The notes under the pieces are model-generated. The model searched no databases and had not been told where the DNA came from. It saw only the letters and a list, made by a program, of their open reading frames with translations. From assembly GCA_016207515.1 (NCBI GenBank), contig JACQPN010000021.1:1-64000 (forward strand): a DNA stretch of 64,000 bases, given 5' to 3'. Source of the DNA: Euryarchaeota archaeon (lineage in GTDB: Archaea > Thermoplasmatota > SW-10-69-26 > JACQPN01). Every line of letters starts with the position of its first letter. Within the stretch, counting starts at the first letter, position 1. Positions 1 to 64,000 of the stretch are shown here, piece after piece. The translations under genes were made by a program, and so were the position numbers.

Positions 1-275
1 AGACGGGCGGATTGACCGGGCGCAATAGCGCCTCATGCACGATTCGAGTGCGAAGAGATGAATGCCCATACATTCACAAGCGCGTGAGGGGGTTACTTGC
101 CACGGACGCCGCCTCATCATAGAGATGATGCGACTTTTCGCCCTAGCGCAAACCGGGGTTTGCGCTGGGCCGAGCGCAAGCTTCGCTTGCGCTTCGGCAA
201 AAGTTGCTGCGGAGTCACCTGGCGGGCCACATTTCTTCTCAAAGAAAACGGAAACATTCACGGCGGGGTCGTCGC
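1..275. other. Left-edge region without a supported gene
   Basis: No convincing reading frame is visible before the coiled-coil gene that ends at 276. Short frames here lack a start signal and have no recognisable protein features. A few codons at the very left edge could be the tail of a gene outside the window. The only clear structure is the pair of adjacent hairpins at 145-198, annotated separately. Confidence 0.6.
145..198. repeat. Tandem double-hairpin element, copy 1
   Basis: Two adjacent inverted repeats. Hairpin 1 has arms AGCGCAAACC (145-154) and GGTTTGCGCT (157-166). Hairpin 2 has arms AGCGCAAGC (173-181) and GCTTGCGCT (185-193), inside an outer GCCG/CGGC clamp (169-172 with 195-198) that leaves T194 as a bulge. 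The same architecture occurs at 54359-54408 with different but still complementary stem bases, which suggests that structure is conserved rather than sequence. TTTCGCC lies just upstream in both copies. Function is unknown; a structured RNA or a REP-like dispersed element are both possible. Confidence 0.6.
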
Positions 276-986
276 CTAGTTGGCGGGTCTACGGGACAAT
301 CCTCGTGAGAGCGCCTCTATCGCGGGCCGGTTCTCCTCGAACCATTTCTTGAGCTCGGCGAGTTCGGCAGAGACCTTTTCCTTCTCCGCCTCCGTCTCCT
401 CGTAGACCGTGTAGAGTTTCGCGAGCCTCTCGCGCTCGGTCTCGATCTTGGAGTTGAGGTCTTTGTTGTCCGCCTTGTAGTGTTCGAGTTCGGATATCTC
501 GCTTCTCAGTCCTTCGAACTCGGCGAGTCTGCGGCGAAGCTCGTTCGACTCCTCCTCGAGCGATCGGACCTTCGTGTCCTTCTGGTTGATGACGCCCTCG
601 ATCTCGTAGAGGTTCGTGTCCTTCGCCTTCAACTCGTCCTCAAGGCGTGCCGTCTTCTCTTGAAGCGACCGCACGTCCTTCTCCTGCGTCTTGTAGATGT
701 CCCAGAGTTTCACGAGCCGCTCCTCCTCGTCCTGGAGCCGTCGGCGGTCTGCGGCGGAGCGGTCCTCGGCCGTCCTTGTGGCGCCCGTCGCCTCGTTGAC
801 CCTCGCTTCGAGGCCGTCGATGAGGGCCATGAGGCTGTCGAGGTAAGACGTGTCGAGCCGTTGGCGGAAGCGTTCGAGCGAGTCGGCATCCCGCTTGACC
901 TCGCTTTGGATGCGGCGCAGTTCCGCGTTTACCGCTTCGAGGCGGGTCTTGAGTTCGTCGCCTCCAGCAGCGCTTGGTTCGGCCAT
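276..986 (-). CDS. Long coiled-coil protein of unknown function
   Basis: The 236-aa product is almost entirely charged and heptad-rich, with repeated Leu/Glu/Lys/Arg blocks from about residue 10 to 215. There is no signal peptide or membrane segment, so it should be cytoplasmic and elongated. No enzymatic motif is visible; resemblance to SMC-arm or tropomyosin-like coiled coils is compositional only. The ATG at 986 lies about 30 nt from an A/T box (1017-1025) that reads on both strands and probably also drives truA. Opposite-strand frames through this gene are low-complexity shadows. Being real and coiled-coil is well supported; its role is not. Confidence 0.75.
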   Translation of the reverse strand: MAEPSAAGGDELKTRLEAVNAELRRIQSEVKRDADSLERFRQRLDTSYLDSLMALIDGLEARVNEATGATRTAEDRSAADRRRLQDEEERLVKLWDIYKTQEKDVRSLQEKTARLEDELKAKDTNLYEIEGVINQKDTKVRSLEEESNELRRRLAEFEGLRSEISELEHYKADNKDLNSKIETERERLAKLYTVYEETEAEKEKVSAELAELKKWFEENRPAIEALSRGLSRRPAN

Positions 987-1016
987 TCTTCCGGCCGCGA
1001 GATGTGCTCCATGCCC

Positions 1017-1025
1017 TTAAATATT
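1017..1025. promoter_or_regulatory. Shared bidirectional TATA box (coiled-coil gene / truA)
   Basis: TTAAATATT is the only A/T-rich stretch between the divergent coiled-coil gene and truA, and it resembles an archaeal TATA box on both strands. A start about 25 nt away falls near 992 on the minus strand and near 1048 on the plus strand. This argues against the TTG at 1024 as the truA start, because that codon lies inside the promoter. Confidence 0.6.
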
Positions 1026-1083
1026 GTTTGAGACTCGCCCGGCCACCGAAAAAGATGAAGTGGAGGCGTCGGTTGGGGAGTGC

Positions 1084-1917
1084 GTGCGCTACGCGGCAAA
1101 ACTCGCCTACCAGGGGAGTGCTTTCCACGGCAGCCAGCGCCAGCCGCACGCTAGGACCGTTGAAGGGGACCTCTTGGAGTCGCTTGGCGCCGTCGGTGCC
1201 ATCGATTCGGCCGAGGCCGCCCACTTCGCTTTTGCGGGCAGGACCGACCGCGGTGTCTCGGCGCTTGGGAACGTCGCGGCGTTCGATACTGGCTTTCGCC
1301 GCGATGAACTCCTGTCGGCGATCAACGCGAACATGCGGGACGCGTGGGTGTGGGCGATCGCGGAAAGGCCGTCGGCGTTCAATCCTCGGCACGCGAAGGC
1401 GCGTACCTATAAGTACATACTTGACGAGCGGGCCCTGTCCCCGGCCCGCAGCGAAAGGTCGAAGGCCGCCGCGGAAACGTTATCGACCGCTTTCAACGAC
1501 GCGCTCCAGGTTTTCGTCGGCGAGCACGATTTCACCAGTTTCGCCCGGATCGAGCCGGGTGTCAACCCGGTGCGAAGGATCGATTCCATAAACGCGGTAC
1601 CACGCTCCGGATTCGTCGAGGCGACCTTCGTCGGCGAGAGTTTCCTTTGGCACCAGGTGCGTCGCATCGTCGAGGCGGCGCGACGCGTGGCAGCCGGCGA
1701 CATTCCTCTGAAGACGGTCGAACTCGCCCTCTCTCGCGAACGCGAAGCGGATCTCGGCATTTCTCCCCCGGATGGGCTGATCCTCATGGACGTCGCATAC
1801 GACTTCTCATTCACGACGGATGAGCGCGCCGCCCGCGGAGCCCGCGAGGAGATCCAACGACGGCTCGCCGCCGCGACGCTTTCCGGACGCGTATTCGAGG
1901 AGATCGGCGCGTTCTAG
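1084..1917 (+). CDS. truA: tRNA pseudouridine(38-40) synthase TruA
   Basis: TruA isomerises uridines 38-40 in the tRNA anticodon arm. The product has the family opening RYAAKLAYQGSAFHG, the catalytic-Asp motif GRTDRGVSA (Asp55 from this start), and later FTSFARI and SFLWHQVRRIV segments typical of TruA. The reading frame extends upstream to a TTG at 1024, but that overlaps the TATA box. GTG 1084, preceded by GGGGAG, gives a product beginning MRYAAKLAY, exactly where TruA proteins usually begin. GTG 1060 is a second possibility. Length (277 aa) is normal. Identity is very secure; the start is fairly secure. Confidence 0.93.
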   Translation: MRYAAKLAYQGSAFHGSQRQPHARTVEGDLLESLGAVGAIDSAEAAHFAFAGRTDRGVSALGNVAAFDTGFRRDELLSAINANMRDAWVWAIAERPSAFNPRHAKARTYKYILDERALSPARSERSKAAAETLSTAFNDALQVFVGEHDFTSFARIEPGVNPVRRIDSINAVPRSGFVEATFVGESFLWHQVRRIVEAARRVAAGDIPLKTVELALSREREADLGISPPDGLILMDVAYDFSFTTDERAARGAREEIQRRLAAATLSGRVFEEIGAF

Positions 1918-1936
1918 CGCGGCCCGCCGCGCCGCA

Positions 1937-1948
1937 AATATATAAAAA
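1937..1948 (+). promoter_or_regulatory. TATA box of purP
   Basis: An A/T run within GCAAATATATAAAAAAG stands out in GC-rich DNA immediately after truA. A transcript starting about 25-30 nt downstream would begin near 1970, which supports ATG 1984 rather than the upstream TTG 1960 as the purP start. Confidence 0.65.
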
Positions 1949-1983
1949 AGGGGACCGCCTTGGCCCCCAAAAGCGGTGGCTCC

Positions 1984-3042
1984 ATGGATATCTCCTCGAT
2001 CCTGTCGCGTTACGACAAGAACAGACTGACGGTCGCCACCGTCTGCTCGCACTCGTCGCTCCAAATCTTCAACGGGGCCCGCAAGGAGGGCTTTCGCACG
2101 TTGGGCCTCTGTGTCGGAAAGCCTCCACGATACTACGACGCGTTCCCCTTAGGGAGACCCGACGAGTTTCTGTCGGTTGCGAGCCTCAAGGACATCGAGG
2201 CGTACCAGAAGGACCTCGTGAAGAGGAACGCGATCCTCGTCCCGCACGGGAGCCTCGTCGAGTACATGGGGACCGACGTCTTCGAGCGCGTCCCGGTCCC
2301 GACGTTCGGCAACCGCAAGGTGCTCCAATGGGAAAGCGACCGCGAGCGGTCGCGTAAATGGCTCGAATCGGCGGGGCTTCGCATGCCGGAGGTCATCGCC
2401 GATCCGAAAGACATCAACAAGCCGGTCATCGTGAAATACGACGGGGCGAAAGGCGGCCGCGGCTTCTTCATCGCCAGAAACCACGAGGAGTTCAAGCAAA
2501 GGATCGATCTCACGAAACGGTTCACGATCCAGGAGTTCGTCCTCGGGACGCGCTATTATATCTCCTACTTCTATTCGCCGCTACGCACCGATGGCTACCG
2601 CCTCTCAAAGGGATCATTGGAGATGCTTTCGATGGACCGGCGCGACGAATCCATCATCGACGAGGCGCACAGGCTCGGCTCCATCTACGAATTGGAGAAG
2701 ATGGGCATCACGCCGACCTTCGTCGTCACGGGAAACGTGCCGATGGTGATGCGCGAGTCGCTCCTGCCGCAGGTCTTCGAGATGGGCGCGAACGCCGTCG
2801 AGCGCTCGATAGAGCTCTTCGGCGGCATGGTGGGACCGTTCTGCCTTGAAACCGTCGTCACGGACAAATTGGAGTTCAAGGTGTTCGAGATATCCGCCCG
2901 CATCGTCGCCGGCACGAACATCTACATCTCCGGTAGCCCCTACAGCGACCTCGTGGAGCCGGATCTTTCGACAGGCAAGCGTATCGCCCAAGAGCTGAAA
3001 CGCGCGGTCAAGATGGATGCGTTGGACAAAGTAGTGAGTTAG
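1984..3042 (+). CDS. purP: FAICAR synthetase PurP (formate-dependent AICAR formyltransferase)
   Basis: PurP is the archaeal ATP-grasp enzyme that uses ATP and free formate to formylate AICAR in purine synthesis. The product shows the family N-terminus (LTVATVCSHSSLQIFNGA), an ATP-grasp core with VIVKYDGAKGGRGFF (about residues 140-155), and a C-terminal block with FCLETVVTD, EFKVFEISARIVAGTNIY and SPYSDL that is diagnostic of PurP. Start ATG 1984 (352 aa) follows from the TATA position. It stands alone behind its own promoter. A formate-THF ligase is encoded at 31541, so formate appears to feed both free and THF-bound one-carbon routes. Confidence 0.95.
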   Translation: MDISSILSRYDKNRLTVATVCSHSSLQIFNGARKEGFRTLGLCVGKPPRYYDAFPLGRPDEFLSVASLKDIEAYQKDLVKRNAILVPHGSLVEYMGTDVFERVPVPTFGNRKVLQWESDRERSRKWLESAGLRMPEVIADPKDINKPVIVKYDGAKGGRGFFIARNHEEFKQRIDLTKRFTIQEFVLGTRYYISYFYSPLRTDGYRLSKGSLEMLSMDRRDESIIDEAHRLGSIYELEKMGITPTFVVTGNVPMVMRESLLPQVFEMGANAVERSIELFGGMVGPFCLETVVTDKLEFKVFEISARIVAGTNIYISGSPYSDLVEPDLSTGKRIAQELKRAVKMDALDKVVS

Positions 3043-3134
3043 GCAGCGGCGATCCGATCGAAGGGACCCCCCGGCGGGCCTCGCCCCCGGTACGAACTGT
3101 TATTACAGATTCGTGGCCATCGGGTCTTGACAGA

Positions 3135-4022
3135 ATGCCGATTCCCTCGTTGAGCGCGATAGAAGGCGCGTTCCTGGTGAAGGCGTCATGCCGCGCGGTC
3201 CTTCGACTCACGGGCAAGGGGCTCGTGAAGACACTGCAAGACATCCTGTCAAACGACGTCGAAAAGATCGCGGGCGGCTCGGTCGCAACTTCGCTCCTCC
3301 TCACGCCGAAGGGCAAACCCGTTGCGGTCTTCGATGTCTTAGGCGGCGATGAGGCCGTCGAGATAGTGACGGACGTCGAATCGGTCGAGGAACTCACGAG
3401 GGAGCTCGGTCGTTACGCCCGTGTCGCCCGGGCGAGGCTTGAGCTCGCCGACGCGGTCGCGATGACGCTTTACGGCTCAAAGACCGTGGACACGATCGAA
3501 AAGGCCGAGGCCGGCCTCAAGGGGATCCATGACTCGCGCGGAGTCGTCACCATCCTCGCCCGGCCCGACGCGCATATCGCAACTGAGGCGAGCCTTTCGA
3601 AAGCAGGCGCCGTGGTCGTTTCGCGCGAGGACTTTGACCGCGCGCGGGTCAAGGCCGGCGTGTCATGGGGCGGGCACGAGATAGTGCCCGAATACTTCCC
3701 GCAGGAATTGGGGCTCGGGGGACTCATAGATTACAAGAAGGGCTGTTTCGTCGGACAGGAAACGATGGCGCGGCTCAAGAACTTCGGGCACACGAACCGC
3801 GAACTTGTTGGCATTGAGGCCGCGAGCGGCACACGTGTTTTGGTCGGCGCGGCCGTTCGTGTGGGTGGAGCGCAAGTCGGAACCACTACCAGCGCGATCG
3901 GTGGCGCTGCACTCGCGGTCGTGAGGACCGGCGCAGCCATTGAAGGCTTGGACGTCGAGATCGACGCCGCGACCAATCCGGTCCCATTCAAAGTAAGGAC
4001 CATCGCAGGAATCCACGAGTGA
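3135..4022 (+). CDS. ygfZ: YgfZ/GcvT-like folate-binding protein
   Basis: This 295-aa protein has the GcvT-like fold. Near residues 202-209 it carries KGCFVGQE, the hallmark of the YgfZ/IBA57 branch, which helps assemble or repair certain Fe-S enzymes in a tetrahydrofolate-dependent way. It lacks the full length and partner genes of a true glycine-cleavage T protein, so aminomethyltransferase is the less likely reading. The ATG at 3135 sits about 30 nt after a TATA-like TGTTATTAC (3098-3106), so the message would have a very short leader. Fe-S client proteins are plentiful in this window (FixX domain, GlcF domain, UDG-like protein). Confidence 0.85.
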   Translation: MPIPSLSAIEGAFLVKASCRAVLRLTGKGLVKTLQDILSNDVEKIAGGSVATSLLLTPKGKPVAVFDVLGGDEAVEIVTDVESVEELTRELGRYARVARARLELADAVAMTLYGSKTVDTIEKAEAGLKGIHDSRGVVTILARPDAHIATEASLSKAGAVVVSREDFDRARVKAGVSWGGHEIVPEYFPQELGLGGLIDYKKGCFVGQETMARLKNFGHTNRELVGIEAASGTRVLVGAAVRVGGAQVGTTTSAIGGAALAVVRTGAAIEGLDVEIDAATNPVPFKVRTIAGIHE

Positions 4023-4087
4023 CGAATACGAGGCCGAGCAAAGAGCGGCATGGTTTTTGGCCTTGATCCATGGCCCCGCTTACGGTC

Positions 4088-4909
4088 CTATGGTTGCCGT
4101 CGAGGATGGGCAAACAGTGCGACTCCAAGGGGGACGGCGAGTGCGACTAGGAGCGCGGGACCAGGAGTTCGCGCTACCCCGTCGATGTCGCCGTTGGCGA
4201 CCGACGTTTCCGGGCCGAGGCGGCCCTCCGCCGGACTATCGTCGGTGGTCGGGACAATAACCTCGAACTTTCCCTCAACCGCGTCGGACTCCACATTGGG
4301 TTGCGGGAATTCGTAACTTCCGGTGGGCTGGCCGGTGTTGTGGTAGGCAATAATCTTGAATTCCCTCATTTCGTCGGACGGGAAATTCGCGCGCGTGAGC
4401 GGAAGCACCCACACAAACTTGTTGTCCTCCGGTTGCGCCGTCCAACCTATGAATCCGGCACTCTCCGCACGCTCTTCCGTGCGGTTTCGATGAAGTTCCG
4501 TGAATCCCTCCGTGCGTCGTTCCTCAACGGGAACGGTGCCATCGAAAGAGAGCTCGAACAAATAGGTGTAGTCCGCGCTCTTGTACCAGGCTCGGTACCT
4601 CCAAGAATCGGTCATGGTGCCGTTGCGTTGATTCGAGAAGCTTGAGAGGTCTCGCAGATTCAATTCCAGTATTGCCCGCGACGACGTTTGTGCGAGGTTC
4701 ACACTTAGAATGTCGACAGAGTCTTTCGCGGCAGAGGCAATCCAGGGAATCGTAATAGGTTTCACAGGCGTGACTAGGAAGGCGCTTACATCCCCCGCCG
4801 GGTCGTGCAAAATCTGGGGCTCACTCGACGTTGCGGATGCGATCCCGCCTAGACTTGGGATAATGAGTACCAAGAATACGATTAGAACGCCCGTTCCCGC
4901 ACCGTTCAC
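4088..4909 (-). CDS. Exported, membrane-anchored protein with PGF-CTERM-like tail
   Basis: Starting at GTG 4909, the 273-aa product opens with a signal peptide (about residues 1-26, hydrophobic GVLIVFLVLIIPSLGG). It ends with a Pro-Gly motif, a hydrophobic helix and a basic tail (TPGPALLVALAVPLG followed by HPRRQP), like archaeosortase-processed proteins. The middle is beta-rich with aromatic residues and resembles surface carbohydrate-binding or 'DOMON-like' folds only vaguely. The frame is open further upstream, but a 20-bp palindromic TATA box (4927-4946) lies 18 nt before GTG 4909, so longer starts are unlikely. Function unknown; it is divergently transcribed from another exported protein. 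Confidence 0.7.
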   Translation of the reverse strand: MNGAGTGVLIVFLVLIIPSLGGIASATSSEPQILHDPAGDVSAFLVTPVKPITIPWIASAAKDSVDILSVNLAQTSSRAILELNLRDLSSFSNQRNGTMTDSWRYRAWYKSADYTYLFELSFDGTVPVEERRTEGFTELHRNRTEERAESAGFIGWTAQPEDNKFVWVLPLTRANFPSDEMREFKIIAYHNTGQPTGSYEFPQPNVESDAVEGKFEVIVPTTDDSPAEGRLGPETSVANGDIDGVARTPGPALLVALAVPLGVALFAHPRRQP

Positions 4910-4926
4910 GATTTTTTCACCGTCTT

Positions 4927-4946
4927 CCGATATATATATATATCGG
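4927..4946. promoter_or_regulatory. 20-bp palindromic bidirectional TATA element
   Basis: CCGATATATATATATATCGG is a perfect 20-bp palindrome between two divergent exported-protein genes. It sits 18 nt from the minus-strand GTG (4909) and 25 nt from the plus-strand start (4971). Each side is at a workable TATA-to-start distance for leaderless or near-leaderless mRNAs. Its symmetry could let one TBP site serve both directions. Confidence 0.6.
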
Positions 4947-4970
4947 TGGCATTGAAACGCCGGGGTTCGA

Positions 4971-5405
4971 ATGGGGCGAACAATTCTGGTAGCGGTTTTT
5001 CTCATGTGCGGAACGATGACTTTTTCGCCCGGTGTCCTTGCCGACCATTGCCGCGAAGGTTGGACGCATACGGACGCGGGTGCATGTGATCCTCCGACCT
5101 GCCCGGCCGGGGACGTATTCACGGTTTACCCCGAGGATCGTTGCGTGGATGGGCACGAATTCTGTGGCCAATTTGGCCAAGTACCGGTGTACAACCAAGA
5201 TACCGGGCGCACCACATGTGCCAACGACGCTGACGACGACGGTGTGGGCGATCCCGTGGACAATTGCCCGGACGAGGCCAACCCGGGTCAGGAGGACGGT
5301 AACAATGATGGAATCGGTACGGCGTGTGACCCGTGCGAAACGCCGAGTGTGCTCACTCCAAGGGAATACGTGGATTGCGTCGTGATGAACTGGCAGAACT
5401 ACTAG
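4971..5405 (+). CDS. Small exported Cys-rich protein with thrombospondin type 3 repeat
   Basis: The 144-aa product has a signal peptide (about residues 1-25, LVAVFLMCGTMTFSPGVLA). Its Cys-rich region contains an acidic calcium-binding repeat of thrombospondin type 3 form: DADDDGVGDPVDNCPD followed by DGNNDGIGTACDPC (about residues 86-122). The spaced Asp residues would bind Ca2+ and the cysteines would form disulfides. There is no membrane anchor, so it is probably secreted or attached non-covalently. It shares the palindromic promoter with the divergent gene at 4909. Partner and function are unknown. Confidence 0.75.
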   Translation: MGRTILVAVFLMCGTMTFSPGVLADHCREGWTHTDAGACDPPTCPAGDVFTVYPEDRCVDGHEFCGQFGQVPVYNQDTGRTTCANDADDDGVGDPVDNCPDEANPGQEDGNNDGIGTACDPCETPSVLTPREYVDCVVMNWQNY

Positions 5406-5525
5406 GGCATCCATGTGTATCTGACCGACGTGGACCGTCGGGGCTCGTTCCGCCCGAATGGCGCGAATCGGGCGCGCCTCCTCAGATGACCAAAGGATAA
5501 TCCGTGGCGAGCGCGTGGGCCGCGC

Positions 5526-6290
5526 GTGCTCACACTCATCCTCGCGGATGCTGAACTCGAACGCGTCCCGCCGCAGATAGCAGGGCATCCATCGGTGCGC
5601 GTCCACTCCAAGAAGGCGCAGAAGAAGGGCGAGTGGCTGATGCTCGATTCGTCGCTTCACCACAAGGCCCTCGAATCCGTCCCGGACGGGGATCGTCGTG
5701 GGCGCCCCGACATCGTGCACCTGTTCCTCCTCACGGCCCTCGACTCGATCCTCAACATCGAAGGGGGCCTACGCGTCTACGTCCACACGCGCGACGACAT
5801 GCTCATCACGGTCGACCCGAAGACGCGCATTATGCGCAACTACAACCGCTTCGTGGGGCTCGTCGAGCAGTTGTTCCACGTGGGGCGCGTGCCCCGCGAA
5901 GGCGAACCGTTGATGACGTTGGAGAGGGACGTGACGCTCGTGGATGCGGTGGAGCGCGCGAAGGCGGACCGCGTCATAGTCCTGTCAGAAGCGGGAAAAC
6001 GCGTCGCGGTCCACGAATTCCTGGAGGAAGTCGGGTCGGCGAGCGAAAACGTCTGCATCGTCATCGGAGGCTTTCCAAAGGGAGAGTTCAGAAGCGACGT
6101 GTCAAAGATCGCGGGGGAGACTTTCTCCTTCCACACCTCCGCCTTGTCCGCGTGGGTCGTGGCCGCCGAGGTCATAGTCAATTGGGAACGGATCGCACTG
6201 GACCGATCGAAGGGCCCGGCGGAGGGGACCGCGGCGAAGGCGAGCGGGACCTTGAAAGGCTCAGGATTGAATCGGGAGCGGTTCCGCTAG
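5526..6290 (+). CDS. nep1: Ribosome biogenesis SPOUT methyltransferase Nep1/Emg1
   Basis: Nep1 is the SPOUT-class enzyme that N1-methylates a pseudouridine in small-subunit rRNA and assists 30S/40S assembly. The 254-aa product has the family start (LTLILADAELERVP), the strongly conserved DSSLHHKAL and RPDIVHLFLLTALDSILN segments, and a C-terminal SAM-binding knot region with VCIVIGGFPKGEF. The GTG at 5526 lies about 25 nt after the weak A/T box GGATAATCC, so the message may be leaderless. A low-complexity tail after residue 225 extends beyond the usual core. The gene converges on the BNR lipoprotein gene. Confidence 0.93.
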   Translation: MLTLILADAELERVPPQIAGHPSVRVHSKKAQKKGEWLMLDSSLHHKALESVPDGDRRGRPDIVHLFLLTALDSILNIEGGLRVYVHTRDDMLITVDPKTRIMRNYNRFVGLVEQLFHVGRVPREGEPLMTLERDVTLVDAVERAKADRVIVLSEAGKRVAVHEFLEEVGSASENVCIVIGGFPKGEFRSDVSKIAGETFSFHTSALSAWVVAAEVIVNWERIALDRSKGPAEGTAAKASGTLKGSGLNRERFR

Positions 6291-6317
6291 CGGATCCGGA
6301 AGAGACGAGATCGCTCC

Positions 6318-7913
6318 CTACTGCTCCTGCTGCTTCGGAAGGTCCGCGACGAGTTCCACGAGCACGCCCATCTCGCCTCTTAGCTTCGGCCCGGTAAGAA
6401 GGGTGCCTGCGAACCCGCGGCTGCCTTGGCTGTTTTGCGTCGCGTCTGGAGCCGTGCAGTTCTCGTAGCAGTTGTCGGAGATCGAGGACCAAGGCCGGCC
6501 TCCCGTGTCGATGACGATGTCGATGAAGTCCGTGTTCCCGCCGCAGCGCACACCGCGGCCACAGTTCGCGCCGCCGCGTGCCACCGGGTCGCCCGGTTCA
6601 TGGAGCGTGACGGTGACGATAGTCGGTTGTGAATCGAGCGCGTTCGTCGAAAGGCCCATGTACGCGTACCAGGCAACCTTTTGCATCTCGTCTTGCGTGC
6701 GCTCGCCCGTGAGGTTGTACGGGTCATCCTGTTCCGATCCGATGTATGCGAACGCGATGCGGCCGGCGGAGCCCGCGGCTATCGTGGCGTATGAAAGGCC
6801 CTTGACCTGCGGGGCCCCCACGATTATCGGGTCGCTCCATGTCGCCCCCTGGTCGGACGAGTGGGCGAAGTAAGCGAGGGCATCGTCGTTTCCCTCCCAG
6901 AGGGCGTAAAGGTTGCCGGCCTCGTCGACTGCGAGATTCAGCTCGTGGCCGGCGATCGGCACCTTTTCGCTCACGGTGTGGATCGTCCATGTCTTCCCAT
7001 CGTCCTTGGTGACCGCGACTTGCGGGACGCCGCATTGGCCTTTCGGCAGGTAGACCGTCCCATCGGGCGCCGCCTTGAGGTGGCCATGGAGACCGCCGCA
7101 GAGCCCGTTCAACGCTCCGTTGAGGGCACCGTTCGGCGGGTCGCTTGCATCGATCTCGGCGTCCTCCGCCTGATAGCCGAGCCACACGGTGACGAGAGGA
7201 CCCCACGTGACGCCGCCATCGAGGCTCGTGGCGCAGGAACTCCTATACACCTGGTTGATGCAGTAATAAAGGACGCTCGCGTATCCGGACGTCGTGACGG
7301 TGCGGGGTTTGGCGGCGACTATCGTCTGGTGATCGTGGACACCCGGGGGCAGGCCGCAGCCAGCGGGGTTTCGCTCCCAAGTCTTCCCCTCGTCGTCGCT
7401 CCAGCGCAGATAATCGCAGACGGTCCCGAGCAGGTCGATGCTATAGACGCGGTCCGTGGCCGGGTCGACATAAACGTAAGGATCGTTGGTGACCGGGGGT
7501 TCCGTGTGCCCGGTGGGAAGCTTTGGCGACACGTCCTTCCACGTGAGCCCCGTGTCGATGGTGCGCATTATTCTCGGGCCGCCCCCTTGCGCGGACATGA
7601 ATACGGCGCCGCTTTTCGTGACGCCGATAGTGGGCTCGGCGACGGGCGCGGGAACGATACGTGCTATTCCCTTGGCAAGGATGAGTTCGGTCAGGACATC
7701 GGTCGAGGGGCCCGTCGTGACTGTCGCCGACGTGTCGAGAGCCCCCGTCGCCTTGTGGACGGTGGTCCCCGTGGGAGCGGTTGATGGCACGCCGGACAGC
7801 TGGTCGGAGACGAGGTCCGGGGTCGGCGCGTTCGAGACGCAGCCGGCGAACGCCGTCGCGATGAATATGAAGACTATGCCAATACTGATGCCCCCCTTAC
7901 CCTGACGTTTCAT
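6318..7913 (-). CDS. Exported lipoprotein with BNR/sialidase-type repeats
   Basis: The 531-aa product begins with a lipoprotein signal peptide ending in the lipobox AFAGC (about residues 20-24), so it should be lipid-anchored outside the membrane. At least five Asp-box (BNR) motifs of the form SxDxGxTW are visible: DTGLTW, DDEGKTW, DGGVTW, DDGKTW and DQGATW. These predict a six-bladed beta-propeller like sialidases. I do not see the sialidase catalytic arginine triad clearly, so enzymatic activity is open. The start is ATG 7913; an in-frame GTG precedes it directly. A TATA-like CATATATAACC lies near 7982-7992. Confidence 0.8.
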   Translation of the reverse strand: MKRQGKGGISIGIVFIFIATAFAGCVSNAPTPDLVSDQLSGVPSTAPTGTTVHKATGALDTSATVTTGPSTDVLTELILAKGIARIVPAPVAEPTIGVTKSGAVFMSAQGGGPRIMRTIDTGLTWKDVSPKLPTGHTEPPVTNDPYVYVDPATDRVYSIDLLGTVCDYLRWSDDEGKTWERNPAGCGLPPGVHDHQTIVAAKPRTVTTSGYASVLYYCINQVYRSSCATSLDGGVTWGPLVTVWLGYQAEDAEIDASDPPNGALNGALNGLCGGLHGHLKAAPDGTVYLPKGQCGVPQVAVTKDDGKTWTIHTVSEKVPIAGHELNLAVDEAGNLYALWEGNDDALAYFAHSSDQGATWSDPIIVGAPQVKGLSYATIAAGSAGRIAFAYIGSEQDDPYNLTGERTQDEMQKVAWYAYMGLSTNALDSQPTIVTVTLHEPGDPVARGGANCGRGVRCGGNTDFIDIVIDTGGRPWSSISDNCYENCTAPDATQNSQGSRGFAGTLLTGPKLRGEMGVLVELVADLPKQQEQ

Positions 7914-8009
7914 CACGCAAAACTAGCCGCTGCATTGTTAAGAAGGTTGTTGACCACCGGTTGCCCGACCTCGGCCGTGGTTATATATGGCCCGCCGACC
8001 GCGCTCTCT

Positions 8010-9887
8010 CTAATTCTGTCCGATGTCGGCGCCCATTGGCGGCGCTTCCACGTAGGCTGAGACCGCAACGATCGGCAGAGACACCATGGAAGCTTCGACC
8101 GCCCCGTCGTGGCTGAAGCCTTGTGCGCCGAGAAGCGATGCATCGTGGGGTTTGGCGGGGTAGAGCCTGAATTCCGTGTAACGCCCCTCTTCGAGGATCC
8201 AATCCGGGTCTTCGGACTTGAGCGATAGGCCGATCGAATGGCCGGCCTCGAAGACCGTCTCCTGCGCGTACATCTTGAACGTGATCTTCGTCGCCTTGTC
8301 CATCTCCATCGGTGTCCCCTTGTCTCGGCTTTCGCGGTGACGTAGATCAAGGAAGCCCTTGTTCACCCACTTCATGGTGCCATTGGGGGCGACGTCGAAG
8401 AGTGTGAGCGACAGGTGGGCGTTGTCGCGGTTGATCGCGAGATACAGACTCACCGTGGGCTCGCCCGCGGACGCCATCGCGGCGTCGAGCGGGTCGCTCT
8501 TGAAGAAGAGCCGGTCGGGTGCATCCACGGGCGCGTCGGGGATCATCGATTGACCAGTCTCGTAGCGCCCCGCTTCCTCCAAGTTGGTCCTGAACTTGAT
8601 CGGCTCATGGTCGTCCTCGGCCTTGAGTTTGAGGCCGCCGCGCGTCAAGTGCAAGTCCAAAGCCGATACCGGCGCGGGTGGCCACGTCGATTCCGTGTGC
8701 CAGCGGCCCGTGTTGTCTTGCACGAGGACGGCCGGTTCGTCCATTATGCCGTTGTCCTGGCAAGGAGAGCCGTCCGCGTTTGGCGTCCCGCCGGTCGAGC
8801 CGCAGAAGCCGTCCTTCAACCAGTAGTCGAACCATCGGGTCAACGTCTCATTCCAGTCGCTTCTCGACCATTCTTTGTTGAACCTGTTGTTGTTCGGGTA
8901 ATCGTGCGCCCATTGGCCGAGCCACATCTTCTTCGGGCTCTTGATCGAGTCCCACTGGGGGATCGCGTTGTCTATCTTCACGTTCCAATCCTGGAGACCG
9001 TGGATGAGGAACACCGAGGCCTTGACGTTCCCGAGTTTCCCAGAGTAGTCGCGCTCGTCCCAGAAGGCATCGTGGTCGCCGTCGACACCGGTGGTGTAGC
9101 CTTTCGGCAGGTTTTCTGCGACTTCGGGGCAAAGGCTTTCGGCCGCGCGGTTCGGGTGCGGGCTGAAAGCCACGGGCGAATTCGGGTTCGCGTTGACTGG
9201 CGGAAAACCCATATCCCAGTCGATGAGCATCGTGTAATAAGTCGGGAAGAGGACTCCGCCGCCCGAGCTTCCCCAGTATGAGATGCCTTCGCGGTACATG
9301 TAGCGGTACATGTCGGTGATGCCGCTGATGGGGACGATGGTCTTCAGCGCCTCCGGCGCCCCGATGGCGGCCTCCCAGGGCGTGGTGCCGTCGTAGGACT
9401 TGCCGACCATTCCGACGCGGCCGTTCGACCAAGGTTGTTTTCCGAGCCATTCGACAAGCTGTTGTGCGTCCTTCTGCTCCTTCTCGCCGCCGAAGTCGTA
9501 GCATGCGCCGGAGTTCCCCGTTCCCCGGACACTCGAATGGACGACCGTGTAGCCGCGGGGGACGAAGTACTTGACGATGAAACCGTGGAAGCCGAGCCCC
9601 GTGTCGGTGGTGTTGTCCAGATTGGAGTTGCCGTAGTACGGCGAGAGGTCGAGGATGACGGGGGTCTTCGTCCCGTCAGGGACTTCGGGCTTGAAAATCG
9701 CGACATCGAGTTCGATCCCGTCGAACGCTTTCAAGAACGACTGCTCAACCGGAAGGATCCGGTGGATCGGGAGAGAGATCGCGCTGCTTCCGACGTCGAT
9801 TCTCGCGTCGGGGGCGGCTTGGGGTGTCGAGATGCAGCCCGAAAGCGCGAGTGCGAACATCAGGGCGGTGGCGCCTGCGATCCTCAT
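8010..9887 (-). CDS. CocE/NonD-type alpha/beta hydrolase (X-Pro dipeptidyl-peptidase family), lipoprotein
   Basis: The 625-aa product starts with a lipoprotein signal (MRIAGATALMFALALSGC) and is probably anchored outside the cell. The alpha/beta-hydrolase core has the nucleophile motif GKSYDG, a distal acid region (DHDAFWDERDY) and a His segment (LGQWAHDYP). The C-terminal third is a galactose-binding-like jelly roll typical of CocE/NonD and X-Pro dipeptidyl-peptidases (family S15). It likely cleaves peptides or esters. The frame is open for over 700 nt upstream, but that stretch overlaps the opposite promoter and lacks a signal peptide. ATG 9887 follows a TATA-like AATTATAAG (about 9928-9937). 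Confidence 0.88.
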   Translation of the reverse strand: MRIAGATALMFALALSGCISTPQAAPDARIDVGSSAISLPIHRILPVEQSFLKAFDGIELDVAIFKPEVPDGTKTPVILDLSPYYGNSNLDNTTDTGLGFHGFIVKYFVPRGYTVVHSSVRGTGNSGACYDFGGEKEQKDAQQLVEWLGKQPWSNGRVGMVGKSYDGTTPWEAAIGAPEALKTIVPISGITDMYRYMYREGISYWGSSGGGVLFPTYYTMLIDWDMGFPPVNANPNSPVAFSPHPNRAAESLCPEVAENLPKGYTTGVDGDHDAFWDERDYSGKLGNVKASVFLIHGLQDWNVKIDNAIPQWDSIKSPKKMWLGQWAHDYPNNNRFNKEWSRSDWNETLTRWFDYWLKDGFCGSTGGTPNADGSPCQDNGIMDEPAVLVQDNTGRWHTESTWPPAPVSALDLHLTRGGLKLKAEDDHEPIKFRTNLEEAGRYETGQSMIPDAPVDAPDRLFFKSDPLDAAMASAGEPTVSLYLAINRDNAHLSLTLFDVAPNGTMKWVNKGFLDLRHRESRDKGTPMEMDKATKITFKMYAQETVFEAGHSIGLSLKSEDPDWILEEGRYTEFRLYPAKPHDASLLGAQGFSHDGAVEASMVSLPIVAVSAYVEAPPMGADIGQN

Positions 9888-10160
9888 TATAGTACTGGTC
9901 CTCGGGAAGGAAGCCCGGTTTGCGCCACTTATAATTTGTTGTGCAAGCGTGTGGTCGGCCTGGAGCACATTGGGCCACGTCAAGCCTGCGCATCGGCCAC
10001 GGCCCGTGGAAGCGGACGCTTGTTCGCGGCCTGTGTTGGGTCGCGGAAACGGTACCGGGTCATGTGGAATGGCGGCAGCCGCTTGTCGCGGGCTCTCGGG
10101 CCAGTGCCAATGGCCCTCGCTCCAATAAGTATTAAGTATGGCCCAGGTGACATTCGGCCT

Positions 10161-11543
10161 GTGAAATCCGGGGCGATCCTCGTAATCCTCCTGCTCATCG
10201 CCGGGAGTCTCGCCTTGCCGTCCGCGTCCGCCGCGCCCCAATTGGTCCATCACTATCCGCAAGTCGAGCAGGAACTGCGCGCGATCGAGACCGCGCACCC
10301 CGACCTTGCGACCGTGAAATCCATCGGAAAGAGTTCGCTCGGCCTCGACCTGTGGCACATAATGCTCACCGACATGAAAGTCACGGGCCTCGCGGACTCG
10401 CGATGCTCGTCCGCTGGCTCCTCGGCGGAAGGAGCCGCCTGTGGTCCCAAGTACAAAGTCTACATGGACGGCGGCCACCACGGGAACGAGGTCCTGGGCG
10501 TGGAACTCGTCTTCCTCTACATCAACTACCTCGTCCTCGGCTACGACGCGAAGGACCCCGAGGTGATGAACCTCCTCGCCCAGAACGAATTCCATCTAAC
10601 TCCGATGTTGAACCCCGACGGGAACATGCTCGACACGCGAAAGAACGGCAACCAGGTGGACCTCAACAGGAACTACCCGTACGAGTGGGGCACCGACGGG
10701 GCAAGCGCCGATATCACGGCGGGGAACTACCACGGGCCGCAACCCCTCTCAGAATCGGAGATCAGGGCGAACACGGAGCTCGCGGCCAAGAACGACTGGG
10801 ACGTCTGGGTAACGATGCACACGGGTGTAGCGGAGTTCTACTGGCCTTGGAGCTACACGAACGACGACCCTCCGGACCACGAGATGTTCGTCGCGATGGA
10901 GAAGCCCTTCGAGGCCGCGACCAACGGGCGCGTGGACGCGATGCAGTCGGCGGAACTCTACATCGCGGACGGCGACACCGAGGACTTCGCGTACGGAAGC
11001 CTTGGTATCCCCGCGTTCGTCTTCGAGGTCCACGAGGACCAGACCGTGCCGGTCTACCCCGAGGAGCTCACGGGTGTCTTGAAGGACCAGTTCAACGGCC
11101 TCAAATGGGTCGTCGCGAACACGCCGAAGTACGGAGCGAACCTCACCGTGGTATCGGCTGAACGATCCGGCGCCCTGCTGAACCTCACGCTCAGAAACGA
11201 CGGCTTGGGCCCAGCTCGAAACCTTTCCTTGGCCGTCAAGGTGGGAGGTCAAGCCCAATACGTGTCTTCTGGCGGCTTGAACGGCGACGAACGCTTGGCG
11301 CCGGGCGCGACCACGACGCTGACGATTCCGCTCGGCGCGGCCCCCGTGGGATCCATTGAAGTCTCGGGAACGTATTCGCAGCTTCTCATCGGATCATCAC
11401 GCACGAAGACGCTCGCCTACTCCTCGGGCGAGGCGTCGCCACTCGGACTTTCCGACGGACCCGCGCGAGTGCCCGGGTTCGAGCTTCCGCTCGTGATGCT
11501 CACCGCACTCGCGGCAGTCACGTTTTCCCGACGCAAGGCCTGA
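10161..11543 (+). CDS. Exported M14-family zinc carboxypeptidase with PGF-CTERM tail
   Basis: The 460-aa product has a signal peptide (GAILVILLLIAGSLALPSASA) and an M14 catalytic domain. Zinc-ligand motif HHGNE, substrate-binding NPDG plus LDLNRNYP-like VDLNRNYPYEW, the distal His in VTMHTG and the catalytic Glu in FVFEVHED are all present. A CARDB-like beta domain follows, then the tail RVPGFELPLVMLTALAA and basic residues: a PGF-CTERM sorting signal for archaeosortase. GTG 10161 is chosen because the signal peptide begins there and the A/T box AAGTATTAAGTAT ends about 20 nt upstream. The last 127 nt are antisense to the beta-helix gene end. Confidence 0.9.
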   Translation: MKSGAILVILLLIAGSLALPSASAAPQLVHHYPQVEQELRAIETAHPDLATVKSIGKSSLGLDLWHIMLTDMKVTGLADSRCSSAGSSAEGAACGPKYKVYMDGGHHGNEVLGVELVFLYINYLVLGYDAKDPEVMNLLAQNEFHLTPMLNPDGNMLDTRKNGNQVDLNRNYPYEWGTDGASADITAGNYHGPQPLSESEIRANTELAAKNDWDVWVTMHTGVAEFYWPWSYTNDDPPDHEMFVAMEKPFEAATNGRVDAMQSAELYIADGDTEDFAYGSLGIPAFVFEVHEDQTVPVYPEELTGVLKDQFNGLKWVVANTPKYGANLTVVSAERSGALLNLTLRNDGLGPARNLSLAVKVGGQAQYVSSGGLNGDERLAPGATTTLTIPLGAAPVGSIEVSGTYSQLLIGSSRTKTLAYSSGEASPLGLSDGPARVPGFELPLVMLTALAAVTFSRRKA

Positions 11544-12856
11544 ACCGCGTTCCGCCTTCTGTCGATCCACATCGCCGTCCCGAGCGCGAGCGCCGTGGCG
11601 GCGAGAAGGCCCGGCGCCGCATCGAAAGCGGACGTGACGATGTCCGAGGCCGCCGTCGTGACCGGATTGTTCCCTGTTGTTTCCCCGTAACCGGCGCTAC
11701 GCTCGGTGTTCCCGCGCGCCTTCCCCGGAGGCGTCAAGGGTTCATCGGCGTACGGGATCCCCTCGCCGAAGCCCGAGACGCGGTCCCCGTGCCCGCCACC
11801 GGTTCCCGAGGGCCCATCAGCCGTCCCCCACCAGTTGCGATCGAATTCGGTCGAATGTTTGCCACCGACCACCCCAGCGTCCGAGTTGTCGAAGATGTCG
11901 TTTTCCGCGATCCGGTGGCTTCCATCAGCGATCGTGATGCCGCGCTCGTTGTCGTGGATGCTGTTCGCCTCGACGAGGAAGCTCCCGCCGTCGAGAACGA
12001 CGCCGTCGGCGCTACGCGAGACGTCGTTTCCCTTGAGTCTCCCGGTCGCGTCGTGGAGGGCGAAGCCTTGACCGTTTTCCTTCACGCGGTTGTCGGCGAT
12101 ACGGGCGTCGCTGGTTTCCGACACCGAGACCGCTTCGCCCAGGTTCGCCTCAATGACGTTTCGAGAGATGTCCAGCGGCATCGCGCCGTTCGCCTTCACG
12201 CCGCCGTCGTTTTCCCGCAACGTGTTGGAGCGCGCGATGAGCGAGGAGGTCCCAGGCGAACTGGAGTCGATCTCCACGGCGTAAGCGCCCGCACGCGTGA
12301 TGGTGTTCCCTTCGAGGGTCGCCGTGGAATCGAACATGGATATCCCCGCATCTTCGCTCTCCCGGATGACGTTCGAGCCGATCGTCGCCTCCACGTCCCC
12401 TCGAAGGAGTATCCCGTGGTAGTCGCGCGTAAGGATGTTGCGCTCGATCGTGACGTTCTCCGCGTTCCCCAGCACGATCCCGGAGTAGCGGTACCGTCCA
12501 CCGGTGTCCTTCCCGTCGATTATGGTGTTGTCGCTTATCACGAGGTGGAATCTCGTGTTGAGGACGATGATCCCGTCCTGGGCCCTTGCCGAGACGGTCC
12601 ACCCGGAGAGCCGGAACGGATCGTCCGCGGTCCCCTTGCCGCCGCCGACACCGTTTTTCAAGATGGTGTCACCAAGGAGGAGTTCGGCGTCGCCGTTGAT
12701 GATGATCGGCGCGTGATGGCTCGTCTTCCCCGCGTCGATGTCTATCGCCGCGCCCAGAGGATCTTCTGGGGTGACGGAAAGGAGATCCACGGGAAGTGCG
12801 GCGGCGGCACTGCTTGCCACGAGTAGTGCAAGGATGACCGCCGGGCGGGAGGACAT
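11417..12856 (-). CDS. Exported right-handed beta-helix protein (NosD/pectate-lyase-like repeats)
   Basis: The 479-aa product has a signal peptide (SSRPAVILALLVASSAAAA) followed by about 300 residues of parallel beta-helix repeats with regularly spaced N-x-I and 'GI/NxI' rungs (NTIIDG, NVTIERNIL, ENDIFDNSDAG). It fits the NosD/PbH1 superfamily, which includes periplasmic carbohydrate- or metal-handling proteins. A hydrophobic helix (LLAATALALGTAMWI) followed by RRR anchors the C-terminus. A 40-residue low-complexity tail then runs antisense through the end of the M14 gene; that tail may be fortuitous. ATG 12856 is the start because the signal peptide begins there. Confidence 0.8.
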   Translation of the reverse strand: MSSRPAVILALLVASSAAAALPVDLLSVTPEDPLGAAIDIDAGKTSHHAPIIINGDAELLLGDTILKNGVGGGKGTADDPFRLSGWTVSARAQDGIIVLNTRFHLVISDNTIIDGKDTGGRYRYSGIVLGNAENVTIERNILTRDYHGILLRGDVEATIGSNVIRESEDAGISMFDSTATLEGNTITRAGAYAVEIDSSSPGTSSLIARSNTLRENDGGVKANGAMPLDISRNVIEANLGEAVSVSETSDARIADNRVKENGQGFALHDATGRLKGNDVSRSADGVVLDGGSFLVEANSIHDNERGITIADGSHRIAENDIFDNSDAGVVGGKHSTEFDRNWWGTADGPSGTGGGHGDRVSGFGEGIPYADEPLTPPGKARGNTERSAGYGETTGNNPVTTAASDIVTSAFDAAPGLLAATALALGTAMWIDRRRNAVQALRRENVTAASAVSITSGSSNPGTRAGPSESPSGDASPEE

Positions 12857-12999
12857 CGACAGTCCTTTGATCGTCAAGGTTGAAACCAGGAGCGCTCGGG
12901 CGCGAATGCAAAAAATGGTGTTGTGGCCTAGGGGCAAAAGGCCCCATGGCAATCGTCAAGAACGCGGGCACAGAACGTCGCAACGCCTTGGGGCGTCCA

Positions 13000-13300
13000 G
13001 TGGCACCAGCGTCGCCGAGTCAGCCGGGCTGCCCGTCAACGGTCTACCCGTCAACACCAGCCGTATCGGCGTTTCGACGAGCCACAGATGCTCAGCGGCC
13101 GGCACCTACAGGGTGACGCTCACCGTGACCGATGACGGCGGCGCCAAGCCGACCGACTCGGGCTACGACTGCAGGCGGTACGAGGGCGATACCGGCGAGT
13201 CGTACACCCTCACGGATCCGGCCGCCGCTGTTGGGGAATCCGGGTGAAGGTGTTCTCCGGCTCGGCGAGCGTGAGCTACGAGATAAGGGCCACGTACTGA
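13000..13300 (+). pseudogene. Remnant of an exported PKD-domain protein, frameshifted
   Basis: One frame (about 13068-13145) encodes HRCSAAGTYRVTLTVTDDGG, a near-perfect second half of a PKD domain. This frame stops at 13245. A second frame directly after it encodes VKVFSGSASVSYEIRATY and a stop at 13298, resembling the C-terminal beta strands of secreted-protease accessory domains. No start codon, signal peptide or first half of the PKD domain can be found. The simplest reading is the decayed 3' end of an exoprotein gene, with one frameshift near 13235. The left boundary is approximate. Confidence 0.5.
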
Positions 13301-13586
13301 GGCCTCACAAGTCCAATGAGCGGGTGCGGCGTTGACGCCGCCCGTGGTTGGGGTCACCGCACCAGGCCCAATCCGCAGGCTCCACCATTTCCTTTGGAGC
13401 GCTTCAAAGCCGAAACCTGGTGACGATTCGTCACGCACATAAATGGCGACCGTCATTGGGCGCCCCGGCGAAAATCCGGTGATCCGATTCTGGCCCCGTC
13501 CCGTTGGCACGGGAACGTTTATCTTCCGACCTTCGATATTCGGGTGACCCGCCGGGGGGCGGGTGATTTGGAGGTGAGGTTGGAGA
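13301..13586. other. Intergenic region before the first S8 protease
   Basis: No gene is supported here. It holds a GC hairpin (GCGGCGT/ACGCCGC near 13325-13340) that could end transcription of the decayed gene, and a TATA-like ACGTTTATC near 13515-13523. A perfect Shine-Dalgarno GGAGGTGA at about 13570-13577 precedes the small ORF at 13587. Confidence 0.5.
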
Positions 13587-13733
13587 ATGTCCAGGCTCCT
13601 GTCGGTCACGTGCCGTCTTAGTGGGAGCCGCGCGTCGTACGCATCTTTCCATTCGGGGTTTGGAGGCTGGAGCGTAGAACACTTATCGACGGTCGGCAAG
13701 GACCGTCGAACGGATATCAACAAACGAAAGTGA
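13587..13733 (+). CDS. Possible 48-aa leader peptide upstream of S8 protease
   Basis: ATG 13587 follows GGAGGTGA (13570-13577) by 9 nt and opens a 48-codon frame beginning MSRLLSVTCRL. Its TGA (13731-13733) overlaps the GTG start of the S8 protease gene as GTGA, the usual geometry of translational coupling. The peptide is not hydrophobic and has no recognisable family. A perfect 8-bp hairpin (13687-13708) lies inside its 3' half, close to the protease start. It may be a regulatory leader or a chance frame. Confidence 0.35.
   Translation: MSRLLSVTCRLSGSRASYASFHSGFGGWSVEHLSTVGKDRRTDINKRK
13687..13708 (+). promoter_or_regulatory. Leader hairpin before first S8 protease
   Basis: CGACGGTC and GACCGTCG form a perfect 8-bp stem around a GGCAAG loop, ending 21 nt before GTG 13730. 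It is placed where it could affect ribosome access to the protease start. Comparable strong hairpins lie in the leaders at 17919, 20423, 23538, 24463 and 24494. Confidence 0.5.
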
Positions 13734-14938
13734 AAATTCTCATGAAAAGAACTTTGTCAATCTTCGTTGCGATAGCGATGCTTGGAGTGCCGGCCGCGAT
13801 GGCCCTTCCCGACGTAGGGACGCCCACCGTGCCCGAGACAGGCCCGACACGATGGATCGTCGGCTTCTACGAGATGCCCGACATCAAGGAAGGGGACCTC
13901 TACCTTGGCGAGCGCGTCGTCAGCACGACGCCGCAGGGAGGCTTCATCACCATAGAGACGATGAACTTCGACCTATTCGAGGCGAAGGCGAACCTCGACG
14001 AGAACGTGCAGTGGATCGAGACCGACTTCTCCGACCACCAGCTCTTCTTCTCGCCGAACGACTTCTACGTCGCCCACTCGTCGAACTGGGGCATGAACAA
14101 GATCGGTCTACCGACCGCATGGGACACGACCCTCGGCTCGACCTCCATCAAGGACGGTCACCTCGACTCCGGCCGCGTCATCGGCCACGAGGACCTCTCT
14201 GGGACGCGCTTCCAGAACGGTTTCGACTACAAGAACAATGACGCGACCCCGGACGACAACTCGGGCTGCAGCTGGCACGGTTCGCACACGAGCGGAACCG
14301 TCGCGGCGACGATCAACAACGCCAAGGGCTTCCCCGGCACGGCACAGGTCACGCTGCGGTCAATCAAGATCTTCGGCACCAAGGGGAACTGCCTAGCGGC
14401 CTCGACCACGGGGATCGCAAACGCGATCTACGAAGCTGGTAACCAAGGGAGCCACCTTAGCTCGAACAGCTGGGGCGGCGGCGCGTTCTCGACCGCGATA
14501 AACAACGCCATCAACACGGCGCGCGGCCAGGGGACGATCTTCGTCGCAGCGGCCGGAAACGGCGGCTGCAGCAACTGCATAGGGCAGCCTTGGCTCCCAC
14601 AAGAAGCGAACGTCATCATCGTGACGGCGACCGACGTGAATGATGCGGGCGCCTCCTTCAACTCGAAGGGTCCGCAGACGGACGTCTCCGCTCCCGGTGT
14701 GGGCATCGGCAGCGCAGGTGGGCCGGGCAATAGCTACTATGTCATGTCGGGAACGTCGATGGCCACCCCGTACGTGACGGGCGTCGCTGGGCTCATCAAG
14801 ACGCTCCACCCGACCTGGACGGAGCTCCAAGTCGAGGGCTGCTTGAAGAGCACCTCGCTCGACCTAGGTTCGGCCGGCGAGGACGACACCTTCGGCGCGG
14901 GCCGTATCAGGGCGAACCTCGCGGTAGGCTGCGTCTAA
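13730..14938 (+). CDS. Secreted subtilisin-like serine protease (S8), single-domain
   Basis: The 402-aa preproenzyme has a signal peptide (to about residue 25), an I9-like propeptide (about 40-105) and a subtilisin domain. Catalytic residues are Asp147 (HLDSG), His186 (HGSH) and Ser343 (GTSMATP), with oxyanion Asn277 (AAAGN). The Asp motif is divergent: the usual hydrophobic strand before DSG reads KDGHL. The paired-Cys segment CSNC is shared with the protease at 17963, its close paralogue, but this one lacks C-terminal accessory domains. GTG 13730 overlaps the upstream leader ORF; ATG 13742 would give the same mature protein. A strong terminator follows. Confidence 0.93.
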   Translation: MKILMKRTLSIFVAIAMLGVPAAMALPDVGTPTVPETGPTRWIVGFYEMPDIKEGDLYLGERVVSTTPQGGFITIETMNFDLFEAKANLDENVQWIETDFSDHQLFFSPNDFYVAHSSNWGMNKIGLPTAWDTTLGSTSIKDGHLDSGRVIGHEDLSGTRFQNGFDYKNNDATPDDNSGCSWHGSHTSGTVAATINNAKGFPGTAQVTLRSIKIFGTKGNCLAASTTGIANAIYEAGNQGSHLSSNSWGGGAFSTAINNAINTARGQGTIFVAAAGNGGCSNCIGQPWLPQEANVIIVTATDVNDAGASFNSKGPQTDVSAPGVGIGSAGGPGNSYYVMSGTSMATPYVTGVAGLIKTLHPTWTELQVEGCLKSTSLDLGSAGEDDTFGAGRIRANLAVGCV

Positions 14939-14987
14939 GCCTGGCTGATTCTGCCGCGCAGGTAGAAGTTGGAAGGCGGAGGGGAAA

Positions 14988-15028
14988 GGCGCGGGCGAGA
15001 CGCTCGCGCCGTCTTTTTCCTTTTTTTA
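14988..15028 (+). terminator. Hairpin plus T-tract terminator after first S8 protease
   Basis: GGCGCGGGCG and CGCTCGCGCC form a 10-bp stem (one G-T pair) with an AGA loop. It is followed directly by a long T-rich tract (TCTTTTTCCTTTTTTT). Confidence 0.75.
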
Positions 15029-15187
15029 TCGATGATAGCCGTACGCCCCGCGTTCGCTAGCCTCGGCGCCGATCGGATTGCGCCCGAAAGAATCACGACT
15101 TCCGCCGGCAACGAGATGGAACACGGTCCGCGCCCACTTTTTTATATCCCCTCGCCGTTGGCTCGCCGCCGCCAGAGGCGAGCCTTC

Positions 15188-16279
15188 ATGGACACGAGGA
15201 TATTGTTCGCCGCCGCGCTCGCGCTCGTTATCTTGTCATCCTCGGAGGCGACGGCGCGCGATTTCGATATCACCGTGGACGCGGACGGGGCTGTCTCTTT
15301 CACGACCGGCGACGCCTCGGTGATGGGTCCCGTGGACAACACGCCAGACGCCCGGTCTGAATGGCGCTTCGACAACGCGCTCGGAAGCATCAACGGCTCC
15401 ATCACGTTCGAGGGCTTTTGGAACGTGACGCACCCGCGCCAGCCGCTCCCGAAGATCGACGGCACCTACTTCGCCGAGTGGCACGGCGACCCGACGGACG
15501 GGGCCCGTGAGGACGAGAATTTCACGAACGTGACGGGGACCGTCGACCGGCAGGTGTTCCTCTTCTCGTTCGCCCCCAACACCGTCACGTCGGCGCGCAC
15601 TCTCCTTTTCGAGAAGGACACGACACCGCCGGGGTACACGCTGGGGGAGATCACGAACATCACGCACTACTCTTTCCTCATCGTCACGAACACGACGGAA
15701 CCGGCGCTCGCCGACCTTCTCATTCGTCCCATGGCAGGAGGCGAGTACGTCATCAACCCCACGCCGTTTCCCGCGCGCCGCCAGAACTTCCCCGTCCAAG
15801 GCCTCCAACCGGCGACCACGTACGATTTCACGATCGAATTCTGGGACTTCTCGATGAACCACGTGAAAAGCGAGGTGCTCACGATGACCACGGCGCGTAA
15901 GCCCACGCCACCGCCTCCGATCCTCCTGAGCCTGTTCCCAGAGGACAATGCGTCCCTTCCAAAGAGCCCAGACGCGATCCGCGCGCGGGTCGTAAGCCCC
16001 AACGTGCCGCTCGTACACGGCGATGTCCGCCTCATACTCGACCTCAAGGAGTACACGCCGAACAGCACGTTCGATGGGGCGAACTTCACGTACGTGCCGG
16101 ACAAGGCGCTCGCAGCTGGCCTCCACAAGGCAAGTCTCGATGTGACCGATTCGGCCGGTGGGTTCCTGCGCGTGATCTGGCGTTTTACGGTCGAACCGCA
16201 ACGGGTGCCAGGATTCGAAGTCGCCCTCCTCGCTTCGGCGCTCGCGTGCGCAGCGACCGTTCTCAGGCGGCGCGTGTGA
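15188..16279 (+). CDS. Exported Fn3-like protein with PGF-CTERM anchor
   Basis: The 363-aa product has a signal peptide (TRILFAAALALVILSSSEATA), a beta-rich region with several N-x-S/T sequons, a fibronectin III-like segment (about residues 155-240, with the LQPATTYDFTIEFWD strand) and an Ig-like last domain. It ends RVPGFEVALLASALACAATV plus RRRV, a PGF-CTERM sorting signal. ATG 15188 is preceded by a TATA-like TTTTTTATATCCCC (about 15138-15151), giving a short leader. Its TGA overlaps the next gene's GTG by 4 nt, so the two are probably co-translated. Function is not identifiable; surface adhesion or S-layer association is a guess. Confidence 0.75.
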   Translation: MDTRILFAAALALVILSSSEATARDFDITVDADGAVSFTTGDASVMGPVDNTPDARSEWRFDNALGSINGSITFEGFWNVTHPRQPLPKIDGTYFAEWHGDPTDGAREDENFTNVTGTVDRQVFLFSFAPNTVTSARTLLFEKDTTPPGYTLGEITNITHYSFLIVTNTTEPALADLLIRPMAGGEYVINPTPFPARRQNFPVQGLQPATTYDFTIEFWDFSMNHVKSEVLTMTTARKPTPPPPILLSLFPEDNASLPKSPDAIRARVVSPNVPLVHGDVRLILDLKEYTPNSTFDGANFTYVPDKALAAGLHKASLDVTDSAGGFLRVIWRFTVEPQRVPGFEVALLASALACAATVLRRRV

Positions 16280-16776
16280 GGCGAGGCGCCCGGGATCGGG
16301 GACCACGTAGCCTTCTCACGTCTCGGATCATCGCCATCGCCGCTGCGACGTCGCTTATCGTCGGCGCAGTCCCTGCGAGCGCGAAGAGCTTCGACGTGCA
16401 TTTCCTTGGGCAGAGCCCCGAGCCCGGCGAGACTTACGTGGGGACGCCTCTTGCCATCTTCGCCAACTACACATTCGAAGGGGACGCGGTCCCGGCGCGC
16501 ACAGTCATCATCCTCGACGGGCGTAACGTCACATCGGGAGCCGCCGTGGGGCCCAACGGTTTCTTCGTCCTCCCGCCTCGGATACTGGAGATCGGCAAGC
16601 ACAACGTGACGCTGGAGTTCTACGATGAACCCGGAGAGGTGACGACCGCGGGATGGGAGTTCACCGTCCGTCGCTCGGAAAGCCGCGGGGGGTTGGCGCC
16701 AGAGCTTGCCGTGTCCATCGTCTGGCTTCTCATCATCATAGCATCCATCGAACTCCTCGGCAGACGCCGCGAGTGA
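16276..16776 (+). CDS. Small exported Ig-like membrane protein, coupled to upstream gene
   Basis: GTG 16276 overlaps the stop of the preceding gene (GTGA), giving a 166-aa product. It has an N-terminal hydrophobic signal/anchor (IIAIAAATSLIVGAVPASA), one beta-sandwich domain of Ig type (strands such as RTVIILDGRNVT and KHNVTLEFYDEPG) and a C-terminal membrane helix (LAVSIVWLLIIIASIELL) before RRRE. The topology predicts an external domain held by a C-terminal anchor. The overlap suggests it works with the Fn3-like protein at 15188, perhaps as a surface pair. No family name can be assigned. Confidence 0.7.
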   Translation: MRRGARDRGPRSLLTSRIIAIAAATSLIVGAVPASAKSFDVHFLGQSPEPGETYVGTPLAIFANYTFEGDAVPARTVIILDGRNVTSGAAVGPNGFFVLPPRILEIGKHNVTLEFYDEPGEVTTAGWEFTVRRSESRGGLAPELAVSIVWLLIIIASIELLGRRRE

Positions 16777-16820
16777 TTGTGGATGAGTCCACCGTTTCCG
16801 AAAGGGTTTCCCCGGTCGGC

Positions 16821-17693
16821 CTAGTTTTGCGCGCCTGGCGTCCCGGTCTTGAAGTCCCAGCCGTACGAAACGTCTGGAAGCTCCACCCATTGGTTGGTCC
16901 GCGGATCGTTGGCGGTGTCGTTCAGCACCGCCGTCCTGTCCACTTCGACGTCCCAGAGGTTCGTGAGGACGACGGTCTCGTTTACATTGTCAAGGAACTG
17001 TCCTTCCGTGAAGTTCACCTGCAGGAATCCGTCGGCCGGAATGGTCGCCCCTTGTGGAAGTAAGAGGATCTTCTGTTCGCCGTGGAGCGCCCTTACGACC
17101 CACCCCGACACATCGACTTCCGAGAACTCCTCGTTGTGAAGCTCAAGCCACTCGTTTCCCGCGTCGCCGCCGTCTGGGTTCGCTTCCACTTCGTTGATGC
17201 GGACCATGGCGCACGCGGGCTCCCAAACAGTCGGCGCGTGGCGAAGCACGTTCTGGCCCTTGATCGTAAGGTTCCACGTGGCATCCGCTCCCACCAACAT
17301 TGTGAGGTCGATCGTGTAATCGCCGCCTGCCGGGGCGGTCGCCAGGAACTTACCGAAGCCGGGCGAGGTCACGCTCTGATTCCCGACCTCGGCACCGGTT
17401 GAGTCGATGAGTTCGACGAGGAACCGGAACGCGATGCTAGCCGAAGGGCTGTCTTCGCCCACGACGAATTCGCTCGGCTCGTAATGGAGATCGAACCGGA
17501 TGTTCCGATGGCACTGGTCTACGCTTATCGGAAAACGCGCGAGGTTCACGGGCTCGACGCCCTCGACGAGCAGACCGGCCAAGAAGTGGCCGCTCTGGTC
17601 AGCATACACGGGAACCTCGTCGAGACCCACCGCCGCTACGCTGGGACCCAAGAATAGCGTTACCGCGAGCACCGGAATCCCTCGGTCGAGCAT
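16821..17693 (-). CDS. Exported protein with C-terminal lamin-tail domain
   Basis: The 290-aa product begins with a signal peptide (LDRGIPVLAVTLFLGPSVAA), followed by a beta-sandwich region (about 40-165). It ends in a lamin-tail domain (about 175-290), shown by VRINEVEANPDGGD, NEWLELHN, VDVSGWVVRA and the closing TPGAQN. Lamin-tail domains occur in many secreted prokaryotic proteins, often with nucleases or adhesins, and probably bind surfaces or ligands. No catalytic motif is visible. ATG 17693 is chosen because the signal peptide starts there and a TATA-like TTTTAAGG (about 17725-17732) lies about 32 nt upstream. It converges with the gene at 16276. Confidence 0.75.
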   Translation of the reverse strand: MLDRGIPVLAVTLFLGPSVAAVGLDEVPVYADQSGHFLAGLLVEGVEPVNLARFPISVDQCHRNIRFDLHYEPSEFVVGEDSPSASIAFRFLVELIDSTGAEVGNQSVTSPGFGKFLATAPAGGDYTIDLTMLVGADATWNLTIKGQNVLRHAPTVWEPACAMVRINEVEANPDGGDAGNEWLELHNEEFSEVDVSGWVVRALHGEQKILLLPQGATIPADGFLQVNFTEGQFLDNVNETVVLTNLWDVEVDRTAVLNDTANDPRTNQWVELPDVSYGWDFKTGTPGAQN

Positions 17694-17918
17694 GCCTCCC
17701 GGCACCTGATGCGCGCTGAGCCTTAAAACGGTTTTTCGGGTAAAGCCGGCCGGTCGGGGGAACGTCCTCCACCCGTCAATCTTCCGGGTAGCCGTTTCAA
17801 CTGCATCAGTTGCGCCGGGAAACCCGGTTTCTCTCCGCCAGTCTGCCTTATGACGGGGTGCTGCGATTCTCGTAGCGGGGTTGGTGCGGGAGGTTGGTTC
17901 GACTTCTTGCCTAAAGGG

Positions 17919-17932
17919 GGAGCGGGCGCTCC
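17919..17932 (+). promoter_or_regulatory. Leader hairpin before second S8 protease
   Basis: GGAGCG and CGCTCC pair around GG, about 30 nt before the TTG start at 17963. It belongs to the set of structured leaders in this island. Confidence 0.4.
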
Positions 17933-17951
17933 AGCATCGCTGCACCATTCC

Positions 17952-17958
17952 GAGGTGA
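17952..17958 (+). promoter_or_regulatory. Shine-Dalgarno site deciding a TTG start
   Basis: GAGGTGA matches the 3' end of archaeal 16S rRNA and lies 4 nt before TTG 17963. Because it sits at ideal spacing and no ATG is nearby in frame, it supports TTG as the real start of the second S8 protease. Confidence 0.7.
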
Positions 17959-17962
17959 AAAC

Positions 17963-20086
17963 TTGAAGAATGGAGTGAAGAACGGAACATTGGCGGCAGC
18001 TGTTTTGCTGGTGGTCGGAATCCTTCCCGCGCAAGCGCTTCCTGATGAGGGGCTCATCGGAGACGCGTTGACACCCGGGAATTACATCGTCGGCTTCTAC
18101 AAGGACCCGTTCCTGAAAGCCGGCCAGGAGTACATGGGCGAACCCATCCTCGCAGTGGACCATGAACTCCTTTACATCATCGTCGAAGTCGATGACCCGG
18201 CGCTTTTCCAAGCGCGAGTCACCCTTGACGACGCGGTGCGCTACGTCCAATTCGACGATCCGAACTACGCGCACTTGAACTTCGTCCCGAACGACACGCA
18301 GTACAGCGCCGCAGGCCACTGGGGCTCCAAGAAGATCGGTGCGGAGGCCGCATGGGATCGGACCCTCGGCTCGACAAGCGTCAAGGTCGGCATGATCGAC
18401 TCCGGGATATTCGCGACGCACGAAGACGTCGTCGGCTCTCGACTACTCGCCGGCTGGGATTTCGTGAACAACGACGCGACCCCGAACGACGAGTCCGGTT
18501 GCAGCTACCACGGGAGCCACACGAGCGGAACGGCCGGCGCAACGATCAACAACGCGAAAGGGATTGCGGGGATGTCGCAGCATTCGATTCTCCCTATCAA
18601 AGGCCTCGGCGGCGTGGGCTGTTCGGCGAGCTCCAGCATGCTCGCGAACTCGCTGCGCTTCGTGCGTGACCAAGGCGGCCACATAAGCAGCAACTCATGG
18701 GGTGGCGGCGGTGTCGACACCCTCATCAACGACGCGATACAGTACGCGCACGACGGCGGTGTTATCCACATTGCGGCGGCGGGTAACTCGGGTCCATGCA
18801 CTAACTGCGTTGGCCAGCCGTGGAAGTCGAAGCCGACGGTCACCATCATCGTCGCCTCGACGACCTCGACGGACACGCAGTCCTCGTTCTCCAGCGAAGG
18901 CAGCGAGGTGGACGTATCCGCGCCCGGTTCGAGCATCCTCTCGCTCGGCGGGGGTGTGAGCACTTACCAGACGCTCTCCGGAACCTCCATGGCCACGCCC
19001 CACGTCGCGGGCACGGCGGCGCTTCTCAAGGCGCAGAACCCGGGCTGGACGTTCGCGGACGTCGACAACCGCCTTAAGACGACGGCGGTCGACCTCGGCC
19101 CCGCGGGATGGGACACGGACTTCGGCTACGGCCGCATCAACGCGGACGCGGCGACCGCAGGCGGACCCCCGCCTGCTGCTGCCTGTGGCGACGGACTCGA
19201 CAACGACGGCGACGGTCTTACGGACTACCCGGCGGATCCGGGCTGCACGTCGACCTCCGACACCGACGAGTTCAACGCGCCTTCGGGTTGCAGCGGCGGC
19301 CCCGCGAACAACTGCTTCGCGAGCGCCACGACGATGTCTGCCGGCGGACAGACGATAACGCAATCGAGCGTCGGAGCGACCACGGAGACCGGTGAGCCAG
19401 CCCCATGTGGAAGCATCGGCGGCACCGTCTGGTTCAACTGGACGCCGACGACCTCGGGCACTGCGACCTTCGAAACGGCCGGTTCGAACTTCGACACCGT
19501 CCTCGCGGTCTACACGGGCTCGTCCTTGACGGCCTTGACGAACCTCAACTGCAACGACGACATCTCGGGCACCGACCTCGATTCGAGGATCGTCAGCTCC
19601 GTGACGGCCGGAACGACTTACCGCATCCAGGCGGGAGGCTACGCCAGTGCCACGGGCACGACGCTCGTGATGCGCGTCGTCGCGCCGGCGGCCTGCAGCG
19701 GCCCGACCGGGAACTGCTTCTCGACTGCGGTCGGGATCACCTCGATCCCCTATACGCAGACGAAGAGCACCGTGGGAGCGACCCTTGAGACGGGCGAGCC
19801 GCGGCCTTGTGGATCGATCGGCGCGACGGTGTGGTACACCTACACGCCGGCGACGACGGGGACCCGTGTTGCGGACACGATGGGCTCGAACTTCGACACC
19901 GTCGTCGCGGTCTACACGGGCTCGTCCTTGACGGCGTTGACGAACGTCGGCTGCAACGACGACATCTCGGGGAGCGACCTCGACAGCCGCGTGACGTGGA
20001 CGGCGACCGCCGGAGTCACCTACCGCATACAGGTGGGCGGCTACAACGGTGCCACGGGAAGCAGCATGGTCTTCCACCTGAACTAG
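17963..20086 (+). CDS. Secreted subtilisin-like serine protease (S8) with two C-terminal PPC-like domains
   Basis: The 707-aa preproenzyme starts at TTG 17963 behind a strong SD. Signal peptide to about residue 25; I9-like propeptide 38-110; S8 domain with Asp146 (MIDSG), His186 (HGSH), Asn275 (AAAGN) and Ser342 (GTSMATP). An acidic linker, CGDGLDNDGDGLTDYP (about 408-423), is a likely Ca2+ motif. Two tandem pre-peptidase-C-type beta domains follow (443-572 and 578-707), each with PCGSIG, SNFDT and LTALTN. They are nearly identical over long stretches of DNA, implying recent duplication. It is paralogous to the protease at 13730 but longer. Confidence 0.94.
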   Translation: MKNGVKNGTLAAAVLLVVGILPAQALPDEGLIGDALTPGNYIVGFYKDPFLKAGQEYMGEPILAVDHELLYIIVEVDDPALFQARVTLDDAVRYVQFDDPNYAHLNFVPNDTQYSAAGHWGSKKIGAEAAWDRTLGSTSVKVGMIDSGIFATHEDVVGSRLLAGWDFVNNDATPNDESGCSYHGSHTSGTAGATINNAKGIAGMSQHSILPIKGLGGVGCSASSSMLANSLRFVRDQGGHISSNSWGGGGVDTLINDAIQYAHDGGVIHIAAAGNSGPCTNCVGQPWKSKPTVTIIVASTTSTDTQSSFSSEGSEVDVSAPGSSILSLGGGVSTYQTLSGTSMATPHVAGTAALLKAQNPGWTFADVDNRLKTTAVDLGPAGWDTDFGYGRINADAATAGGPPPAAACGDGLDNDGDGLTDYPADPGCTSTSDTDEFNAPSGCSGGPANNCFASATTMSAGGQTITQSSVGATTETGEPAPCGSIGGTVWFNWTPTTSGTATFETAGSNFDTVLAVYTGSSLTALTNLNCNDDISGTDLDSRIVSSVTAGTTYRIQAGGYASATGTTLVMRVVAPAACSGPTGNCFSTAVGITSIPYTQTKSTVGATLETGEPRPCGSIGATVWYTYTPATTGTRVADTMGSNFDTVVAVYTGSSLTALTNVGCNDDISGSDLDSRVTWTATAGVTYRIQVGGYNGATGSSMVFHLN
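19291..19683 (+). repeat. Internal tandem duplication, unit 1 (PPC-like domain)
   Basis: First of two adjacent units of about 400 bp encoding the protease C-terminal beta domains. The block containing TCTACACGGGCTCGTCCTTG recurs unchanged in unit 2. Confidence 0.7.
19693..20083 (+). repeat. Internal tandem duplication, unit 2 (PPC-like domain)
   Basis: Second unit, about 402 bp downstream of the first, with the same Cys and Asp landmarks (CGSIG, SNFDTV, CNDDISG) and near-identical DNA in the centre. Confidence 0.7.
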
Positions 20087-20101
20087 CGGGGAAGATCGTC
20101 G

Positions 20102-20139
20102 GGGGGCGATGTCGCCCCCATTTTCCTTTTCTTTTTTTT
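20102..20139 (+). terminator. Hairpin plus T-tract terminator after second S8 protease
   Basis: GGGGGCGA and TCGCCCCC pair around TG, followed by a T-rich tract of about 19 nt ending in eight T. Confidence 0.8.
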
Positions 20140-20495
20140 GATGTAGCGATGGGCCTCAGGTGGAACGTCCGTGAAGCATACGGTTCAGGCGATCCATGCC
20201 GAACGCTGATCCCTCGCCAGCGAACCGAAGCCTTGCAGTCATCGGACGGAAGCCAGTGGCCGGGCCGATGATTCTCTTGCCTCCGCCAACAAATGTCAAT
20301 CAGGAGACCGTAGCAGCATCGACCGGGGCGAATTTCTTTCGATCGTCTTGCTTCCACCTCGCCACAAAGGTTAATCTCGCGACCATTGATGCACGCAACG
20401 TGCGCCGGGAGGCGCGCCGTTGCCGGCGGCCCACGCCGCCGGTTTCGCAGACACCCGCGATTTCGGGGTGCCAGCACCGCAAGGTGGAGAAAGAG
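20140..20495 (+). other. Long intergenic leader of OmpL47-like gene 1
   Basis: No gene is supported in this stretch. The frame continuous with the downstream gene is open but contains no signal-peptide start. The last 75 nt hold two hairpins: CCGGCGGC/GCCGCCGG with a CCAC loop (20423-20442) and CACCC/GGGTG (20452-20470). The SD-like GGTGGAG lies just before ATG 20496. Confidence 0.5.
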
Positions 20496-21188
20496 ATGAC
20501 GGCAAGACAACGCAGACTACAATCAGCGCAAGCGAGATCGATAAACGCAATCGTCGCGATCTCAATGATCACGGCCGGGTTGGGACTTTCAGGTCTAGTC
20601 GGGGCAAGCCACGACACCACGGCGCCGACCTCTTCGGCGACCGTCAACGGGACCGTCGGTCTCGCAGGTTGGTACACGGGCTCGGTCACGATCCAACTGA
20701 CGGCGACAGACGACCTCTCCGGCGTCGTTGCCATCTACTACGTCGCCGATGGCGGCGCGACGACCCTGTACGACGACGCGGCGCGGCCGGCATTTGGCAC
20801 GCAGGGGTCGCATACGTTCAAGTTCTGGGCCGTGGACAATGAGACGAACGTGGAGACCGAGAAGTGGAACAACGTGAGCATTGACGTTGCGGCCCCACTG
20901 CTCGCGATCATTGCGCCCGATGACATCTCCGACTCCGGGACCGCCGTTCTATCGCGCGGTAACATCACGTTCCAGACGGAAGCCGCGGACCCGGCGAGCG
21001 GATTGAAGAACGTCCGCCTCCTATTGGACGGTGTCGTCGTCGTTTTCAGCGCGTCGACTGGCGGCCTGTACTCGTACACTTGGGACGCGACGAATGCCAT
21101 GGTCGGTCAACACTCGTTCACGATCCGGGCGTTCGACAACGCCGGTCACCAAGCCGAGAAAACGCTGAAAGTCGTTATTCTTCCGTAG
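20496..21188 (+). CDS. Exported OmpL47/Ig-like domain protein 1
   Basis: ATG 20496 follows GGTGGAG and gives a 230-aa product with a basic N-terminus and hydrophobic signal peptide (SINAIVAISMITAGLGLSGL). Then comes an OmpL47-type domain (about 45-130: 'DTTAPTS...GWYTGSV', TATDDLSGV, FWAVDNETNVE) and an Ig-like domain (about 135-230: VRLLLDGVVV, GQHSFTIRAFDNAG). The same two-domain order recurs at 23592 and at the C-terminus of the 24529 gene. These domains usually serve adhesion or as spacers on secreted proteins. There is no anchor, so it is probably released or held by binding partners. Confidence 0.8.
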   Translation: MTARQRRLQSAQARSINAIVAISMITAGLGLSGLVGASHDTTAPTSSATVNGTVGLAGWYTGSVTIQLTATDDLSGVVAIYYVADGGATTLYDDAARPAFGTQGSHTFKFWAVDNETNVETEKWNNVSIDVAAPLLAIIAPDDISDSGTAVLSRGNITFQTEAADPASGLKNVRLLLDGVVVVFSASTGGLYSYTWDATNAMVGQHSFTIRAFDNAGHQAEKTLKVVILP

Positions 21189-21197
21189 AGACCCCAA

Positions 21198-21226
21198 GGG
21201 GGCCCGATGGCCCCCTCTTCCTTTTC
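21198..21226 (+). terminator. Hairpin terminator after OmpL47-like gene 1
   Basis: GGGGGCC and GGCCCCC form a 7-bp stem with a CGAT loop, followed by a T-rich stretch. An ATG at 21207 lies in the loop, which argues against it being the polB start. Confidence 0.7.
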
Positions 21227-21284
21227 CCGTCCTAGTTCTCGGCGGCCGAAGGATTATCTCGCTTCGCGGCGATGCGCCGCCGTG

Positions 21285-23489
21285 GACGTCCCCCTCATCG
21301 CGGAGCGCTACATCGCCGAGGACGGCGAACAGCTCATCGACATCTGGAGGAATAGCGCCCGCGAACGCGTGTCGCCGCCGGTGTTGCCGTACTGCTTCTC
21401 GCAAGACGGGCTCAACGGCGGCTTCGTCACCGAGGAGCGTGTTCCCGTCCGGCCCCTCTCGTCGCTCAAGACCGAAGAGTGGTGGCGCTATTCGTTCCGC
21501 AACGTGACCGGAATAAGCGAGGCTTCGAGGAACGCCCGACCGCTCACCACGGCGGACGACCACGTCGCGTTCGTGGAGCGCCTTCTCGTCGATTTCCCCG
21601 ATTTCTACAGGGGTTTCGCGAACAGCGACGAGTTGAAGATGCTCTTTCTCGACATCGAGCAGTACACCGAAGGCCGCGGCTTCCCGACTTACAAGGACCC
21701 GATGATCAGCATCGCGTGGGCCGTCAACGATTCGCCCGTCGAGTGCGCGCTCGCGACGTCGAAGGACGACCGCGATGTCCTCAAGCGTTTCCTGGAGGCC
21801 TTTCGGCGCCTCGACCCCGACGTGATCGTCGGTTACAACGTGCAGGCGTACGACCTCACGACCATTTTTCGCAGGATGCACTACCACGGGATCGACTGGA
21901 GAGCGATGTCGCGCGATTCCTCGCAACCCCGCCTCGGCGAGGACGTCTACGTCCCCGGCCGGGCAATCTATGACGTCTACGATTCCGTGAAGTACGACCA
22001 GACGCTCTACGGGATCAAAGGGCGGCGTCTCAAGGATGTGGGCGAGTGGATGGGCTTCGACGTCATCCGCGAGGACACATCGAACACGGCGGCGCTACTT
22101 GGAAGCGAACGCCTCGCGGCGTACAACATCAGCGACGTCGAACTGACACGTAAGCTCACCAACGTCTACTTCAGGAATTTTCTGGAGCTTGCGGACTTCT
22201 ATGGGGCGCCGCTCAACCTCATCCTCCGTTCGACGCCCAACATCCACACCAACATCCTCCAAGGCCGCGTGTTCGCAAGGCTTTCGCCCCGGATAGTCTC
22301 CGATGGGCGTAACGACGAGCGGTTCCCGGCGTTCTATGGAAGCGCTTCCGAGAAGGCGTTCGAGGCGGCGGTCGTCGACATCTACAAGCGGGGACGCTTC
22401 GAGCCGCTCCACAAGCTCGATTTCTCGTCGATGTTCCCGTCCATCATGGTGAGTCTTGGCGCGGGAAGCGACAACACGCGGATAATCGGGACCGAGCCGT
22501 ATGGTGCTTTCAGCGTGGAAAAGCGCGGCACGACGCGCATCTACCACATCCCGGACAAGACGAGGGACTGGAACGTGCTCGTCTCGATCGAAGGCCGTAG
22601 CATGACGGCCGAAGAGGTCGAGAAACTCATCAAACGGCGCCTAGAGTTGAAGCGGGAATCCAAGGAGACGACCGATGCGCGCGTACGCGATCGGTTGAAC
22701 GCCCGTCAATCGGCGATGAAGATCATCCTGAACTCGATATATGGCGTCATGGGCTCGAGGCACGCAAGGTACGGGTCGCTTCCCGTTGCCATCGCAATCG
22801 TCGGCGTCGGGCGCCAACTCATACGGTTCGTGGAGGCGTACCTCGGCGACTCGAAGATCGAGACCGACACGGATGGCGTGTACTGCGACCGCGCTGTCGA
22901 TCTTGACGACCTCAATCGAAGGCTCGAGACCTACGTGCGAAACGAATTGGGCGCGGAGTTCAAGCTCGGCATCGAACAGGATTCATACAGGAGCGGCTAC
23001 TTCCACGAGAAGAAATCATACCTGCTCCTTCTCAAGGACGGTAGGCTCGAAAAGCACGGCGTCGCATTCAAGGGGTCGTCGCTTTGCGGCGTGTTCGACA
23101 AGACACTGGACCGGATCGCGCAGTCACTGCTTTCCGGCGACGGCCGCGAGCGCGACGTCGCCAAGTCATGCCTCGATCTCGAATCGTATGCGCCGGCCGA
23201 TTTCGTGATGCGTCTCAGGTTCGGCAAGGAGGCGGACGATTACAAGAGCGACAACGCCCTAGGGGCCCAACTCGGGCGTGCCTTCAAGACGCTCCATGGT
23301 CGCGACCCGCTCGTCGGCGAGAGCGTCGAGTACGTGAAGACGAAAGACGGGTTCGATATAGTCTCGGAGAACGCGTTGGGGTGTCTCGACATGCAGTACT
23401 ACAAGGCCCAAGTGGAGTCCATCGCGGAGCGTTTGGGGATACGTCTGAAGCCATCGCAGGCCTCCCTCGCCGCTTGGACCCCCTCTTAA
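21285..23489 (+). CDS. polB: Family B DNA polymerase with 3'-5' exonuclease
   Basis: The 734-aa product (from GTG 21285) has a complete proofreading domain: ExoI FLDIE (Asp123, Glu125), ExoII YNVQAYD (Asn185, Asp190), ExoIII YNISD (Tyr280, Asp284). It also has polymerase motifs A LDFSSMFPSIM (Asp379), B KIILNSIYG (Lys479) and C DTDG (Asp528, Asp530). DTDG is also seen in Thermococcales PolB. All catalytic residues are present, unlike inactivated PolB2-type paralogues. GTG 21285 aligns the N-terminus (ERYIAEDGEQLIDIW) with other archaeal PolBs and lies about 25 nt after GGATTATCT. The upstream ATG 21207 sits in a terminator loop. Whether it is the main replicase cannot be told here. Confidence 0.93.
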   Translation, partial: DVPLIAERYIAEDGEQLIDIWRNSARERVSPPVLPYCFSQDGLNGGFVTEERVPVRPLSSLKTEEWWRYSFRNVTGISEASRNARPLTTADDHVAFVERLLVDFPDFYRGFANSDELKMLFLDIEQYTEGRGFPTYKDPMISIAWAVNDSPVECALATSKDDRDVLKRFLEAFRRLDPDVIVGYNVQAYDLTTIFRRMHYHGIDWRAMSRDSSQPRLGEDVYVPGRAIYDVYDSVKYDQTLYGIKGRRLKDVGEWMGFDVIREDTSNTAALLGSERLAAYNISDVELTRKLTNVYFRNFLELADFYGAPLNLILRSTPNIHTNILQGRVFARLSPRIVSDGRNDERFPAFYGSASEKAFEAAVVDIYKRGRFEPLHKLDFSSMFPSIMVSLGAGSDNTRIIGTEPYGAFSVEKRGTTRIYHIPDKTRDWNVLVSIEGRSMTAEEVEKLIKRRLELKRESKETTDARVRDRLNARQSAMKIILNSIYGVMGSRHARYGSLPVAIAIVGVGRQLIRFVEAYLGDSKIETDTDGVYCDRAVDLDDLNRRLETYVRNELGAEFKLGIEQDSYRSGYFHEKKSYLLLLKDGRLEKHGVAFKGSSLCGVFDKTLDRIAQSLLSGDGRERDVAKSCLDLESYAPADFVMRLRFGKEADDYKSDNALGAQLGRAFKTLHGRDPLVGESVEYVKTKDGFDIVSENALGCLDMQYYKAQVESIAERLGIRLKPSQASLAAWTPS

Positions 23490-23537
23490 ACTTGATTCGT
23501 TACTCCCTATGGTTACCACCGAATGTTCTTTGCTTGA

Positions 23538-23575
23538 GGAAGCGGCTTCCACTTTAGCCGCCGGGAGCCGGTGGC
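23538..23575 (+). promoter_or_regulatory. Structured leader of OmpL47-like gene 2
   Basis: Two inverted repeats lie between polB and the next gene: GGAAG/CTTCC (23538-23550) and GCCGCC with GGTGGC (23557-23575). A TATA-like TCTTAAACTTG overlaps the polB stop, so these hairpins should be in the 5' leader of the gene at 23592. Confidence 0.4.
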
Positions 23576-23591
23576 CTAGAGGCTGCAAGAC

Positions 23592-24281
23592 ATGAGCAAA
23601 CGTTCAAGCAAGGGCACTTATGCGAAGATTCTGGCGACCGTCCTCATCGGAGGCGTTTTGGCAGGGCTTGGGCCCCTCGCGGCCGCCGACGTGGACACGA
23701 CAGCACCAGTCACTACCTCAAGCGTCAGCGGTACACAGCACTCAAGCGGCTGGTACACGTCGAACGCCGTCGTGACCCTTTCCGCCACGGACGACATCTC
23801 CGGCGTCAAGGCCACTTACTACAGGTGGAACGGCGGGAACAGGATCGGTTACAACCCGACGACGGGCCTCAACGTGCCCGCTGAAGGCACGACGGTCATC
23901 ACCTACTGGTCCGAAGACAACGCGGGGAACGCGGAATCCACGCAGACACTCACGATCCGCGTGGACAAGATAGCGCCTGCGGTCGCCGTCACGTCCCCCG
24001 AAGCGGTCGCCGCGGACACGGCGGTCGCCGAGCCGGGCGTCATCCACTTCGCCGTGAGCGCGAGCGATGCGCCGGGAAGCGGCATCGTGCAGGTAAAGAT
24101 GTACTTGGACGGCGTACTCGTGAAGGTGGACAATTCCGCGAGCGGCCCGTACTTCTATGACTGGAACGCAACGACCTCGGGACCCGGCAGGCACAGCTTC
24201 GTGGCGCGGGCCACGGACGCGGTCGGCCGCTCGGCGGAATCCTCGATCTCGGTGATCGTCTCCGTCGGAACCATAGGATAG
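23592..24281 (+). CDS. Exported OmpL47/Ig-like domain protein 2
   Basis: The 229-aa product has a signal peptide (ILATVLIGGVLAGLGPLAAA), an OmpL47-type domain (about 35-125: DTTAPVTTSSVSGTQ, GWYTSNAVVTLSATDD, YWSEDNAGNAE) and an Ig-like domain (about 128-229: VQVKMYLDGVLVKVD, GRHSFVARATD). It is the closest relative of the last 190 residues of the 24529 protein, sharing SSVSGTQ, YNP and DGVLVKVD, and more distantly of the 20496 protein. Probably secreted and non-enzymatic. It has its own terminator and a structured leader. Confidence 0.8.
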   Translation: MSKRSSKGTYAKILATVLIGGVLAGLGPLAAADVDTTAPVTTSSVSGTQHSSGWYTSNAVVTLSATDDISGVKATYYRWNGGNRIGYNPTTGLNVPAEGTTVITYWSEDNAGNAESTQTLTIRVDKIAPAVAVTSPEAVAADTAVAEPGVIHFAVSASDAPGSGIVQVKMYLDGVLVKVDNSASGPYFYDWNATTSGPGRHSFVARATDAVGRSAESSISVIVSVGTIG

Positions 24282-24297
24282 GTCACGAGAGTGAGGG

Positions 24298-24332
24298 GGG
24301 AGGTGCCTCCTCATCTTCCTTTCTTGTTTTCA
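24298..24332 (+). terminator. Hairpin plus T-rich terminator after OmpL47-like gene 2
   Basis: GGAGG and CCTCC pair around TG, followed by CATCTTCCTTTCTTGTTTT. Confidence 0.65.
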
Positions 24333-24426
24333 CGTGTCTTAGCGACTCGCTATGCAACTTCCGCGATGCCCATGTCTCCCTTAGCGAGGCGAAGCGCGAC
24401 TCGCCCCACGTCGTCCCGGAAAGCGA

Positions 24427-24509
24427 AAGTTTTAAACGACGCCGCTCCTTAGCGGGTGCGTCGGGCCCAAGGCCCGGTCAGACTGGTTCAAAGGCGGCCT
24501 TGGCCGCCC
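24427..24509 (+). promoter_or_regulatory. TATA box and double-hairpin 5' leader of the 1061-aa exoprotein gene
   Basis: The TATA-like AAAGTTTTAAACG (24427-24439) would start transcription near 24460. The predicted leader then contains two strong hairpins: CGGGCC/GGCCCG with CAA loop (24463-24477) and GGCGGCC/GGCCGCC with TT loop (24494-24509). Between the second hairpin and ATG 24529 is GAGGGAGA, a possible SD. Confidence 0.55.
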
Positions 24510-24528
24510 ACGACTAGAGGGAGATAAC

Positions 24529-27500
24529 ATGAACGGGAGCAACGTTGGTCAGTCCAGGCTAGGCCTGGCGATGGTTGGATTGTTGATCGCATCTGCGTTC
24601 GGCGCGGGTTGGGTCGTCCCGGTCACGGCGACGCACGGCGTCGGGACGATCACCGCATGCCCGGCCGCAGCGCCCGGCTGCGATTACACGAGCATACAGG
24701 CAGCCATCGACCACGCCAACGCAGGCGACACGGTCGAAGTCGCGGCAGGCGTCTACTCGGAATCCCTCGTTGTTGACACGGACTTCCTTACTCTCAAGGG
24801 CGCCACCGGCGACCCCGCGCATGTGGTCGTGCAGAACACCGCGGAGATTGTGTTGTTTGTACGTGCCGATCAGTTCACTCTCCGGGACATCACGATACGA
24901 GCCGAGGGCGCGCCGAGCGGACCTGGAAACGGCGAACCCTACGCCGTACGGGTCGGGAGCGGCGCCACTGCCGGCTTCACGGCGGTAAACGCTGTCCTCG
25001 TGGGGGCAAAAACGGCCCTCGGGATATTCGGGGACGGTCTTCCCAGCGGGTTCGACGGCGTGACCGTGACCGACAGCAGGCTCACCGTCACCCAAGAGAC
25101 GACCGGATTTGCGTTCAACGGCGACGGCGTCCGAGACGTACTCGTCACCGGCACGACCATCACGGGCGGCAAGGCCAACGTCTATTTCGAGGACGATTCG
25201 ACCGCGGACATCGCCCTCAACAACAACACCTACGTGGGCGGCACGTGGGCGCTCTACGCGTCGAGTTCCGTACAAGGCGCGCAGATCGATGCGCGGTTCA
25301 ACGACTGGGGCGCGTACACGCGCTCGGGCGTCGACGCGCGCATGTCGAACAACGGTGTGGCCACGACCGTGGATTCGACGTGCTTCTCCGATGGCCTCGG
25401 GAGCTGGCTCGAATGCGCGATACCTGTGCACAACGCCGCAACCGGGCAGGGGTACTGGACGATCCAGGATGCCATTTCAGCCGCATCCACAGGGGACACG
25501 ATCCTCCTCGGACCCGGGACTTACTTGGGTGGCCTCACCATGGACAAGGCTCTGACGCTGTGCCAAGGGAACGCGGAGAACACCGGCTGCGGTTCCGACC
25601 CGGCGGACGTCGTGATCGACGGCAATGGCGCCATCTACACGATCTGGGTTTCCGCCGACGACGTCACCATCGAGGGCGTCACTGTGCAGAACCCGTCCCT
25701 CACGACAGTGGACCAGGATTGGGGCGCCGTGGATCCGAGCCTCATCGTGGTCTACGCCGACCGCTTCACGCTACGCAACGCGATACTCCAGGATCCCGCG
25801 TCGCGACTTCTTGCGGGTGAAAGCCGTTGGCACACGGTGGGAGTGAACATCGGCACGGGAAGCGATGACACGACTGTCGAGGACGTATTGATCCGGAACA
25901 TGCCGGATTCGCTCGGGCCGGACGGGACCTGTTTCAGGCTCCCGTGCCGGACGACAGGCGTGTTCGATTGGAGCGGTGGGGCCGGCTTGAGCGTCGTCGA
26001 TTCCACGATAGTGATGCCGGCCGGCGACTTGCAGGACCTTGCCGTGCGAAGCGTCGGCATCGGGGCCGGCGTCATGACAGGGGCGCTCGTGAGCGGCAAC
26101 ACGATCACGCTCGCGGACGGAGCGGCCCCCGGCGGCCTCTATGGCGTCTTTGGGGAGTTCGGCGCGTCCGAGTTCTCCGGCAATACCTTCGAAAGGGGCC
26201 GCCACGGTCTCTTCCTGAGAACGAACCCGACCGGAGACAACATCGTCTCCGGAAACACGTTCCGGACGAACTCCGAAGGCGTCCGGAACTACCCGGGCGG
26301 CACGCAGATCCTCGCCAATTCCTTCGATGGCAACGCCCGTTCGATTGTCTTGGCCGGGGCGCAGTCCAACGGCGGAAGCTCCCTTGGTATCGCCATCAAC
26401 GAGAACATGTTCCAGAACAACCAGTACGCGCTTTCCCTCCTTTCCCAATTGTCTGGTGCCTCGGTGGACGCGCGCGAGAACGATTGGGGGGTGTACAATC
26501 GGAGCCAGATAGCATTGTTCGTGGATGACGCGGGCACGGGCAACGACGTGGATGTCTCCTGCTTCATCGACTCGGACCACGTGAGTACCGTCTGCCCGCC
26601 AACGCCTGATTTCTCGTTCGCCCCCGTTTCGCCGAAATGGGACGCGAACGTGCAGTTCAGCGACGCTTCCGCGTCCGGTGGCCGCGACCTCAACAGCTGG
26701 ACGTGGTCGTTCAGCGACGGCGGCACGGCGTCCGGTCAGAGCGTCGGCCACGTGTTCGCCGCTTCCGGGACGTTCACGGCGACCTTGACGGTCACCGATG
26801 AGGAAGGTTATTCCGGATCGGTCACGAAACCCGTGACCGTTTGGAACACGGCTCCCGTGTTCGCGGCCCCGGCCGCGCAGACGGTGATGGAAGGATCCCA
26901 GATCGTGACCTGGATAACGGGTTCTGATGCCGATGGGGATCGCGTGACCTATTCGGCGACGGGGCTCCCCTCGGGCGCGATGCTCGTGCACAGCTCGTCC
27001 GGGAACAATTCGGCGTACGTCGCATGGACCCCCGGTTACGCAGCCTCCGGCGACTACACGGTGACGATCAGTGCGACCGACGGGGACCTGTCGGCGCCTA
27101 GCGCTGCGTTGGTGATCCACGTCCTGGACCATTCGGACCACACGGCCCCCGTGACCGTGTCGTCGGTGAGCGGGACCCAGGCGCCGAGCGGTTGGTACAC
27201 GTCGACCGCGACCGTGGCCTTGACCGTCAGCGATGCCGGGGGGTCGGGGCTTTTGGCCACGTACTACCGGTTGAACGGCGGCGCGAGGATCGGGTATAAT
27301 CCGGCGGCGAAGATCGGGGTGCCGACCGAAGGGACGACCGTGGTCAGTTTCTGGTCGGAAGACCGGAATGGTAACGTCGAGGCGACGCAGACCGTGACGG
27401 TCCGCGTGGACAAGAGCGGCCCCTCGGTCGCCATCACGTCGCCCGCGGGCCTCTTGGGCACGGATACCGCGCTCTCGAACGGTGGGAACGTGAACTTCAC

Positions 27501-27714
27501 CGTGAGCACCAGCGACGGCGTCGGGAGCGGTGTGGTGCAGGTCAAGATGTTCCTCGACGGCGTGCTCGTGAAGGTGGACACGACCGGTGGTCCCTACTAC
27601 TACAATTGGGACGCGACGGGCGCATCGCTTGGAAGACACACGTTCATGGTGAGAGCCACGGACGGCGTCGGTTTCTCCGCAGAGACGACGAGGGCCGTAC
27701 TGAAGATCGGTTGA
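24529..27714 (+). CDS. Large exported beta-helix/PKD/Ig/OmpL47 modular protein
   Basis: The 1061-aa product has a signal peptide (to about residue 36). Two right-handed beta-helix modules (about 45-285 and 288-690) each open like pectin-lyase-type proteins: 'YTSIQAAIDHANAGDTVEV' and 'YWTIQDAISAASTGDTI'. A PKD domain follows (693-770, SWTWSFSDGGTASG, FTATLTVTDEEG), then a putative-Ig/cadherin-like domain (774-866), an OmpL47 domain (871-961) and a last Ig-like domain (966-1061). The last two match the 23592 protein closely, suggesting domain shuffling. The beta-helices suggest polysaccharide binding or cleavage, but no lyase residues can be assigned. Confidence 0.85.
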   Translation: MNGSNVGQSRLGLAMVGLLIASAFGAGWVVPVTATHGVGTITACPAAAPGCDYTSIQAAIDHANAGDTVEVAAGVYSESLVVDTDFLTLKGATGDPAHVVVQNTAEIVLFVRADQFTLRDITIRAEGAPSGPGNGEPYAVRVGSGATAGFTAVNAVLVGAKTALGIFGDGLPSGFDGVTVTDSRLTVTQETTGFAFNGDGVRDVLVTGTTITGGKANVYFEDDSTADIALNNNTYVGGTWALYASSSVQGAQIDARFNDWGAYTRSGVDARMSNNGVATTVDSTCFSDGLGSWLECAIPVHNAATGQGYWTIQDAISAASTGDTILLGPGTYLGGLTMDKALTLCQGNAENTGCGSDPADVVIDGNGAIYTIWVSADDVTIEGVTVQNPSLTTVDQDWGAVDPSLIVVYADRFTLRNAILQDPASRLLAGESRWHTVGVNIGTGSDDTTVEDVLIRNMPDSLGPDGTCFRLPCRTTGVFDWSGGAGLSVVDSTIVMPAGDLQDLAVRSVGIGAGVMTGALVSGNTITLADGAAPGGLYGVFGEFGASEFSGNTFERGRHGLFLRTNPTGDNIVSGNTFRTNSEGVRNYPGGTQILANSFDGNARSIVLAGAQSNGGSSLGIAINENMFQNNQYALSLLSQLSGASVDARENDWGVYNRSQIALFVDDAGTGNDVDVSCFIDSDHVSTVCPPTPDFSFAPVSPKWDANVQFSDASASGGRDLNSWTWSFSDGGTASGQSVGHVFAASGTFTATLTVTDEEGYSGSVTKPVTVWNTAPVFAAPAAQTVMEGSQIVTWITGSDADGDRVTYSATGLPSGAMLVHSSSGNNSAYVAWTPGYAASGDYTVTISATDGDLSAPSAALVIHVLDHSDHTAPVTVSSVSGTQAPSGWYTSTATVALTVSDAGGSGLLATYYRLNGGARIGYNPAAKIGVPTEGTTVVSFWSEDRNGNVEATQTVTVRVDKSGPSVAITSPAGLLGTDTALSNGGNVNFTVSTSDGVGSGVVQVKMFLDGVLVKVDTTGGPYYYNWDATGASLGRHTFMVRATDGVGFSAETTRAVLKIG

Positions 27715-27732
27715 GCCGCGGACCAAGCATCT

Positions 27733-27766
27733 AGGGGGGCCGAGGCCCCCCTCTTTATCCTTTTTC
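27733..27766 (+). terminator. Hairpin plus T-rich terminator after the 1061-aa exoprotein gene
   Basis: GGGGGGCC and GGCCCCCC pair around GA (8 bp plus a flanking A-T), followed by CTTTATCCTTTTT. Confidence 0.8.
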
Positions 27767-27865
27767 GTTGAAGCGTCGCCGCTTCGTGGGGCGATGTTCG
27801 GTTTTTCCCAACCATCCTCCGTGGGTTTATACCTCGGCGGGTCCAATCACGCGGCAGGTGATACA

Positions 27866-30175
27866 TTGTCAAAGACCGTGTTGTTGATCGCTTTCTTCGT
27901 CCTTGGAATGTCGGTGCCTGCCGCCCCCGGAGCGCTGCAGAACGCGTTGGCGCAGACAATCGTGAGCCACGAGGAGGGCTTCGTCGTGGACGGCGTGACG
28001 CTGGCGCCGATCACCGGCGCTCTCGTGACCTTCTACAAGACCGATCCCACGACCGGCGCCTCGCAGCCCGCCGGCACGGGCACGACCGATGCCGCCGGGA
28101 AGTATTACGTCCTCCTTTCTGCGGACAATTACCGCCGCGTCGTCTCGGCGCAAGGCTACCAGGAGTCGGCGTATCCGGGCCAATACGGCCAGACCTCGGC
28201 CCACCAACACGACATCGAACTCGTCTCCGCGGCCGCCGGATCTGAACTGCGGGGAAAGCTCTACGACGCGACTTCCGGTTCGCCGCTTGAGAACGTCTCC
28301 GTGGACATCCATGGCACGCGCCATCGGGATTTCAAGACCAATTTTTCCGCTACCTCCGAGTACGTTGTTAGGCTTCCCGGCCCGGACGATTACGTTGTTC
28401 GTTTCTCGAAGCCTTCCTTCGTCGACTTCGGCCTCGAATACACGGTCGCCGAAGCCGGTTCCAGCGGCGTACAGAGCATCCCGCTCATGCCACGTTCCGA
28501 ACCGTGGGGTTGGGTGTCCGTCAGCGTCTACACGGTATCCGGTGACCGGCCCGTCGGCGTCGATGTCACTTTCAGCTCCAAGGACCGATCATGGTCCTTC
28601 GTCGCCCCCACGGGCTCGTCGGGGACGGTTTCGGCCGTAGCCTTCGAAGGCGCAATAGCAGCTGAAGTCGCCGACCCGCGATACGGCGACGGGTCCGCTT
28701 CCGGAAACGTCGTCGCCGGATCAAACAATGGACTCAAGATCGTCCTCGGCGGTTCGGGAAGCGGCGAGAAGGCGCGCGTGGAAGGCCGCGTCATCGACGA
28801 AGCTGGAAACGTCGTCGGCGGTGCGGCGGTGCGTCTCAACAACGAATACGTCTACTACGCGGCGACGGAAGGAAAGGCCGCCGAGCCGGTGGCGTCCTCG
28901 CCCGATTCGCCCGCGTCCACCTCCGTCATGCGCGCTTACCCCTGTTGCGATTACGAGTACCAGGAGACGACGACGGACTCCGACGGGACCTTCGGCTTCT
29001 CGACCTACGCCGGAAACAAGCGCATCTCGGTCGAGGCGCGCGGTTTCGGATACGCGAACCGCCTCGTTACCGTCTCCGGCGGCGAGACCGCGCGGGCCGA
29101 TTTCACGCTCGAAAAAGTCCCAGGCTACACGGTGAAGGTCACCGGGGCCGTAATCGACGCTAACACCGGCAAGCCAGTGAGCGGTGCGTCCGTCAACGTG
29201 GAGAACGTCGAGTGGTCGCGCTACAACTACACGACGACCGATCCGCAGGGCCGCTTCATGGTGATGACGATGCCCGGTTACACGAACGTCGTGGTCCGGG
29301 TCGACCAGTACTGCTGCGTTGTGTACGCCTCCGAGGGAACCGCTGAAGGATCGGGCGGCTCGAGTTCGGGAAGCGGCGGCACCGCCTCCGATCCGGTGGC
29401 GTCGAACAGCACCGAATCGAGCACGGCGGGACCCGCCGTGGCAAGTCCATTGGTGCCATCCCGCGATTCGAAAGGGCCCGAATACTACACCTACGTCACG
29501 TCCTTCGAGTCAAACGACGGCGACACTGTGACCCTCGACATCAAGCTCAAGCCAAAACCCGAGCCCGATTCGAAGATAATCGGCTACGTCGTAGACTCGA
29601 AGACGAACCAGGCCATCCCCGGTGCCTACGTATACGTCCAGAACGAGGACACGGGCGACTGGGGCTACGCTAGCACCGACGAGAACGGCTCGTTCATCTT
29701 CACGGTGAGGGCGGGCCACCATCTCGTCGGAGCGAGCGCTGAAGGGCATTTCCAACGCATGGTCGCCGTCGACGTCGGATCAAAGGACGTCCAGCGCGTG
29801 GATCTCATACTCGTCGCCGGCGAGCAGAAGTACGCGCCCTACGAGGAGCACTACTACAAGTGCCCGCCCGACGCCGATTGTGCGGCGCCGATGATGGAAG
29901 CGAGCGATTCGCAAGCACCTTCCTCGTACTCTACGGGAGGGTCGCAGGCGTCGTCCGTCGGAAGGTCCACCGCCTTCGCCGGTAACGATGGCCAGGCGTC
30001 CTACAGCGGCAAGGGCGGCCTGCCGAAGTACGGCGAGAAGATCGACCTCGATGAATTGCGGGAGAAGTGCACGGCAGGGATACTCGAGTGCAGGTCCGTC
30101 CCGGGCCCGGAGATCGCCCTCGTCGCTGTCGGCGTCTTGGGCGCGGTGGCAGTGCTACGATCAAGGAGGAAGTGA
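27866..30175 (+). CDS. Exported multi-domain CarboxypepD_reg-like protein with anchor
   Basis: TTG 27866 is preceded by AGGTGA at 4-nt spacing and by a TATA-like GGTTTATACC (about 27823-27832). The 769-aa product has a signal peptide (TVLLIAFFVLGMSVPAAPGA) and at least five carboxypeptidase-regulatory-like beta domains, beginning near residues 41, 129, 302, 425 and 569. Each has the pattern G-x-V-x-D-x-x-T/A-x-x-P-(V/I)-x-G-A-x-V. Spacers are Gly/Ser-rich. It ends VPGPEIALVAVGVLGAVAVL plus RSRRK, a PGF-CTERM-like anchor with PGP. Likely a long surface stalk or adhesin; no catalytic site is seen. Confidence 0.82.
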   Translation: MSKTVLLIAFFVLGMSVPAAPGALQNALAQTIVSHEEGFVVDGVTLAPITGALVTFYKTDPTTGASQPAGTGTTDAAGKYYVLLSADNYRRVVSAQGYQESAYPGQYGQTSAHQHDIELVSAAAGSELRGKLYDATSGSPLENVSVDIHGTRHRDFKTNFSATSEYVVRLPGPDDYVVRFSKPSFVDFGLEYTVAEAGSSGVQSIPLMPRSEPWGWVSVSVYTVSGDRPVGVDVTFSSKDRSWSFVAPTGSSGTVSAVAFEGAIAAEVADPRYGDGSASGNVVAGSNNGLKIVLGGSGSGEKARVEGRVIDEAGNVVGGAAVRLNNEYVYYAATEGKAAEPVASSPDSPASTSVMRAYPCCDYEYQETTTDSDGTFGFSTYAGNKRISVEARGFGYANRLVTVSGGETARADFTLEKVPGYTVKVTGAVIDANTGKPVSGASVNVENVEWSRYNYTTTDPQGRFMVMTMPGYTNVVVRVDQYCCVVYASEGTAEGSGGSSSGSGGTASDPVASNSTESSTAGPAVASPLVPSRDSKGPEYYTYVTSFESNDGDTVTLDIKLKPKPEPDSKIIGYVVDSKTNQAIPGAYVYVQNEDTGDWGYASTDENGSFIFTVRAGHHLVGASAEGHFQRMVAVDVGSKDVQRVDLILVAGEQKYAPYEEHYYKCPPDADCAAPMMEASDSQAPSSYSTGGSQASSVGRSTAFAGNDGQASYSGKGGLPKYGEKIDLDELREKCTAGILECRSVPGPEIALVAVGVLGAVAVLRSRRK

Positions 30176-30178
30176 GCG

Positions 30179-30742
30179 GTGCATCGCCGCGCGCGGGTGC
30201 GCCCACCCGACGCAGCCCGCGCGTGGCTCGGTTTCTTCCTCGTGATTATCCCTGTGGCCGGTTGCGTCGATCAAACCTCTAAGATTTCCCCCATCTGCGT
30301 GGGCGGGTTGGACGAGGGGACTGGCATGGACATCGTTTCCAGCACGTCGATCCAAAACGTTTCGCAGGGGGAGTGGCTTCGAATAGGCGGCGACGAATAC
30401 ATGCTCCCTCGGCTAAACTTGTATGTCTACTCGGGGCCCTTGGAGACGTTCTCCTTCAACATCGGACTTGCGCCCGCAGGAGCCCGTCTCCTGGCGCGCG
30501 ATAACGGGACTTCGGAGATCTGGGTCAACGTGCAGGTGACAATTGATGACGTGGTCTTGGGCGAGGGTGAGGAGGCGGTCCTGAAACTCCAATCGGAAAA
30601 GACCTTACGGGCCGGCGGCTATGTTTTGCACGCATGCATTGAAAAGGTTGTCGGGCCCTTCGTGCTGAACGGTCCGCCACCGCGGCACTTTGCCTTGGCG
30701 ACCAAAGAACTGAACCTGACGTTCATGCCCTACACGGATTAG
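30179..30742 (+). CDS. Small lipoprotein of unknown function
   Basis: The 187-aa product starts 3 nt after the preceding stop, so it is probably co-transcribed with the surface protein at 27866. It has an N-terminal basic stretch, a hydrophobic segment and the lipobox PVAGC (about residues 25-29), predicting a lipid-anchored exported protein. The rest is a single beta-rich domain (strands such as LNLYVYSGPLETFSFNIG and SEIWVNVQVTIDDVVLG) with no recognised family. GTG 30179 and GTG 30197 are both possible starts. Its end overlaps the convergent zinc-ribbon gene by 4 nt. Confidence 0.65.
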   Translation: MHRRARVRPPDAARAWLGFFLVIIPVAGCVDQTSKISPICVGGLDEGTGMDIVSSTSIQNVSQGEWLRIGGDEYMLPRLNLYVYSGPLETFSFNIGLAPAGARLLARDNGTSEIWVNVQVTIDDVVLGEGEEAVLKLQSEKTLRAGGYVLHACIEKVVGPFVLNGPPPRHFALATKELNLTFMPYTD

Positions 30743-30930
30743 GCCGTGACCATGTCGAACGTCCTCGACTTACAGGCAGGACATTCCAAAACAAGAAGCT
30801 CCGTCCGCTCCCTAATGACCGTGAGCGGGGAGTGCCCGCAAGTCGGACATGACTTGCTGGGCCCTCTCCCCTCGCGTGCCTTCTGTTTCGCCTCCGCGTG
30901 AACGTGAGCCGTTCGAGCTTTCGCTTCCAA
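30739..30930 (-). CDS. Small zinc-ribbon protein
   Basis: The 63-aa product has a charged helical N-terminus and a C-terminal zinc ribbon with two CxxC knuckles: CPTCG (about residues 28-32) and CPACK (about 50-54). Small ribbons of this type occur in archaeal transcription, translation and RNA-processing proteins; nothing narrows it further. TTG 30930 is the first possible start after the upstream stop, without a clear SD. It overlaps the lipoprotein gene end by 4 nt, tail to tail. Confidence 0.6.
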   Translation of the reverse strand: MEAKARTAHVHAEAKQKAREGRGPSKSCPTCGHSPLTVIRERTELLVLECPACKSRTFDMVTA

Positions 30931-31133
30931 TTCTTGCGACGCTCCAAACGATTGTGCATTTGGCGGCTAATAGAGACTCCTTGTCACACCTGGTGGTGAC
31001 AAAGAAGGAAAACAGCGCCTTTTCGAATTCCGGGGGAGCGGGATTTGACAGGTAAGCGCCGGACCAGACCGGGTGCCGGTCCCCGACAAATATCAAGGGG
31101 ACTTCGCGAAGCGTACTTGAGCTTGAAGCGCCA
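30931..31133. other. Intergenic region between zinc ribbon and small membrane protein
   Basis: No supported gene. The plus-strand A/T box ACAAATATC (about 31085-31093) is a likely promoter for the membrane protein at 31134. Confidence 0.5.
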
Positions 31134-31673
31134 ATGGCAATCCCCATGCACCTCCCGCTCGAACTCGCATCCGCATGGCTTAGCCACAGGTGTGAGACGC
31201 ACAAATGCGACTACAAGGAGTGTGGTGCCAGCGACGAGCTTGCCGTCCTCGGCATGACGACTACGCTCGGGGCGGCCGCGGGTAGCTTCGTCTGGAGGCG
31301 TCAGGGAGCGGTCGTAGGGTGGTTGGCCGGGCTCGGGGTGGGCATGTGGATCAACTATCTCGCCGATTACGTTCCGACGGAGGACCCGGTCGGCGAGGCG
31401 ACATCGAGGGCGTTCTTATCGGTCTCTCCGCCTGAGCTATCGAACCTTGCGCGCATGGCACGAAGATTCGCCGCCGCCCGGCGAAAGGCGGCGATCCATG
31501 TCCGGCCTAGACCGGTTCATTGCGTCGTGGCCCCAGATCCTCACATGAGTCCCGTAACCGTTCCATCCGCGAGGAGATCCATGTTCTGCGCCGCCGGGGA
31601 TTTTCCAAGCCCCGGCATCCTCACGACGTCGCCCGCCATCACGACGAGAAAGCCCGCTCCGGCCGACGGGTAG
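31134..31673 (+). CDS. Predicted small membrane protein, 3' end antisense to fhs
   Basis: The 179-aa frame begins about 40 nt after a TATA-like box. Residues 1-35 contain three Cys (C20, C25, C30) that could bind a metal or form disulfides. Two hydrophobic segments follow (about 38-55, MTTTLGAAAGSFVW, and 60-78, VVGWLAGLGVGMWINYLA). After about residue 135 the sequence becomes low-complexity and runs antisense through the last 133 nt of formate-THF ligase. The N-terminal half looks like a genuine membrane protein; the tail is doubtful and might reflect read-through to a chance stop. Confidence 0.45.
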   Translation: MAIPMHLPLELASAWLSHRCETHKCDYKECGASDELAVLGMTTTLGAAAGSFVWRRQGAVVGWLAGLGVGMWINYLADYVPTEDPVGEATSRAFLSVSPPELSNLARMARRFAAARRKAAIHVRPRPVHCVVAPDPHMSPVTVPSARRSMFCAAGDFPSPGILTTSPAITTRKPAPADG

Positions 31674-33208
31674 AGGTCCCTGATGTTCAGTGTCCACCCC
31701 TTGGGCCGGCCTTTGAGCTTCGGGTCGTCGCTGAGGCTGTACTGCGTCTTCGCGATGCAGATTGGGAGGTGCGCGAGGCCTAGCTTGTTGATTACACGTA
31801 TTGATTGCTCGGCCTTGTAATCGTATTCGACCGTCGCCGCGCCGTAGATTCGCGTCGCGACGGCCTCGATCTTCGATTTCACGTCCTCCCGGTTGCTGTA
31901 CATGTAGTGGACCTTCGTGGGTCGCGTCGCTGCGTCCGCGACCAACTTTGCAAGCTCAAGTCCACCGGCGCTGCCTTTCGTGTAGAACTCGGCAAGCGCG
32001 GCCGGAACGTTCAGGGCTGCGCAATGGGCGAGGACGGCATTGAGCTCGGCTTCCGTGTCGAATGGGAACCGGTTCACCGCGACGACCGGGTTGAGGCCGA
32101 ACTGGCGGACGTTCTCCAAGTGTTTGTCGAGGTTCGCGAGGCCCACCTGCAACGCTTGCAAGTCCTCGCGCTGGAGCGCCTCCCCATCCAGGCCACCGTG
32201 CGCTTTGAGCGCTCTCACCGTCGCGACCATCACCGCGCACGTCGGTTCGAGCCCGCGATCCCTTGCGAAGATGTGGATGAACTTCTCCGCCCCGAGATCC
32301 GCGCCGAACCCCGCCTCCGTCACGGTGAACTCGGCGAGCCTTCTTGCGAGCCTCGCGGCCGTGACGCTGCTCGTGCCGTGGGCGATGTTCGCGAAAGGCC
32401 CGCCATGGACCAAGGCCGCCGTGCCTTCGCTCGTCTGGACGAGGTTCGGGCGAAGCGCGTCCTTTAGAAGGACCGCCATGGCGCCCGAGGCCCTTAGGTC
32501 GCCCGCGTGGACGGCGCCGCCCGAATGGTCGGTGCCGACGATGATGCGGTCGAGTCTCGCTTTGAGGTCGGATACGCCCTCGGCGAGGCACAGTATCGCC
32601 ATGACCTCGCTAGCGGCGGTGATTATGAATCCGTCTTGGCGCGGGATGCCGTGGGACTTCCCGCCGAGCCCGATGACGATCTCCCGGAGCGCCCGGTCGT
32701 TCATGTCGATCGCGCGCCGGTACGATAGTTGCGTCTGGTCGATCCGGAGTTCGTTCCCGTTGTGCATGTGCGCATCGACCATCGCCGCCAAGAGGTTGTG
32801 CGCGGCCGTCACCGCGTGCTTGTCCCCCGTGAAGTGCAGGTTGATGTCGGCGCTCGGTCGGACGCTTGACATGCCGCCGCCAGTGGCGCCGCCCTTTATC
32901 CCGAACACGGGCCCGAGGGACGGCTCCCGCAGGCTCACGACGGAAGTGTGGCCGATGGCGTTCAAGGCCATCGAGAGGCCGATGCTCGTCGTGGTCTTCC
33001 CTTCCCCGAACTGGGTCGGCGTCATCGCCGTGACGAGGACCAGGCTTCCCTCGGGGCGGTCCCTCAACCGATCAAGGCTCGAAAGCGAGACCTTCGCTTT
33101 GTGGTCGCCGTAGAGCTCTAGTTCATCGTCTTTCAGTCCGATCGCGTGGGCGACTTCCCTGATCGGTCTCAGCGGCGGATCACCCAAGGCGCCTTCATGG
33201 CATTCCAC
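31541..33208 (-). CDS. fhs: Formate-tetrahydrofolate ligase
   Basis: Fhs joins formate to tetrahydrofolate with ATP, giving 10-formyl-THF. The 555-aa length is normal for the family. Visible hallmarks are the P-loop TPTQFGEGKTT (about residues 63-73), the Gly-rich EPSLGPVFGIKGGATGGG, the HFTGDKHAVTAAHNLL block and the C-terminal TQYSLSDDPKLKGRP. Few archaea use THF, so this gene and the folate-dependent YgfZ homologue suggest folate-type one-carbon metabolism. The ATG 33208 start gives a standard N-terminus (PIREVAHAIGL). It is transcribed divergently from pcm. Confidence 0.96.
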   Translation of the reverse strand: MECHEGALGDPPLRPIREVAHAIGLKDDELELYGDHKAKVSLSSLDRLRDRPEGSLVLVTAMTPTQFGEGKTTTSIGLSMALNAIGHTSVVSLREPSLGPVFGIKGGATGGGMSSVRPSADINLHFTGDKHAVTAAHNLLAAMVDAHMHNGNELRIDQTQLSYRRAIDMNDRALREIVIGLGGKSHGIPRQDGFIITAASEVMAILCLAEGVSDLKARLDRIIVGTDHSGGAVHAGDLRASGAMAVLLKDALRPNLVQTSEGTAALVHGGPFANIAHGTSSVTAARLARRLAEFTVTEAGFGADLGAEKFIHIFARDRGLEPTCAVMVATVRALKAHGGLDGEALQREDLQALQVGLANLDKHLENVRQFGLNPVVAVNRFPFDTEAELNAVLAHCAALNVPAALAEFYTKGSAGGLELAKLVADAATRPTKVHYMYSNREDVKSKIEAVATRIYGAATVEYDYKAEQSIRVINKLGLAHLPICIAKTQYSLSDDPKLKGRPKGWTLNIRDLYPSAGAGFLVVMAGDVVRMPGLGKSPAAQNMDLLADGTVTGLM

Positions 33209-33274
33209 GCAACAGTCTGATGCCGTAAATAAGGAATCGGTAGGTACATCGGTAGTCGAAACGCGCCGGCCCGC

Positions 33275-34030
33275 GTGTCAGCCCGTATGGATCGAGAAAC
33301 ATGGCACTTCCTGATAGTTTACCGTGGGTTTCATGAGGCCGCGCGGGCTCTAGGCGACGTGGAGATTCTTGAGGACCGGGAACGCCGGAAGGCCCTCGTC
33401 GAATCCCTCAGAAGTCGGGGGCATCTTCGTTCCGAAGCCGTGGCCGATGCGATGCTACGCGTCGAGCGGCACAGGTTCCTTCCGCCTTCCCTAGCGTCCC
33501 AGGCGTACGACGACAAGCCGCTGGAGATCGGCGAAGGCCAGACGATATCCGCTCCCCACATGGTCGTGATAATGGCGGAGGCCGCGAAGGTGGCGCCGGG
33601 GCAGAGACTCCTGGAGATCGGCGGCGGCTCCGGCTACATGGCGGCAATACTCAGCGATCTCGCCTACCCCGCGGGGAAGGTATACACGGTCGAGAAGTCC
33701 GAACCCCTGGCGCGCACCCTTCTCGACACCGTTACGCGCCTTGGCCTAAGGCCCGGCGTCGAGGTCTACATGGGCGATGGGAGCCAGGGGATATCCGAAA
33801 AGGCTCCGTTCGATCGCATCATCGTGTCATGCGCGGCCGCGAAGATACCGCCCGAACTCGAAAACCAGCTCGCGCCCGGCGGGATACTTCTCGTGCCCCT
33901 CGGAGGACACGGCGGCCAGAAGCTCATCCGCATCACCTTCGCCAACGGAAAAAGGAAGACGGAGGACCTCGGAGGATGCATGTTCGTGCCCATGGTGTGG
34001 GGAGGACGGGCGCCGATGCGCATGGGTTGA
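33275..34030 (+). CDS. pcm: Protein-L-isoaspartate O-methyltransferase
   Basis: Pcm methylates isoaspartyl residues in aged proteins so that they can revert to aspartate. The 251-aa product has the family's N-terminal helix (RRKALVESLRSRGHL), VERHRFLP, GEGQTISAPHMV, the SAM-binding LEIGGGSGYMAAIL and the C-terminal LAPGGILLVPLGG. GTG 33275 extends four residues beyond ATG 33287; either is possible, and the TATA-like GTAAATAAGG (about 33225-33234) leaves room for both. About 30 residues precede the usual core start. It converges with fen. Confidence 0.94.
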   Translation: MSARMDRETWHFLIVYRGFHEAARALGDVEILEDRERRKALVESLRSRGHLRSEAVADAMLRVERHRFLPPSLASQAYDDKPLEIGEGQTISAPHMVVIMAEAAKVAPGQRLLEIGGGSGYMAAILSDLAYPAGKVYTVEKSEPLARTLLDTVTRLGLRPGVEVYMGDGSQGISEKAPFDRIIVSCAAAKIPPELENQLAPGGILLVPLGGHGGQKLIRITFANGKRKTEDLGGCMFVPMVWGGRAPMRMG

Positions 34031-34039
34031 GCCGACGGC

Positions 34040-35059
34040 TCAGCTGAAAAACGCGTCAAGGCTCTTTTGAGGCTTCTTCCCTGCGGCCGCGGTCATTTTT
34101 CCAACCGTCCCCCTCACCCTCTCCTCGTTGAACGCGTGCTCGTTCACGAGTATGTCTACGACCTTCGCCTCGTCCACGGCCTTCCATTCGAACGTGGTCT
34201 TGTCCCACTCTTGTGGGGACAGGAATATGGCCCGGATCTCTTGCACCGTCTCCTTCTCTATGTCGCCCTTCAGTAGGTCGGTCACGTTCTTACCTTGTGT
34301 GACCGCTTTCAACGCCTTCTTTGCGCCGTAGCCGTGCACACCTTCGTTGAAGTCGGTCCCGCATAGGAGGGCGACGTCGATGAGTTGTTCCCTGGTCACC
34401 CCGAGTGCCTTGAGTAGGGGCGCGGCCTCGACGATCTCCGGCGACACGTCGGTCCATGCTTGGCGGCCGGGGAGTTTCCGCCTGCCTGAAAGCGTCAGGT
34501 TCCGAAGGAGCCGAGGGGCGCCGCACAGGAGGGAATCGTAGTCTTGCGACGCCGCCGTCCAGGCAAGACCGTCCTTGGCAAGGTTTGCCGCGAGCGCTTC
34601 GCCCTCGCCTGGTGCTTCGACGACGGGGACCCCCATCGCGGCTAGAAGTGTTCGCGCCTCCGCCGACATGTCGCGCGACAGGACCGAGGTCTGCGCCGCC
34701 TTGCTTCGCGCCCTTTCGAGGTCGCCGGCCGCGAGCGCTTCCTCCATCTCGGCCGCGGCTTTCACCTTGCGGGCCTTGCGCTCGGCGAGGGTGCGCGCTT
34801 TCAACGGGTGCGCCGGCCCGTCGAACACGTAGACCGGTTTGATGCCGTTCTCAACGAGGTTCGCGGTGCGGTAGAACAGGCCTGAAAGATGGCTTGTCAC
34901 GCGGCCGTGGGAATCCTTGAGCGGGGTCCCGTCGGGGCCGCGGATGGAGGCGAGGAATTGGTAGAGGGAGTTGAATGCGTCTATGGCCACGACGCGGTTT
35001 GAGAGTTCTTCGAGTTTCACGGGCCGGAACTCGACGATGCCGGAGAGGTCGACGCCCAT
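34040..35059 (-). CDS. fen: Flap endonuclease 1 (FEN1)
   Basis: FEN1 removes 5' flaps during Okazaki-fragment maturation and repair. The 339-aa product has the N-nuclease and I-nuclease domains and the acidic metal ligands: Asp27 (AIDAFN), Asp80 (VFDG), Glu152 and Glu154 (GEGEA), Asp173 and Asp175 (QDYDS) and Asp236 (GTDFNEG). A helix-hairpin-helix region follows (GYGAKKALKAV). The C-terminus QKSLDAFF (331-338) is a consensus PCNA-interacting (PIP) box. Length and starts (MGVDLSGIV) are typical of archaea. It lies beside pcm without operon signals. Confidence 0.97.
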   Translation of the reverse strand: MGVDLSGIVEFRPVKLEELSNRVVAIDAFNSLYQFLASIRGPDGTPLKDSHGRVTSHLSGLFYRTANLVENGIKPVYVFDGPAHPLKARTLAERKARKVKAAAEMEEALAAGDLERARSKAAQTSVLSRDMSAEARTLLAAMGVPVVEAPGEGEALAANLAKDGLAWTAASQDYDSLLCGAPRLLRNLTLSGRRKLPGRQAWTDVSPEIVEAAPLLKALGVTREQLIDVALLCGTDFNEGVHGYGAKKALKAVTQGKNVTDLLKGDIEKETVQEIRAIFLSPQEWDKTTFEWKAVDEAKVVDILVNEHAFNEERVRGTVGKMTAAAGKKPQKSLDAFFS

Positions 35060-35201
35060 CGAGGGGTCATCGTCGGCCCTGGAGATAATTGTGAGGGCTT
35101 GCCGGCCTTTGGCGCAAGTTGAATCGGCATGCGGCGAGAAGCAGCGTGTCGGATTCCGTCAATCGTGTCGCCGGCAGGCGCGGTATCCCACCATGGCTGT
35201 T

Positions 35202-35810
35202 TCAAGGATCGACGGCGCACACGCGTCCGGTCTCGTTGTCGTAGAGAAGTCCAATGACTTCGAGGCCCTTCGGCATCAATGGGTGGCTGCGGACGAGCTG
35301 GACGCTGCATAGCACGTTCGCTTCGGCGTCCGCGAACCCGCCAAGCCACCGCTGAAAGTCGGGACGCATGACCTCGTGCAGCGGGACGTCGGTCGTCGTG
35401 GCGATGCTCTTGGCGATCCGGAACTCCCCATGGCCGACGAGCGTCATTCCGCACTTTGTGTGCCCGAGGATAGCGACGGTGCGGACACCCAGAAGGTGCA
35501 CGGCCACGACCAGCGAGCGAAGGGTGCCGTCGTCAAGCACGTTGCCGGCGTTTCGGATGACCTTTGCATCGCCGTGCCTCAGGCCGAGCACCTTTTCCAC
35601 GTTATGGCGGGTGTCCATGCAGGCGAGGACGGCGAGCTTCATCGCGGGAGGCGTTGCGAGCCCCTTGTCCGCGGGGTCCCAATCGGACTCCACATAACGA
35701 CGGTTTCCTTCCAGCAAGGCCTTGAGGATGCGTCGAGAGGTCGGCGACGCCGATCTCCGCTGGTCAGTTGGGGCCTTGCCCGATCGCGCCGATGCCTGCC
35801 CGGGTTTCAC
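35202..35810 (-). CDS. Beta-class carbonic anhydrase
   Basis: This enzyme hydrates CO2 to bicarbonate using zinc. From GTG 35810 the product has 202 aa with zinc ligands Cys64 (ACMDTR, with Asp66/Arg68 dyad), His117 and Cys120 (GHTKCG), plus the LEGNRRYVE helix and the RNAGN motif. The order and spacing match small, Cab-type archaeal beta-carbonic anhydrases. The frame is open about 330 nt further upstream, but that stretch lacks family similarity and overlaps the exchanger gene, so GTG 35810 (or GTG 35861) is preferred. It may supply bicarbonate for carboxylations or pH balance. Confidence 0.88.
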   Translation of the reverse strand: MKPGQASARSGKAPTDQRRSASPTSRRILKALLEGNRRYVESDWDPADKGLATPPAMKLAVLACMDTRHNVEKVLGLRHGDAKVIRNAGNVLDDGTLRSLVVAVHLLGVRTVAILGHTKCGMTLVGHGEFRIAKSIATTTDVPLHEVMRPDFQRWLGGFADAEANVLCSVQLVRSHPLMPKGLEVIGLLYDNETGRVCAVDP

Positions 35811-36013
35811 GGGTCTCGAAATGGGCGCTAGAGTCCAAAAGGATTTGGTGGTCTGAACCACGATTCGGCGTACACGAGTTCTCTGCTCCCAAGACCACGG
35901 ATCGCTCTTGCGGTCGTAACCGGGCGCCGCGGGTCGTTGCTGCACCCACGGTCGGACATCTTGTGCGTCGCCGCGGCTCGCGCGGGTGCATACCGACATC
36001 CTCGAGCACGGGG

Positions 36014-37258
36014 TCAGAGTTCGTGGGCCTTCTCCGGGTTCTTCCACACCTTTCGGAAAGTCGCGATTGCCGTCCACTCGCGTCGGAACAACGCAAGCTC
36101 CAGGCCGATGAGGCCGAAATAGATCACGGTCACCCATTCGCGGACAGGCGCTCCAGTGCCCAAGACCGACGGCACGATCCCCAAGAGGTACGGGTCGAGC
36201 ACGGGGTCAAGAAGCTGTATGAACCATAGCGTGAAGAGCAGCGCGCCTTCCCACCAGATGAAGCGCATCTTCATGAGGCAGGCGACGGCGAAGAGGCCCT
36301 GGGCCGCGGTGAGCAATATCTCTACGTTCTGGTGGGCGTCAAAGGCCATGAGTTGAAAGCCCTTTCCGGCGAGGATGCTCGTGCCTTGGAACACGAGTGG
36401 GATCATGGCGATGAGGAGCGTCCACTGGTTGATCTTTGCGGAAAGCAGGTTCACGAAGGCGACTTTTCCGCGCCCGGTCCTGCTCCAGTAGGTGGCGGTG
36501 ATGAACTCGGGGGATTCGGAGAGGAGCGGGGCGATCCACTGTACCAGGACGTACGCCGACAGGCCCAAAATGACGGCGAACTCCAGCATGTTGTGGTAGA
36601 ACGGCTCGACGGCCAGGAGAAGCAACAGCCCCCCGACGAAAAGCGACGTGAGGGCGAAGGTCTTCTGGAACCGGCGCGACTGGCCCATGACGTGTTTCGG
36701 TACTCCCCGGAGGTGTTCTTTCTCCTCCTCGCCGACGGGCGGGATGCGGCGCAAGACCCAGAGGTAGGTCACGTAGATCGCCACAAGGACCACCGTGTCG
36801 AGAAGGGTGATCGTGTGCTGGAAGAAGAAGACCAGCGAATAGAGGGACGGGATGAGGAGGAAGACAATCTCTACGCTGTTCTCCGCATCTAACCGCATCT
36901 CGCGGGCGTTTCCGCCGGTCTTGCGCGCCCGCATCACCGTGAGGAAGAACACGAGCGGCAGCGCGAGACCGACAAGGATCCTGTTCGCTCCCGTGAAGTT
37001 CGCCGTCACGTATACGAGTTGCGACGGGTCGAGGGCAGCGTTCTTGGCGATGACGGCCTCGACCGCGAATTCAGGGAGCACCTGCAAGAGGGCCAGGACG
37101 GCCAACGCCATGCCGCGGGAGACGAAGAACGAGGCGACTTCTGTGGCCCAGGCGATGAGGAACGTCGCGCTTATCACGGCTGGGAACGGCCAGAGTTTGT
37201 CGAGCATGCCTAGGGCGGGACCGTCGAGGGCCGCGAGGGGGGGCCAATGTAACCTCAT
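36014..37258 (-). CDS. Sodium/calcium exchanger (CaCA) family membrane protein
   Basis: The 414-aa protein has about 10-11 transmembrane helices in two related halves. The first alpha-repeat carries LLQVLPEFAVEAV and VTANFTGANRILVG; the second carries APLLSESPEFITA and FVNLLSAKINQWTLL. The acidic residue in each PEF segment is where CaCA proteins bind cations. A cytoplasmic loop (about 170-205) separates the halves. It likely exports Ca2+ or a similar cation against Na+ or H+. The alpha-repeat motif departs from the usual G-S-x-P-E, so ion specificity is uncertain. Confidence 0.85.
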   Translation of the reverse strand: MRLHWPPLAALDGPALGMLDKLWPFPAVISATFLIAWATEVASFFVSRGMALAVLALLQVLPEFAVEAVIAKNAALDPSQLVYVTANFTGANRILVGLALPLVFFLTVMRARKTGGNAREMRLDAENSVEIVFLLIPSLYSLVFFFQHTITLLDTVVLVAIYVTYLWVLRRIPPVGEEEKEHLRGVPKHVMGQSRRFQKTFALTSLFVGGLLLLLAVEPFYHNMLEFAVILGLSAYVLVQWIAPLLSESPEFITATYWSRTGRGKVAFVNLLSAKINQWTLLIAMIPLVFQGTSILAGKGFQLMAFDAHQNVEILLTAAQGLFAVACLMKMRFIWWEGALLFTLWFIQLLDPVLDPYLLGIVPSVLGTGAPVREWVTVIYFGLIGLELALFRREWTAIATFRKVWKNPEKAHEL

Positions 37259-37362
37259 CGCTCGCGCTCTTCCCTCAGGCTAGTCGCCACGCAAGGGGGA
37301 TGAACGAACACGGCTTATAGGTGACGTAGGGGCAGCGGGAACGCCCTCGCCAGAGTACGTAC

Positions 37363-37503
37363 TTAAGCGCACTTGGCTCCGAGCTCGGGATCGCGGCGTC
37401 GCGCGACCGCAGAGAAGGCGACACGGAGCGCACCGTCGATCGGGACGAAATGCACGGTGAACCCGTTCTCGGTATCCGACGGTGGCGAATAGGCCTCGAA
37501 CAT
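37363..37503 (-). CDS. Possible 46-aa protein divergent from the ARC-like ATPase gene
   Basis: ATG 37503 lies about 40 nt from an A/T-rich TATA element (37543-37556) that also serves the ATPase gene on the other strand. The product (opening MFEAYSPPSDTENG) is a compact mixed-charge peptide with a central FTVHFVPIDGALRVAF that could form beta strands, and a basic tail ending in Cys. There are no homologues I recognise. Shared promoter and position make it worth keeping, but a chance frame is possible. Confidence 0.35.
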   Translation of the reverse strand: MFEAYSPPSDTENGFTVHFVPIDGALRVAFSAVARRRDPELGAKCA

Positions 37504-37542
37504 GCTAGCCGTCGCTCCTGTGGGCCTTACTGTGAAATCTCC

Positions 37543-37556
37543 AAATATATTTATAT
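37543..37556. promoter_or_regulatory. A/T-rich bidirectional TATA region
   Basis: AAATATATTTATAT reads as a TATA box on both strands. It is placed to drive the ARC-like ATPase gene (ATG 37634) to the right and the small ORF (ATG 37503) to the left. Confidence 0.55.
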
Positions 37557-37633
37557 CGACGAGGAGAGAATGACCCCATCGCTGGAATTCTCGGATTCTA
37601 CGGTGTAACGATCGGCCAATCAGGGTGCGCTGG

Positions 37634-39268
37634 ATGAGCAAGGAAGACAAGCGTGGGGAGAAACGGACTGGCAGAGTGGCAGACAGCATCAGCGAGGCGA
37701 CCGGGGACCCCCGCGTGCGGAACATGAGCGACGAAGAACTCGCCGCATACGTCAAGGAGAACTTCTCGGAGCGGGAAGCAGAACTCTCGCGCCTTGAACG
37801 CCAGATGAAGGCCCAGACGACCGAGGTCTCCGAACTGCAGGCCGTCGTGAAGGCCTACGAGGACAAGTTCAACCAGATCAAGGAGCCACCACTTCTTTCG
37901 GGCTACGTGCTGCGCCTACACGGCGACGACCTGGGACAACGCGAGGTCTCCGTGGCGAACGGCACCCAAGTGCTCAAGGTCAACACCGGAAACCTCGAAA
38001 AAAACGACTTGGAGCAGGGCCAGTACGTGTGGCTCCACCCGAAGACGTTCGCGATCATCGCGGGAAGCCAGCATCACGAGCAGGGGATCGTCGGGAAAGT
38101 CGTCGAAGTGATGGGCGGGAAGATCGTCATCAGCCTCGGCGACGGGTTCGAGAAGAAGGTCGTCGAACTCGACCCCGCGGTCGCAGAGGACATCAAGATC
38201 GGCTACGAGGTGTCGCTTCTCCCGCCCACCCTTGAGATACTCGAGGTGCGGCCGTCCTCGGAGATCCGCGACCTGTTCCTCGGCGAAAAACCGAACGTGC
38301 GCTATGCGCAGATAGGCGGCCTCGAAGAGGTCCTCGAACGCATCCGCGACGTCGTCGAACTCCCGTACAAGGAACCGGAGCTATTCAAGAAGATCCGTTT
38401 GAAGGCGCCACGAGGGGTCCTCCTCTACGGTCCGCCCGGGTGCGGAAAGACGCTCATCGGGAAGGCCGTCGCCACCGAGAACGATTTCACTTTCTTCAAC
38501 GTGAAAGTCGCCGACATCCTCTCGAAATGGGTCGGCGAATCGGAGAACATGATCAAGGCCATCTTCAGGAAGGCCCGTGAGAACGCGCCGAGCATCATCT
38601 TCTTCGACGAGTTCGACGCCCTCGGGACGACCCGGGGCCAACAGGACACGGCTGGTGTGCACAAGAACATCATCGCGCAGATACTCTCCGAGATGGACGG
38701 CATCGTCGCTTTGAACGACGTCTACGTCTTCGGGGCGACGAACCGGCCGGACATGATAGACCCGGCGCTTCTACGCCCCGGCCGCTTCGACGAGGTCATA
38801 GAGCTACCGAGGCCGAACCGCCAAGGTGCCCGGGCAATACTAGACATCTACCTCGCCCCCGACCTGCCACTCCAGAAGGCCTACGTGGACCAGTTCGGAA
38901 GCAAGGAGAAGGCTCTCGAAGCCCTCAAGGAAAAGGTCATCTCCGAACTCTACGACGAAGACAAGTGGATCGAGTGGAAACTCGACGTGGAAGCAAAAGA
39001 GAACGTGAAGACGATCAAGAGGAAGGACATCGTCTCGGGCGCACTCATCGAATCCATCGTGACGACGGGCAAGAAGAACTACGTGAAACGCGTGCTCCAA
39101 TACCCGAAAGGAAGCCCACAGCGCGACGCGGAGGGCCTCGCCCCCGAGGACCTGGTGAAGGCCGCTGAAGAGGAGTCGAAGGAGCACGCGCTCGTCGAGT
39201 CCTCGGTCTACCAGAAGCGCCAAAGGGAGCGCGCAAGGTTCAGGCCTGAAGGCGTCGAAGTGATGTAA
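37634..39268 (+). CDS. ARC/Mpa-like proteasomal AAA ATPase
   Basis: Ring ATPases of this type unfold substrates for the 20S proteasome. Residues below count from the in-frame GTG 37625, three codons before the preferred ATG. An N-terminal coiled coil (about 37-85) is followed by two OB-like beta domains (90-147 and 154-210) and an AAA domain: Walker A GPPGCGKT (269-276), Walker B IIFFDEFDAL (324-333), sensor ATN (371-373), arginine finger RPGR (384-387). Two OB folds, GPPGCGKT and a long C-terminal insertion (KWIEWKL... DIVSGALIESIV) match bacterial ARC/Mpa rather than archaeal PAN, which has one OB fold. The C-terminus (GVEVM) lacks an HbYX motif. A PafA homologue lies 1.3 kb downstream. Confidence 0.88.
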   Translation: MSKEDKRGEKRTGRVADSISEATGDPRVRNMSDEELAAYVKENFSEREAELSRLERQMKAQTTEVSELQAVVKAYEDKFNQIKEPPLLSGYVLRLHGDDLGQREVSVANGTQVLKVNTGNLEKNDLEQGQYVWLHPKTFAIIAGSQHHEQGIVGKVVEVMGGKIVISLGDGFEKKVVELDPAVAEDIKIGYEVSLLPPTLEILEVRPSSEIRDLFLGEKPNVRYAQIGGLEEVLERIRDVVELPYKEPELFKKIRLKAPRGVLLYGPPGCGKTLIGKAVATENDFTFFNVKVADILSKWVGESENMIKAIFRKARENAPSIIFFDEFDALGTTRGQQDTAGVHKNIIAQILSEMDGIVALNDVYVFGATNRPDMIDPALLRPGRFDEVIELPRPNRQGARAILDIYLAPDLPLQKAYVDQFGSKEKALEALKEKVISELYDEDKWIEWKLDVEAKENVKTIKRKDIVSGALIESIVTTGKKNYVKRVLQYPKGSPQRDAEGLAPEDLVKAAEEESKEHALVESSVYQKRQRERARFRPEGVEVM

Positions 39269-39272
39269 TCTC

Positions 39273-40010
39273 GTGACCGCACCCGCAGGGGTTCACGACG
39301 CACTCGCTCGGGAGATTTTCGCTTGCCGCCAGTGTCGCGCCGAATCATCCAATATTGCGACCGCCGAGGCTCGCCGAGACTTCGCAGAAGCCGTCGGCGC
39401 TGGCGGCGTCGGAAATCTTCGGGAGCCCCAGATTATGGACGGCCCCGATCATTGTGACATTTTGGTTGTAAGCATTAACCCCCGTCTTCACATGGGTTCG
39501 GCCCCAGTCGTAGATGAGGAAGAATACATTCGCGAAAGGGCGCGCACGGCCGCGAAGGATCCCGAGGGACCATTAGACAAATTCGTTGAGGCGGTCCAGC
39601 GGGTCCTTCCTGAGGGTTTCAGCTGGTGGAACCGCGAAAACAACACGGTTGGGAACACAAGAATCTGCAAGTGCCCCACAGCAAAGTGGACGGGGAAGTT
39701 TGCTTGGGCAGCCGAGGCTTGCGGTGATCGGTTCTTCGCGCGGGAGATTTCAATGCTGCAACCACGCGCTATCTTGATTACTGGGAAGGCCGAGTGGCAA
39801 ACGATGCTTTCGGTTTTCGGAATCACGACTGACCAGTTCGAGGACACGGCAGACCTCTTACCACTGATGGGGCGGATCGACGGCCGGGACATTCGCATCG
39901 TCGCAGCGCATCATCTCACAAGAAAACTGACACTCGATCCAGTCTATTTGGAGCGGGTCAAGGCACTGCTTACGATGGCTATTTCGGCGCGGAGCTGGCC
40001 GCCTACATGA
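39273..40010 (+). CDS. Uracil-DNA-glycosylase-superfamily-like protein with Fe-S cysteines
   Basis: The 245-aa product begins 4 nt after the ATPase stop, so it is probably in the same transcript. It looks like a divergent family 4/5-type UDG. Cysteines are spaced for a 4Fe-4S cluster (C18 and C21 in CRQC; C134 in KCPTAKW; C150), with a motif-1 equivalent ILVVSINP (63-70), the FFAREISMLQPRAILITG helix-strand (154-171) and a late His motif (AAHHLT, 211-216). The usual GEAPG motif is replaced by SINPR, so glycosylase activity is uncertain. Its role beside a proteasomal ATPase is unclear. Confidence 0.65.
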   Translation: MTAPAGVHDALAREIFACRQCRAESSNIATAEARRDFAEAVGAGGVGNLREPQIMDGPDHCDILVVSINPRLHMGSAPVVDEEEYIRERARTAAKDPEGPLDKFVEAVQRVLPEGFSWWNRENNTVGNTRICKCPTAKWTGKFAWAAEACGDRFFAREISMLQPRAILITGKAEWQTMLSVFGITTDQFEDTADLLPLMGRIDGRDIRIVAAHHLTRKLTLDPVYLERVKALLTMAISARSWPPT

Positions 40011-40093
40011 CAAACGCCCAAGCTTGGTTAGCTTTCATACTCGTCGGTGGTTTCGAATTCCAAGCGCCAGGCCATCTCGCCGCCTTAAACGGT

Positions 40094-40117
40094 TGTAAAC
40101 GCGTTCCAGGGTTTACA
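40094..40117. promoter_or_regulatory. Upstream TGTAAAC...GTTTACA operator
   Basis: TGTAAAC (40094-40100) and GTTTACA (40111-40117) form an inverted repeat with a 10-nt spacer, upstream of the wHTH promoter. The half-site matches those at 40164-40191. Confidence 0.6.
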
Positions 40118-40140
40118 TTTGTGGCGTTCCCTCGTAACCC

Positions 40141-40148
40141 TTAAGATA
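40141..40148 (+). promoter_or_regulatory. TATA box of the wHTH-pafA operon
   Basis: TTAAGATA preceded by CCC (BRE-like) would place the transcription start near 40170, within the overlapping operators. Confidence 0.55.
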
Positions 40149-40163
40149 GGCCTCGTACACATC

Positions 40164-40191
40164 TTTTACAGTAGTGTAAAAAATGTTTACA
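40164..40191. promoter_or_regulatory. Overlapping palindromic operators over the wHTH start
   Basis: TTTTACA-GTAG-TGTAAAA (40164-40181) is a perfect palindrome. The same TGTAAA half-site also pairs with TTTACA (40186-40191) around AAATG. The three half-sites begin at 40165, 40175 and 40186, about one DNA turn apart, and cover the predicted transcription start and the ATG. This is the layout of a repressor site, presumably for the wHTH protein encoded here. Confidence 0.65.
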
Positions 40192-40512
40192 ACCATCTTC
40201 GGCGACACCCCGAACGCGCGTATCCTTGGGTTCCTCAAGGACCACGCCGAGTTCGACTACACGATCTCGGAGATTGCCCGTAACTCGGACGTGTCCCGCC
40301 CGACGACCTACAAGGTCGTCGACGAGTTCGTGAAGAACGGGATCCTCATCGAGACGAGGAAGGTCGGCATCAGCTCGTTTTACAAGCTCAATCTCGGGCA
40401 TAACGCCGTGAAGTACTTCATGGACATGGACGAGGGGGTGCTCGCCCCTTCGCCGGGCGGCAAACAGCGTCGTCGACTCCCACAGGACAGGTCGCGGGGG
40501 CAGTCACGCTGA
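40183..40512 (+). CDS. Winged helix-turn-helix transcriptional regulator
   Basis: The 109-aa protein has a compact winged-HTH: a first helix (ARILGFLKDH), HTH 'YTISEIARNSDVSRPTTYKVVDEFVKNGIL' region (about residues 25-55) and wing strands (IETRKVGISSFYKLN). A basic disordered tail follows (after about 85, rich in Arg/Gln). It resembles small archaeal repressors of the MarR/ArsR/Rrf2-like fold class without a clear ligand domain. TGTAAA palindromes cover its own start, suggesting autorepression. The PafA homologue follows 22 nt downstream in the same operon, so this regulator probably controls tagging capacity. Confidence 0.85.
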   Translation: MFTTIFGDTPNARILGFLKDHAEFDYTISEIARNSDVSRPTTYKVVDEFVKNGILIETRKVGISSFYKLNLGHNAVKYFMDMDEGVLAPSPGGKQRRRLPQDRSRGQSR

Positions 40513-40534
40513 AAGGAAGCGTGGGGAGGAGAGC

Positions 40535-41815
40535 ATGAGGCCGATGATCCAGGGTTCGGAGCACGAATACACGCTCTACAGCCAGAAGATGAACCCGATC
40601 GGTGTCGACCCGCACAGGTTGGCCCTTGAGATACTCCGGGGCTCCGACCTAGCGCTTCAAGGGGAATACCTGAAGGACGGTGCTCGCGCGTATTTCGACG
40701 TCGGCCACTTGGAGATCTCGACTCCGGAGGTCGACAATTTCATGGACCTCGTGCGATGGGAGAAGGCCGGTGAGAAGATCGTCGACCTCCTTCGTTTGAA
40801 ACTCGAGAGCGACCACGGCGTCAAGATCAACGCGTACAAGAACAACACCGACCCGGACGGCGTCTCCTATGGGAGCCACGAGAACTACTGTGTCTCCCGT
40901 CAGTTGGCCTTCCCGGACACTTTCATCAAGAAGCTCGCCCCCCACCTCATCTCGCGGATAATCTACTGCGGGTCGGGCGACATCATCGAGCAGAAGTACG
41001 TGCTCTCGCCGTGCGCATACCTCACGAGCCAGATGGTCTCCGGAGGCAACCTCTACAACACCGGGGTGCTGCACACGCGCGACGAGCCCCACGCAGACCC
41101 GTCCCGCTTCAGGCGCCTCCACGTGATAATCGGCGACGCGTTGATGAGCGAGGTCTCCATCATGCTTCGCTCCTTCACGACCAGCATGGTGCTTCGCGGT
41201 ATGGAAGAGGGCCGTTTCGAGGACGCCCCCGAATTCGCGGAGCCGCTACGTGACCTTTGGAAGATGGTGGAGACACTCGACCCTCTGAAGTGGAAGTTCG
41301 AGATGAAGGACGGCAAGAGCCAGTCTCCGATGGACGTGCAGCGCTATTATATGCGCCACGTGGAGGACATGATAGATACGCAGGAGGAGAAGGAGGCCTT
41401 CGCGCTCTGGGAATGGGTCCTTGAGAAACTCGAGAAGGGGGCGATGAAGGACCTCGCCCGCAAAGTGGAGTGGGCGGCGCGCCTTTACGAGGTGGAGCGC
41501 CAGATCGTTCTCAAGGGACGCGCGGAGAACGTGGAACTCGCCGCCGTGAAACAGTACTCGGAACTGAACGAAGGCCGCAGCCTCTACTATAAGCTGCAGA
41601 ACGAAGGGAAGATCGACCGCGTCATCACGGACAAGGAGATCAAGTTCGCGATAAACAACCCGCCTCCGAACACCAGAGCCGCCGCGAGGGTCAAGATCCT
41701 CGACGAGTACGAGGCGGCGAGCGTCGATTGGGCCGAGATACGGATCATGACGGAGGACGGCGGTTCGGAGACGATAGAGCTCCCGGACCCGTACTCGACG
41801 AAGGTGCCCATATGA
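40535..41815 (+). CDS. pafA: Pup-ligase (PafA/Dop family) homologue
   Basis: PafA activates the C-terminal glutamate of Pup with ATP and joins it to substrate lysines; Dop deamidates or removes Pup. The 426-aa product keeps the family signature throughout: metal-binding GSEHEY (Glu9, Glu11), YFDVGHLEISTPE with catalytic-base Asp55, YKNNTDPDG-VSYGSHENY (101-118), TRDEPHAD (181-188), RRLHVIIGD (193-201) and the C-terminal region with VDWAEIRI. DVG rather than DHA, and the lack of a long loop insertion, point to the ligase branch. SD GGGGAGGAG precedes ATG 40535. Archaeal occurrence is unexpected. The specific modifier is not identified. Confidence 0.92.
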   Translation: MRPMIQGSEHEYTLYSQKMNPIGVDPHRLALEILRGSDLALQGEYLKDGARAYFDVGHLEISTPEVDNFMDLVRWEKAGEKIVDLLRLKLESDHGVKINAYKNNTDPDGVSYGSHENYCVSRQLAFPDTFIKKLAPHLISRIIYCGSGDIIEQKYVLSPCAYLTSQMVSGGNLYNTGVLHTRDEPHADPSRFRRLHVIIGDALMSEVSIMLRSFTTSMVLRGMEEGRFEDAPEFAEPLRDLWKMVETLDPLKWKFEMKDGKSQSPMDVQRYYMRHVEDMIDTQEEKEAFALWEWVLEKLEKGAMKDLARKVEWAARLYEVERQIVLKGRAENVELAAVKQYSELNEGRSLYYKLQNEGKIDRVITDKEIKFAINNPPPNTRAAARVKILDEYEAASVDWAEIRIMTEDGGSETIELPDPYSTKVPI

Positions 41816-41931
41816 CGCGCATGAGGATGAGAGCCTTGCAACAGGGGTCCACCGCAACGCTCAAAGGGTCACAAGCGGAATGGGATATGACGCAAGGGAC
41901 GAGACACCAAAGCACGCCAGCGAGAGACTAA
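41812..41931 (+). CDS. Possible 39-aa hydrophilic protein overlapping pafA stop
   Basis: ATG 41812 overlaps the pafA stop as ATGA, the geometry of translational coupling, and opens a 39-codon frame (MTRMRMRALQQGS... ending TPARD). The peptide is polar and basic with no hydrophobic core, so it is probably disordered. It does not end in the Gly-Gly-Glu/Gln expected of Pup. It ends 1 nt before the 60-aa ORF. It could be a real small protein or merely a translated spacer. Confidence 0.35.
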   Translation: MTRMRMRALQQGSTATLKGSQAEWDMTQGTRHQSTPARD

Positions 41932-41932
41932 G

Positions 41933-42115
41933 ATGACCGAGACAAGACTGAAGAAGAAACAGAAGAAAGACAAGACGTCCGAGGTCAAATTCGACGTCGG
42001 CGAATCGTTCGACGCCGCCTCAGCGAAGGACAAGGACTTCGACCTCGACCTCGAGGCCAGCCGGTTCCAGGGAAAGAAGGGACAGGCCGGCACGAGGAGC
42101 AAGTCGAGCGGCTGA
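41933..42115 (+). CDS. 60-aa highly charged disordered protein, candidate modifier
   Basis: The frame starts with a Lys-rich block (KKKQKKDK), has an acidic centre (FDVGESFDAAS, KDKDFDLDLEA) and ends with RFQGKKGQ-AGTRSKSSG. Size, charge and lack of hydrophobic core resemble Pup and UBact, small disordered modifiers ligated by PafA-type enzymes, and it sits directly behind the PafA homologue. However, the encoded C-terminus is Gly, not the Glu/Gln needed for ligation. Internal KKGQ is loosely like the Pup end. Processing, or a modifier elsewhere in the genome, would be required. Existence as a gene is likely; function is speculative. Confidence 0.6.
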   Translation: MTETRLKKKQKKDKTSEVKFDVGESFDAASAKDKDFDLDLEASRFQGKKGQAGTRSKSSG

Positions 42116-42232
42116 AGCTCAGGAGCGTGACGGCGGCATTGATTCCAGTTCCGTGACGACAAACCCGCAATGGCCGCCGGCACTCGTTGCTCCGGGCATC
42201 CGAACCGTGGGCGCCGCGCTTTTGCCAACCCC

Positions 42233-42239
42233 TAAATAA
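42233..42239 (+). promoter_or_regulatory. TATA box of the presenilin-like protease gene
   Basis: TAAATAA within CCCCTAAATAACC lies 26 nt before ATG 42265 (gap 42240-42264). It predicts a near-leaderless mRNA and an independent promoter from the pafA operon. Confidence 0.6.
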
Positions 42240-42264
42240 CCCCACCTTGATAGCGGCGCGACCC

Positions 42265-43275
42265 ATGGTGGAAACGGCCGAGGCTACGTCTTCTCCCCCA
42301 ACGCCCATCGACTTCAACAGCGACGTGAAGCCCGCGCTCTTCATGGCGGTCCTTTTTCTCGTTGCGCTGTCGCTCGCGGTCGCGATCACGCCCATCTATG
42401 TCGATCAGGGCCTCCAGCTTACCGACGATCCGCAGGACGTCGTGAATCCTGCGATATACCTCGTGTTCGTGATCGCCTTCACGGCCGTCATCCTCGTGAT
42501 TGTGAGACTCGGCCGTGAGAAGGTCGTGAAGTACATCATCCTGGGCGCGGTGTTCACGTCCATCAATTACGTGTTCTGGCCGCTCCTGAACCTCGTCACA
42601 CGCGCAGAGGTCGCTGGAGTGAGCATCGCCCTTGCGGTTTCCATCGTCCTCTCCGCCGCGATGGTCATTCTATTGTACTACTACCCCGAGTGGTGGGTCA
42701 TCGACGCGGTCGGGGTAGCCGTCGCGGCCGGTGCCGCGGCGCTCTTCGGGATCTCGTTCGGGCTCTTGCCTTCGATCCTGCTCCTTGCCGGTTTCGCCAT
42801 CTACGACGCGATCGCCGTCTATCGCACGAAGCACATGATAGACCTCGCCGACTCCGTCCTGGACATGCACCTGCCAATAATGCTCGTGGTGCCGAAGTCG
42901 AAGGGCTATTCGTTTCGCAAGGAAGCGGCGAGGTTGAAGGAGAAATTGAAGGAAGGAGAGGAGCGCGACGCCATGTTCATGGGGCTCGGGGACATCGTGA
43001 TCCCGGCCGTGCTCGTGATATCGAGCATCCGGTTCCTGCCGATGTTCCCGGCGAACGCGGCCGACGTCTTCGGCATCGCGCCTTTCATGTTCGTCGCACT
43101 CGGGACGACGGTCGGGATATTCGCCGGTTACGCGCTCCTCATGTACTTCGTGTTTTCGGGCCGTCCACAGGCTGGCTTGCCGAGCCTCAACGGTGGAGCG
43201 CTGGTCGGTTTTCTCCTGACTGCCGTCCCATTATATGGTCTAGGGCCGCTCACCAGTTTCAACCTAGGATTCTGA
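42265..43275 (+). CDS. Presenilin/signal-peptide-peptidase-like intramembrane aspartyl protease
   Basis: The 336-aa protein has about nine membrane helices and the catalytic motifs of family A22: YD (AIYDAIAVY, Asp181), GLGD (MGLGDIVIP, Asp243) and a PAL-like site reading PSL (about 306-308). A basic cytoplasmic loop (210-235) lies between the two Asp helices, as in archaeal PSH proteins. Such enzymes cleave membrane-protein helices, for example leftover signal peptides. ATG 42265 is fixed by the TATA box. The exported-protein load of this genome gives many possible substrates. Placement after the tagging module may be functional or chance. Confidence 0.9.
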   Translation: MVETAEATSSPPTPIDFNSDVKPALFMAVLFLVALSLAVAITPIYVDQGLQLTDDPQDVVNPAIYLVFVIAFTAVILVIVRLGREKVVKYIILGAVFTSINYVFWPLLNLVTRAEVAGVSIALAVSIVLSAAMVILLYYYPEWWVIDAVGVAVAAGAAALFGISFGLLPSILLLAGFAIYDAIAVYRTKHMIDLADSVLDMHLPIMLVVPKSKGYSFRKEAARLKEKLKEGEERDAMFMGLGDIVIPAVLVISSIRFLPMFPANAADVFGIAPFMFVALGTTVGIFAGYALLMYFVFSGRPQAGLPSLNGGALVGFLLTAVPLYGLGPLTSFNLGF

Positions 43276-43571
43276 CCGCGGACGAGGTCCGGGTCATCGC
43301 TAGGTTGAATGCGGCGATGTTCGCCGCGGCGGCATCCTTCGCCCTGCTGAGCGCTGTCAGCGCGACCCGTAGGGGACGCCTGCGCGCGGCCGTACACCGC
43401 ACCGGCGGAGCCCCCACGAGGAACGCGCCTTTCACATGCACAGGCGCCTGACGGGCGATGTTCACCGTCTGTACAAGCGCTTCCACTGATCGGACTCGTA
43501 GAGTCTTACCATGGAAATACAGTGTTCCACCCCCTGGGGCGGTCGTTTTGTGATTCCCGCCGCGCGGCGTG
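43276..43571. other. Intergenic region after the presenilin-like gene
   Basis: Nothing is firmly supported. A plus-strand frame here (about 43309-43451, containing AAAASFALLSAVSATRR) could encode a short hydrophobic peptide, but it has no start signal and no match I know. No terminator hairpin with a T-tract is evident. Confidence 0.4.
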
Positions 43572-43757
43572 CTAGAGCCGCTCGGCTATCATCATCGCGC
43601 CCCAGACTATTGCCGCGACGCCCGTTAGGGTCTCGAGGGTCATGAGACGCACGAGAAGCAGTATGCCCAGAAGGATGAGCACGCCGCCCGCGATCTCTCT
43701 TGTCAGTCCGTACTTCTTTGCAGTTCTTTCAACGGTAGCTTCCATGTTGTTTGCCAC
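43572..43757 (-). CDS. Small two-helix membrane protein
   Basis: The 61-aa product has an N-terminal amphipathic stretch (EATVERTAKKYGLTREIAG) and one long or two short membrane helices (GGVLILLGILLLVRL and LTGVAAIVWGAMMIAERL). A TATA-like CTCTTATAGCC (about 43780-43790) sits about 25 nt before GTG 43757, consistent with a leaderless message; ATG 43745 is the alternative. Small proteins of this build are common and unassigned in archaea. Confidence 0.65.
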   Translation of the reverse strand: MANNMEATVERTAKKYGLTREIAGGVLILLGILLLVRLMTLETLTGVAAIVWGAMMIAERL

Positions 43758-43918
43758 CGGCCCTGAAGCGGCGCCCGAGGCTATAAGAGGGTTCCGGGTC
43801 GAGGTTCGAAGGGTCTAGTGATGATACATGAATCCCACGGCGCCAGAACATGGTACAAGTAGGCGAAGGCTGGATATGTACGGAAAGGTATCAACGGTGC
43901 CGGTGGCGACCTTGGTTG

Positions 43919-44830
43919 ATGGTGCGTGATGGCAAGATGAGGGGAAAGATCGCGAAGCCTTACGGCACGTCGGATTCCCGCGCGGCGGATTCCCAGGTTG
44001 GCAAGGCGTCGGTGAGTCTCTACAACGAAGACTGCGTCGCCGGCATGCAAAGACGCCTCAAGCCACGCTCCGTGGATGTCGTGGTCACATCTCCACCGTA
44101 CAACCTCGGCATCAAGTACGGGACCTACGTGGACTCCGGCTCGCGCTCCGAATACTTGTCGTGGCTCGGCCGCTTCGCGATCGCGTTGAAGGAAGTGTTG
44201 GCCGATGAAGGATCTTTCTTCTTGAACATCGGGAGCAAACCGTCGGATCCTTGGGTGCCCTTCGAGGTCGCATCCGAGATGCGAAAACACTTCGAACTCC
44301 AGAACGTCATCCATTGGGTCAAGTCCATCGCTATCGACAAGGACGCGGTGGGAGATTACGACGTGCTCAAGGGAGACGCATCGTTTGGCCACTTCAAGCC
44401 GATAAACAGCCCCCGGTTCCTCAACGACTGCCATGAATTCATCTTCCACTTCACGAAGACCGGTGGAGTGCCGCTCGACCGGCTCGCGATCGGCGTCGGG
44501 TACCAGGACAAATCCAACGTCAGGCGATGGAAGGGCGCGGGAAACGACGTCCGTTGCCGTGGAAACACCTGGTTCGTCCCCTACGAGACGATCCAATCAC
44601 GCGACAAGGACCGGCCGCATCCGGCGACTTTTCCCGTGGAACTGGCCAGGAAATGCATCCTGCTCCATGGAAAGGAGAGGACCCGGCTTGTGCTCGACCC
44701 CTTCCTTGGCATCGGCAACGCCGGGCTTGCGGCCGCGTCGCTCCAAAAAGACTTCGCCGGGTTCGAGATCGACAAGGACTACTTCGGCACGGCGGAAGCC
44801 GCGATACGCGGTCCCAAGGGCGATCTCTAA
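43919..44830 (+). CDS. Orphan DNA methyltransferase, beta-class (N4-cytosine or N6-adenine)
   Basis: The 303-aa protein has catalytic motif IV TSPPYN (about residues 57-62) before the SAM-binding motif I region DPFLGIGNAGLAA (about 261-273). This is the order of beta-class DNA methyltransferases such as RsrI or PvuII types. The central block (HWVKSI, FGHFKPINSPRFLNDCHEFIFHFTK) is typical of this class. No restriction endonuclease or specificity gene is adjacent, so it is probably a solitary, possibly epigenetic or protective, methyltransferase. ATG 43919 or 43937 are the likely starts; an upstream extension lacks family similarity. TSPPY does not separate m4C from m6A. Confidence 0.88.
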   Translation: MVRDGKMRGKIAKPYGTSDSRAADSQVGKASVSLYNEDCVAGMQRRLKPRSVDVVVTSPPYNLGIKYGTYVDSGSRSEYLSWLGRFAIALKEVLADEGSFFLNIGSKPSDPWVPFEVASEMRKHFELQNVIHWVKSIAIDKDAVGDYDVLKGDASFGHFKPINSPRFLNDCHEFIFHFTKTGGVPLDRLAIGVGYQDKSNVRRWKGAGNDVRCRGNTWFVPYETIQSRDKDRPHPATFPVELARKCILLHGKERTRLVLDPFLGIGNAGLAAASLQKDFAGFEIDKDYFGTAEAAIRGPKGDL

Positions 44831-44839
44831 GCGTCGAAG

Positions 44840-44965
44840 CTAGGCTATATTCTCCTTCTTCGCGCATTCGGGGCAAAGGTTGACGCGCTCCCCGCCCGGT
44901 CTAGTTATCCTGTACTTTACCGATGCCGCCTCGATCATCTTTCCGCAGTTCGCGCAATTGTGCAT
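44840..44965 (-). CDS. 41-aa zinc-ribbon protein in operon with GlcD-GlcF fusion
   Basis: ATG 44965 lies 4 nt after the stop of the upstream dehydrogenase gene. The product opens MHNCANCGKMIEA and closes with LCPECAKKENIA: two CxxC knuckles (C4/C7 and C31/C34) about 24 residues apart, a complete small zinc ribbon with a basic beta-hairpin between. It is too short for most gene callers. The tight spacing implies co-transcription. The role could be RNA or DNA contact, or a stabilising partner; there is no direct evidence. Confidence 0.7.
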   Translation of the reverse strand: MHNCANCGKMIEAASVKYRITRPGGERVNLCPECAKKENIA

Positions 44966-44969
44966 GGCT

Positions 44970-47576
44970 TCACCGTGATGAGAGCAGGGAGGCGCCTCGG
45001 AGGCTCTCCGCGACGAGTTGAACGATGTGCTTCACTTCTTTCTTTCCGTCCATCCGGGTCATTAGCTGCATCTGGCAGAAGGGGGAACTGGTCACCACCG
45101 CGTCCGCGGCCCCGGACTCGATCTTTCCGCAGGAGGCCTCGAAGAGCTTCTTCGAGACCTCGTCTTTCACGAGACCGTAGCCTAGCCCTGCTCCGCAGCA
45201 GCCCTGTTCGTCGGTCGTGGGGAGCAGTTCCACATCGGGAAGCGACTTTAGTAGTCGCAGAGTCTCCTTCCCATCGCCCTGCGCGCTCAAAGCACAGGGC
45301 ATGAGGTAGCGGACCTTGCGTTTGGGACCGGTCCGTTCCGGGAACTTCACCTTCGCCTCGTCCAGGAAGAATTCGGCGAAATCGTAGACGCGTCGAGCCA
45401 CTGCACGGGCTTTTTCCCTGTATTCCTCGTCGTCAGGAAATAGCGTCTCGTAGTGGCGGAGCATGTAAGCGCACTGGGGCGCCGTCGTCACGATCTTTTC
45501 GTGCTTCAAGAGGCTGTCGATGTTCTCCTTCGCGTGCGCTTTCGCCTCGGTGGTGTGGCCGAAATTCAATCGGGCGGCCCCGCAGCATTTTTGCTTTGGC
45601 AGAGCTAGCTCGACGTTCGCCTTGTTGAGGATCTCCTGCAGGTCCTCGGCCACCCCCGAGATGAGGAGGTTCTCGCAGCAACCGTAGAAGTACGCGGCCT
45701 CGGCGTCGCGCTTGCGCCGCGTCTCGCCCAGCGTCTCGACCCGCTGGGGGACGCGCGCCTTTCCGGCTAGCGTATAGACGATGCTCGTCGCGAAGCCGCC
45801 GTCGTCGGTCGTCTCCACTATCTTTGCAAGCGGTGTGGGATACCTCGCTCTCGATTCGAGGATCGTCTGCGGGACATCAACGCCGGTGGGGCAGGCGGGT
45901 AGGCACAGTTTGCACTCGATGCAGTAATCCGTGAAGCCGCGGCCCGCCGCGTCCTTCTCGCTCGCAAGGCGCACCCAACCGCGCGGCCCGTACTGCTCCT
46001 CGTTGAAGATCTCGTGGACGGGGCATGCGTCGTTGCAAGCGCCGCAGCCGATGCAGGCGCTCGTGGACTTGAAGGCGTCGAGCGCGATTTCGCCGCCCGC
46101 TCCCGCCCACAGGACGTCAGGGTTGAGGATCCCGGACGGGTCGATCAATCTCTTCGCTTCAAGGGTGAGGGCGGAGGGCTTCTCTCCGTTCCTTTCGGCC
46201 GAATACCGTCCGCTTCCTCCGAGGGGGCGGTGCCGACCGCCGTACTCGATGGCGCGTTTCGAAAAGCGGTCGCGCGTCTCGACCGATTCCTTGAGCGATC
46301 CGCCGTAGAGCGGGATGACGAGAGTGGTCTCCGTGCCGAAGACGGCGTAACTCGGGACGAGGTTCTTCTGCTCTTTTCCCACGGCGTCCGCCGTCTTGAT
46401 GAACGCGGACAGTTTGTCGGATGGGATCTCGTATGCACCGAGGGAGAACGGCGCTTGCCGTGACTTGCGCCCGTTCTGGTGAAGGCCGCGCAACGCGATC
46501 CTCGCAAGCGAGTTGAAATCGTCAAGGTCCTCGGGCGTCCCGGCGCGCGTCTTCTCGGCGAGTCTGAAAGAGGATAGTTTCGAATCGATGGTCGGGGGAA
46601 GGTCGCCGAGGTTGTCCCCGAGGAATTCCGCGACGATGAGTGCCTCGCACGTCTTGTCCACTTTGAGGCGACGCCGGTCGGTCGTTTCAAGCGCGTTCTG
46701 GTCGAGAAGTTCCACGGAGGTGGCTCCAAGCCCAGCAAGTTCGCCCCCTACCTTCGCCGCGTCTTCGATGCGGGCAGCCTGCACCACCGCCATGACTTCC
46801 TGCTTCGGCCTCTCGAGAAGGCGCAGCTTGATCTCCGTGACGATGCCGAAAGTGCCCTCGGTGCCGACGAAGAGGCGGGTGAGGTCGGTCTTTCCGCCGG
46901 CCGATCCTGCCTGGAATTCCGTGACACTGGCGAACCGCCCGTCTTTTCGGGCTTTCTGGGCCTCGCCCGCTGCGAGTTTCGCGACCGCCGCCGCAAGTGC
47001 GGGTTGGCCTTCCATGAGCGTTTGAAGTTCTTCTGATTTGGAATCGAATTGCCGCGCGACGATTTCCGCGCCCGTGGGGAGGACGACCTTGAGCTCAAGT
47101 ACGAAGTTCCCGGTCGTCCCGTACTTCGGTGAGCGCGCGCCGAAGGCGTTGGTCGCCACCATCCCGCCGATGGTGCAATACGGAGCGCTCGCGGGATTCA
47201 CAGGGAAGAAGAGCCCGTTCCTTCTTGCCGAGCGCTCAAGGTCGGAAAGACGCGCTCCAGGTCTCACGCGCATCGTCTTCTCCTCCTTGTTGACCTCGAC
47301 GACGCCGTTGAATTTGGAGAATTCCAGTACGATGCCCGTCCCGATCGCCCCGCCGCCGAGGTTCGAGCCCGCGCCCCGTGGGGTCACGGAGATCCCTTTC
47401 GCGGCCGCGAACACGACGACCTTCTTCACGTCGTCGGCTTCGCGCACGAAGACGACGGCGCGCGGCTGGATCTGGTACGGTCCTGCGTCGGTGGAGTACG
47501 ATGTCAGCGTTCCCGCGTCTGTAGCGACACGGCCTGGGGCAAGAAGCGCCTCCAACTCGGTTTCCAATGAAGACAA
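44970..47576 (-). CDS. GlcD-GlcF fusion: FAD-linked 2-hydroxyacid dehydrogenase with Fe-S/CCG domains
   Basis: The 868-aa protein joins a GlcD/D-LDH-like flavoprotein and a GlcF-like electron carrier. FAD-binding type 4 domain: RGAGSNLGGG, NPASAPYCTIGGMVATNAFG. FAD-oxidase C-terminal domain follows to about residue 510. Then two 4Fe-4S motifs (CIGCGACNDACP and CIECKLCLPACP), and two cysteine-rich CCG domains (YGCCENL...KCCGAA and MPCALSA...GCCGAG) like HdrB/GlcF. It probably oxidises D-lactate, glycolate or another 2-hydroxyacid and passes electrons to quinone or ETF. TTG 47576 lies about 35 nt after TTTTAAAGG, and longer starts would overlap the promoter. Confidence 0.9.
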   Translation of the reverse strand: MSSLETELEALLAPGRVATDAGTLTSYSTDAGPYQIQPRAVVFVREADDVKKVVVFAAAKGISVTPRGAGSNLGGGAIGTGIVLEFSKFNGVVEVNKEEKTMRVRPGARLSDLERSARRNGLFFPVNPASAPYCTIGGMVATNAFGARSPKYGTTGNFVLELKVVLPTGAEIVARQFDSKSEELQTLMEGQPALAAAVAKLAAGEAQKARKDGRFASVTEFQAGSAGGKTDLTRLFVGTEGTFGIVTEIKLRLLERPKQEVMAVVQAARIEDAAKVGGELAGLGATSVELLDQNALETTDRRRLKVDKTCEALIVAEFLGDNLGDLPPTIDSKLSSFRLAEKTRAGTPEDLDDFNSLARIALRGLHQNGRKSRQAPFSLGAYEIPSDKLSAFIKTADAVGKEQKNLVPSYAVFGTETTLVIPLYGGSLKESVETRDRFSKRAIEYGGRHRPLGGSGRYSAERNGEKPSALTLEAKRLIDPSGILNPDVLWAGAGGEIALDAFKSTSACIGCGACNDACPVHEIFNEEQYGPRGWVRLASEKDAAGRGFTDYCIECKLCLPACPTGVDVPQTILESRARYPTPLAKIVETTDDGGFATSIVYTLAGKARVPQRVETLGETRRKRDAEAAYFYGCCENLLISGVAEDLQEILNKANVELALPKQKCCGAARLNFGHTTEAKAHAKENIDSLLKHEKIVTTAPQCAYMLRHYETLFPDDEEYREKARAVARRVYDFAEFFLDEAKVKFPERTGPKRKVRYLMPCALSAQGDGKETLRLLKSLPDVELLPTTDEQGCCGAGLGYGLVKDEVSKKLFEASCGKIESGAADAVVTSSPFCQMQLMTRMDGKKEVKHIVQLVAESLRGASLLSSR

Positions 47577-47774
47577 CTGGACCGCTCTGCAATCCAATGA
47601 TGGTCTCGCCTTTAAAACTATCGCGGCCGGGAGCAAGCCCGTCGCAAAACGCAGTCGCATTCCAATCTTTGCGCGCGATAATAGTCGGGGCAGATCGCCG
47701 CGGCCTTCGATTCAGGTCTTCAAGTCGTGACAAACGGTTAAATCGGTCCCCTCTTATTGCGCGCTGGTAAGCCA

Positions 47775-48680
47775 ATGTCCAAAATAGGATTCGTCGGAGC
47801 AGGCAAGGTCGGCGCGTCGGCGGCGTTCTCCCTCATCCACATGATGGAACCCGACGAGATGAGCATCGTTGACATCGTGGAAAACCTTGCCACGGGCGAG
47901 GCGATGGACCTCAACACCGCCGCGGCCGCGATGGGGAAGAAGACCGTGATCCGGGGCGGCAAGGACTACTCGCTCCTCGCGGGGTCTGACCTCGTGGTGG
48001 TCGCCGCCGGGTTCCCGAGAAAGCCGGGGATGACCCGCCTTGACCTACTCACCAAAAATATCGACATCACGCGCGACGTCGTCAAGAACATCGTCGCCCA
48101 CGCTCCCGCGGCCCACATCTTCTACGTCGCCAACCCCGTCGACGTGTTGACGTATGCCGCCTGGAAGATCAGCGGCAAGCCCCGAAACGAGGTCTATGGG
48201 ATGGGGGCCTTCCATGACACGGTGAGGCTTTGGGACGTCCTTCGGGACAATTACCACGTGAAGTCCCCCGACGCGTACATCTTGGGCGAACACGGGGAGA
48301 CGATGTTTCCCGCCCGCTCGGTCGCGAACGTCGGCTCGGCGAAGGTGGAATGGAGCACTATCGGGGAGACCGTGCGCGGCCGCGCCGCGAAGATAATCGA
48401 ACTCAAGGGCGCCACGTACTTCGCGCCGGCGGTAGCCATCGCCATCCAGGTCAAGTCGGTCCTGAACAACGAGAGGCGCCTGCTCCCGACGAGCTGCGTC
48501 CTGCAAGGCGAGTATGGGTTGAACGACGTTGCGATCGGCGTGCCCGCTATCCTCGGAAGGAACGGCATGGAGCGCGTTGTCGAGCTTCCCCTCGACAAGG
48601 ACGACGCGGCGCACTTGCACAAGAGCGCGGCGGCAGTGAAGGAAAAGATAAACGAGGTCGCGGACAAGATCAAGGCGTAG
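47775..48680 (+). CDS. mdh: NAD-dependent malate dehydrogenase (LDH/MDH family)
   Basis: The 301-aa enzyme has the Rossmann GAGKVGAS (residues 8-15) and Asp33 at the end of the second strand, favouring NAD over NADP. The mobile loop FPRKPGMTRLD has Arg at the position that selects malate rather than lactate, NPVD follows, and the catalytic His is in GEHGET. It interconverts malate and oxaloacetate in the TCA cycle. ATG 47775 starts the Rossmann strand directly; an upstream in-frame ATG (47757) adds six residues. A/T box GGTTAAATCGG lies near 47733-47743. Confidence 0.95.
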   Translation: MSKIGFVGAGKVGASAAFSLIHMMEPDEMSIVDIVENLATGEAMDLNTAAAAMGKKTVIRGGKDYSLLAGSDLVVVAAGFPRKPGMTRLDLLTKNIDITRDVVKNIVAHAPAAHIFYVANPVDVLTYAAWKISGKPRNEVYGMGAFHDTVRLWDVLRDNYHVKSPDAYILGEHGETMFPARSVANVGSAKVEWSTIGETVRGRAAKIIELKGATYFAPAVAIAIQVKSVLNNERRLLPTSCVLQGEYGLNDVAIGVPAILGRNGMERVVELPLDKDDAAHLHKSAAAVKEKINEVADKIKA

Positions 48681-48846
48681 GCACGCGCTCGTAAAGCCGG
48701 TCGCCGTGCGCCTCGTCGCTTTCTTTTGGTCGACATGTCCACGCCGAGGAAGACAACTTCGCCTTTTCCTGGCCCCGGTGTCCTTTCCCTTCGGGAGTGC
48801 GAAACCTTGAAGTCATCCCAAGCATACTAATGGCCGGGCTGAAAGA

Positions 48847-50406
48847 GTGGCAGGGTATCCCTTAAGAAGTATCGGAACGGCCGGTAGACATCGCGCTGGC
48901 CTTGCGGTTTTCATCGCCTTATTCCTTCTAGCGCCCGGCTCCTTCGTCCTTCCCGCTGCCGCAGACTCGTCGACCGTCGCTTCCGGTTCGTTGGCGACCG
49001 GGCGAAGCCATTTGAGCGCCGTCTGGACCGGTGCTGTCGCCTACATCTTCGGCGGTTACGAGGGCGGGATAGGGAACGGCGTGGACGACATAGTGAAGTA
49101 CGACCCCGTGGCGGATTCGGCGACCGTTATCGCGTCGGGCTTCCCGTCGGTCCGGTACGGGACGGCGGCCGCCTTGTCGGGCAGCGACGCCTACATATTC
49201 GGCGGGTGGAACCGGAACGAGATCTTTCGGTTCAACACGACGACGGAGACGGTCACTCAGATGGCAGCCCATGTGCCCTCCTTCCTCGCGTATTCGCACG
49301 CGGTCTCCGTCGGGCCCGACATCTATCTCCTCGGTGGCGCGACGAGTTACTACGCGCTTCCATACATCTGGAAGTACACGCCATCGACGGACACGCTCGT
49401 CGAGATGGGCGGGCGCCTCCCCATCGGGACGGCCCAGGCGGCCGCATTCTGGGACGGTAGCAACATCTACGTGGTCGGTGGCAGAAACGACACTTCGACA
49501 CCATTGGCACAGATCCAACGGTACAACCCCGCTACCGACACGGCAAGTCTCGTCGCGGCGCTTCTTCCCGGGACCAGGTACGGGGACCAAACGGCCTGGG
49601 ACGGCACCTACGCCTACGTCTTCGGCGGTTGTGGGACGCAATGCTACACGGCGCAGGTCGCGAGGTTCGAACCCTCCACGGGGTCGCTCGTGACCATGGC
49701 GTCTCCACTTGCGCGGAGCATGGGCCACGGGGCGGCCATCTGGAACGGCACGCGTGCCTTCGTCTTTGGCGGGTGGAACGGCTCATCGCAACAGACACAA
49801 ATCCAATCCTACGTCCCCGCGCCCGGAGCGCCCACCGGAGTTGCGCTCGCCAAGGGACCGGGAATGGGCCAATTGACGCTCTCATGGGAGGCACCGGCAG
49901 CGAACACTTACGGCGCGGCGATAAGCGCGTATCGCGTCTACCGCTCGGACTCGCCCGGAAGCGAGGTCTATGTGTCCTCCACGCCCGTGACAGGGTTCAC
50001 GGATTCGGGACTTGCGCCGAATATCACGTATTACTACCAGGTCAGTGCCGTGAACCCAAGCGGCGAAGGGACACTATCGGTCGAAGCGAGCGCCCGGACA
50101 TACGCCGAGGTCCGTCCGGGGTCGCCGGCCGCGTTCCAGGCCGCGCCGAGTGGCGCCGGTCGAGTGCTTCTCACGTGGCTCCCACCGCCACAAAACGACG
50201 GCCCACCATCGACGGGGTACCTCATTGTCCGCTGCGTTGACGACATCTTCTCTGGATGCTCCGATCGGCGCGACATCGACATCGGGGATGCGTCGATGTA
50301 CGAGGACACGGGCGTCGCATCTGGGCTGTATCACTATTATCTTCGTGCGAAGAACCTCTATGGCGCCGGCGCGTTCGTCGACGCGAGGACGATCGCGGCT
50401 GGCTAG
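48847..50406 (+). CDS. Exported Kelch-propeller protein with two fibronectin III domains
   Basis: The 519-aa product has a signal peptide (AGLAVFIALFLLAPGSFVLP) and about six Kelch repeats (50-325) with recurring 'AYIFGG', 'IYLLGG', 'IYVVGG', 'AYVFGG' and 'AFVFGG' strands, predicting a six-bladed propeller. Two Fn3 domains follow (about 330-420: PTGVALAKGPGMGQLTLSWEA; 425-519: AGRVLLTWLPPPQNDGP). There is no C-terminal anchor. Such proteins bind glycans or proteins outside the cell. GTG 48847 lies about 20 nt after a TATA-like GCATACTAATGG and needs no leader. Confidence 0.85.
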   Translation: MAGYPLRSIGTAGRHRAGLAVFIALFLLAPGSFVLPAAADSSTVASGSLATGRSHLSAVWTGAVAYIFGGYEGGIGNGVDDIVKYDPVADSATVIASGFPSVRYGTAAALSGSDAYIFGGWNRNEIFRFNTTTETVTQMAAHVPSFLAYSHAVSVGPDIYLLGGATSYYALPYIWKYTPSTDTLVEMGGRLPIGTAQAAAFWDGSNIYVVGGRNDTSTPLAQIQRYNPATDTASLVAALLPGTRYGDQTAWDGTYAYVFGGCGTQCYTAQVARFEPSTGSLVTMASPLARSMGHGAAIWNGTRAFVFGGWNGSSQQTQIQSYVPAPGAPTGVALAKGPGMGQLTLSWEAPAANTYGAAISAYRVYRSDSPGSEVYVSSTPVTGFTDSGLAPNITYYYQVSAVNPSGEGTLSVEASARTYAEVRPGSPAAFQAAPSGAGRVLLTWLPPPQNDGPPSTGYLIVRCVDDIFSGCSDRRDIDIGDASMYEDTGVASGLYHYYLRAKNLYGAGAFVDARTIAAG

Positions 50407-50442
50407 GCGGCCTAGAAAACGCGTTGATTGCGCAAGGTGGCC

Positions 50443-52071
50443 TCAGCCCCACTCGTACCCGACGCCCTTCCCGCCCGCCGGGTGCTCCCATCTCGTCTTC
50501 CCGACCACGGCACAGGTGCCACATTCCACACAAGGCTGCGTGTCCAGTACAACGAATTCCTTCCCCCCCGCCTTCTCGATCCTATAACAACCTCTGCTCG
50601 AATCCGGGCTCGAAACGGGGCACGCTGTCACGCATCGCCCGTTCACGGCGATGGAGTCGTCAAGCATCTCGATGTGGGCCTTGCCGATGTCGGTGTCGTA
50701 CTTGAGGGCCCCGATGCGGTCGTCGAGGCTACGGAGTTTCAACGGCGGCGCGTCCTCGACGGGTGTTCCGTAGTTCTTCGCAAGAAGTGTCGGGAGCGTC
50801 ACGTATGTGAACCGGGTGTCCGGTGCCGTGAGCGCCTTGTTGTAGTTGCCCATGAGCCCTTCGACGAACTTCGCAACGGGCTTGATCTTGATGAGGAAAG
50901 GGAGAAACGGTGCTCCGAATGTCGCTTGAAGCGCCGTGACCTTGGCGCCGATGCTTCGGTACTTCTTGAGTTCCTTCGCCATGGGCGTTTGCTTCAGCCA
51001 TGCGGCATACGTAGGGCCCGCTGCGGTCGGCTTGCCTTCCTTCTTTGCCTCGATGTAAGCTTGGGCCGCGAGTATCCCCGCCGTTATCCCGTGGTTCATC
51101 CCCTTGATGATGGGGCCCGCCGCCTGCATCTGCCCTGCGGCATCGCCAACCGCGACGAGGTTGCCGCTGTAAGGCCGCGTGAGGAGCGCTTTCTTCCCGT
51201 CCGGGATGAGCTTCGCCGAGTACTCTGCCTCGTCGTAGTAGCCGCCAAGCCACTTTCGGAGGAGCCGGTGTTCGAGCATGGTGTCGAGCAGTTCGTGCGG
51301 CGGCCTGCCGTTCTCCGTGACCGAGTCGAGGTGGAAGACGGTGCCGATCGACAGCGAGTCCCGGTTCGTGTAGAGGAAGCCGCCTCCGCGCGCTTTCCCG
51401 AAGATGTCACCTGCGACAAGATGCGCGGCACCTTCGTCGGAGCGGAGGCCAAAGCGCTCGTTGATGCCTGCTTCCGGCATCTTCACGACGACCTTCACGC
51501 CCTGGAACCATTTTTCTTCCGTGCCCCAGCCGCGTAGTCCCGCCTGGCGCACGAGTTCCGATGTCGCTCCGTCGGCGGCCACCACGAGATCGGCCTTTAT
51601 GGGGTCGATCGAGTCCGTCGTGACACCGACTACCTTGCCATCTTCCATCAACGGGCCCGTGACGCGCACGTCCGTGAGAAGGCCGCCGCCGGTCTTCTTG
51701 CACTCCTTGTGGACCTCGGCCGCTAGCCACCGGTCGAACTTGCCGCGTAAGATCGCGTAGGACCATTTGGTGTTGTGGTCGTGGAGTGGTTCGAGGTCGA
51801 GCGTCTTCACCTTGTCGCCCGACACCGCGTGCATCTTGTACGTCGTGATCGCCCGCTCTACGGGAGCGCGCGTGTGGAAATCGGGGATCAAGTAGTCGAG
51901 GTTGTACCGGGTGTTCGTCTGGCCATAGAGGATGCCGCCCGTTGCGTTTTTTTGCCCCGCGAACTTGCCGCGCTCCAAGACGAGCGTCTGGATGCCGCTA
52001 CGCGCAAGTTCAAGTGCGGCGGCCGCCCCAGCCGGTCCCGCCCCCACGACGACGGCTTCGAATCGTTCCAT
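50443..52071 (-). CDS. fixCX: FixC-FixX fusion: ETF:quinone oxidoreductase with ferredoxin tail
   Basis: The protein transfers electrons from ETF to membrane quinone. Residues 1-430 are FixC-like: FAD-binding VVVGAGPAGAAAALELA, LERG, ATGGILYG and GDAAGQMQAAGPIIKGMNHG. The last 100 residues are FixX/ETF-QO-type ferredoxin with CVTACPV, GCYRIE and CVECGTC (the C-x2-C-x2-C ligands), ending HPAGGKGVGYEWG. FixC and FixX are usually separate genes in bacteria, while ETF-QO fuses them. The start abuts the etfA stop, completing a three-gene operon. It links to dehydrogenases such as the GlcD-GlcF protein (inference). Confidence 0.92.
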   Translation of the reverse strand: MERFEAVVVGAGPAGAAAALELARSGIQTLVLERGKFAGQKNATGGILYGQTNTRYNLDYLIPDFHTRAPVERAITTYKMHAVSGDKVKTLDLEPLHDHNTKWSYAILRGKFDRWLAAEVHKECKKTGGGLLTDVRVTGPLMEDGKVVGVTTDSIDPIKADLVVAADGATSELVRQAGLRGWGTEEKWFQGVKVVVKMPEAGINERFGLRSDEGAAHLVAGDIFGKARGGGFLYTNRDSLSIGTVFHLDSVTENGRPPHELLDTMLEHRLLRKWLGGYYDEAEYSAKLIPDGKKALLTRPYSGNLVAVGDAAGQMQAAGPIIKGMNHGITAGILAAQAYIEAKKEGKPTAAGPTYAAWLKQTPMAKELKKYRSIGAKVTALQATFGAPFLPFLIKIKPVAKFVEGLMGNYNKALTAPDTRFTYVTLPTLLAKNYGTPVEDAPPLKLRSLDDRIGALKYDTDIGKAHIEMLDDSIAVNGRCVTACPVSSPDSSRGCYRIEKAGGKEFVVLDTQPCVECGTCAVVGKTRWEHPAGGKGVGYEWG

Positions 52072-53355
52072 CTATCTTCCTCCTTTCTTGGCTTCAAGCG
52101 AAGAGATGAGGCGGGGAAGGACTTTGAACAGGTCGCCGTGCACGTAGACGTCGGAGAACTCCTTGATAGGTGCGTTCTCCTCGGTGTTGATCGCGATTAT
52201 CGTCCCCGACTTGTCCATGCCTTTCTTGTGCTGGATGGCGCCCGAGATGCCCACTGCGATGTAGAGACGCGGTTTCACCATCTGCCCGGTCTCCCCTATC
52301 TGGCGCACTTCTTCGACGAGGTTCTTCAACGACGGGTCCACTTTGTACTTCGCCGTGACGACGCCACGGGAGACGCCCATCTCGCCGCCGACCGTCTTCG
52401 CAAGCCGTTGGCCGAGCTTGATCCCCTCGTCGGGGTTCTCGGCTATCCCTCGACCAATCGATACAAGGACGTCGTACTTCGTGAGATCGATTCCCGTGGT
52501 GAGCCGTTCCCTCTTCACGATGCGAACGCGCAAGTCCTCGGCCCCGAGATTGAATGCGTGGTTCACGATACGGCCCTTGCGGGAGGCTTCTCGCGGAAGT
52601 GCGGCAAACGAGCCCGGGATGACGGAGCATGCCTGCGGCCAGTACTCCTTCGTCACCTTCCCGTCTTTACTCACATTGTCCAGGCAAAGGATGGTGGACC
52701 ACTCGAAGCCCGAGAAGTCCGGCCTCTTCATGTTGAGGACGCGTTCGAATATGACCTCCGCGCCGCCGGTCTTGAACGGGTGCTTGATCTTCACGTCCTC
52801 GATGTAGAGCTTGTTGCAGTCCGAGGCGCAGCCAGATTCCAAGACGGCCAAGACCGTCGCGGAGAGGTCGCGCCCGTTTATCGTTGCGGGAAAAAGGAAG
52901 TATCGCGGTTTCGAGTAGGCCTTGTACTCATCCGTGCCGGTGGACATCTGGCCGATTATCGTCGTGTAGACCTCGGTGCGCAGGAATTCTAGTTCCGCGT
53001 GATCGCTCGTGTACACGACGTCGGCGCCCCGCTCGATAGCCTCTTGGCACAGTGTGTCGGTGTGGTGGCCGAGGACGACGGCAACCACTTTCTCGTCGGC
53101 ATGGTAGTCGCGGTTGTAATTGTCCATCAATCGGCGCGCCTCGCCGAGCATCTCGAGCGTGACTTGCAGGAATTTCCCGTTGTGGGTCTCGGCGAACACC
53201 CACATGTCGGCGTAGCGGCCGGCGGGCGGTGTCACACGTAGTGGTGCGCTCTGTACGGCCGGCGGGGCGGGGGCAGCAGGTGTTCCCGCAACGGGTGTCG
53301 CCGGCGTGGCCAGGATAGGAGCGCCGCTTGGTATTGTCGGTGCCGCCGCGGCCAT
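52072..53355 (-). CDS. etfA: Electron transfer flavoprotein alpha subunit
   Basis: The 427-aa protein carries the FAD-binding C-terminal domain of EtfA/FixB: GETGQMVKPRLYIAVGISGAIQH, then 'GMDKSGTIIAINTEENAPI' residues. The N-terminal domain has MWVFAETHNGKF. Before it, about 45 residues of Ala/Pro-rich sequence form an unusual disordered extension. A central insertion makes it longer than typical (about 320 aa). It pairs with EtfB, whose stop lies 1 nt upstream, and hands electrons to the FixCX protein, whose start abuts its own stop. Starts downstream of the extension are possible. Confidence 0.93.
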   Translation of the reverse strand: MAAAAPTIPSGAPILATPATPVAGTPAAPAPPAVQSAPLRVTPPAGRYADMWVFAETHNGKFLQVTLEMLGEARRLMDNYNRDYHADEKVVAVVLGHHTDTLCQEAIERGADVVYTSDHAELEFLRTEVYTTIIGQMSTGTDEYKAYSKPRYFLFPATINGRDLSATVLAVLESGCASDCNKLYIEDVKIKHPFKTGGAEVIFERVLNMKRPDFSGFEWSTILCLDNVSKDGKVTKEYWPQACSVIPGSFAALPREASRKGRIVNHAFNLGAEDLRVRIVKRERLTTGIDLTKYDVLVSIGRGIAENPDEGIKLGQRLAKTVGGEMGVSRGVVTAKYKVDPSLKNLVEEVRQIGETGQMVKPRLYIAVGISGAIQHKKGMDKSGTIIAINTEENAPIKEFSDVYVHGDLFKVLPRLISSLEAKKGGR

Positions 53356-53356
53356 C

Positions 53357-54262
53357 CTAGTGGCCTCCCTTTGTCACCGGTGTTGCGGGACCTTCGAGGA
53401 TGGCGGTGATCCGCTTCACGAGCACGTTAAGTTCCTCGTCGCTTGTGCCGTTCAACACTTCGGCCGTTCGCTCTCGGGGCGCTTGGGGGATCGGCTCCAC
53501 CATCTTCACGATCGTAGGCGAGCCGAGCACGCCTATCTTCTCGTCGGCGAGTTGGAGGTCTGCGGCGCTCCACACCTTGAAGACGGGGTCGATGGTCTTC
53601 GCTCGGCTCATGGTCTCGTCCTGGAGGTTGAGGAGTTTGAGGCGGTGGGTGGCAAGCCTGTAGTTGGTCTTGAACTGGGGGTCGGTCACGACGAACGCGG
53701 GAAGCGGCGCCTCGACCTCTTCGATCTCGCCGTACACCGTCCGCCACGCGCGCACCAGGCGTCGTTTCTCGTCGACTTCGAGCTTGACGACGTGTGTGAG
53801 GAGCGAGTAGCCGAGTTTCCACGCGGCTTGGGGTCCGGTCTGGCCGGTCTCGCCGTCGGCGGACTTGAACCCTGCGATTATGAGGTCGATCTGTCCGGAC
53901 CCGTTCGGTGCTTGGCAGGACTCCGCGCCGATCTTCTTGACGCCGGCCGCAATCGTTTCGGCCGTCGCCAGCGTGTCCGCAGCGCCCATTTTGCGGTCAG
54001 AAAGAAGGTAGGCCCGGTCCCCGTAGGTCGTCATCGCCTCTTCGAGGACCTTCTTGTAGTTCGGAGGTCCCATCGACACGATGTGCACGGTGCCGCCGTA
54101 CTTCACCTTCATCTCAAGGCACGCGTCGAGCGCGAACTTGTCGTTCGGGTTGAGGACGGTGGGGGTGGAGCCGCGATCGAGCGTGTTGTCATCCTTGAAC
54201 TTGACTACACCTTCGCGAAAATCCGGGACGCCTTTCACGAGCGCGACGTAGTTGAAAGCCAT
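53357..54262 (-). CDS. etfB: Electron transfer flavoprotein beta subunit
   Basis: The 301-aa protein begins MAFNYVALVKGVPDF, the standard EtfB/FixA opening. It has LNPNDKFALDACLEMK, HIVSMGPPN, and the ADGETGQTGPQ motif (DGDTGQVGP-like) that binds AMP/FAD in the beta subunit. It is the first gene of etfB-etfA-fixCX. The frame is open far upstream, but that part reads through intergenic repeats and lacks family similarity, so ATG 54262 is used. A TATA-like ATTAAAACG (about 54321-54329) gives a leader of about 35 nt; a nearer TTTAAACGG is too close to the start. Confidence 0.93.
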   Translation of the reverse strand: MAFNYVALVKGVPDFREGVVKFKDDNTLDRGSTPTVLNPNDKFALDACLEMKVKYGGTVHIVSMGPPNYKKVLEEAMTTYGDRAYLLSDRKMGAADTLATAETIAAGVKKIGAESCQAPNGSGQIDLIIAGFKSADGETGQTGPQAAWKLGYSLLTHVVKLEVDEKRRLVRAWRTVYGEIEEVEAPLPAFVVTDPQFKTNYRLATHRLKLLNLQDETMSRAKTIDPVFKVWSAADLQLADEKIGVLGSPTIVKMVEPIPQAPRERTAEVLNGTSDEELNVLVKRITAILEGPATPVTKGGH

Positions 54263-54698
54263 GACAGCACCGTTTAAAGCCCCAAGAGGAAGGGCACAAG
54301 CCGCGGGAATCGTCGACAGCGTTTTAATGTTTCGCAGGTACGGCACCCTTTCGCCGGCGCGCACACCGGGTGTGCGCTCGGCCGGGCGCACCAAAAGTGC
54401 GCCACGGCGCCAAGCGCGAAAGCGCGCCCGGAAAGGCTCCTGCCTGCCGTTCCGCACGAGGTTGGCTACCCTAATATCCGGGATGGGACCGTTTGGCGGG
54501 ACGCGAGTCATTCCATCTTCACAATCCGCAACATACATACAAATAGGTACATCTTTGAGGCGGTGCGCAAACCCTTTCGCCAAAACATTCAAGACGCCAA
54601 GGGGCGACTCCTGTCCGGCCCCATGCAGTCGATGCGCCGACATCGGCGCCCACTTGGTCAAGTCGAGAGGGGCCCGCAAGAGGTCGGAGAGGAGAACA
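54263..54698. other. Divergent intergenic region with double-hairpin element
   Basis: No gene is supported between etfB (minus) and the lipoprotein gene (plus). It contains two A/T boxes for etfB, the second copy of the double-hairpin element (54359-54408), a further GC hairpin (AGCGCG/CGCGCC near 54413-54427), and the A/T-rich ACATACATACAAATAGGTAC (near 54530), possibly the lipoprotein promoter. Confidence 0.5.
54359..54408. repeat. Tandem double-hairpin element, copy 2
   Basis: Hairpin 1: GCGCACACC (54359-54367) with GGTGTGCGC (54369-54377). Hairpin 2: GGCGCAC (54385-54391), loop CAAAA, GTGCGCC (54397-54403), inside GCCG (54381-54384) and CGGC (54405-54408) with a one-base bulge (A104 of this line, 54404). 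Copy 1 at 145-198 has the same layout, including the bulge, but other stem bases. Confidence 0.6.
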
Positions 54699-55364
54699 AT
54701 GTCTACCAAAGGATTCCTGTCAGGGCTAATCTGCGCGGTCGCGGTCGTCACCGCCGGTTGCGTGCAATCAGACGTGACCGCGGACGACGCCTCGACAAGT
54801 ACGATATCGACCAGCAGCGCTTCGTCGCACCAATCCAGCGGCGGCACCCAAGTATCCGTCGACGCGGAAGGCGCCAACGTGACCGTCGGAAACGAGTCGA
54901 CCGAGGCCGCGGCTCCACAAAAGGTTCGGAAGGAGGAGAAGCTCGCGTTCGAAGGGAACACAGGCGTCGGGGCGTGCCTTCCCTCTGGCCTCGGAAGTTG
55001 CAGCGGGCCGGGTGTGCCTGGCACCGGCAACGAATGGTACCTTCCCAAGCTCACCGGCCGACCCGTCGCCGCAGAAGTGGCGATGACCTGGATGGCGACG
55101 ACCCCCGCTTCCGACCACCTTCGGCTGACCGTCGGCGCCGCCTACACATGCGGGCAGGGTGGCCAGTGCCTCGACGGGGTGAAGACGGTCGGGGGACCAT
55201 CCCCGCTCATCATCAAATTGGAGGGGCTCATGCTCAAGGAAGGGCAATCGCTTGGCTTCGTCGTGTCGACCATCTCGATGACGCCAGACCCCGTCTACAC
55301 TTTCGTGGATGCAGGGCAGGATTTCATGATAGCGGGGACAGCGATCGTCGAATCCACGTCGTGA
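54699..55364 (+). CDS. Small exported lipoprotein of unknown function
   Basis: ATG 54699 follows a strong SD (GGAGAGGAG). The 221-aa product has a lipoprotein signal ending in VTAGC (about residues 18-22), a Ser/Thr-rich linker (about 30-60) typical of exported archaeal proteins, and a beta-rich C-terminal domain with three Cys (CLPSGLGSC and C149-type CGQGGQC region) that may form disulfides. No family is recognised. It is divergent from etfB and convergent with the GGR-like gene. Confidence 0.7.
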   Translation: MSTKGFLSGLICAVAVVTAGCVQSDVTADDASTSTISTSSASSHQSSGGTQVSVDAEGANVTVGNESTEAAAPQKVRKEEKLAFEGNTGVGACLPSGLGSCSGPGVPGTGNEWYLPKLTGRPVAAEVAMTWMATTPASDHLRLTVGAAYTCGQGGQCLDGVKTVGGPSPLIIKLEGLMLKEGQSLGFVVSTISMTPDPVYTFVDAGQDFMIAGTAIVESTS

Positions 55365-55385
55365 TGCCCGCGTGTCTGGCGCTTC

Positions 55386-56507
55386 TCACCACGAATAATC
55401 CTTCGACAAGGACATCGCCCGATATATCGTCTTGATCTCCTTGTACTTCCCAGGATTGAGAAGCGCCGTGAGAAGCACCGGGATGAGGTAGCGGCCCCGG
55501 CTCGAACCCTCGCCGAAGACGAGCGTCGTGGGGAGATACCTTGCGAGCCTCACCATCTCGTCGTTGTCCATGTCGATGAGGTACTTCACGGCGTTCTTGA
55601 AGCTCGGGTCCATGATCGGATGCGCGAAGACACGTGATTGGTAGTCGGAGAGCCGGTCCGTTGCGATGCAATCCGCGAGGATCTCGCTCGCGAGTATCAC
55701 GGCAGCAATGCCGCCCTTCGTCACCGGGTTCGTGAACCCCCCGGCATCGCCGGCGAGCACGATGTTCCCCTTCTGGCACATGTTGCCAGAGAACCCGATC
55801 GGGTACGCTTCCTTCACTTTCACGCGCCCGCCCACGTTGTAATGCTTTGAGAAGGCGTCGAGCCGGTGCCAGTCGTTACCAGTGTCTGCCAGTATACCGA
55901 CGTTCAGCACATCGCCTTTCGGGAATATCCACGCGTACTCGCTGCACCAGCGCTTGTCCGTGTAGAACTCGAGGCGGTCTGTCTTGTAATTGGAATCGAC
56001 GATCCGGTATTGGATGCCGAGTTTCACATCGACTTCGCCGCCGATGAATGCCCGCACCTTCGAGCCGGGACCGTCGGCGCCTATGAGGACATCGTACTGC
56101 ATCCTTGCGATGTCATCGGCGCCGATGCGCTTTCCCGTGACGTACTTGCCGCCGCGTTTTTGGAACTCTGCAGCCATCGCGGGGATCCAGTCGCATCTTT
56201 CGATGGTGTAGCAGCGCTCGTTGATCTCGATCTTCCGTGGCCCCGGGTACCACCAGACGGCGCCGGGAAACGATTGCGACGTGTACGGGAACGAGTCGAA
56301 CGCCTTGAAGCGGGCCAGGTTCTTGTGGGATATCCCTTCGCCGCAGAGCGTCGTGTACGCCTCCGGCGCCATCTCGTAGATCGTGATGTCGTATGGCCGG
56401 CCCGAGGCGTGCGGCCGCTCCATTATCTGGAGGGCGTTTATGAGCCCCGCGAGGCCGCCTCCGACGATCTTGATGTCAATGGGCTTCGCCACGGGAGCGC
56501 GAATCAT
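55386..56507 (-). CDS. Geranylgeranyl reductase family flavoprotein
   Basis: The 373-aa FAD enzyme has the dinucleotide motif IVGGGLAGL near its start, CGEGIS (GGR family Cys region, about residues 54-59), DVLIGADGPGSKVR, the WIFPKGDVLNVG strand and GDAGGFTNPVTKGGI. In archaea this family saturates geranylgeranyl chains of membrane lipids (digeranylgeranylglycerophospholipid reductase); other members act on chlorophyll or quinone tails. The A/T box GAATAAGC (about 56527-56534) suggests a leaderless start at ATG 56507. The exact substrate cannot be told from sequence. Confidence 0.88.
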   Translation of the reverse strand: MIRAPVAKPIDIKIVGGGLAGLINALQIMERPHASGRPYDITIYEMAPEAYTTLCGEGISHKNLARFKAFDSFPYTSQSFPGAVWWYPGPRKIEINERCYTIERCDWIPAMAAEFQKRGGKYVTGKRIGADDIARMQYDVLIGADGPGSKVRAFIGGEVDVKLGIQYRIVDSNYKTDRLEFYTDKRWCSEYAWIFPKGDVLNVGILADTGNDWHRLDAFSKHYNVGGRVKVKEAYPIGFSGNMCQKGNIVLAGDAGGFTNPVTKGGIAAVILASEILADCIATDRLSDYQSRVFAHPIMDPSFKNAVKYLIDMDNDEMVRLARYLPTTLVFGEGSSRGRYLIPVLLTALLNPGKYKEIKTIYRAMSLSKDYSW

Positions 56508-56603
56508 CGAAAGGGGTATAATTGCTTATTCAGGCGCTCGCCCCGGTCTCTCGGGACCCGCGCGTCCGGATCGCAAGGGTCGATCATCCTCCCCTGCCTG
56601 TTC

Positions 56604-56798
56604 TCATTCGTCGGCGTTGAAGAACAAGGGGACGAGGAGCAGCCCGAGCCCGAACCAGAGGATCGAGATTATCAGGAGCTCCAGCGAGAACGATATGAGG
56701 TAAAGGTCGACGGCCAGGCTTGCGAAAGGCAGGCCTATGAAAATCAGGACGAACGCGAGTTTGGAGTCGGCCGCCACGGTATCCTCAAGTTGCGGCAT
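56604..56798 (-). CDS. Small two-helix membrane protein
   Basis: The 64-aa product (from ATG 56798) has a short acidic N-terminus (MPQLEDTVAADSK) and two membrane helices (LAFVLIFIGLPFASLAVDLYL and ELLIISILWFGLGLLLVPLF), ending FFNADE. Longer starts exist, but they overlap the A/T box at about 56809-56817. No family is known. It lies between the GGR-like gene and the glycosyltransferase on the other strand. Confidence 0.6.
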   Translation of the reverse strand: MPQLEDTVAADSKLAFVLIFIGLPFASLAVDLYLISFSLELLIISILWFGLGLLLVPLFFNADE

Positions 56799-56927
56799 AG
56801 AGGCGGTTCGTTTATCAACGTTTCGCAGCGGGACGCGGGGAAGAGCCGGGCTTCCCCGCACTTCGCCCCTCGCAGGCGGGCCTTTTCCCCCTAAACCGTT
56901 AAATCCAACCTCCTTGTTGGTTCGGCG

Positions 56928-58076
56928 ATGCCGCGGAAGCTAGAGCGGATAGTGCTTGCGACGCCCTTCCTTCGGGACGGGTTCGGCATCGAGACGCGCG
57001 TTCGCGAGCTCAGCCGGAACCTTCCAAGCTCCATCGACTCCCGGATAATCTGCCTCCAGCAGACCTCAAGCCTCGAGCGCGACGCGAAATCCTACAAGGC
57101 CCCGCGCCTCATCCACAGCCTTTCGTCGAACAAGTGGACGCGTTTCTCGTGGCCCGCCCGGGCCCTTCTCAACACGTACTACCGCCGGTACCTCTGGGAC
57201 GCCGACGTGATAGACGCCCAATACTACCCGATGACGCACCTTCCGAAGAGCGGACGGCGCAAACTCGTCATCACGTGGCACTCCGTCACCTTCCCGCACC
57301 TCGTCGAGTCCTTCGAAGAGGCGAAGGTATTGAAGAAGGAGTACTACTCGATGCTCCGCCAGATGAAGAAGGCGGACCTCGTCATCTCCGTGAGCAAGTA
57401 CGGGGAGCGTGAGATACACGAGGTCGACGACTCGATCCCCGTCGAGGTCGTGCCGAACGGCGTAGACACGGACGCCTACAAGTTCAAGCCCTTCGAGAAG
57501 CGCGGCAAGACCATCCTCTCCGTCGGCCGCTTCACGCCGCACAAGGGCCACGACGACGTCATCGTCACTTTCAAGCGCGTCCTAGACCAGATGCAGGACC
57601 CCGAGCTTCGCCTCATCATCGCCGGCTCCATGCACAACCCCGCCTACTTCGAGAAATTGAAGGACCTCGCGAAGTCGCTCGGCCTCATGGAGGACAAGAA
57701 GCCGCGCGTGAGCTTCCTCACGAACGTGAACAACCTCACGATGCCGAAGATATACCAATTGGGCGACATCTTCGTCTCGGGCTCGAAATGGGAGGGCTTC
57801 GGGATGCCGATGCTCGAAGCACAAGCATGCGGCCTGCCCGCCCTTGGCTACGACATCTGTTCGCACTCGGAAGTCGTCGCGGACACGTCGTGGCTCGCCC
57901 CGGAACTCGACGTCAACGGTCTTGCCGACAGGTGCATCGAACTCCTTGAGCAACGGGGCCGGTACGAGAAAGCGTCGCTCATCTCCCGCGAATTCGCCGA
58001 GGAGTATTCGTGGAAGAAGGTCGTGAAGAAGTACCTAAAGACGCTAGAATCGAACCTCGGCTACGCGCCGCAATGA
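56928..58076 (+). CDS. Glycosyltransferase family 4 protein
   Basis: The 382-aa GT-B enzyme has an N-terminal acceptor domain (FGIETRVRELSRNL) and a C-terminal donor domain with VPNGVDTD, ILSVGRFTPHKGHD, LIIAGS and the EGFGMPMLEAQACGLP signature that binds the nucleotide sugar. It is a retaining transferase and probably extends a surface glycan or glycolipid. TATA CCGTTAAATCC (about 56897-56907) lies about 25 nt before ATG 56928, so the message is near-leaderless. It leads a region of export genes, although the ABC pair is on the other strand. Confidence 0.92.
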   Translation: MPRKLERIVLATPFLRDGFGIETRVRELSRNLPSSIDSRIICLQQTSSLERDAKSYKAPRLIHSLSSNKWTRFSWPARALLNTYYRRYLWDADVIDAQYYPMTHLPKSGRRKLVITWHSVTFPHLVESFEEAKVLKKEYYSMLRQMKKADLVISVSKYGEREIHEVDDSIPVEVVPNGVDTDAYKFKPFEKRGKTILSVGRFTPHKGHDDVIVTFKRVLDQMQDPELRLIIAGSMHNPAYFEKLKDLAKSLGLMEDKKPRVSFLTNVNNLTMPKIYQLGDIFVSGSKWEGFGMPMLEAQACGLPALGYDICSHSEVVADTSWLAPELDVNGLADRCIELLEQRGRYEKASLISREFAEEYSWKKVVKKYLKTLESNLGYAPQ

Positions 58077-58146
58077 CGGGGGCGTCCGTTTCTTTCCCCG
58101 CGGCGTCCGCTCGTCGGGCGCGCGTGTCGCACCGACTCCTGATCTT

Positions 58147-58881
58147 TCAAGGCGCGATGTCAGTTATCGCGTACTGGCGTAATACCGTCGTGGCGTCGCC
58201 AAGCGCCACCGGGGCGCCGTCGCGTAGGTAGAGCGCCTTGTTGCAGTACTTCTCGACCGCCTGCCAATCGTGGGAGACGAAGACCATGGTCCCGCCGCCC
58301 GCCCTGAACTCGTCGAAGAACTGGAGGCACTTCTCCCGGAACTGGGCATCGCCCACGGCCAGGACCTCGTCGACGAGTATTATCTCGTTCCTGCTCTGCG
58401 CCGCGACGGCGAACGCCAGGCGCATCGTCATCCCGGCGCTAAGGTTCTTGAGCTTCGCCCGCCTGAAGCGGTGCAACTCCGCGAAATCGAAGATGTCGTC
58501 CAGGTGGTCTTTGACCTCGCGCCGACGAAGCCCGATTATCGTGCCGTAGAGTATCGCGTTGTCCTCCGCCGTGAGATCGGGCTGGAACCCGACGCCGAGC
58601 GCGAGAAGCGGCGTCATCCGGCCCTCCACTTTGATGCGCCCCGATGTCGGGCGGAGTATCCCCGCGATGAGGCGAAGGAGTGTCGACTTCCCGCCACCGT
58701 TACGCCCCACGACACCCAACGAGTCGCCAGATCGGAGGTCGAACGAGACGTCGCGTAACGCCCACACCTGGTCGGCGGTCGCATCGCCCTTGCGCTGCGC
58801 CAACGACTCGAAGAACGTCGTCTTCTTCTCACGAGGGATAAGGAAACGCTTCGAGACGTTCTCGGCGACGATTCGTGCCAT
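58147..58881 (-). CDS. ABC transporter ATP-binding subunit, polysaccharide export type (Wzt/TagH-like)
   Basis: The 244-aa ATPase has Walker A GRNGGGKST, Q-loop VGFQPDLTAED, signature NLSAGMTMRLAF (LSxGM is typical of Wzt/TagH/KpsT), Walker B IILVDEVLAVGD and the switch His (FVSHD). It lacks the C-terminal carbohydrate-binding extension of long Wzt proteins. ATG 58881 has an excellent SD (GGAGGTG, 6 nt upstream) and starts 2 nt after the permease stop, so the pair is co-translated. Together they likely flip or export a lipid-linked polysaccharide or teichoic-like polymer. Confidence 0.93.
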   Translation of the reverse strand: MARIVAENVSKRFLIPREKKTTFFESLAQRKGDATADQVWALRDVSFDLRSGDSLGVVGRNGGGKSTLLRLIAGILRPTSGRIKVEGRMTPLLALGVGFQPDLTAEDNAILYGTIIGLRRREVKDHLDDIFDFAELHRFRRAKLKNLSAGMTMRLAFAVAAQSRNEIILVDEVLAVGDAQFREKCLQFFDEFRAGGGTMVFVSHDWQAVEKYCNKALYLRDGAPVALGDATTVLRQYAITDIAP

Positions 58882-58883
58882 CT

Positions 58884-59648
58884 TCACACCTCCTCCGCCA
58901 TGCGCGGCTCGAATTCCCTGAATAGCGCGTAACCGATCACGAGCGTACCGATTGCGATGAACATCATAAGAGCGACCTCCAACACCGCCGGCACCGTGCC
59001 ATGAAGGATCACGTCCCGTAGCGCCGTGAAGAGATGGGTCAGGGGATTGAGCTCCAAGACCCACCGGACGGACACGGGCACGAATTCGAGGGGGTACAGA
59101 ATGGGGGTCGCAAAGAACCCTGCTTGCAAGACGACGCGCCAGATATGCTGGATGTCGCGGAAATAGACGTTCAACGCCGCGACCATCAGGCTCACGCCGA
59201 GCGTGAACGCGAAGAGGAACAAGACGAACAAAGGCGCAAGAGCGCTCACGAGTCCCCCGGCCCCGAGAGCGAACACGAACACGAAGAGTATCCCGAGTTC
59301 CAGAAGCGCCGTCACGAGGGCGGAAAGGCAGGTCGCCGCCACGATGTACTGGCGGGGGACGTAGACGTGCTGCACGAGCCACGGCCTACCGGTGAGGCTC
59401 ACGACCGAAAGCGATGTCCCGATCTCGAAGAGTCGCCAAAGGATGATCCCGAGGAGAAGATAGAGTTGGTAGAAGCGCTCGGTCTCCTCGAGGCCCCGCA
59501 TTATCTGGCTGAAGACCACGTACAGTATCGTGAAGACCAACAAGGGCTCGAGAAGCGACCAGACGAACCCCAACGCCGAGTTCTTGTACCTTATCCGAAG
59601 CTCTGCCATGGTGAGCTCGTAGATGAGGTCCAAGTGCTGCCCGTTCAC
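58884..59648 (-). CDS. ABC-2 type polysaccharide export permease (Wzm/TagG-like)
   Basis: The 254-aa membrane protein has six hydrophobic segments and the family pattern: an N-terminal amphipathic helix with LRIRYKNSALGFVWSLLEPLL (typical KpsM/TagG opening), and the C-terminal half containing VYFRDIQHIWRVVLQAGFFATPILYP and LNPLTHLFTALRD. It forms the channel for the ATPase at 58147. GTG 59648 follows a GAGAGGGG SD and a TATA-like CTATAACTT (about 59693-59701). The flippase-like gene lies divergently, beyond that box. Confidence 0.92.
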   Translation of the reverse strand: MNGQHLDLIYELTMAELRIRYKNSALGFVWSLLEPLLVFTILYVVFSQIMRGLEETERFYQLYLLLGIILWRLFEIGTSLSVVSLTGRPWLVQHVYVPRQYIVAATCLSALVTALLELGILFVFVFALGAGGLVSALAPLFVLFLFAFTLGVSLMVAALNVYFRDIQHIWRVVLQAGFFATPILYPLEFVPVSVRWVLELNPLTHLFTALRDVILHGTVPAVLEVALMMFIAIGTLVIGYALFREFEPRMAEEV

Positions 59649-59727
59649 GGCGGGAAATCCCCTCTCCCCTTCTTGAGCGTAATGGAATAGAAGTTATAGG
59701 CAGAGCCCATAGTGCAAACGAAGGCGT

Positions 59728-60699
59728 GTGAAAAGGAAGCTCGCGATCGCCCTCCTCATTGCAGTCGTCGTCTATTCGTTCGCGGTCGCGCTCTCCGGAG
59801 TGCCCTCGGCCGGGCTTCCGACCCCGCGCCCGGAGACGATCGGCCTTTGCATCGCCATCGTCGCGATCTCCTACGAGGCGCGGGCCCTTCGCTGGGCGGC
59901 GCTACTACGCATCCTGGGAGTCCAGGTGTCCATGCTCGCGGCCCATCGCTCGTACCTTGCCGGCCTCTCGATGGCCGTGACGCCGGGAAAGGCCGGTGAA
60001 CTCCTGAAACCGCATCTACTCGCCGAGAAGGAAGGCGTCAGGATCGAGAAGAGCCTCGCGTGCCTTCTCCTTGAAAGATCCACGGATCTCTTGTCGGCCT
60101 TCGTGATCCTTGCATTGGTTGCGACGACGTTCAACCTAGGCCTATCGGCCATCGCGGCCCTGGCCGCCACCTTCACGTTCGTCCTTTTCACGAGCTCGGG
60201 GAAGTTGCGTATGCTCTTCGGGTTTACTTCGCGCGTCAAGGCGCTTCGAACAGTCTCGGAGGCCGCCTCATCGTCGCTTTCGGAGTTCGAGATCCTGTGC
60301 CGCCCCCGCCCATTCATCCTAGCGCTGCTCATAGCCTCCGTGTCGTGGCTCCTTGAAGCGTCCGTGCTCTACGTATTGCTCCGTGAATTAGGCGCGGCCC
60401 CGACGCTTGCGATCGCGGTCGCCGCCTATTGCCTAGGCTCCATCGCCGGCGCCGTGGCGTTCCTCCCAGGCGGCATAGGACTAGCGGAAGGCGGGATAGC
60501 AGGCACTCTCGTGGTACTCGGCGTCGGCGCGGCCCCAGCGGTTGCCGGCGTCATCCTCGTCCGGCTGTTCACGCTGTGGCTGCCGTTGGCCGTGGGGACG
60601 TTTGCATTGATGCATTGGGTACGACGGGACATCTATGGAAAACTGGGCCTCCGGCGGGATTCAGCGACGCCACGTCCTGAAGAACAGGTCGACAAGTGA
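59728..60699 (+). CDS. LPG-synthase-TM-like (UPF0104) membrane protein, flippase-like
   Basis: The 323-aa protein has about eight membrane helices and the family motifs: RALRWAALLRILG, SMAVTPGKAGELLKPHLL, LLERSTDLLS and LPGGIGLAEGGIAGTLV. These are shared by the transmembrane domain of lysylphosphatidylglycerol synthases and by archaeal proteins proposed to move lipid-linked sugars. No synthase domain is attached. GTG 59728 starts with a basic MKRK and directly precedes the first helix. Surrounded by glycosyltransferase and export genes, a lipid or glycolipid transport role is plausible (inference). Confidence 0.85.
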   Translation: MKRKLAIALLIAVVVYSFAVALSGVPSAGLPTPRPETIGLCIAIVAISYEARALRWAALLRILGVQVSMLAAHRSYLAGLSMAVTPGKAGELLKPHLLAEKEGVRIEKSLACLLLERSTDLLSAFVILALVATTFNLGLSAIAALAATFTFVLFTSSGKLRMLFGFTSRVKALRTVSEAASSSLSEFEILCRPRPFILALLIASVSWLLEASVLYVLLRELGAAPTLAIAVAAYCLGSIAGAVAFLPGGIGLAEGGIAGTLVVLGVGAAPAVAGVILVRLFTLWLPLAVGTFALMHWVRRDIYGKLGLRRDSATPRPEEQVDK

Positions 60700-60731
60700 C
60701 CTGTGACGCCTCACCCGTTTCGCGCCAAGAA

Positions 60732-60741
60732 TCTATAAATA
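60732..60741 (+). promoter_or_regulatory. TATA box of the methyltransferase gene at 60769
   Basis: TCTATAAATA lies 27 nt before ATG 60769. The core CTATAAATACG is shared with the promoter at 63485, which also drives a SAM methyltransferase. Confidence 0.65.
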
Positions 60742-60768
60742 CGCGTCGTCGGGTCGAGTAGGGTCAAG

Positions 60769-62250
60769 ATGCGCCGGCCCACTTCCAAGGAGATAAGCGG
60801 TTTCTACAACGAGCTCTACTCGCACCTTGACAACGCGCACGGCGACCCGACGCTTTCCGATCGCGAGTTCGACGAGGCGCTGGCATCGAAGACAAACTAT
60901 GCGCTTCTCAAGATGACGTGGTGGGAGAAGAAGGCCGTGCGTCGCATCCTCAAGCGGATAGGCGCCAAAGACAAGCGGGTGGTAGACGCGGGCTGCGGTC
61001 CCGGGATTTTGTGGCGGCGTTTCATCAAGGACGCCCGCCCCCGTGAACTTTTCGGCCTCGACATCTCCTTGACTTCGATGAAGGCGTTCGGGGCGGCCGG
61101 AGGCCAAGGCGTCGCCGGCGACATCCAAGCGCCGCCCTTCAAGCCCGCATCCTTCGACGTCGTCATGTGCCTTGACATCGTCGAGCACGTCGTCGGGAAC
61201 CGCGCGAAATCAAAGATCCTCCTCGAGATGGGAAGACTCGTTCGCCCGGGCGGAGTGCTCATGGTCTCGGTGCCGCACATCATGCCCATGCCGAGGGCCT
61301 TCCGGTTCCTTCGACGAAAAAGCGGCCCCATCCGCGAAGAGTTCGCGAACCGGCTCCGTTCGCGCGGGCATCGCTTCGACGCCTTGTTTGCCCCGCTCTT
61401 GACCCGCGTGTTCTGCGTCACCGACGACCTGCAGCGGTTGGGGCTCGTGAAGGCGCGCACGGCATTCTTCGACGACGTCGGCAAAGAAATCGAGATGAGA
61501 TGGCGCATCCCCATCCACGACGAGCTCGAACACGACCAGTGGATCTCGCTCTTCGAGGAAGCGGGGTTTCGCACGCGTGCAGTGGAACCTGCGGGCCTGC
61601 TCGTCCCCGACATCGAAGCCGTGGAAGGATCGCGATGGACGATGTACATCTGGCAGATCGCGCATGCCGTGTTCTCGACGCTCTCGCGCGACGCCCGCTA
61701 CTCGTTCCAACTCATCGCACTGCTCGAACCGACGCCCGCGTTGAGAGAGGTCGAAGACGCGGTCGTCCCGTTCCCCCGCGAGCCGACGCTTCAATCCAGG
61801 ACGGACTTCGAACTCCTTTCTGGGTTTCCGACCGAAGACCACGCGTGGGTGAGCGCCTACGACGCGGCCGTGGCGGCCGGCGCGCAGATCGAAGTGGTCG
61901 CCGCGCCTTCGGAGTTCAAGGCGTTGCTCCGTTGGGCGGTGGAGCCAAGTGCGCTTGAGATAGGAGGAACGGCGCTTCTTGACAAGAAGAGCCGGGCACG
62001 CGTCACGATGGCGATCATCCACAAGGGACGCCTTCCTGACTACCCGGGCCCCGTTCTTGACGAGATACGACGCTCCTTCCGCCTGGTATATGCAAACGAG
62101 GTCTTCGCGATCCTCTCGGCCGACCCCACCGCCCCGACGTTCACGCCAGCGGAGAGCGATCACGCGCGTTCCTTCGAGATCTTGGCGCAGCGGTCGATGG
62201 ACGCCGCGACGGGAACGCAGAAAGCGGTCGCGCCGGTCGCCCAAGTCTAG
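60769..62250 (+). CDS. SAM-dependent methyltransferase with large C-terminal extension
   Basis: Residues 65-200 form a class I methyltransferase: VVDAGCGPGILW (motif I), FGLDIS, DVVMCLDIVEHVV and LVRPGGVLMVSVP. A linker region follows (GHRFDALF... WISLFEEAGF), then about 170 residues (325-493) with no family I recognise, rich in alpha/beta elements (e.g. YDAAVAAGAQIEVVAAP, AKV-type strands). The C-terminal part could be a second, acceptor-recognising domain. TATA at 60732 gives ATG 60769 a near-leaderless start. Located among surface glycan genes, it may methylate sugars or lipids. It overlaps the acyltransferase end by 4 nt. Confidence 0.85.
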   Translation: MRRPTSKEISGFYNELYSHLDNAHGDPTLSDREFDEALASKTNYALLKMTWWEKKAVRRILKRIGAKDKRVVDAGCGPGILWRRFIKDARPRELFGLDISLTSMKAFGAAGGQGVAGDIQAPPFKPASFDVVMCLDIVEHVVGNRAKSKILLEMGRLVRPGGVLMVSVPHIMPMPRAFRFLRRKSGPIREEFANRLRSRGHRFDALFAPLLTRVFCVTDDLQRLGLVKARTAFFDDVGKEIEMRWRIPIHDELEHDQWISLFEEAGFRTRAVEPAGLLVPDIEAVEGSRWTMYIWQIAHAVFSTLSRDARYSFQLIALLEPTPALREVEDAVVPFPREPTLQSRTDFELLSGFPTEDHAWVSAYDAAVAAGAQIEVVAAPSEFKALLRWAVEPSALEIGGTALLDKKSRARVTMAIIHKGRLPDYPGPVLDEIRRSFRLVYANEVFAILSADPTAPTFTPAESDHARSFEILAQRSMDAATGTQKAVAPVAQV

Positions 62251-63413
62251 CTGAGCGCGGGCCGCGCCGCACGTAGTCCGACCCTTAGCCTGTTCACGGG
62301 CGACTCTACGAACGTATAGAAAACGGCCGAGACGCTTGCGCTCGCCAGGAACTGGACCAAGAGGAACCCCAGTAGCCCGAAGGCGGTCGCGCCGGGGACC
62401 GAGTGCACGAGGAACAGGCCCATCGGGAAATGGAGCAGGTACGTCCCATAACTCGTCTTGCCGGCCGCTGTCGCAAGCCTTGATCCCAAATGGGGCCCGA
62501 CGTGTCTTTCGCCGACGGCCAGGGCAAGGACGGTCCCCGAGAAGAACAAGGCCAGAAGCGGCCTCAAGAACGGATCCGCCTCGAGCCCTTCCGTCCAAAC
62601 CGGTGAGAGCGTCGAGCGCGAATCGATGAACAGGAGCGTCGCGGCCGCGCCCGCAAGGCTGCCAAGGAAAAGCCTCGTCGGGGAGAGACCGAATGGCGTG
62701 CGTGACTCGTGCGCGAGCCGGGCCGCCGCCGCACCCAACGCGAAATGGGCGAGAAAGCCGGGCACCGTGCCCGCGAGGACGAACGAACGCACCGGATCCA
62801 AGGGATCGTTGGTCGCCGCCCTCCAGCCCACCGTCGAGACGACGCCCGCCAAGACGAAGATCACCCAACTTTTTTTCCTCACCTGCGCCACGATGAAAGG
62901 CAGGATCAAACACGCTTGGAACTCGACGGCAAGGGTCCAGTACACTGGATTGACGGAGAAGAATGTGGCCGCGTCGAGGTTATGGATGAAAAGCAGGTGA
63001 AGAAGGAGGTCGGTGGCCGGGACCCAGGCTCCGGATACACTGGGGGCGAGTATCAGGGCAAGGGGGATGGAAAGTGCGAAGGCGGGGAATATGCGAAGCC
63101 ACCGGCTGACCATGAAACGACCCAATAGCCCCCGGCCGCCTGTGCGCTGCCCTTCGTAGAGCAACGCACTGCCCAGCAGGAATGCGCTTAGGACGAAGAA
63201 CAGGTCCACGCCGATCCAGCCTCGCGCCAAAATTCCCTCTAGAAACCCCGGTCGCCAACTCGGATCCGTGAGGGAGAAAAGGTAGACGCCGTGGAAGGCC
63301 AAGACGGCCGCGGCCGCTACCCCGCGAAGACCGGAAAGCGCTGGATACATTGGTCGCGATCGAAGCGGGGACCCTGATGAGGCGACGACCGGCTCGCGAG
63401 TCCCGGAGTCCAC
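62247..63413 (-). CDS. Acyltransferase 3 family membrane protein (OafA/YrhL-like)
   Basis: The 388-aa protein has about ten membrane helices and the family hallmarks: LSGLRGVAAAAVLAFHG near the first helix (Arg and catalytic-type His), WIGVDLFFVLSAFLLG, RWLRIFPAFAL and YWTLAVEFQ. These enzymes O-acetylate or otherwise acylate extracellular sugars. GTG 63413 lies about 25 nt after CCTTTATGGG, fitting a leaderless start; ATG 63350, right before the first family motif, is the alternative. It fits the surface-glycan theme of the neighbouring genes. Confidence 0.9.
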   Translation of the reverse strand: MDSGTREPVVASSGSPLRSRPMYPALSGLRGVAAAAVLAFHGVYLFSLTDPSWRPGFLEGILARGWIGVDLFFVLSAFLLGSALLYEGQRTGGRGLLGRFMVSRWLRIFPAFALSIPLALILAPSVSGAWVPATDLLLHLLFIHNLDAATFFSVNPVYWTLAVEFQACLILPFIVAQVRKKSWVIFVLAGVVSTVGWRAATNDPLDPVRSFVLAGTVPGFLAHFALGAAAARLAHESRTPFGLSPTRLFLGSLAGAAATLLFIDSRSTLSPVWTEGLEADPFLRPLLALFFSGTVLALAVGERHVGPHLGSRLATAAGKTSYGTYLLHFPMGLFLVHSVPGATAFGLLGFLLVQFLASASVSAVFYTFVESPVNRLRVGLRAARPALS

Positions 63414-63484
63414 CCCCCCGCAACCCGTGGTCCTCCCATAAAGGCGTGGCCCCGTCGACTCGCGTTCACGGCGCCCGCCGTGAA

Positions 63485-63493
63485 CCTATAAAT
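63485..63493 (+). promoter_or_regulatory. TATA box of the right-edge methyltransferase gene
   Basis: CCTATAAATACGG lies about 28 nt before GTG 63521 and closely matches the box at 60732. Confidence 0.65.
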
Positions 63494-63520
63494 ACGGTGC
63501 CCTTCGTAACGGAGGCCATC

Positions 63521-64000
63521 GTGTCAGAGACGTCGATGGTCGCGGCGCAAAAGGAGGTCGCCGCCCGCCGGACCGCTGCCCTCTCCGTCGAGGCCGTCAT
63601 CGAGTACGCGGCAAGTTATGGGCACTTGAAGGGCCGCACGGTCCTTGACGTGGGTTGCGGGCCCGGGATCGGTGCCATCCACTTCCGTTGCCTCGGCTAT
63701 TCGGTCGTGGGACTAGATATCGATCCGTCCATGTTGAAGGCGGCGCGGGACCTCGGCGTGGAATGTGTGCGCGGGGACGCGCAGGCGCTTCCGTTCAAGA
63801 CGGCATCGTTCGACAACGTGCTGAGCTTCCACGTGATCGAGCACGTGTCGGCGCCCGACACGATGGTCTCCGAGATGCGGCGCACGGCGCGTGGAACGAT
63901 CGCGATAGTGACTCCGAACCGCGACGGGCCGCATCGCGACTCCGATTCGCACGTGCACGAGTTCGGCCTCGAGGACCTCGCCGCGGTCTTGAGGGACGAG
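63521..64000 (+). CDS. SAM-dependent methyltransferase, partial (runs off right edge)
   Basis: GTG 63521 follows GGAGG (63511-63515) and a TATA box. The 160 visible residues contain a class I methyltransferase core: VLDVGCGPGIGAIHF (motif I), VVGLDIDPSMLKAA, GDAQALPFKTASFDNVLSFHVIEHV and IAIVTPNRDGPH. It is a type 11-like methyltransferase; the C-terminus lies beyond the window. Its promoter core matches that of the methyltransferase at 60769, and it continues the surface-modification cluster. The substrate is unknown. Confidence 0.88.
   Translation, partial: MSETSMVAAQKEVAARRTAALSVEAVIEYAASYGHLKGRTVLDVGCGPGIGAIHFRCLGYSVVGLDIDPSMLKAARDLGVECVRGDAQALPFKTASFDNVLSFHVIEHVSAPDTMVSEMRRTARGTIAIVTPNRDGPHRDSDSHVHEFGLEDLAAVLRDE

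Follow-up and report, generated by a model that had tools for sequence, protein, structure and literature searches.

The locus analysed here raises the question whether an archaeon can possess a Pup-like tagging pathway of its own and, if so, which protein would serve as the tag and through which residue it would be attached. A sequence-only reading of the window, i.e. the whole stretch of 64,000 nucleotides, had proposed that a homologue of the bacterial Pup ligases and an unfoldase of the ARC/Mpa type form such a pathway. No report of archaeal pupylation could be found in the open-access literature searched, where it is described only for bacteria (subscription papers and preprints lay outside the search). 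From our point of view, it is probable that a pupylation system is native to a set of Thermoplasmatota, with conjugation, the attachment residue, docking to the 20S proteasome and degradation all being inferred in the absence of any biochemistry. The proposal of a Pup-like pathway in an archaeon has hence gained support, with the enzymes and their archaeal host confirmed and with conjugation and degradation remaining inferences that have not been demonstrated.

A PafA/Dop-family ligase and an ARC-type unfoldase in an archaeon

The gene at 40535-41815 (+) encodes an enzyme of 426 aa that profile, tree and fold identify as a true member of the Pup-ligase (PafA/Dop) family. It matches PF03136 (Pup_ligase) with 310 bits (E 4e-92; cut-off 25 bits), and the family signatures that had first drawn attention to it are all kept (E9/E11, D55, YKNNTD, SYGSHENY, TRDEPHAD and RRLHVIIGD). 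GhExE, the catalytic Asp, the His of HENY, the Arg of NTR, the His of RRLH and the Trp of the C-domain are present in the alignment and invariant in the archaeal set, and the eight residues named in the active site of the A. cellulolyticus Dop (E8, E10, Y92, D94, E99, H155, R227 and H241; Cui et al., PMC8599861) have identical counterparts in the archaeal ligases. An AlphaFold model (pLDDT 82, pTM 0.86) compared by Foldseek has the PafA-Pup structure 4BJR as its best match (E 4e-29), PafA/Dop structures ranging from E 4e-29 to 4e-22 and the next family, the glutathione-type ligases, reaching only E 5e-6. An identity as another, unrelated carboxylate-amine ligase, which would have refuted the sequence-only reading, is ruled out by profile, tree and fold alike.

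The enzyme is, however, neither PafA proper nor Dop proper by the criteria of these families. It scores 253 bits against TIGR03686 (PafA) and 251 bits against TIGR03688 (Dop), below both equivalog cut-offs (551 bits in the case of PafA), and the Dop-loop, for which a length of about 37-40 residues was the criterion, is absent from all archaeal ligases aligned. This absence is a PafA-like trait, and so are, judged by the discriminating positions given in PMC7947786, Asp-Val-Gly (DVG) at the catalytic Asp and VDW in the C-terminal domain. In a tree that also contains actinobacterial sequences, the archaeal, PafA and Dop proteins form three separate and well-supported groups, with the archaeal clade falling outside both PafA and Dop. 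As this tree is unrooted and has long joining branches, we make no claim on which group split first. Bacterial ligases of the UBact type or of other types were sought for rooting; viral contigs contained none, and plasmid and phage records held only actinobacterial-type sequences, which leaves the tree unrooted and the direction of a possible transfer undecided. A second PafA/Dop paralogue, for which the sequence-only reading had suggested looking, does not exist in the window's genome, where the ligase gene is present as a single copy.

The ligase ORF starts 1,266 bp past the stop at 39268 of the other enzyme gene, in line with the distance of about 1.3 kb noted earlier. This gene, 37634-39268 (+) with an alternative GTG start at 37625, encodes a protein of 544 aa that is an ARC/Mpa-type unfoldase by its domains and by its grouping apart from PAN and Cdc48. 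Among the families, TIGR03689 (pup_AAA, ARC/Mpa) fits it best, with 350 bits along almost the full length of the model, compared to 279 bits for PAN; the equivalog cut-off of 504.75 bits is missed, and none of the seven class genomes passes it. The coiled coil and the two OB domains that had been read from the letters were borne out by the predicted structure, in which a coiled coil (residues 33-82) is followed by two OB-like beta barrels (88-148 and 152-206) and by an AAA domain with the aromatic pore loop KWVG. The 30 best Foldseek matches of this model in the PDB are all mycobacterial Mpa (best E 1.4e-35), and in the tree the ATPase groups with bacterial ARC (support 100/99), apart from the PAN and CDC48 proteins of the same phylum. 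An identity as PAN or p97, another finding that could have overturned the proposal, is thus rejected by profile, tree and Foldseek matches. CDC48 proteins do top a PDB sequence search, but with scores summed over two domains and confined to the AAA domain.

One could object that the locus represents contamination or a recent bacterial transfer into one genome, an idea with a fair prior given that the literature searched does not mention pupylation in archaea. The source of the window is, however, a contig (C21) of 194 kb in a genome of 2.67 Mb that is 98% complete and has an archaeal SSU rRNA. The module is flanked by FEN1, which lies upstream on the - strand and scores above the archaeal cut-off (TIGR03674), and by a presenilin-type protease (PSH) downstream, with PurP and Nep1 also encoded in the window, and the base composition of the locus matches that of its surroundings. 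The same locus was found again in many separately assembled archaeal MAGs, including those of other genera and families; the relatives that carry it include 'Euryarchaeota archaeon' RBG_19FT_COMBO_69_17, RBG_16_67_27, the EA_* isolates, UBA8695 and nzgw66. The pafA gene is present in 7/7 class genomes, and archaeal ligases are 50-71% identical to that of the window, whereas the bacterial ones found reach only about 33-34%. We therefore regard contamination or a chimeric contig as refuted and give a recent transfer into a single genome practically no credence; an ancient transfer from bacteria remains possible.

The small protein encoded beside the ligase gene

No canonical Pup scored over the cut-off elsewhere in eight genomes searched. 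Our candidate for the tag is the product of an ORF at 41933-42115 (+), a highly charged protein of 60 aa (MTETRLKKKQKKDKTSEVKFDVGESFDAASAKDKDFDLDLEASRFQGKKGQAGTRSKSSG). Small charged ORFs had already been listed among the genes accompanying the enzymes, and this one is conserved; that it is a tag gene with an unusual C-terminal tail is recognised here and had not been noted before.

Among relatives searched by tblastn, the tag ORF lies directly 3' of pafA in nearly every locus. Most loci of the soil clade show the order ARC-pafA-tag, with a gap of 3 nt between ARC and pafA and an overlap of 17 nt between pafA and the tag gene, which is the signature of a co-translated operon. Within a sample of the phylum, the PF03136 family occurs in 8 of 390 genomes, and the tag is found in 7 of these 8 compared to 0 of the 382 genomes without PafA. 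In the single PafA-positive genome that lacks it (G043), the contig ends within pafA; another (G037) has the tag at a site unlinked to pafA. These counts are not phylogenetically independent, as they come from no more than two lineages of the phylum sample and from the soil clade. Pairwise dN/dS values of 0.03-0.32 indicate purifying selection on the tag, and a divergent copy in G026 retains SARYSARKGQGGDRR. Linkage, co-occurrence and purifying selection together provide strong evidence, albeit of a purely genomic kind, that ligase and small protein work together.

The relation of this protein to Pup is a different matter. Searches of the tag against Pfam, including Pup (PF05639) and UBact (PF20513), and against the PDB gave no match, and hhalign assigned a probability of 0.4% to its alignment with the Pup profile, i.e. 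no homology is detectable. Iyer et al. (2008, PMC2588565) described Pup proteins of 50-90 residues that end in a G[EQ] signature and whose genes lie next to pafA. With 58-63 aa and a gene that adjoins pafA in nearly all loci, the archaeal tags meet the criteria of size and gene position. An aromatic residue six positions before the E/Q is common to the tag and Pup, but this spacing arises in 2-8% of shuffled sequences and is only weak support for Pup likeness.

The Glu/Gln position and the tail that follows it

KG[EQ] is found in all 20 tag sequences, with KG being invariant and the next residue being E or Q only. In the window the variable residue is Gln51 (codon 42083-42085 (+)), the predicted attachment residue, which is Glu in about half of the relatives. 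At least six changes between E and Q have occurred in this column on the pafA tree without any third residue, while all other tag columns that change six times or more contain at least four residue types. Even sister genomes differ here (e.g. Q in L029 and E in L032), and the column is flanked by the invariant KG on one side and by [GA]GxR on the other. Such toggling between E and Q alone is what would be predicted for a substrate that is deamidated and subsequently ligated.

This restriction also bears on the idea that the enzyme might be a gamma-glutamyl ligase or hydrolase for some other substrate, with the small protein being only an inhibitor or a regulatory subunit. Other carboxylate-amine ligases make small molecules, and both the scores of the enzyme, which stay below the PafA and Dop equivalog cut-offs, and the tag, with its lack of detectable homology to Pup, speak for this notion. 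A position that accepts only E or Q is, however, expected of a substrate and not of an inhibitor, and the PafA/Dop motif VDW in the C-terminal domain, the complete set of active-site residues, the large distance to the nearest non-PafA fold and the association with ARC all make a different substrate unlikely.

The second feature of the tag that requires explanation is its end. Known Pups all end at E/Q (PMC2588565), and the bacterial PafA and Dop enzymes act on this terminal residue. The archaeal tags fail the criterion of a C-terminal G[EQ] in 20/20 cases, as G[E/Q] is followed in each of them by a conserved tail of 6-10 residues, which reads either GGDRR[TAS], as in the soil/sediment clade, or AGTR[ST][RK]..., with AGTRSKSSG in the window (42086-42112 (+)). 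Two explanations can be imagined, namely that (i) the tail is kept and attachment proceeds via the internal side chain; or (ii) the tag is a precursor that loses its [GA]G[DT]R... tail to a protease, which exposes Glu/Gln as the C-terminal residue for chemistry of the bacterial type.

The tail is conserved beyond what a mere extension would need and could represent a protease site, as expected of a precursor. Ubiquitin-type precursors offer a precedent for the trimming of tags. Moreover, the known PafA substrates all have a C-terminal Glu (PMC8599861, PMC2588565). However, neither a protease gene consistently linked to the locus nor a dedicated trimming protease beside the tag could be found: in the window's order PSH is a neighbour of some loci but not of others, and the same holds for an M16 protease in the soil clade. 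A further argument against trimming comes from the ligase itself. In C. glutamicum PafA, R201 forms a salt bridge with the C-terminus of Pup (Cui et al., PMC8599861), and the equivalent position, six residues before the Arg of NTR, is Thr (T176) in 14/14 archaeal enzymes but Arg in 5/5 bacterial PafA/Dop proteins compared. From the sequences alone, this replacement is suggestive of internal attachment and no proof of it, since the source does not state which carboxylate R201 contacts (PMC8599861). All in all, we slightly favour a tail that is kept over one that is trimmed first, and the precursor remains a serious contender that we rate a little below an even chance.

A possible route to the proteasome and its relation to known systems

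Pupylation by the archaeal module, our preferred reading, could proceed as follows. The small protein encoded at 41933-42115 would be the tag, and the PafA-like enzyme would activate the Glu in KG[E/Q] by ATP-dependent phosphorylation of its gamma-carboxylate and then join this residue to lysines of target proteins. Tags with Gln, as in the window's genome, would either be deamidated first or be activated directly. Because only one PafA/Dop gene exists, any deamidation and tag removal would probably be carried out by the same enzyme. The ARC ring may then bind the tag via its coiled coil, unfold the substrate and feed it to the 20S proteasome. Sequence comparison can vouch for the membership of both enzymes in their families and for the integrity of their catalytic residues, and also for a tag gene that is conserved, that occurs together with pafA and whose product has one position restricted to E/Q. 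What counts against the scheme is the lack of detectable homology between tag and Pup, the non-terminal position of E/Q, the existence of a family (f4) without ARC, the ARC tails without a docking motif and the lack of linkage to the 20S genes.

Both 20S and PAN genes, for which the sequence-only reading had proposed to search the genome, are present. The window's genome has two 20S family genes (alpha and beta type), which are unlinked to the pafA locus, and one copy of PAN; the seven other PafA-positive genomes have 2-4 20S genes each and are similar with respect to PAN and 20S. Across the seven class genomes examined, pafA is found in 7/7, the tag in 6/7 and ARC in 4/7.

The last of these numbers leads to the possibility that ligase and tag do belong together but yield a modification with a regulatory or membrane-linked role and no signal for degradation. 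In family f4 (G022, 95% complete), ARC is absent while pafA and tag remain, and Pup loci without linkage to the proteasome are known from planctomycetes and deltaproteobacteria (PMC2588565). The archaeal ARC proteins also lack a known docking motif. Their tails are near-invariant within each clade, with VEVM in the window's order (...EGVEVM in the window itself) and DPMVG in the soil/sediment clade and nzgw66, but neither the GxYx motif (GQYL) known from Mpa nor HbYX is among them; PAN of the same phylum ends in AAFA/MFA. However, ARC adjoins pafA in the soil/sediment and groundwater lineages, where it lies 3-49 nt upstream, and both ARC and 20S are found within single genomes. We consider a purely non-degradative role rather improbable, if not as improbable as a different substrate of the enzyme.

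Compared to the actinobacterial Pup-proteasome system (Pup, PafA, Dop, ARC/Mpa and 20S), the archaeal set shares the ligase fold and catalytic residues, an ARC-type ring with a coiled coil and two OB barrels, the presence of 20S in the cell, a small charged tag gene beside pafA and the G[E/Q] signature. It differs in having one PafA/Dop-like enzyme instead of two, Thr in place of Arg201, a tag without detectable homology to Pup and with 6-10 residues after G[E/Q], an ARC tail without GxYx, the additional presence of PAN and an archaeal host. A divergent tag is also a feature of the UBact/Pup systems of Nitrospirae, Verrucomicrobia, Planctomycetes and other Gram-negatives (PF20513), a model that the archaeal tag does not match. 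The UBact sequence, in the form that we take to be correct, aligns to the end of this model at its final Glu. The Pup proteins of these systems carry G[EQ] at the C-terminus, unlike the archaeal tag (PMC2588565). Some Planctomycetes have been described to possess just one homologue, which is related to PafA as well as to Dop (PMC2588565; PMC7947786), and the planctomycete and deltaproteobacterial ligases known in 2008 had transmembrane insertions (PMC2588565), which the archaeal ligases lack. With the archaeal PAN-20S system and its SAMPs, the present set has in common that PAN and 20S occur in the same cell and that proteolysis in archaea would be directed by a tag. SAMPs are beta-grasp proteins that are joined via a C-terminal diglycine by an E1-like enzyme. 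The Pup-like tag and ligase are unrelated to either of them.

New are thus the single enzyme, the non-terminal G[E/Q], the tag family and the archaeal host, the chemistry being inferred. Pupylation is treated as bacterial in reviews, a range outside which the archaeal set falls, and as PAN and 20S are already present in these archaea, a complete and conserved set would offer them a second possible tagging route to the proteasome. The data suggest tagging outside bacteria in a new form, with the predicted attachment point inside the tag and not at its end. One could speculate further that the tag is attached via its internal Glu, side chain to side chain and with the tail kept, that one enzyme both ligates and removes it, as before a split into PafA and Dop, and that pupylation has an old archaeal branch, to which the system belongs; this combined scenario is possible, but we hold it only tentatively and with less confidence than the trimming of a precursor. 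If internal attachment were true, the tag would be unlike every known Pup, and the enzyme could be used to label proteins with a tag that has a free C-terminus. Whether the system was acquired by transfer or represents an older lineage, the two origins considered in the sequence-only reading, is unresolved; a single-enzyme branch is useful for understanding how the ligase PafA and the removal enzyme Dop diverged and where pupylation originated.

Two further ORFs between the enzyme genes had been counted among the accompanying genes, only one of which could be retained. The UDG-like ORF at 39273-40010 (+) (PF03167, E 7e-4, below the cut-off) is rejected as a system component, as it is specific to the locus of this genome and not conserved there in relatives. 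The winged-helix protein of 109 aa encoded at 40183-40512 (+), which matches HTH families, is probably a local regulator, a role that is inferred; it is kept just upstream of pafA within the class, with tblastn matches in L012, L013, L014, L015 and L019.

ARC in family f4 and the C-terminal tails

The PafA/Dop-family ligase gene pafA was found at two loci of family f4 (L015 and L019; genomes G022 and G043), and in G022 it is accompanied by the gene for the Pup-like tag. For neither locus was a gene for the ARC/Mpa-type unfoldase found, despite the 95% completeness of G022. PAN or Cdc48 may substitute for ARC in this family.

The C-termini of the archaeal ARC proteins (39253-39265 in the window; L023-L037 at other archaeal loci) read VEVM or DPMVG depending on the clade and are near-invariant inside each. 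Neither tail matches a known proteasome-docking motif.

Neighbours of ARC, pafA and the tag

Between the ARC and regulator genes lies a UDG-superfamily-like ORF (39273-40010), for which no counterpart was found at the other loci examined. The GC content drops to 53-57% over 39500-40250, and the ORF looks like a local insertion. Immediately 3' of the tag, a presenilin-type intramembrane protease is encoded (PSH; 42205-43275; 304 bits), an arrangement common to the window, L012 and L013, which possibly represents chance synteny inside the order.

At the soil-clade loci L027 and L028, genes flanking the ARC-pafA-tag operon were also identified. Among those on its upstream side are a histone-deacetylase-family gene, an SDR and an ArsR-type regulator; those downstream include LAGLIDADG or V4R genes together with an M16 peptidase.

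Doubtful record labels and secreted proteins

The record MT835496.1 (L045), deposited as 'Bacteriophage sp.', contains a Pup-Dop-ARC locus of the actinobacterial type and is probably a bacterial contig. The match in JAIVGT010000077.1 (L022), labelled 'Halobacteriales archaeon MAG107', equals that of G031, a genome of the same order as the window's genome; consequently, this record belongs to the Thermoplasmatota, the phylum of the window, and appears to be mislabelled.

Elsewhere in the window, two large ORFs (13730-14938 and 17963-20086) with a conserved SGTSMATP look, by eye, like secreted subtilisin-like proteases, and both are close to a series of secreted beta-helix and surface-type proteins.

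Follow-up and report, generated by a model that had tools for sequence, protein, structure and literature searches.

Does an archaeal locus that carries a gene of the PafA/Dop family also encode the small protein that such an enzyme would attach to other proteins? The question arises in the window, by which we mean the whole stretch of 64,000 nucleotides that was analysed (contig C21 from G000, a genome of 2.67 Mb). A first-pass annotation had singled out two tiny hydrophilic ORFs behind the pafA-like gene as candidate protein modifiers, and we found both where it had placed them, with the 60-aa ORF starting at 41933, one base past the end of the 39-aa ORF. The longer product is Lys-rich and acidic and poorly hydrophobic, as had been described (15 K+R, 11 D+E, 17% V/I/L/M/F/W/Y and no Cys). 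The features of the locus are as follows.

37625..39268, + strand: Mpa/ARC-like proteasomal ATPase, 547 aa (TIGR03689, 350 bits; Foldseek; ortholog distribution)
39273-40010: ORF between the ATPase and HTH genes (weak uracil-DNA glycosylase superfamily match, below cut-off)
40183..40512, + strand: small HTH protein, encoded immediately before pafA (weak HTH matches)
40535..41815, + strand: PafA/Dop-family enzyme gene (pafA-like), 426 aa (PF03136, 310 bits)
41812-41815 (start, in ATGA) to 41931 (end): 39-aa ORF, overlapping the TGA stop of the pafA-like gene
41933..42115, + strand: candidate Pup-like modifier, 60 aa (conserved in 7 genomes, purifying selection, nested with pafA)
42083..42085, + strand: codon of Gln51, the residue of the invariant KGQ that is predicted to react (K49, G50 and Q51 in 7/7)
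42086..42112, + strand: C-terminal tail AGTRSKSSG, nine residues (length 9 in 7/7)
42265-43275: presenilin-type membrane protease, downstream of the modifier (NF041679 over cut-off)

Conservation of the 60-residue protein and its co-occurrence with the enzyme

We recovered the 60-mer in seven genomes, where it measures 59-60 aa from the start codon, and the six other proteins are 31-68% identical to that of the window. It lies directly behind pafA in five of the seven (G000, G001, G003, G005 and G029). A profile built from these five adjacent proteins also matched one in G002 and one in G004, each with E < 1e-26; in G002 the modifier gene and pafA are 1.8 kb apart, and in G004 they share a contig at a distance of about 130 kb. 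The 60-mer is retained with the enzyme even where the two genes are not adjacent. Over the whole ORF, pN/pS was below one in all 21 pairwise comparisons (0.22-0.99), of which the pairs with G029 are near saturation and carry little weight. From its sequence conservation, we conclude that the 60-mer is a genuine gene that relatives have kept.

The 39-aa ORF fared differently. Its overlap with the pafA stop, ATGA at 41812-41815, is as first annotated, and it occupies a gap between pafA and the 60-mer that is 117 nt long in the window. The corresponding gap measures 8 nt in G003, 11 nt in G001, 4 nt in G029 and 2 nt in G005, too short for this ORF in all four of the other adjacent loci, and we therefore rejected it as a gene or modifier. 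The proposal that the tiny ORFs are candidate modifiers stood for the 60-mer, through its conservation, its nesting with a ligase-family gene and its KGQ motif, and fell for the 39-mer. In G002 and G004, a small ORF directly precedes the detached modifier gene (L031 17248-17493 and L036 7530-7871); by eye it resembles a ribbon-helix-helix regulator.

We took a census of 389 genomes of the window's phylum, taken to be Thermoplasmatota from a named relative, SW-10-69-26, which PMC9287336 describes as a Thermoplasmatota archaeon, and found an enzyme of the Pup_ligase family in 8. The modifier profile matched 7 of the 389, every one of them among the 8 with the enzyme, and a profile search of the 381 enzyme-free genomes returned no 60-mer. 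In the eighth enzyme genome, G006 (75% complete), the contig breaks off within the pafA gene. The co-occurrence of enzyme and modifier gave a Fisher p of 3e-14, a value that overstates the evidence because the genomes are kin. The window's class supplied six of the modifiers and another class the seventh, that of G029, which limits their independence.

The surroundings of the locus contain archaeal markers, a FEN1-type nuclease and the archaeal presenilin (NF041679 over cut-off). Homologs of the small HTH protein lie upstream of pafA in five other genomes, and from its sequence this protein is a probable regulator of the locus. A scan for promoters and terminators gave signal at background. 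Two public records, L027 (titled Proteobacteria) and L028 (titled Halobacteriales), contain this archaeal locus and correspond to genomes of the window's order, and their titles are probably wrong.

The KGQ motif and the comparison with Pup

The window's 60-mer runs from a Lys-rich start through an acidic middle to Lys-Gly-Gln and a nine-residue tail, a charge pattern that is weaker in the G005 and G029 proteins. It ends in KSSG and contains KKGQ, as the first-pass annotation had it; the Gln of KKGQ is residue 51, nine short of the C-terminus. That annotation had suggested aligning homologous loci and reading the C-terminus in each. The 60-mer next to pafA proved to be conserved in relatives, with K49, G50 and Q51 invariant and the tail behind Gln51 exactly 9 aa long in 7/7 modifiers; Gly53 and Arg55 within the tail are also invariant. 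When the modifiers and four Pups were aligned with Gln51 as position 0, which is Gln or Glu throughout, they also had in common a Gly at -1, a basic side chain at -3 and an aromatic one at -6.

At 59-60 aa, within the 50-90 aa expected of a Pup, predicted to be disordered (model pLDDT mostly <40) and next to a PafA-family gene in five of seven genomes, the protein has the general features of a Pup. Its C-terminus is not G[EQ], with 9 residues following KGQ in 7/7. The relevant passages of PMC2588565 state that every surveyed Pup ends in Gly-Glu or Gly-Gln, and that Pups outside Actinobacteria, that of Rhodopirellula included, end in G[EQ]. An hhalign comparison of the 7 modifiers with 4 Pups did not reveal significant homology, and none of the Pfam or NCBIfam families, including Pup (PF05639), matched the 60-mer. 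A canonical Pup gene elsewhere in the genome would have told against the 60-mer as modifier. The Pup profile, which matched its C. glutamicum positive control, gave no match over cut-off in any of the 8 pafA genomes; the best candidate (E 0.036) lay inside a 253-aa frame and was rejected. On present evidence, the 60-mer would work like Pup without detectable sequence homology to it.

The PafA/Dop-family enzyme and its proteasomal partners

The enzyme matched PF03136 (Pup_ligase) with 310 bits against a gathering score of 25. It also matched the PafA equivalog model TIGR03686 (253 bits, under the cut-off of 551) and the Dop equivalog model TIGR03688 (251 bits, under the cut-off of 492), and all 7 archaeal enzymes matched both models. 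In a 12-sequence tree, six full-length archaeal enzymes grouped at 100/100, apart from PafA and Dop; this tree was rooted at its midpoint, three of its references are partial, and it used six of the seven archaeal sequences in the alignment, omitting the fragment L035. By this phylogeny, the archaeal enzyme is outside the group of PafA plus Dop. Its predicted fold matches Dop and PafA with Z of 33-41, the next fold being at Z 21.

We examined the residues expected of an active enzyme. The family's GhExE signature is given in the relevant part of PMC2588565, and the window's enzyme has the catalytic and Mg-ligand residues G7-S8-E9-H10-E11, R51, Y53, D55, E60 and H115. Positions aligned with Dop R90, Y92, D94, E99 and H155, whose roles are described in a section of PMC8599861, are conserved in all archaeal sequences that cover them; L035 starts later than these positions. 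The Dop-loop was not found in the archaeal enzymes, in which only about 45 residues precede strand beta-2, and the match to the Dop profile (TIGR03688) begins at position 74.

The site of PafA R201 and Dop R221 is Arg in all six references, the only ones compared, and Thr176 in 7/7 archaeal enzymes, in a region read as the alpha-loop. The structural account in PMC8599861 describes PafA R201 as forming a weak salt bridge to the Pup C-terminus. Thr in place of Arg is what would be expected if no free carboxylate sits there, an indirect argument.

Four genomes that are 95-98% complete (G000, G001, G002 and G005) contain one family member each, so that a separate Dop, which could deamidate the tag or take it off again, is missing. 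An AF2 model of enzyme and modifier as a single tethered chain (13 aligned sequences) folded the enzyme and left the modifier at pLDDT ~24-36 over most of its length, without docking in the enzyme groove; as this is a weak test, it counts neither for nor against docking. A scan of viral contigs with the enzyme alignment confirmed none of 45 stretches. L081 6045-10918 (MT835496.1, filed as Bacteriophage sp.) carries, one after another, sequence of an AAA ATPase, Dop, a Pup whose end is KGGQ, and PafA; instead of a phage with pupylation, it may be an actinobacterial contig misfiled as phage.

The ATPase encoded upstream of pafA in the window is best described by TIGR03689 (pup_AAA; 350 bits over 50-522, the best PAN model scoring 279), short of that model's equivalog cut-off of 505. 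The top 30 Foldseek matches to its predicted structure were all Mpa, and the model shows a helix at 36-84 and, ahead of the AAA domain, ten strands, both read from a low-confidence model (mean pLDDT 58). Of 60 relatives, 5 have an ortholog, and each of the 5 also has a PafA-like enzyme; the gene lies near pafA in G001, G002, G004 and G029. We did not find it in G005 (95% complete), G003 (76%) or G006 (75%). HbYX is the usual C-terminal motif for proteasome docking. It is absent from the C-terminus of this ATPase, which reads GVEVM in the window and MVG in G029. The link to degradation is weak because the ATPase is missing from G005 and lacks HbYX.

All 8 enzyme genomes contain 20S proteasome genes, the window genome having two proteasome-family genes. 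Six of these 8 genomes, the window's included, have a separate PAN that exceeded its cut-off; PAN in G006 is a fragment just below the cut-off, and G003 showed no full PAN.

A candidate mechanism, its alternatives and its significance

The analysis shows conservation, co-occurrence, gene linkage, the motif, the fold and the catalytic residues; that the 60-mer is conjugated, through which residue, what becomes of its tail and whether degradation follows are inferences. The 60-mer probably serves an archaeal pupylation-like system as its protein modifier, attached by way of Gln51 whether or not the tail is first removed. The single PafA/Dop-family enzyme would bind the C-terminal part of the 60-mer, activate the Gln51 side chain with ATP, and then couple Gln51 to a lysine on the protein to be tagged. 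Where the linked Mpa-like ATPase exists, it might thread the conjugates into the 20S proteasome, a step that we hold weakly.

If Gln51 were used in place, the product would be a branched conjugate in which the tag keeps its own nine-residue tail. We tentatively favour this use over prior removal of the tail, at somewhat under even confidence. The relevant text of PMC8599861 describes enzymes of this family as phosphorylating or cleaving at the glutamate or glutamine side chain, so a free C-terminus would not be strictly needed. Further, an engineered Dop carrying PafA residues ligates Pup-Gln directly, using ATP, as reported in a section of PMC7947786, which makes a single enzyme that uses Gln without a separate deamidase chemically reasonable. 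The same paper reports tagging of cellular proteins in E. coli by PafA together with Pup-Glu. A one-enzyme system of this kind, in which an internal Gln is joined directly to lysines with no need for a deamidase, a free C-terminus or tail removal, is a conceivable arrangement that we rate a little below an even chance.

The main alternative keeps the modifier and changes the fate of its tail: a protease would cut after Gln51, and the KGQ end would then be deamidated or used directly. Such an end would be a near-canonical Pup end, and the constant tail length and invariant Gly53 and Arg55 are as expected of a cleavage site. Against it, we found no locus-linked protease across relatives, save the membrane presenilin-type protease in 3 genomes, and the Arg that contacts the free Pup C-terminus is Thr in 7/7. 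We consider this precursor form of the core proposal, with Gln51 used after tail removal, less likely than use in place, at well under even confidence. Homologs of the presenilin gene lie on the same side of the modifier in G001 and G003 as well.

The remaining explanations would leave the 60-mer without a role as a protein tag. As a small charged protein encoded behind the enzyme gene, predicted to be without stable structure and without sequence homology to Pup, it could bind the PafA-like enzyme or the Mpa-like ATPase non-covalently, as a regulator or adaptor. This is improbable given that KGQ is invariant with the spacing of Pup and that the known substrate of this enzyme family is just such a small protein. 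Less probable still is that the enzyme acts as a gamma-glutamyl ligase, adding a small amine to a 60-mer that is the precursor of a peptide product. More distant members of the fold do make gamma-glutamyl small molecules, and the enzyme falls outside PafA plus Dop, but Dop and PafA are its closest folds by a wide margin (Z 33-41 versus 21) and its gene is linked to that of an Mpa-like ATPase. Although the ORF is short and sits in a compact locus, a chance or hitch-hiking ORF deserves almost no credence: it is under purifying selection, it is kept away from pafA in two genomes, and a second class (G029) has it. We rejected this last explanation on the strength of pN/pS < 1 in 21/21 pairs.

We compared the proposed modifier system with those already described. 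It resembles actinobacterial pupylation (PF05639, with PafA, Dop and Mpa/ARC) in having a small, charged, probably disordered protein beside a PafA/Dop-family enzyme, an Mpa-like ATPase nearby, Lys-Gly-Gln with the same spacing, and a 20S proteasome in the cell. It differs in that the host is an archaeon, the Gln lies nine residues from the end in 7/7, and the modifier has no profile or hhalign homology to Pup. In addition, one enzyme takes the place of PafA plus Dop, and it lacks the Dop-loop and has Thr for the Arg that contacts the Pup C-terminus. SAMP and other beta-grasp modifiers are likewise archaeal protein tags linked to the proteasome, and they use a C-terminal Gly-Gly and E1-type chemistry. 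The 60-mer, in contrast, has no terminal Gly-Gly and sits with an enzyme of the glutamine-synthetase fold. UBact is a Pup-like tag found outside Actinobacteria; its profile (NF033388) gave no matches in 10 genomes and was silent on its control too. By its published description, the planctomycete (Rhodopirellula) system also has a single member of the family, with kinship to PafA and to Dop alike, and the corresponding passage of PMC2588565 gives that ligase four transmembrane segments. A search of the open-licence PMC literature, with subscription papers and preprints outside its scope, returned nothing that describes a PafA/Pup-like system for Thermoplasmatota.

Taken together, the best reading of these sequences is an archaeal pupylation-like locus whose tag would not end at its likely reactive residue. 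Pupylation has been described as bacterial, and a related system would here be present in archaea that also have PAN and the 20S proteasome. The position of the enzyme outside both PafA and Dop bears on the origin of pupylation and on whether the split between ligase and deamidase is derived. If the attachment residue is indeed internal, the range of substrates open to such enzymes would be different, and this could be put to use in protein labelling.
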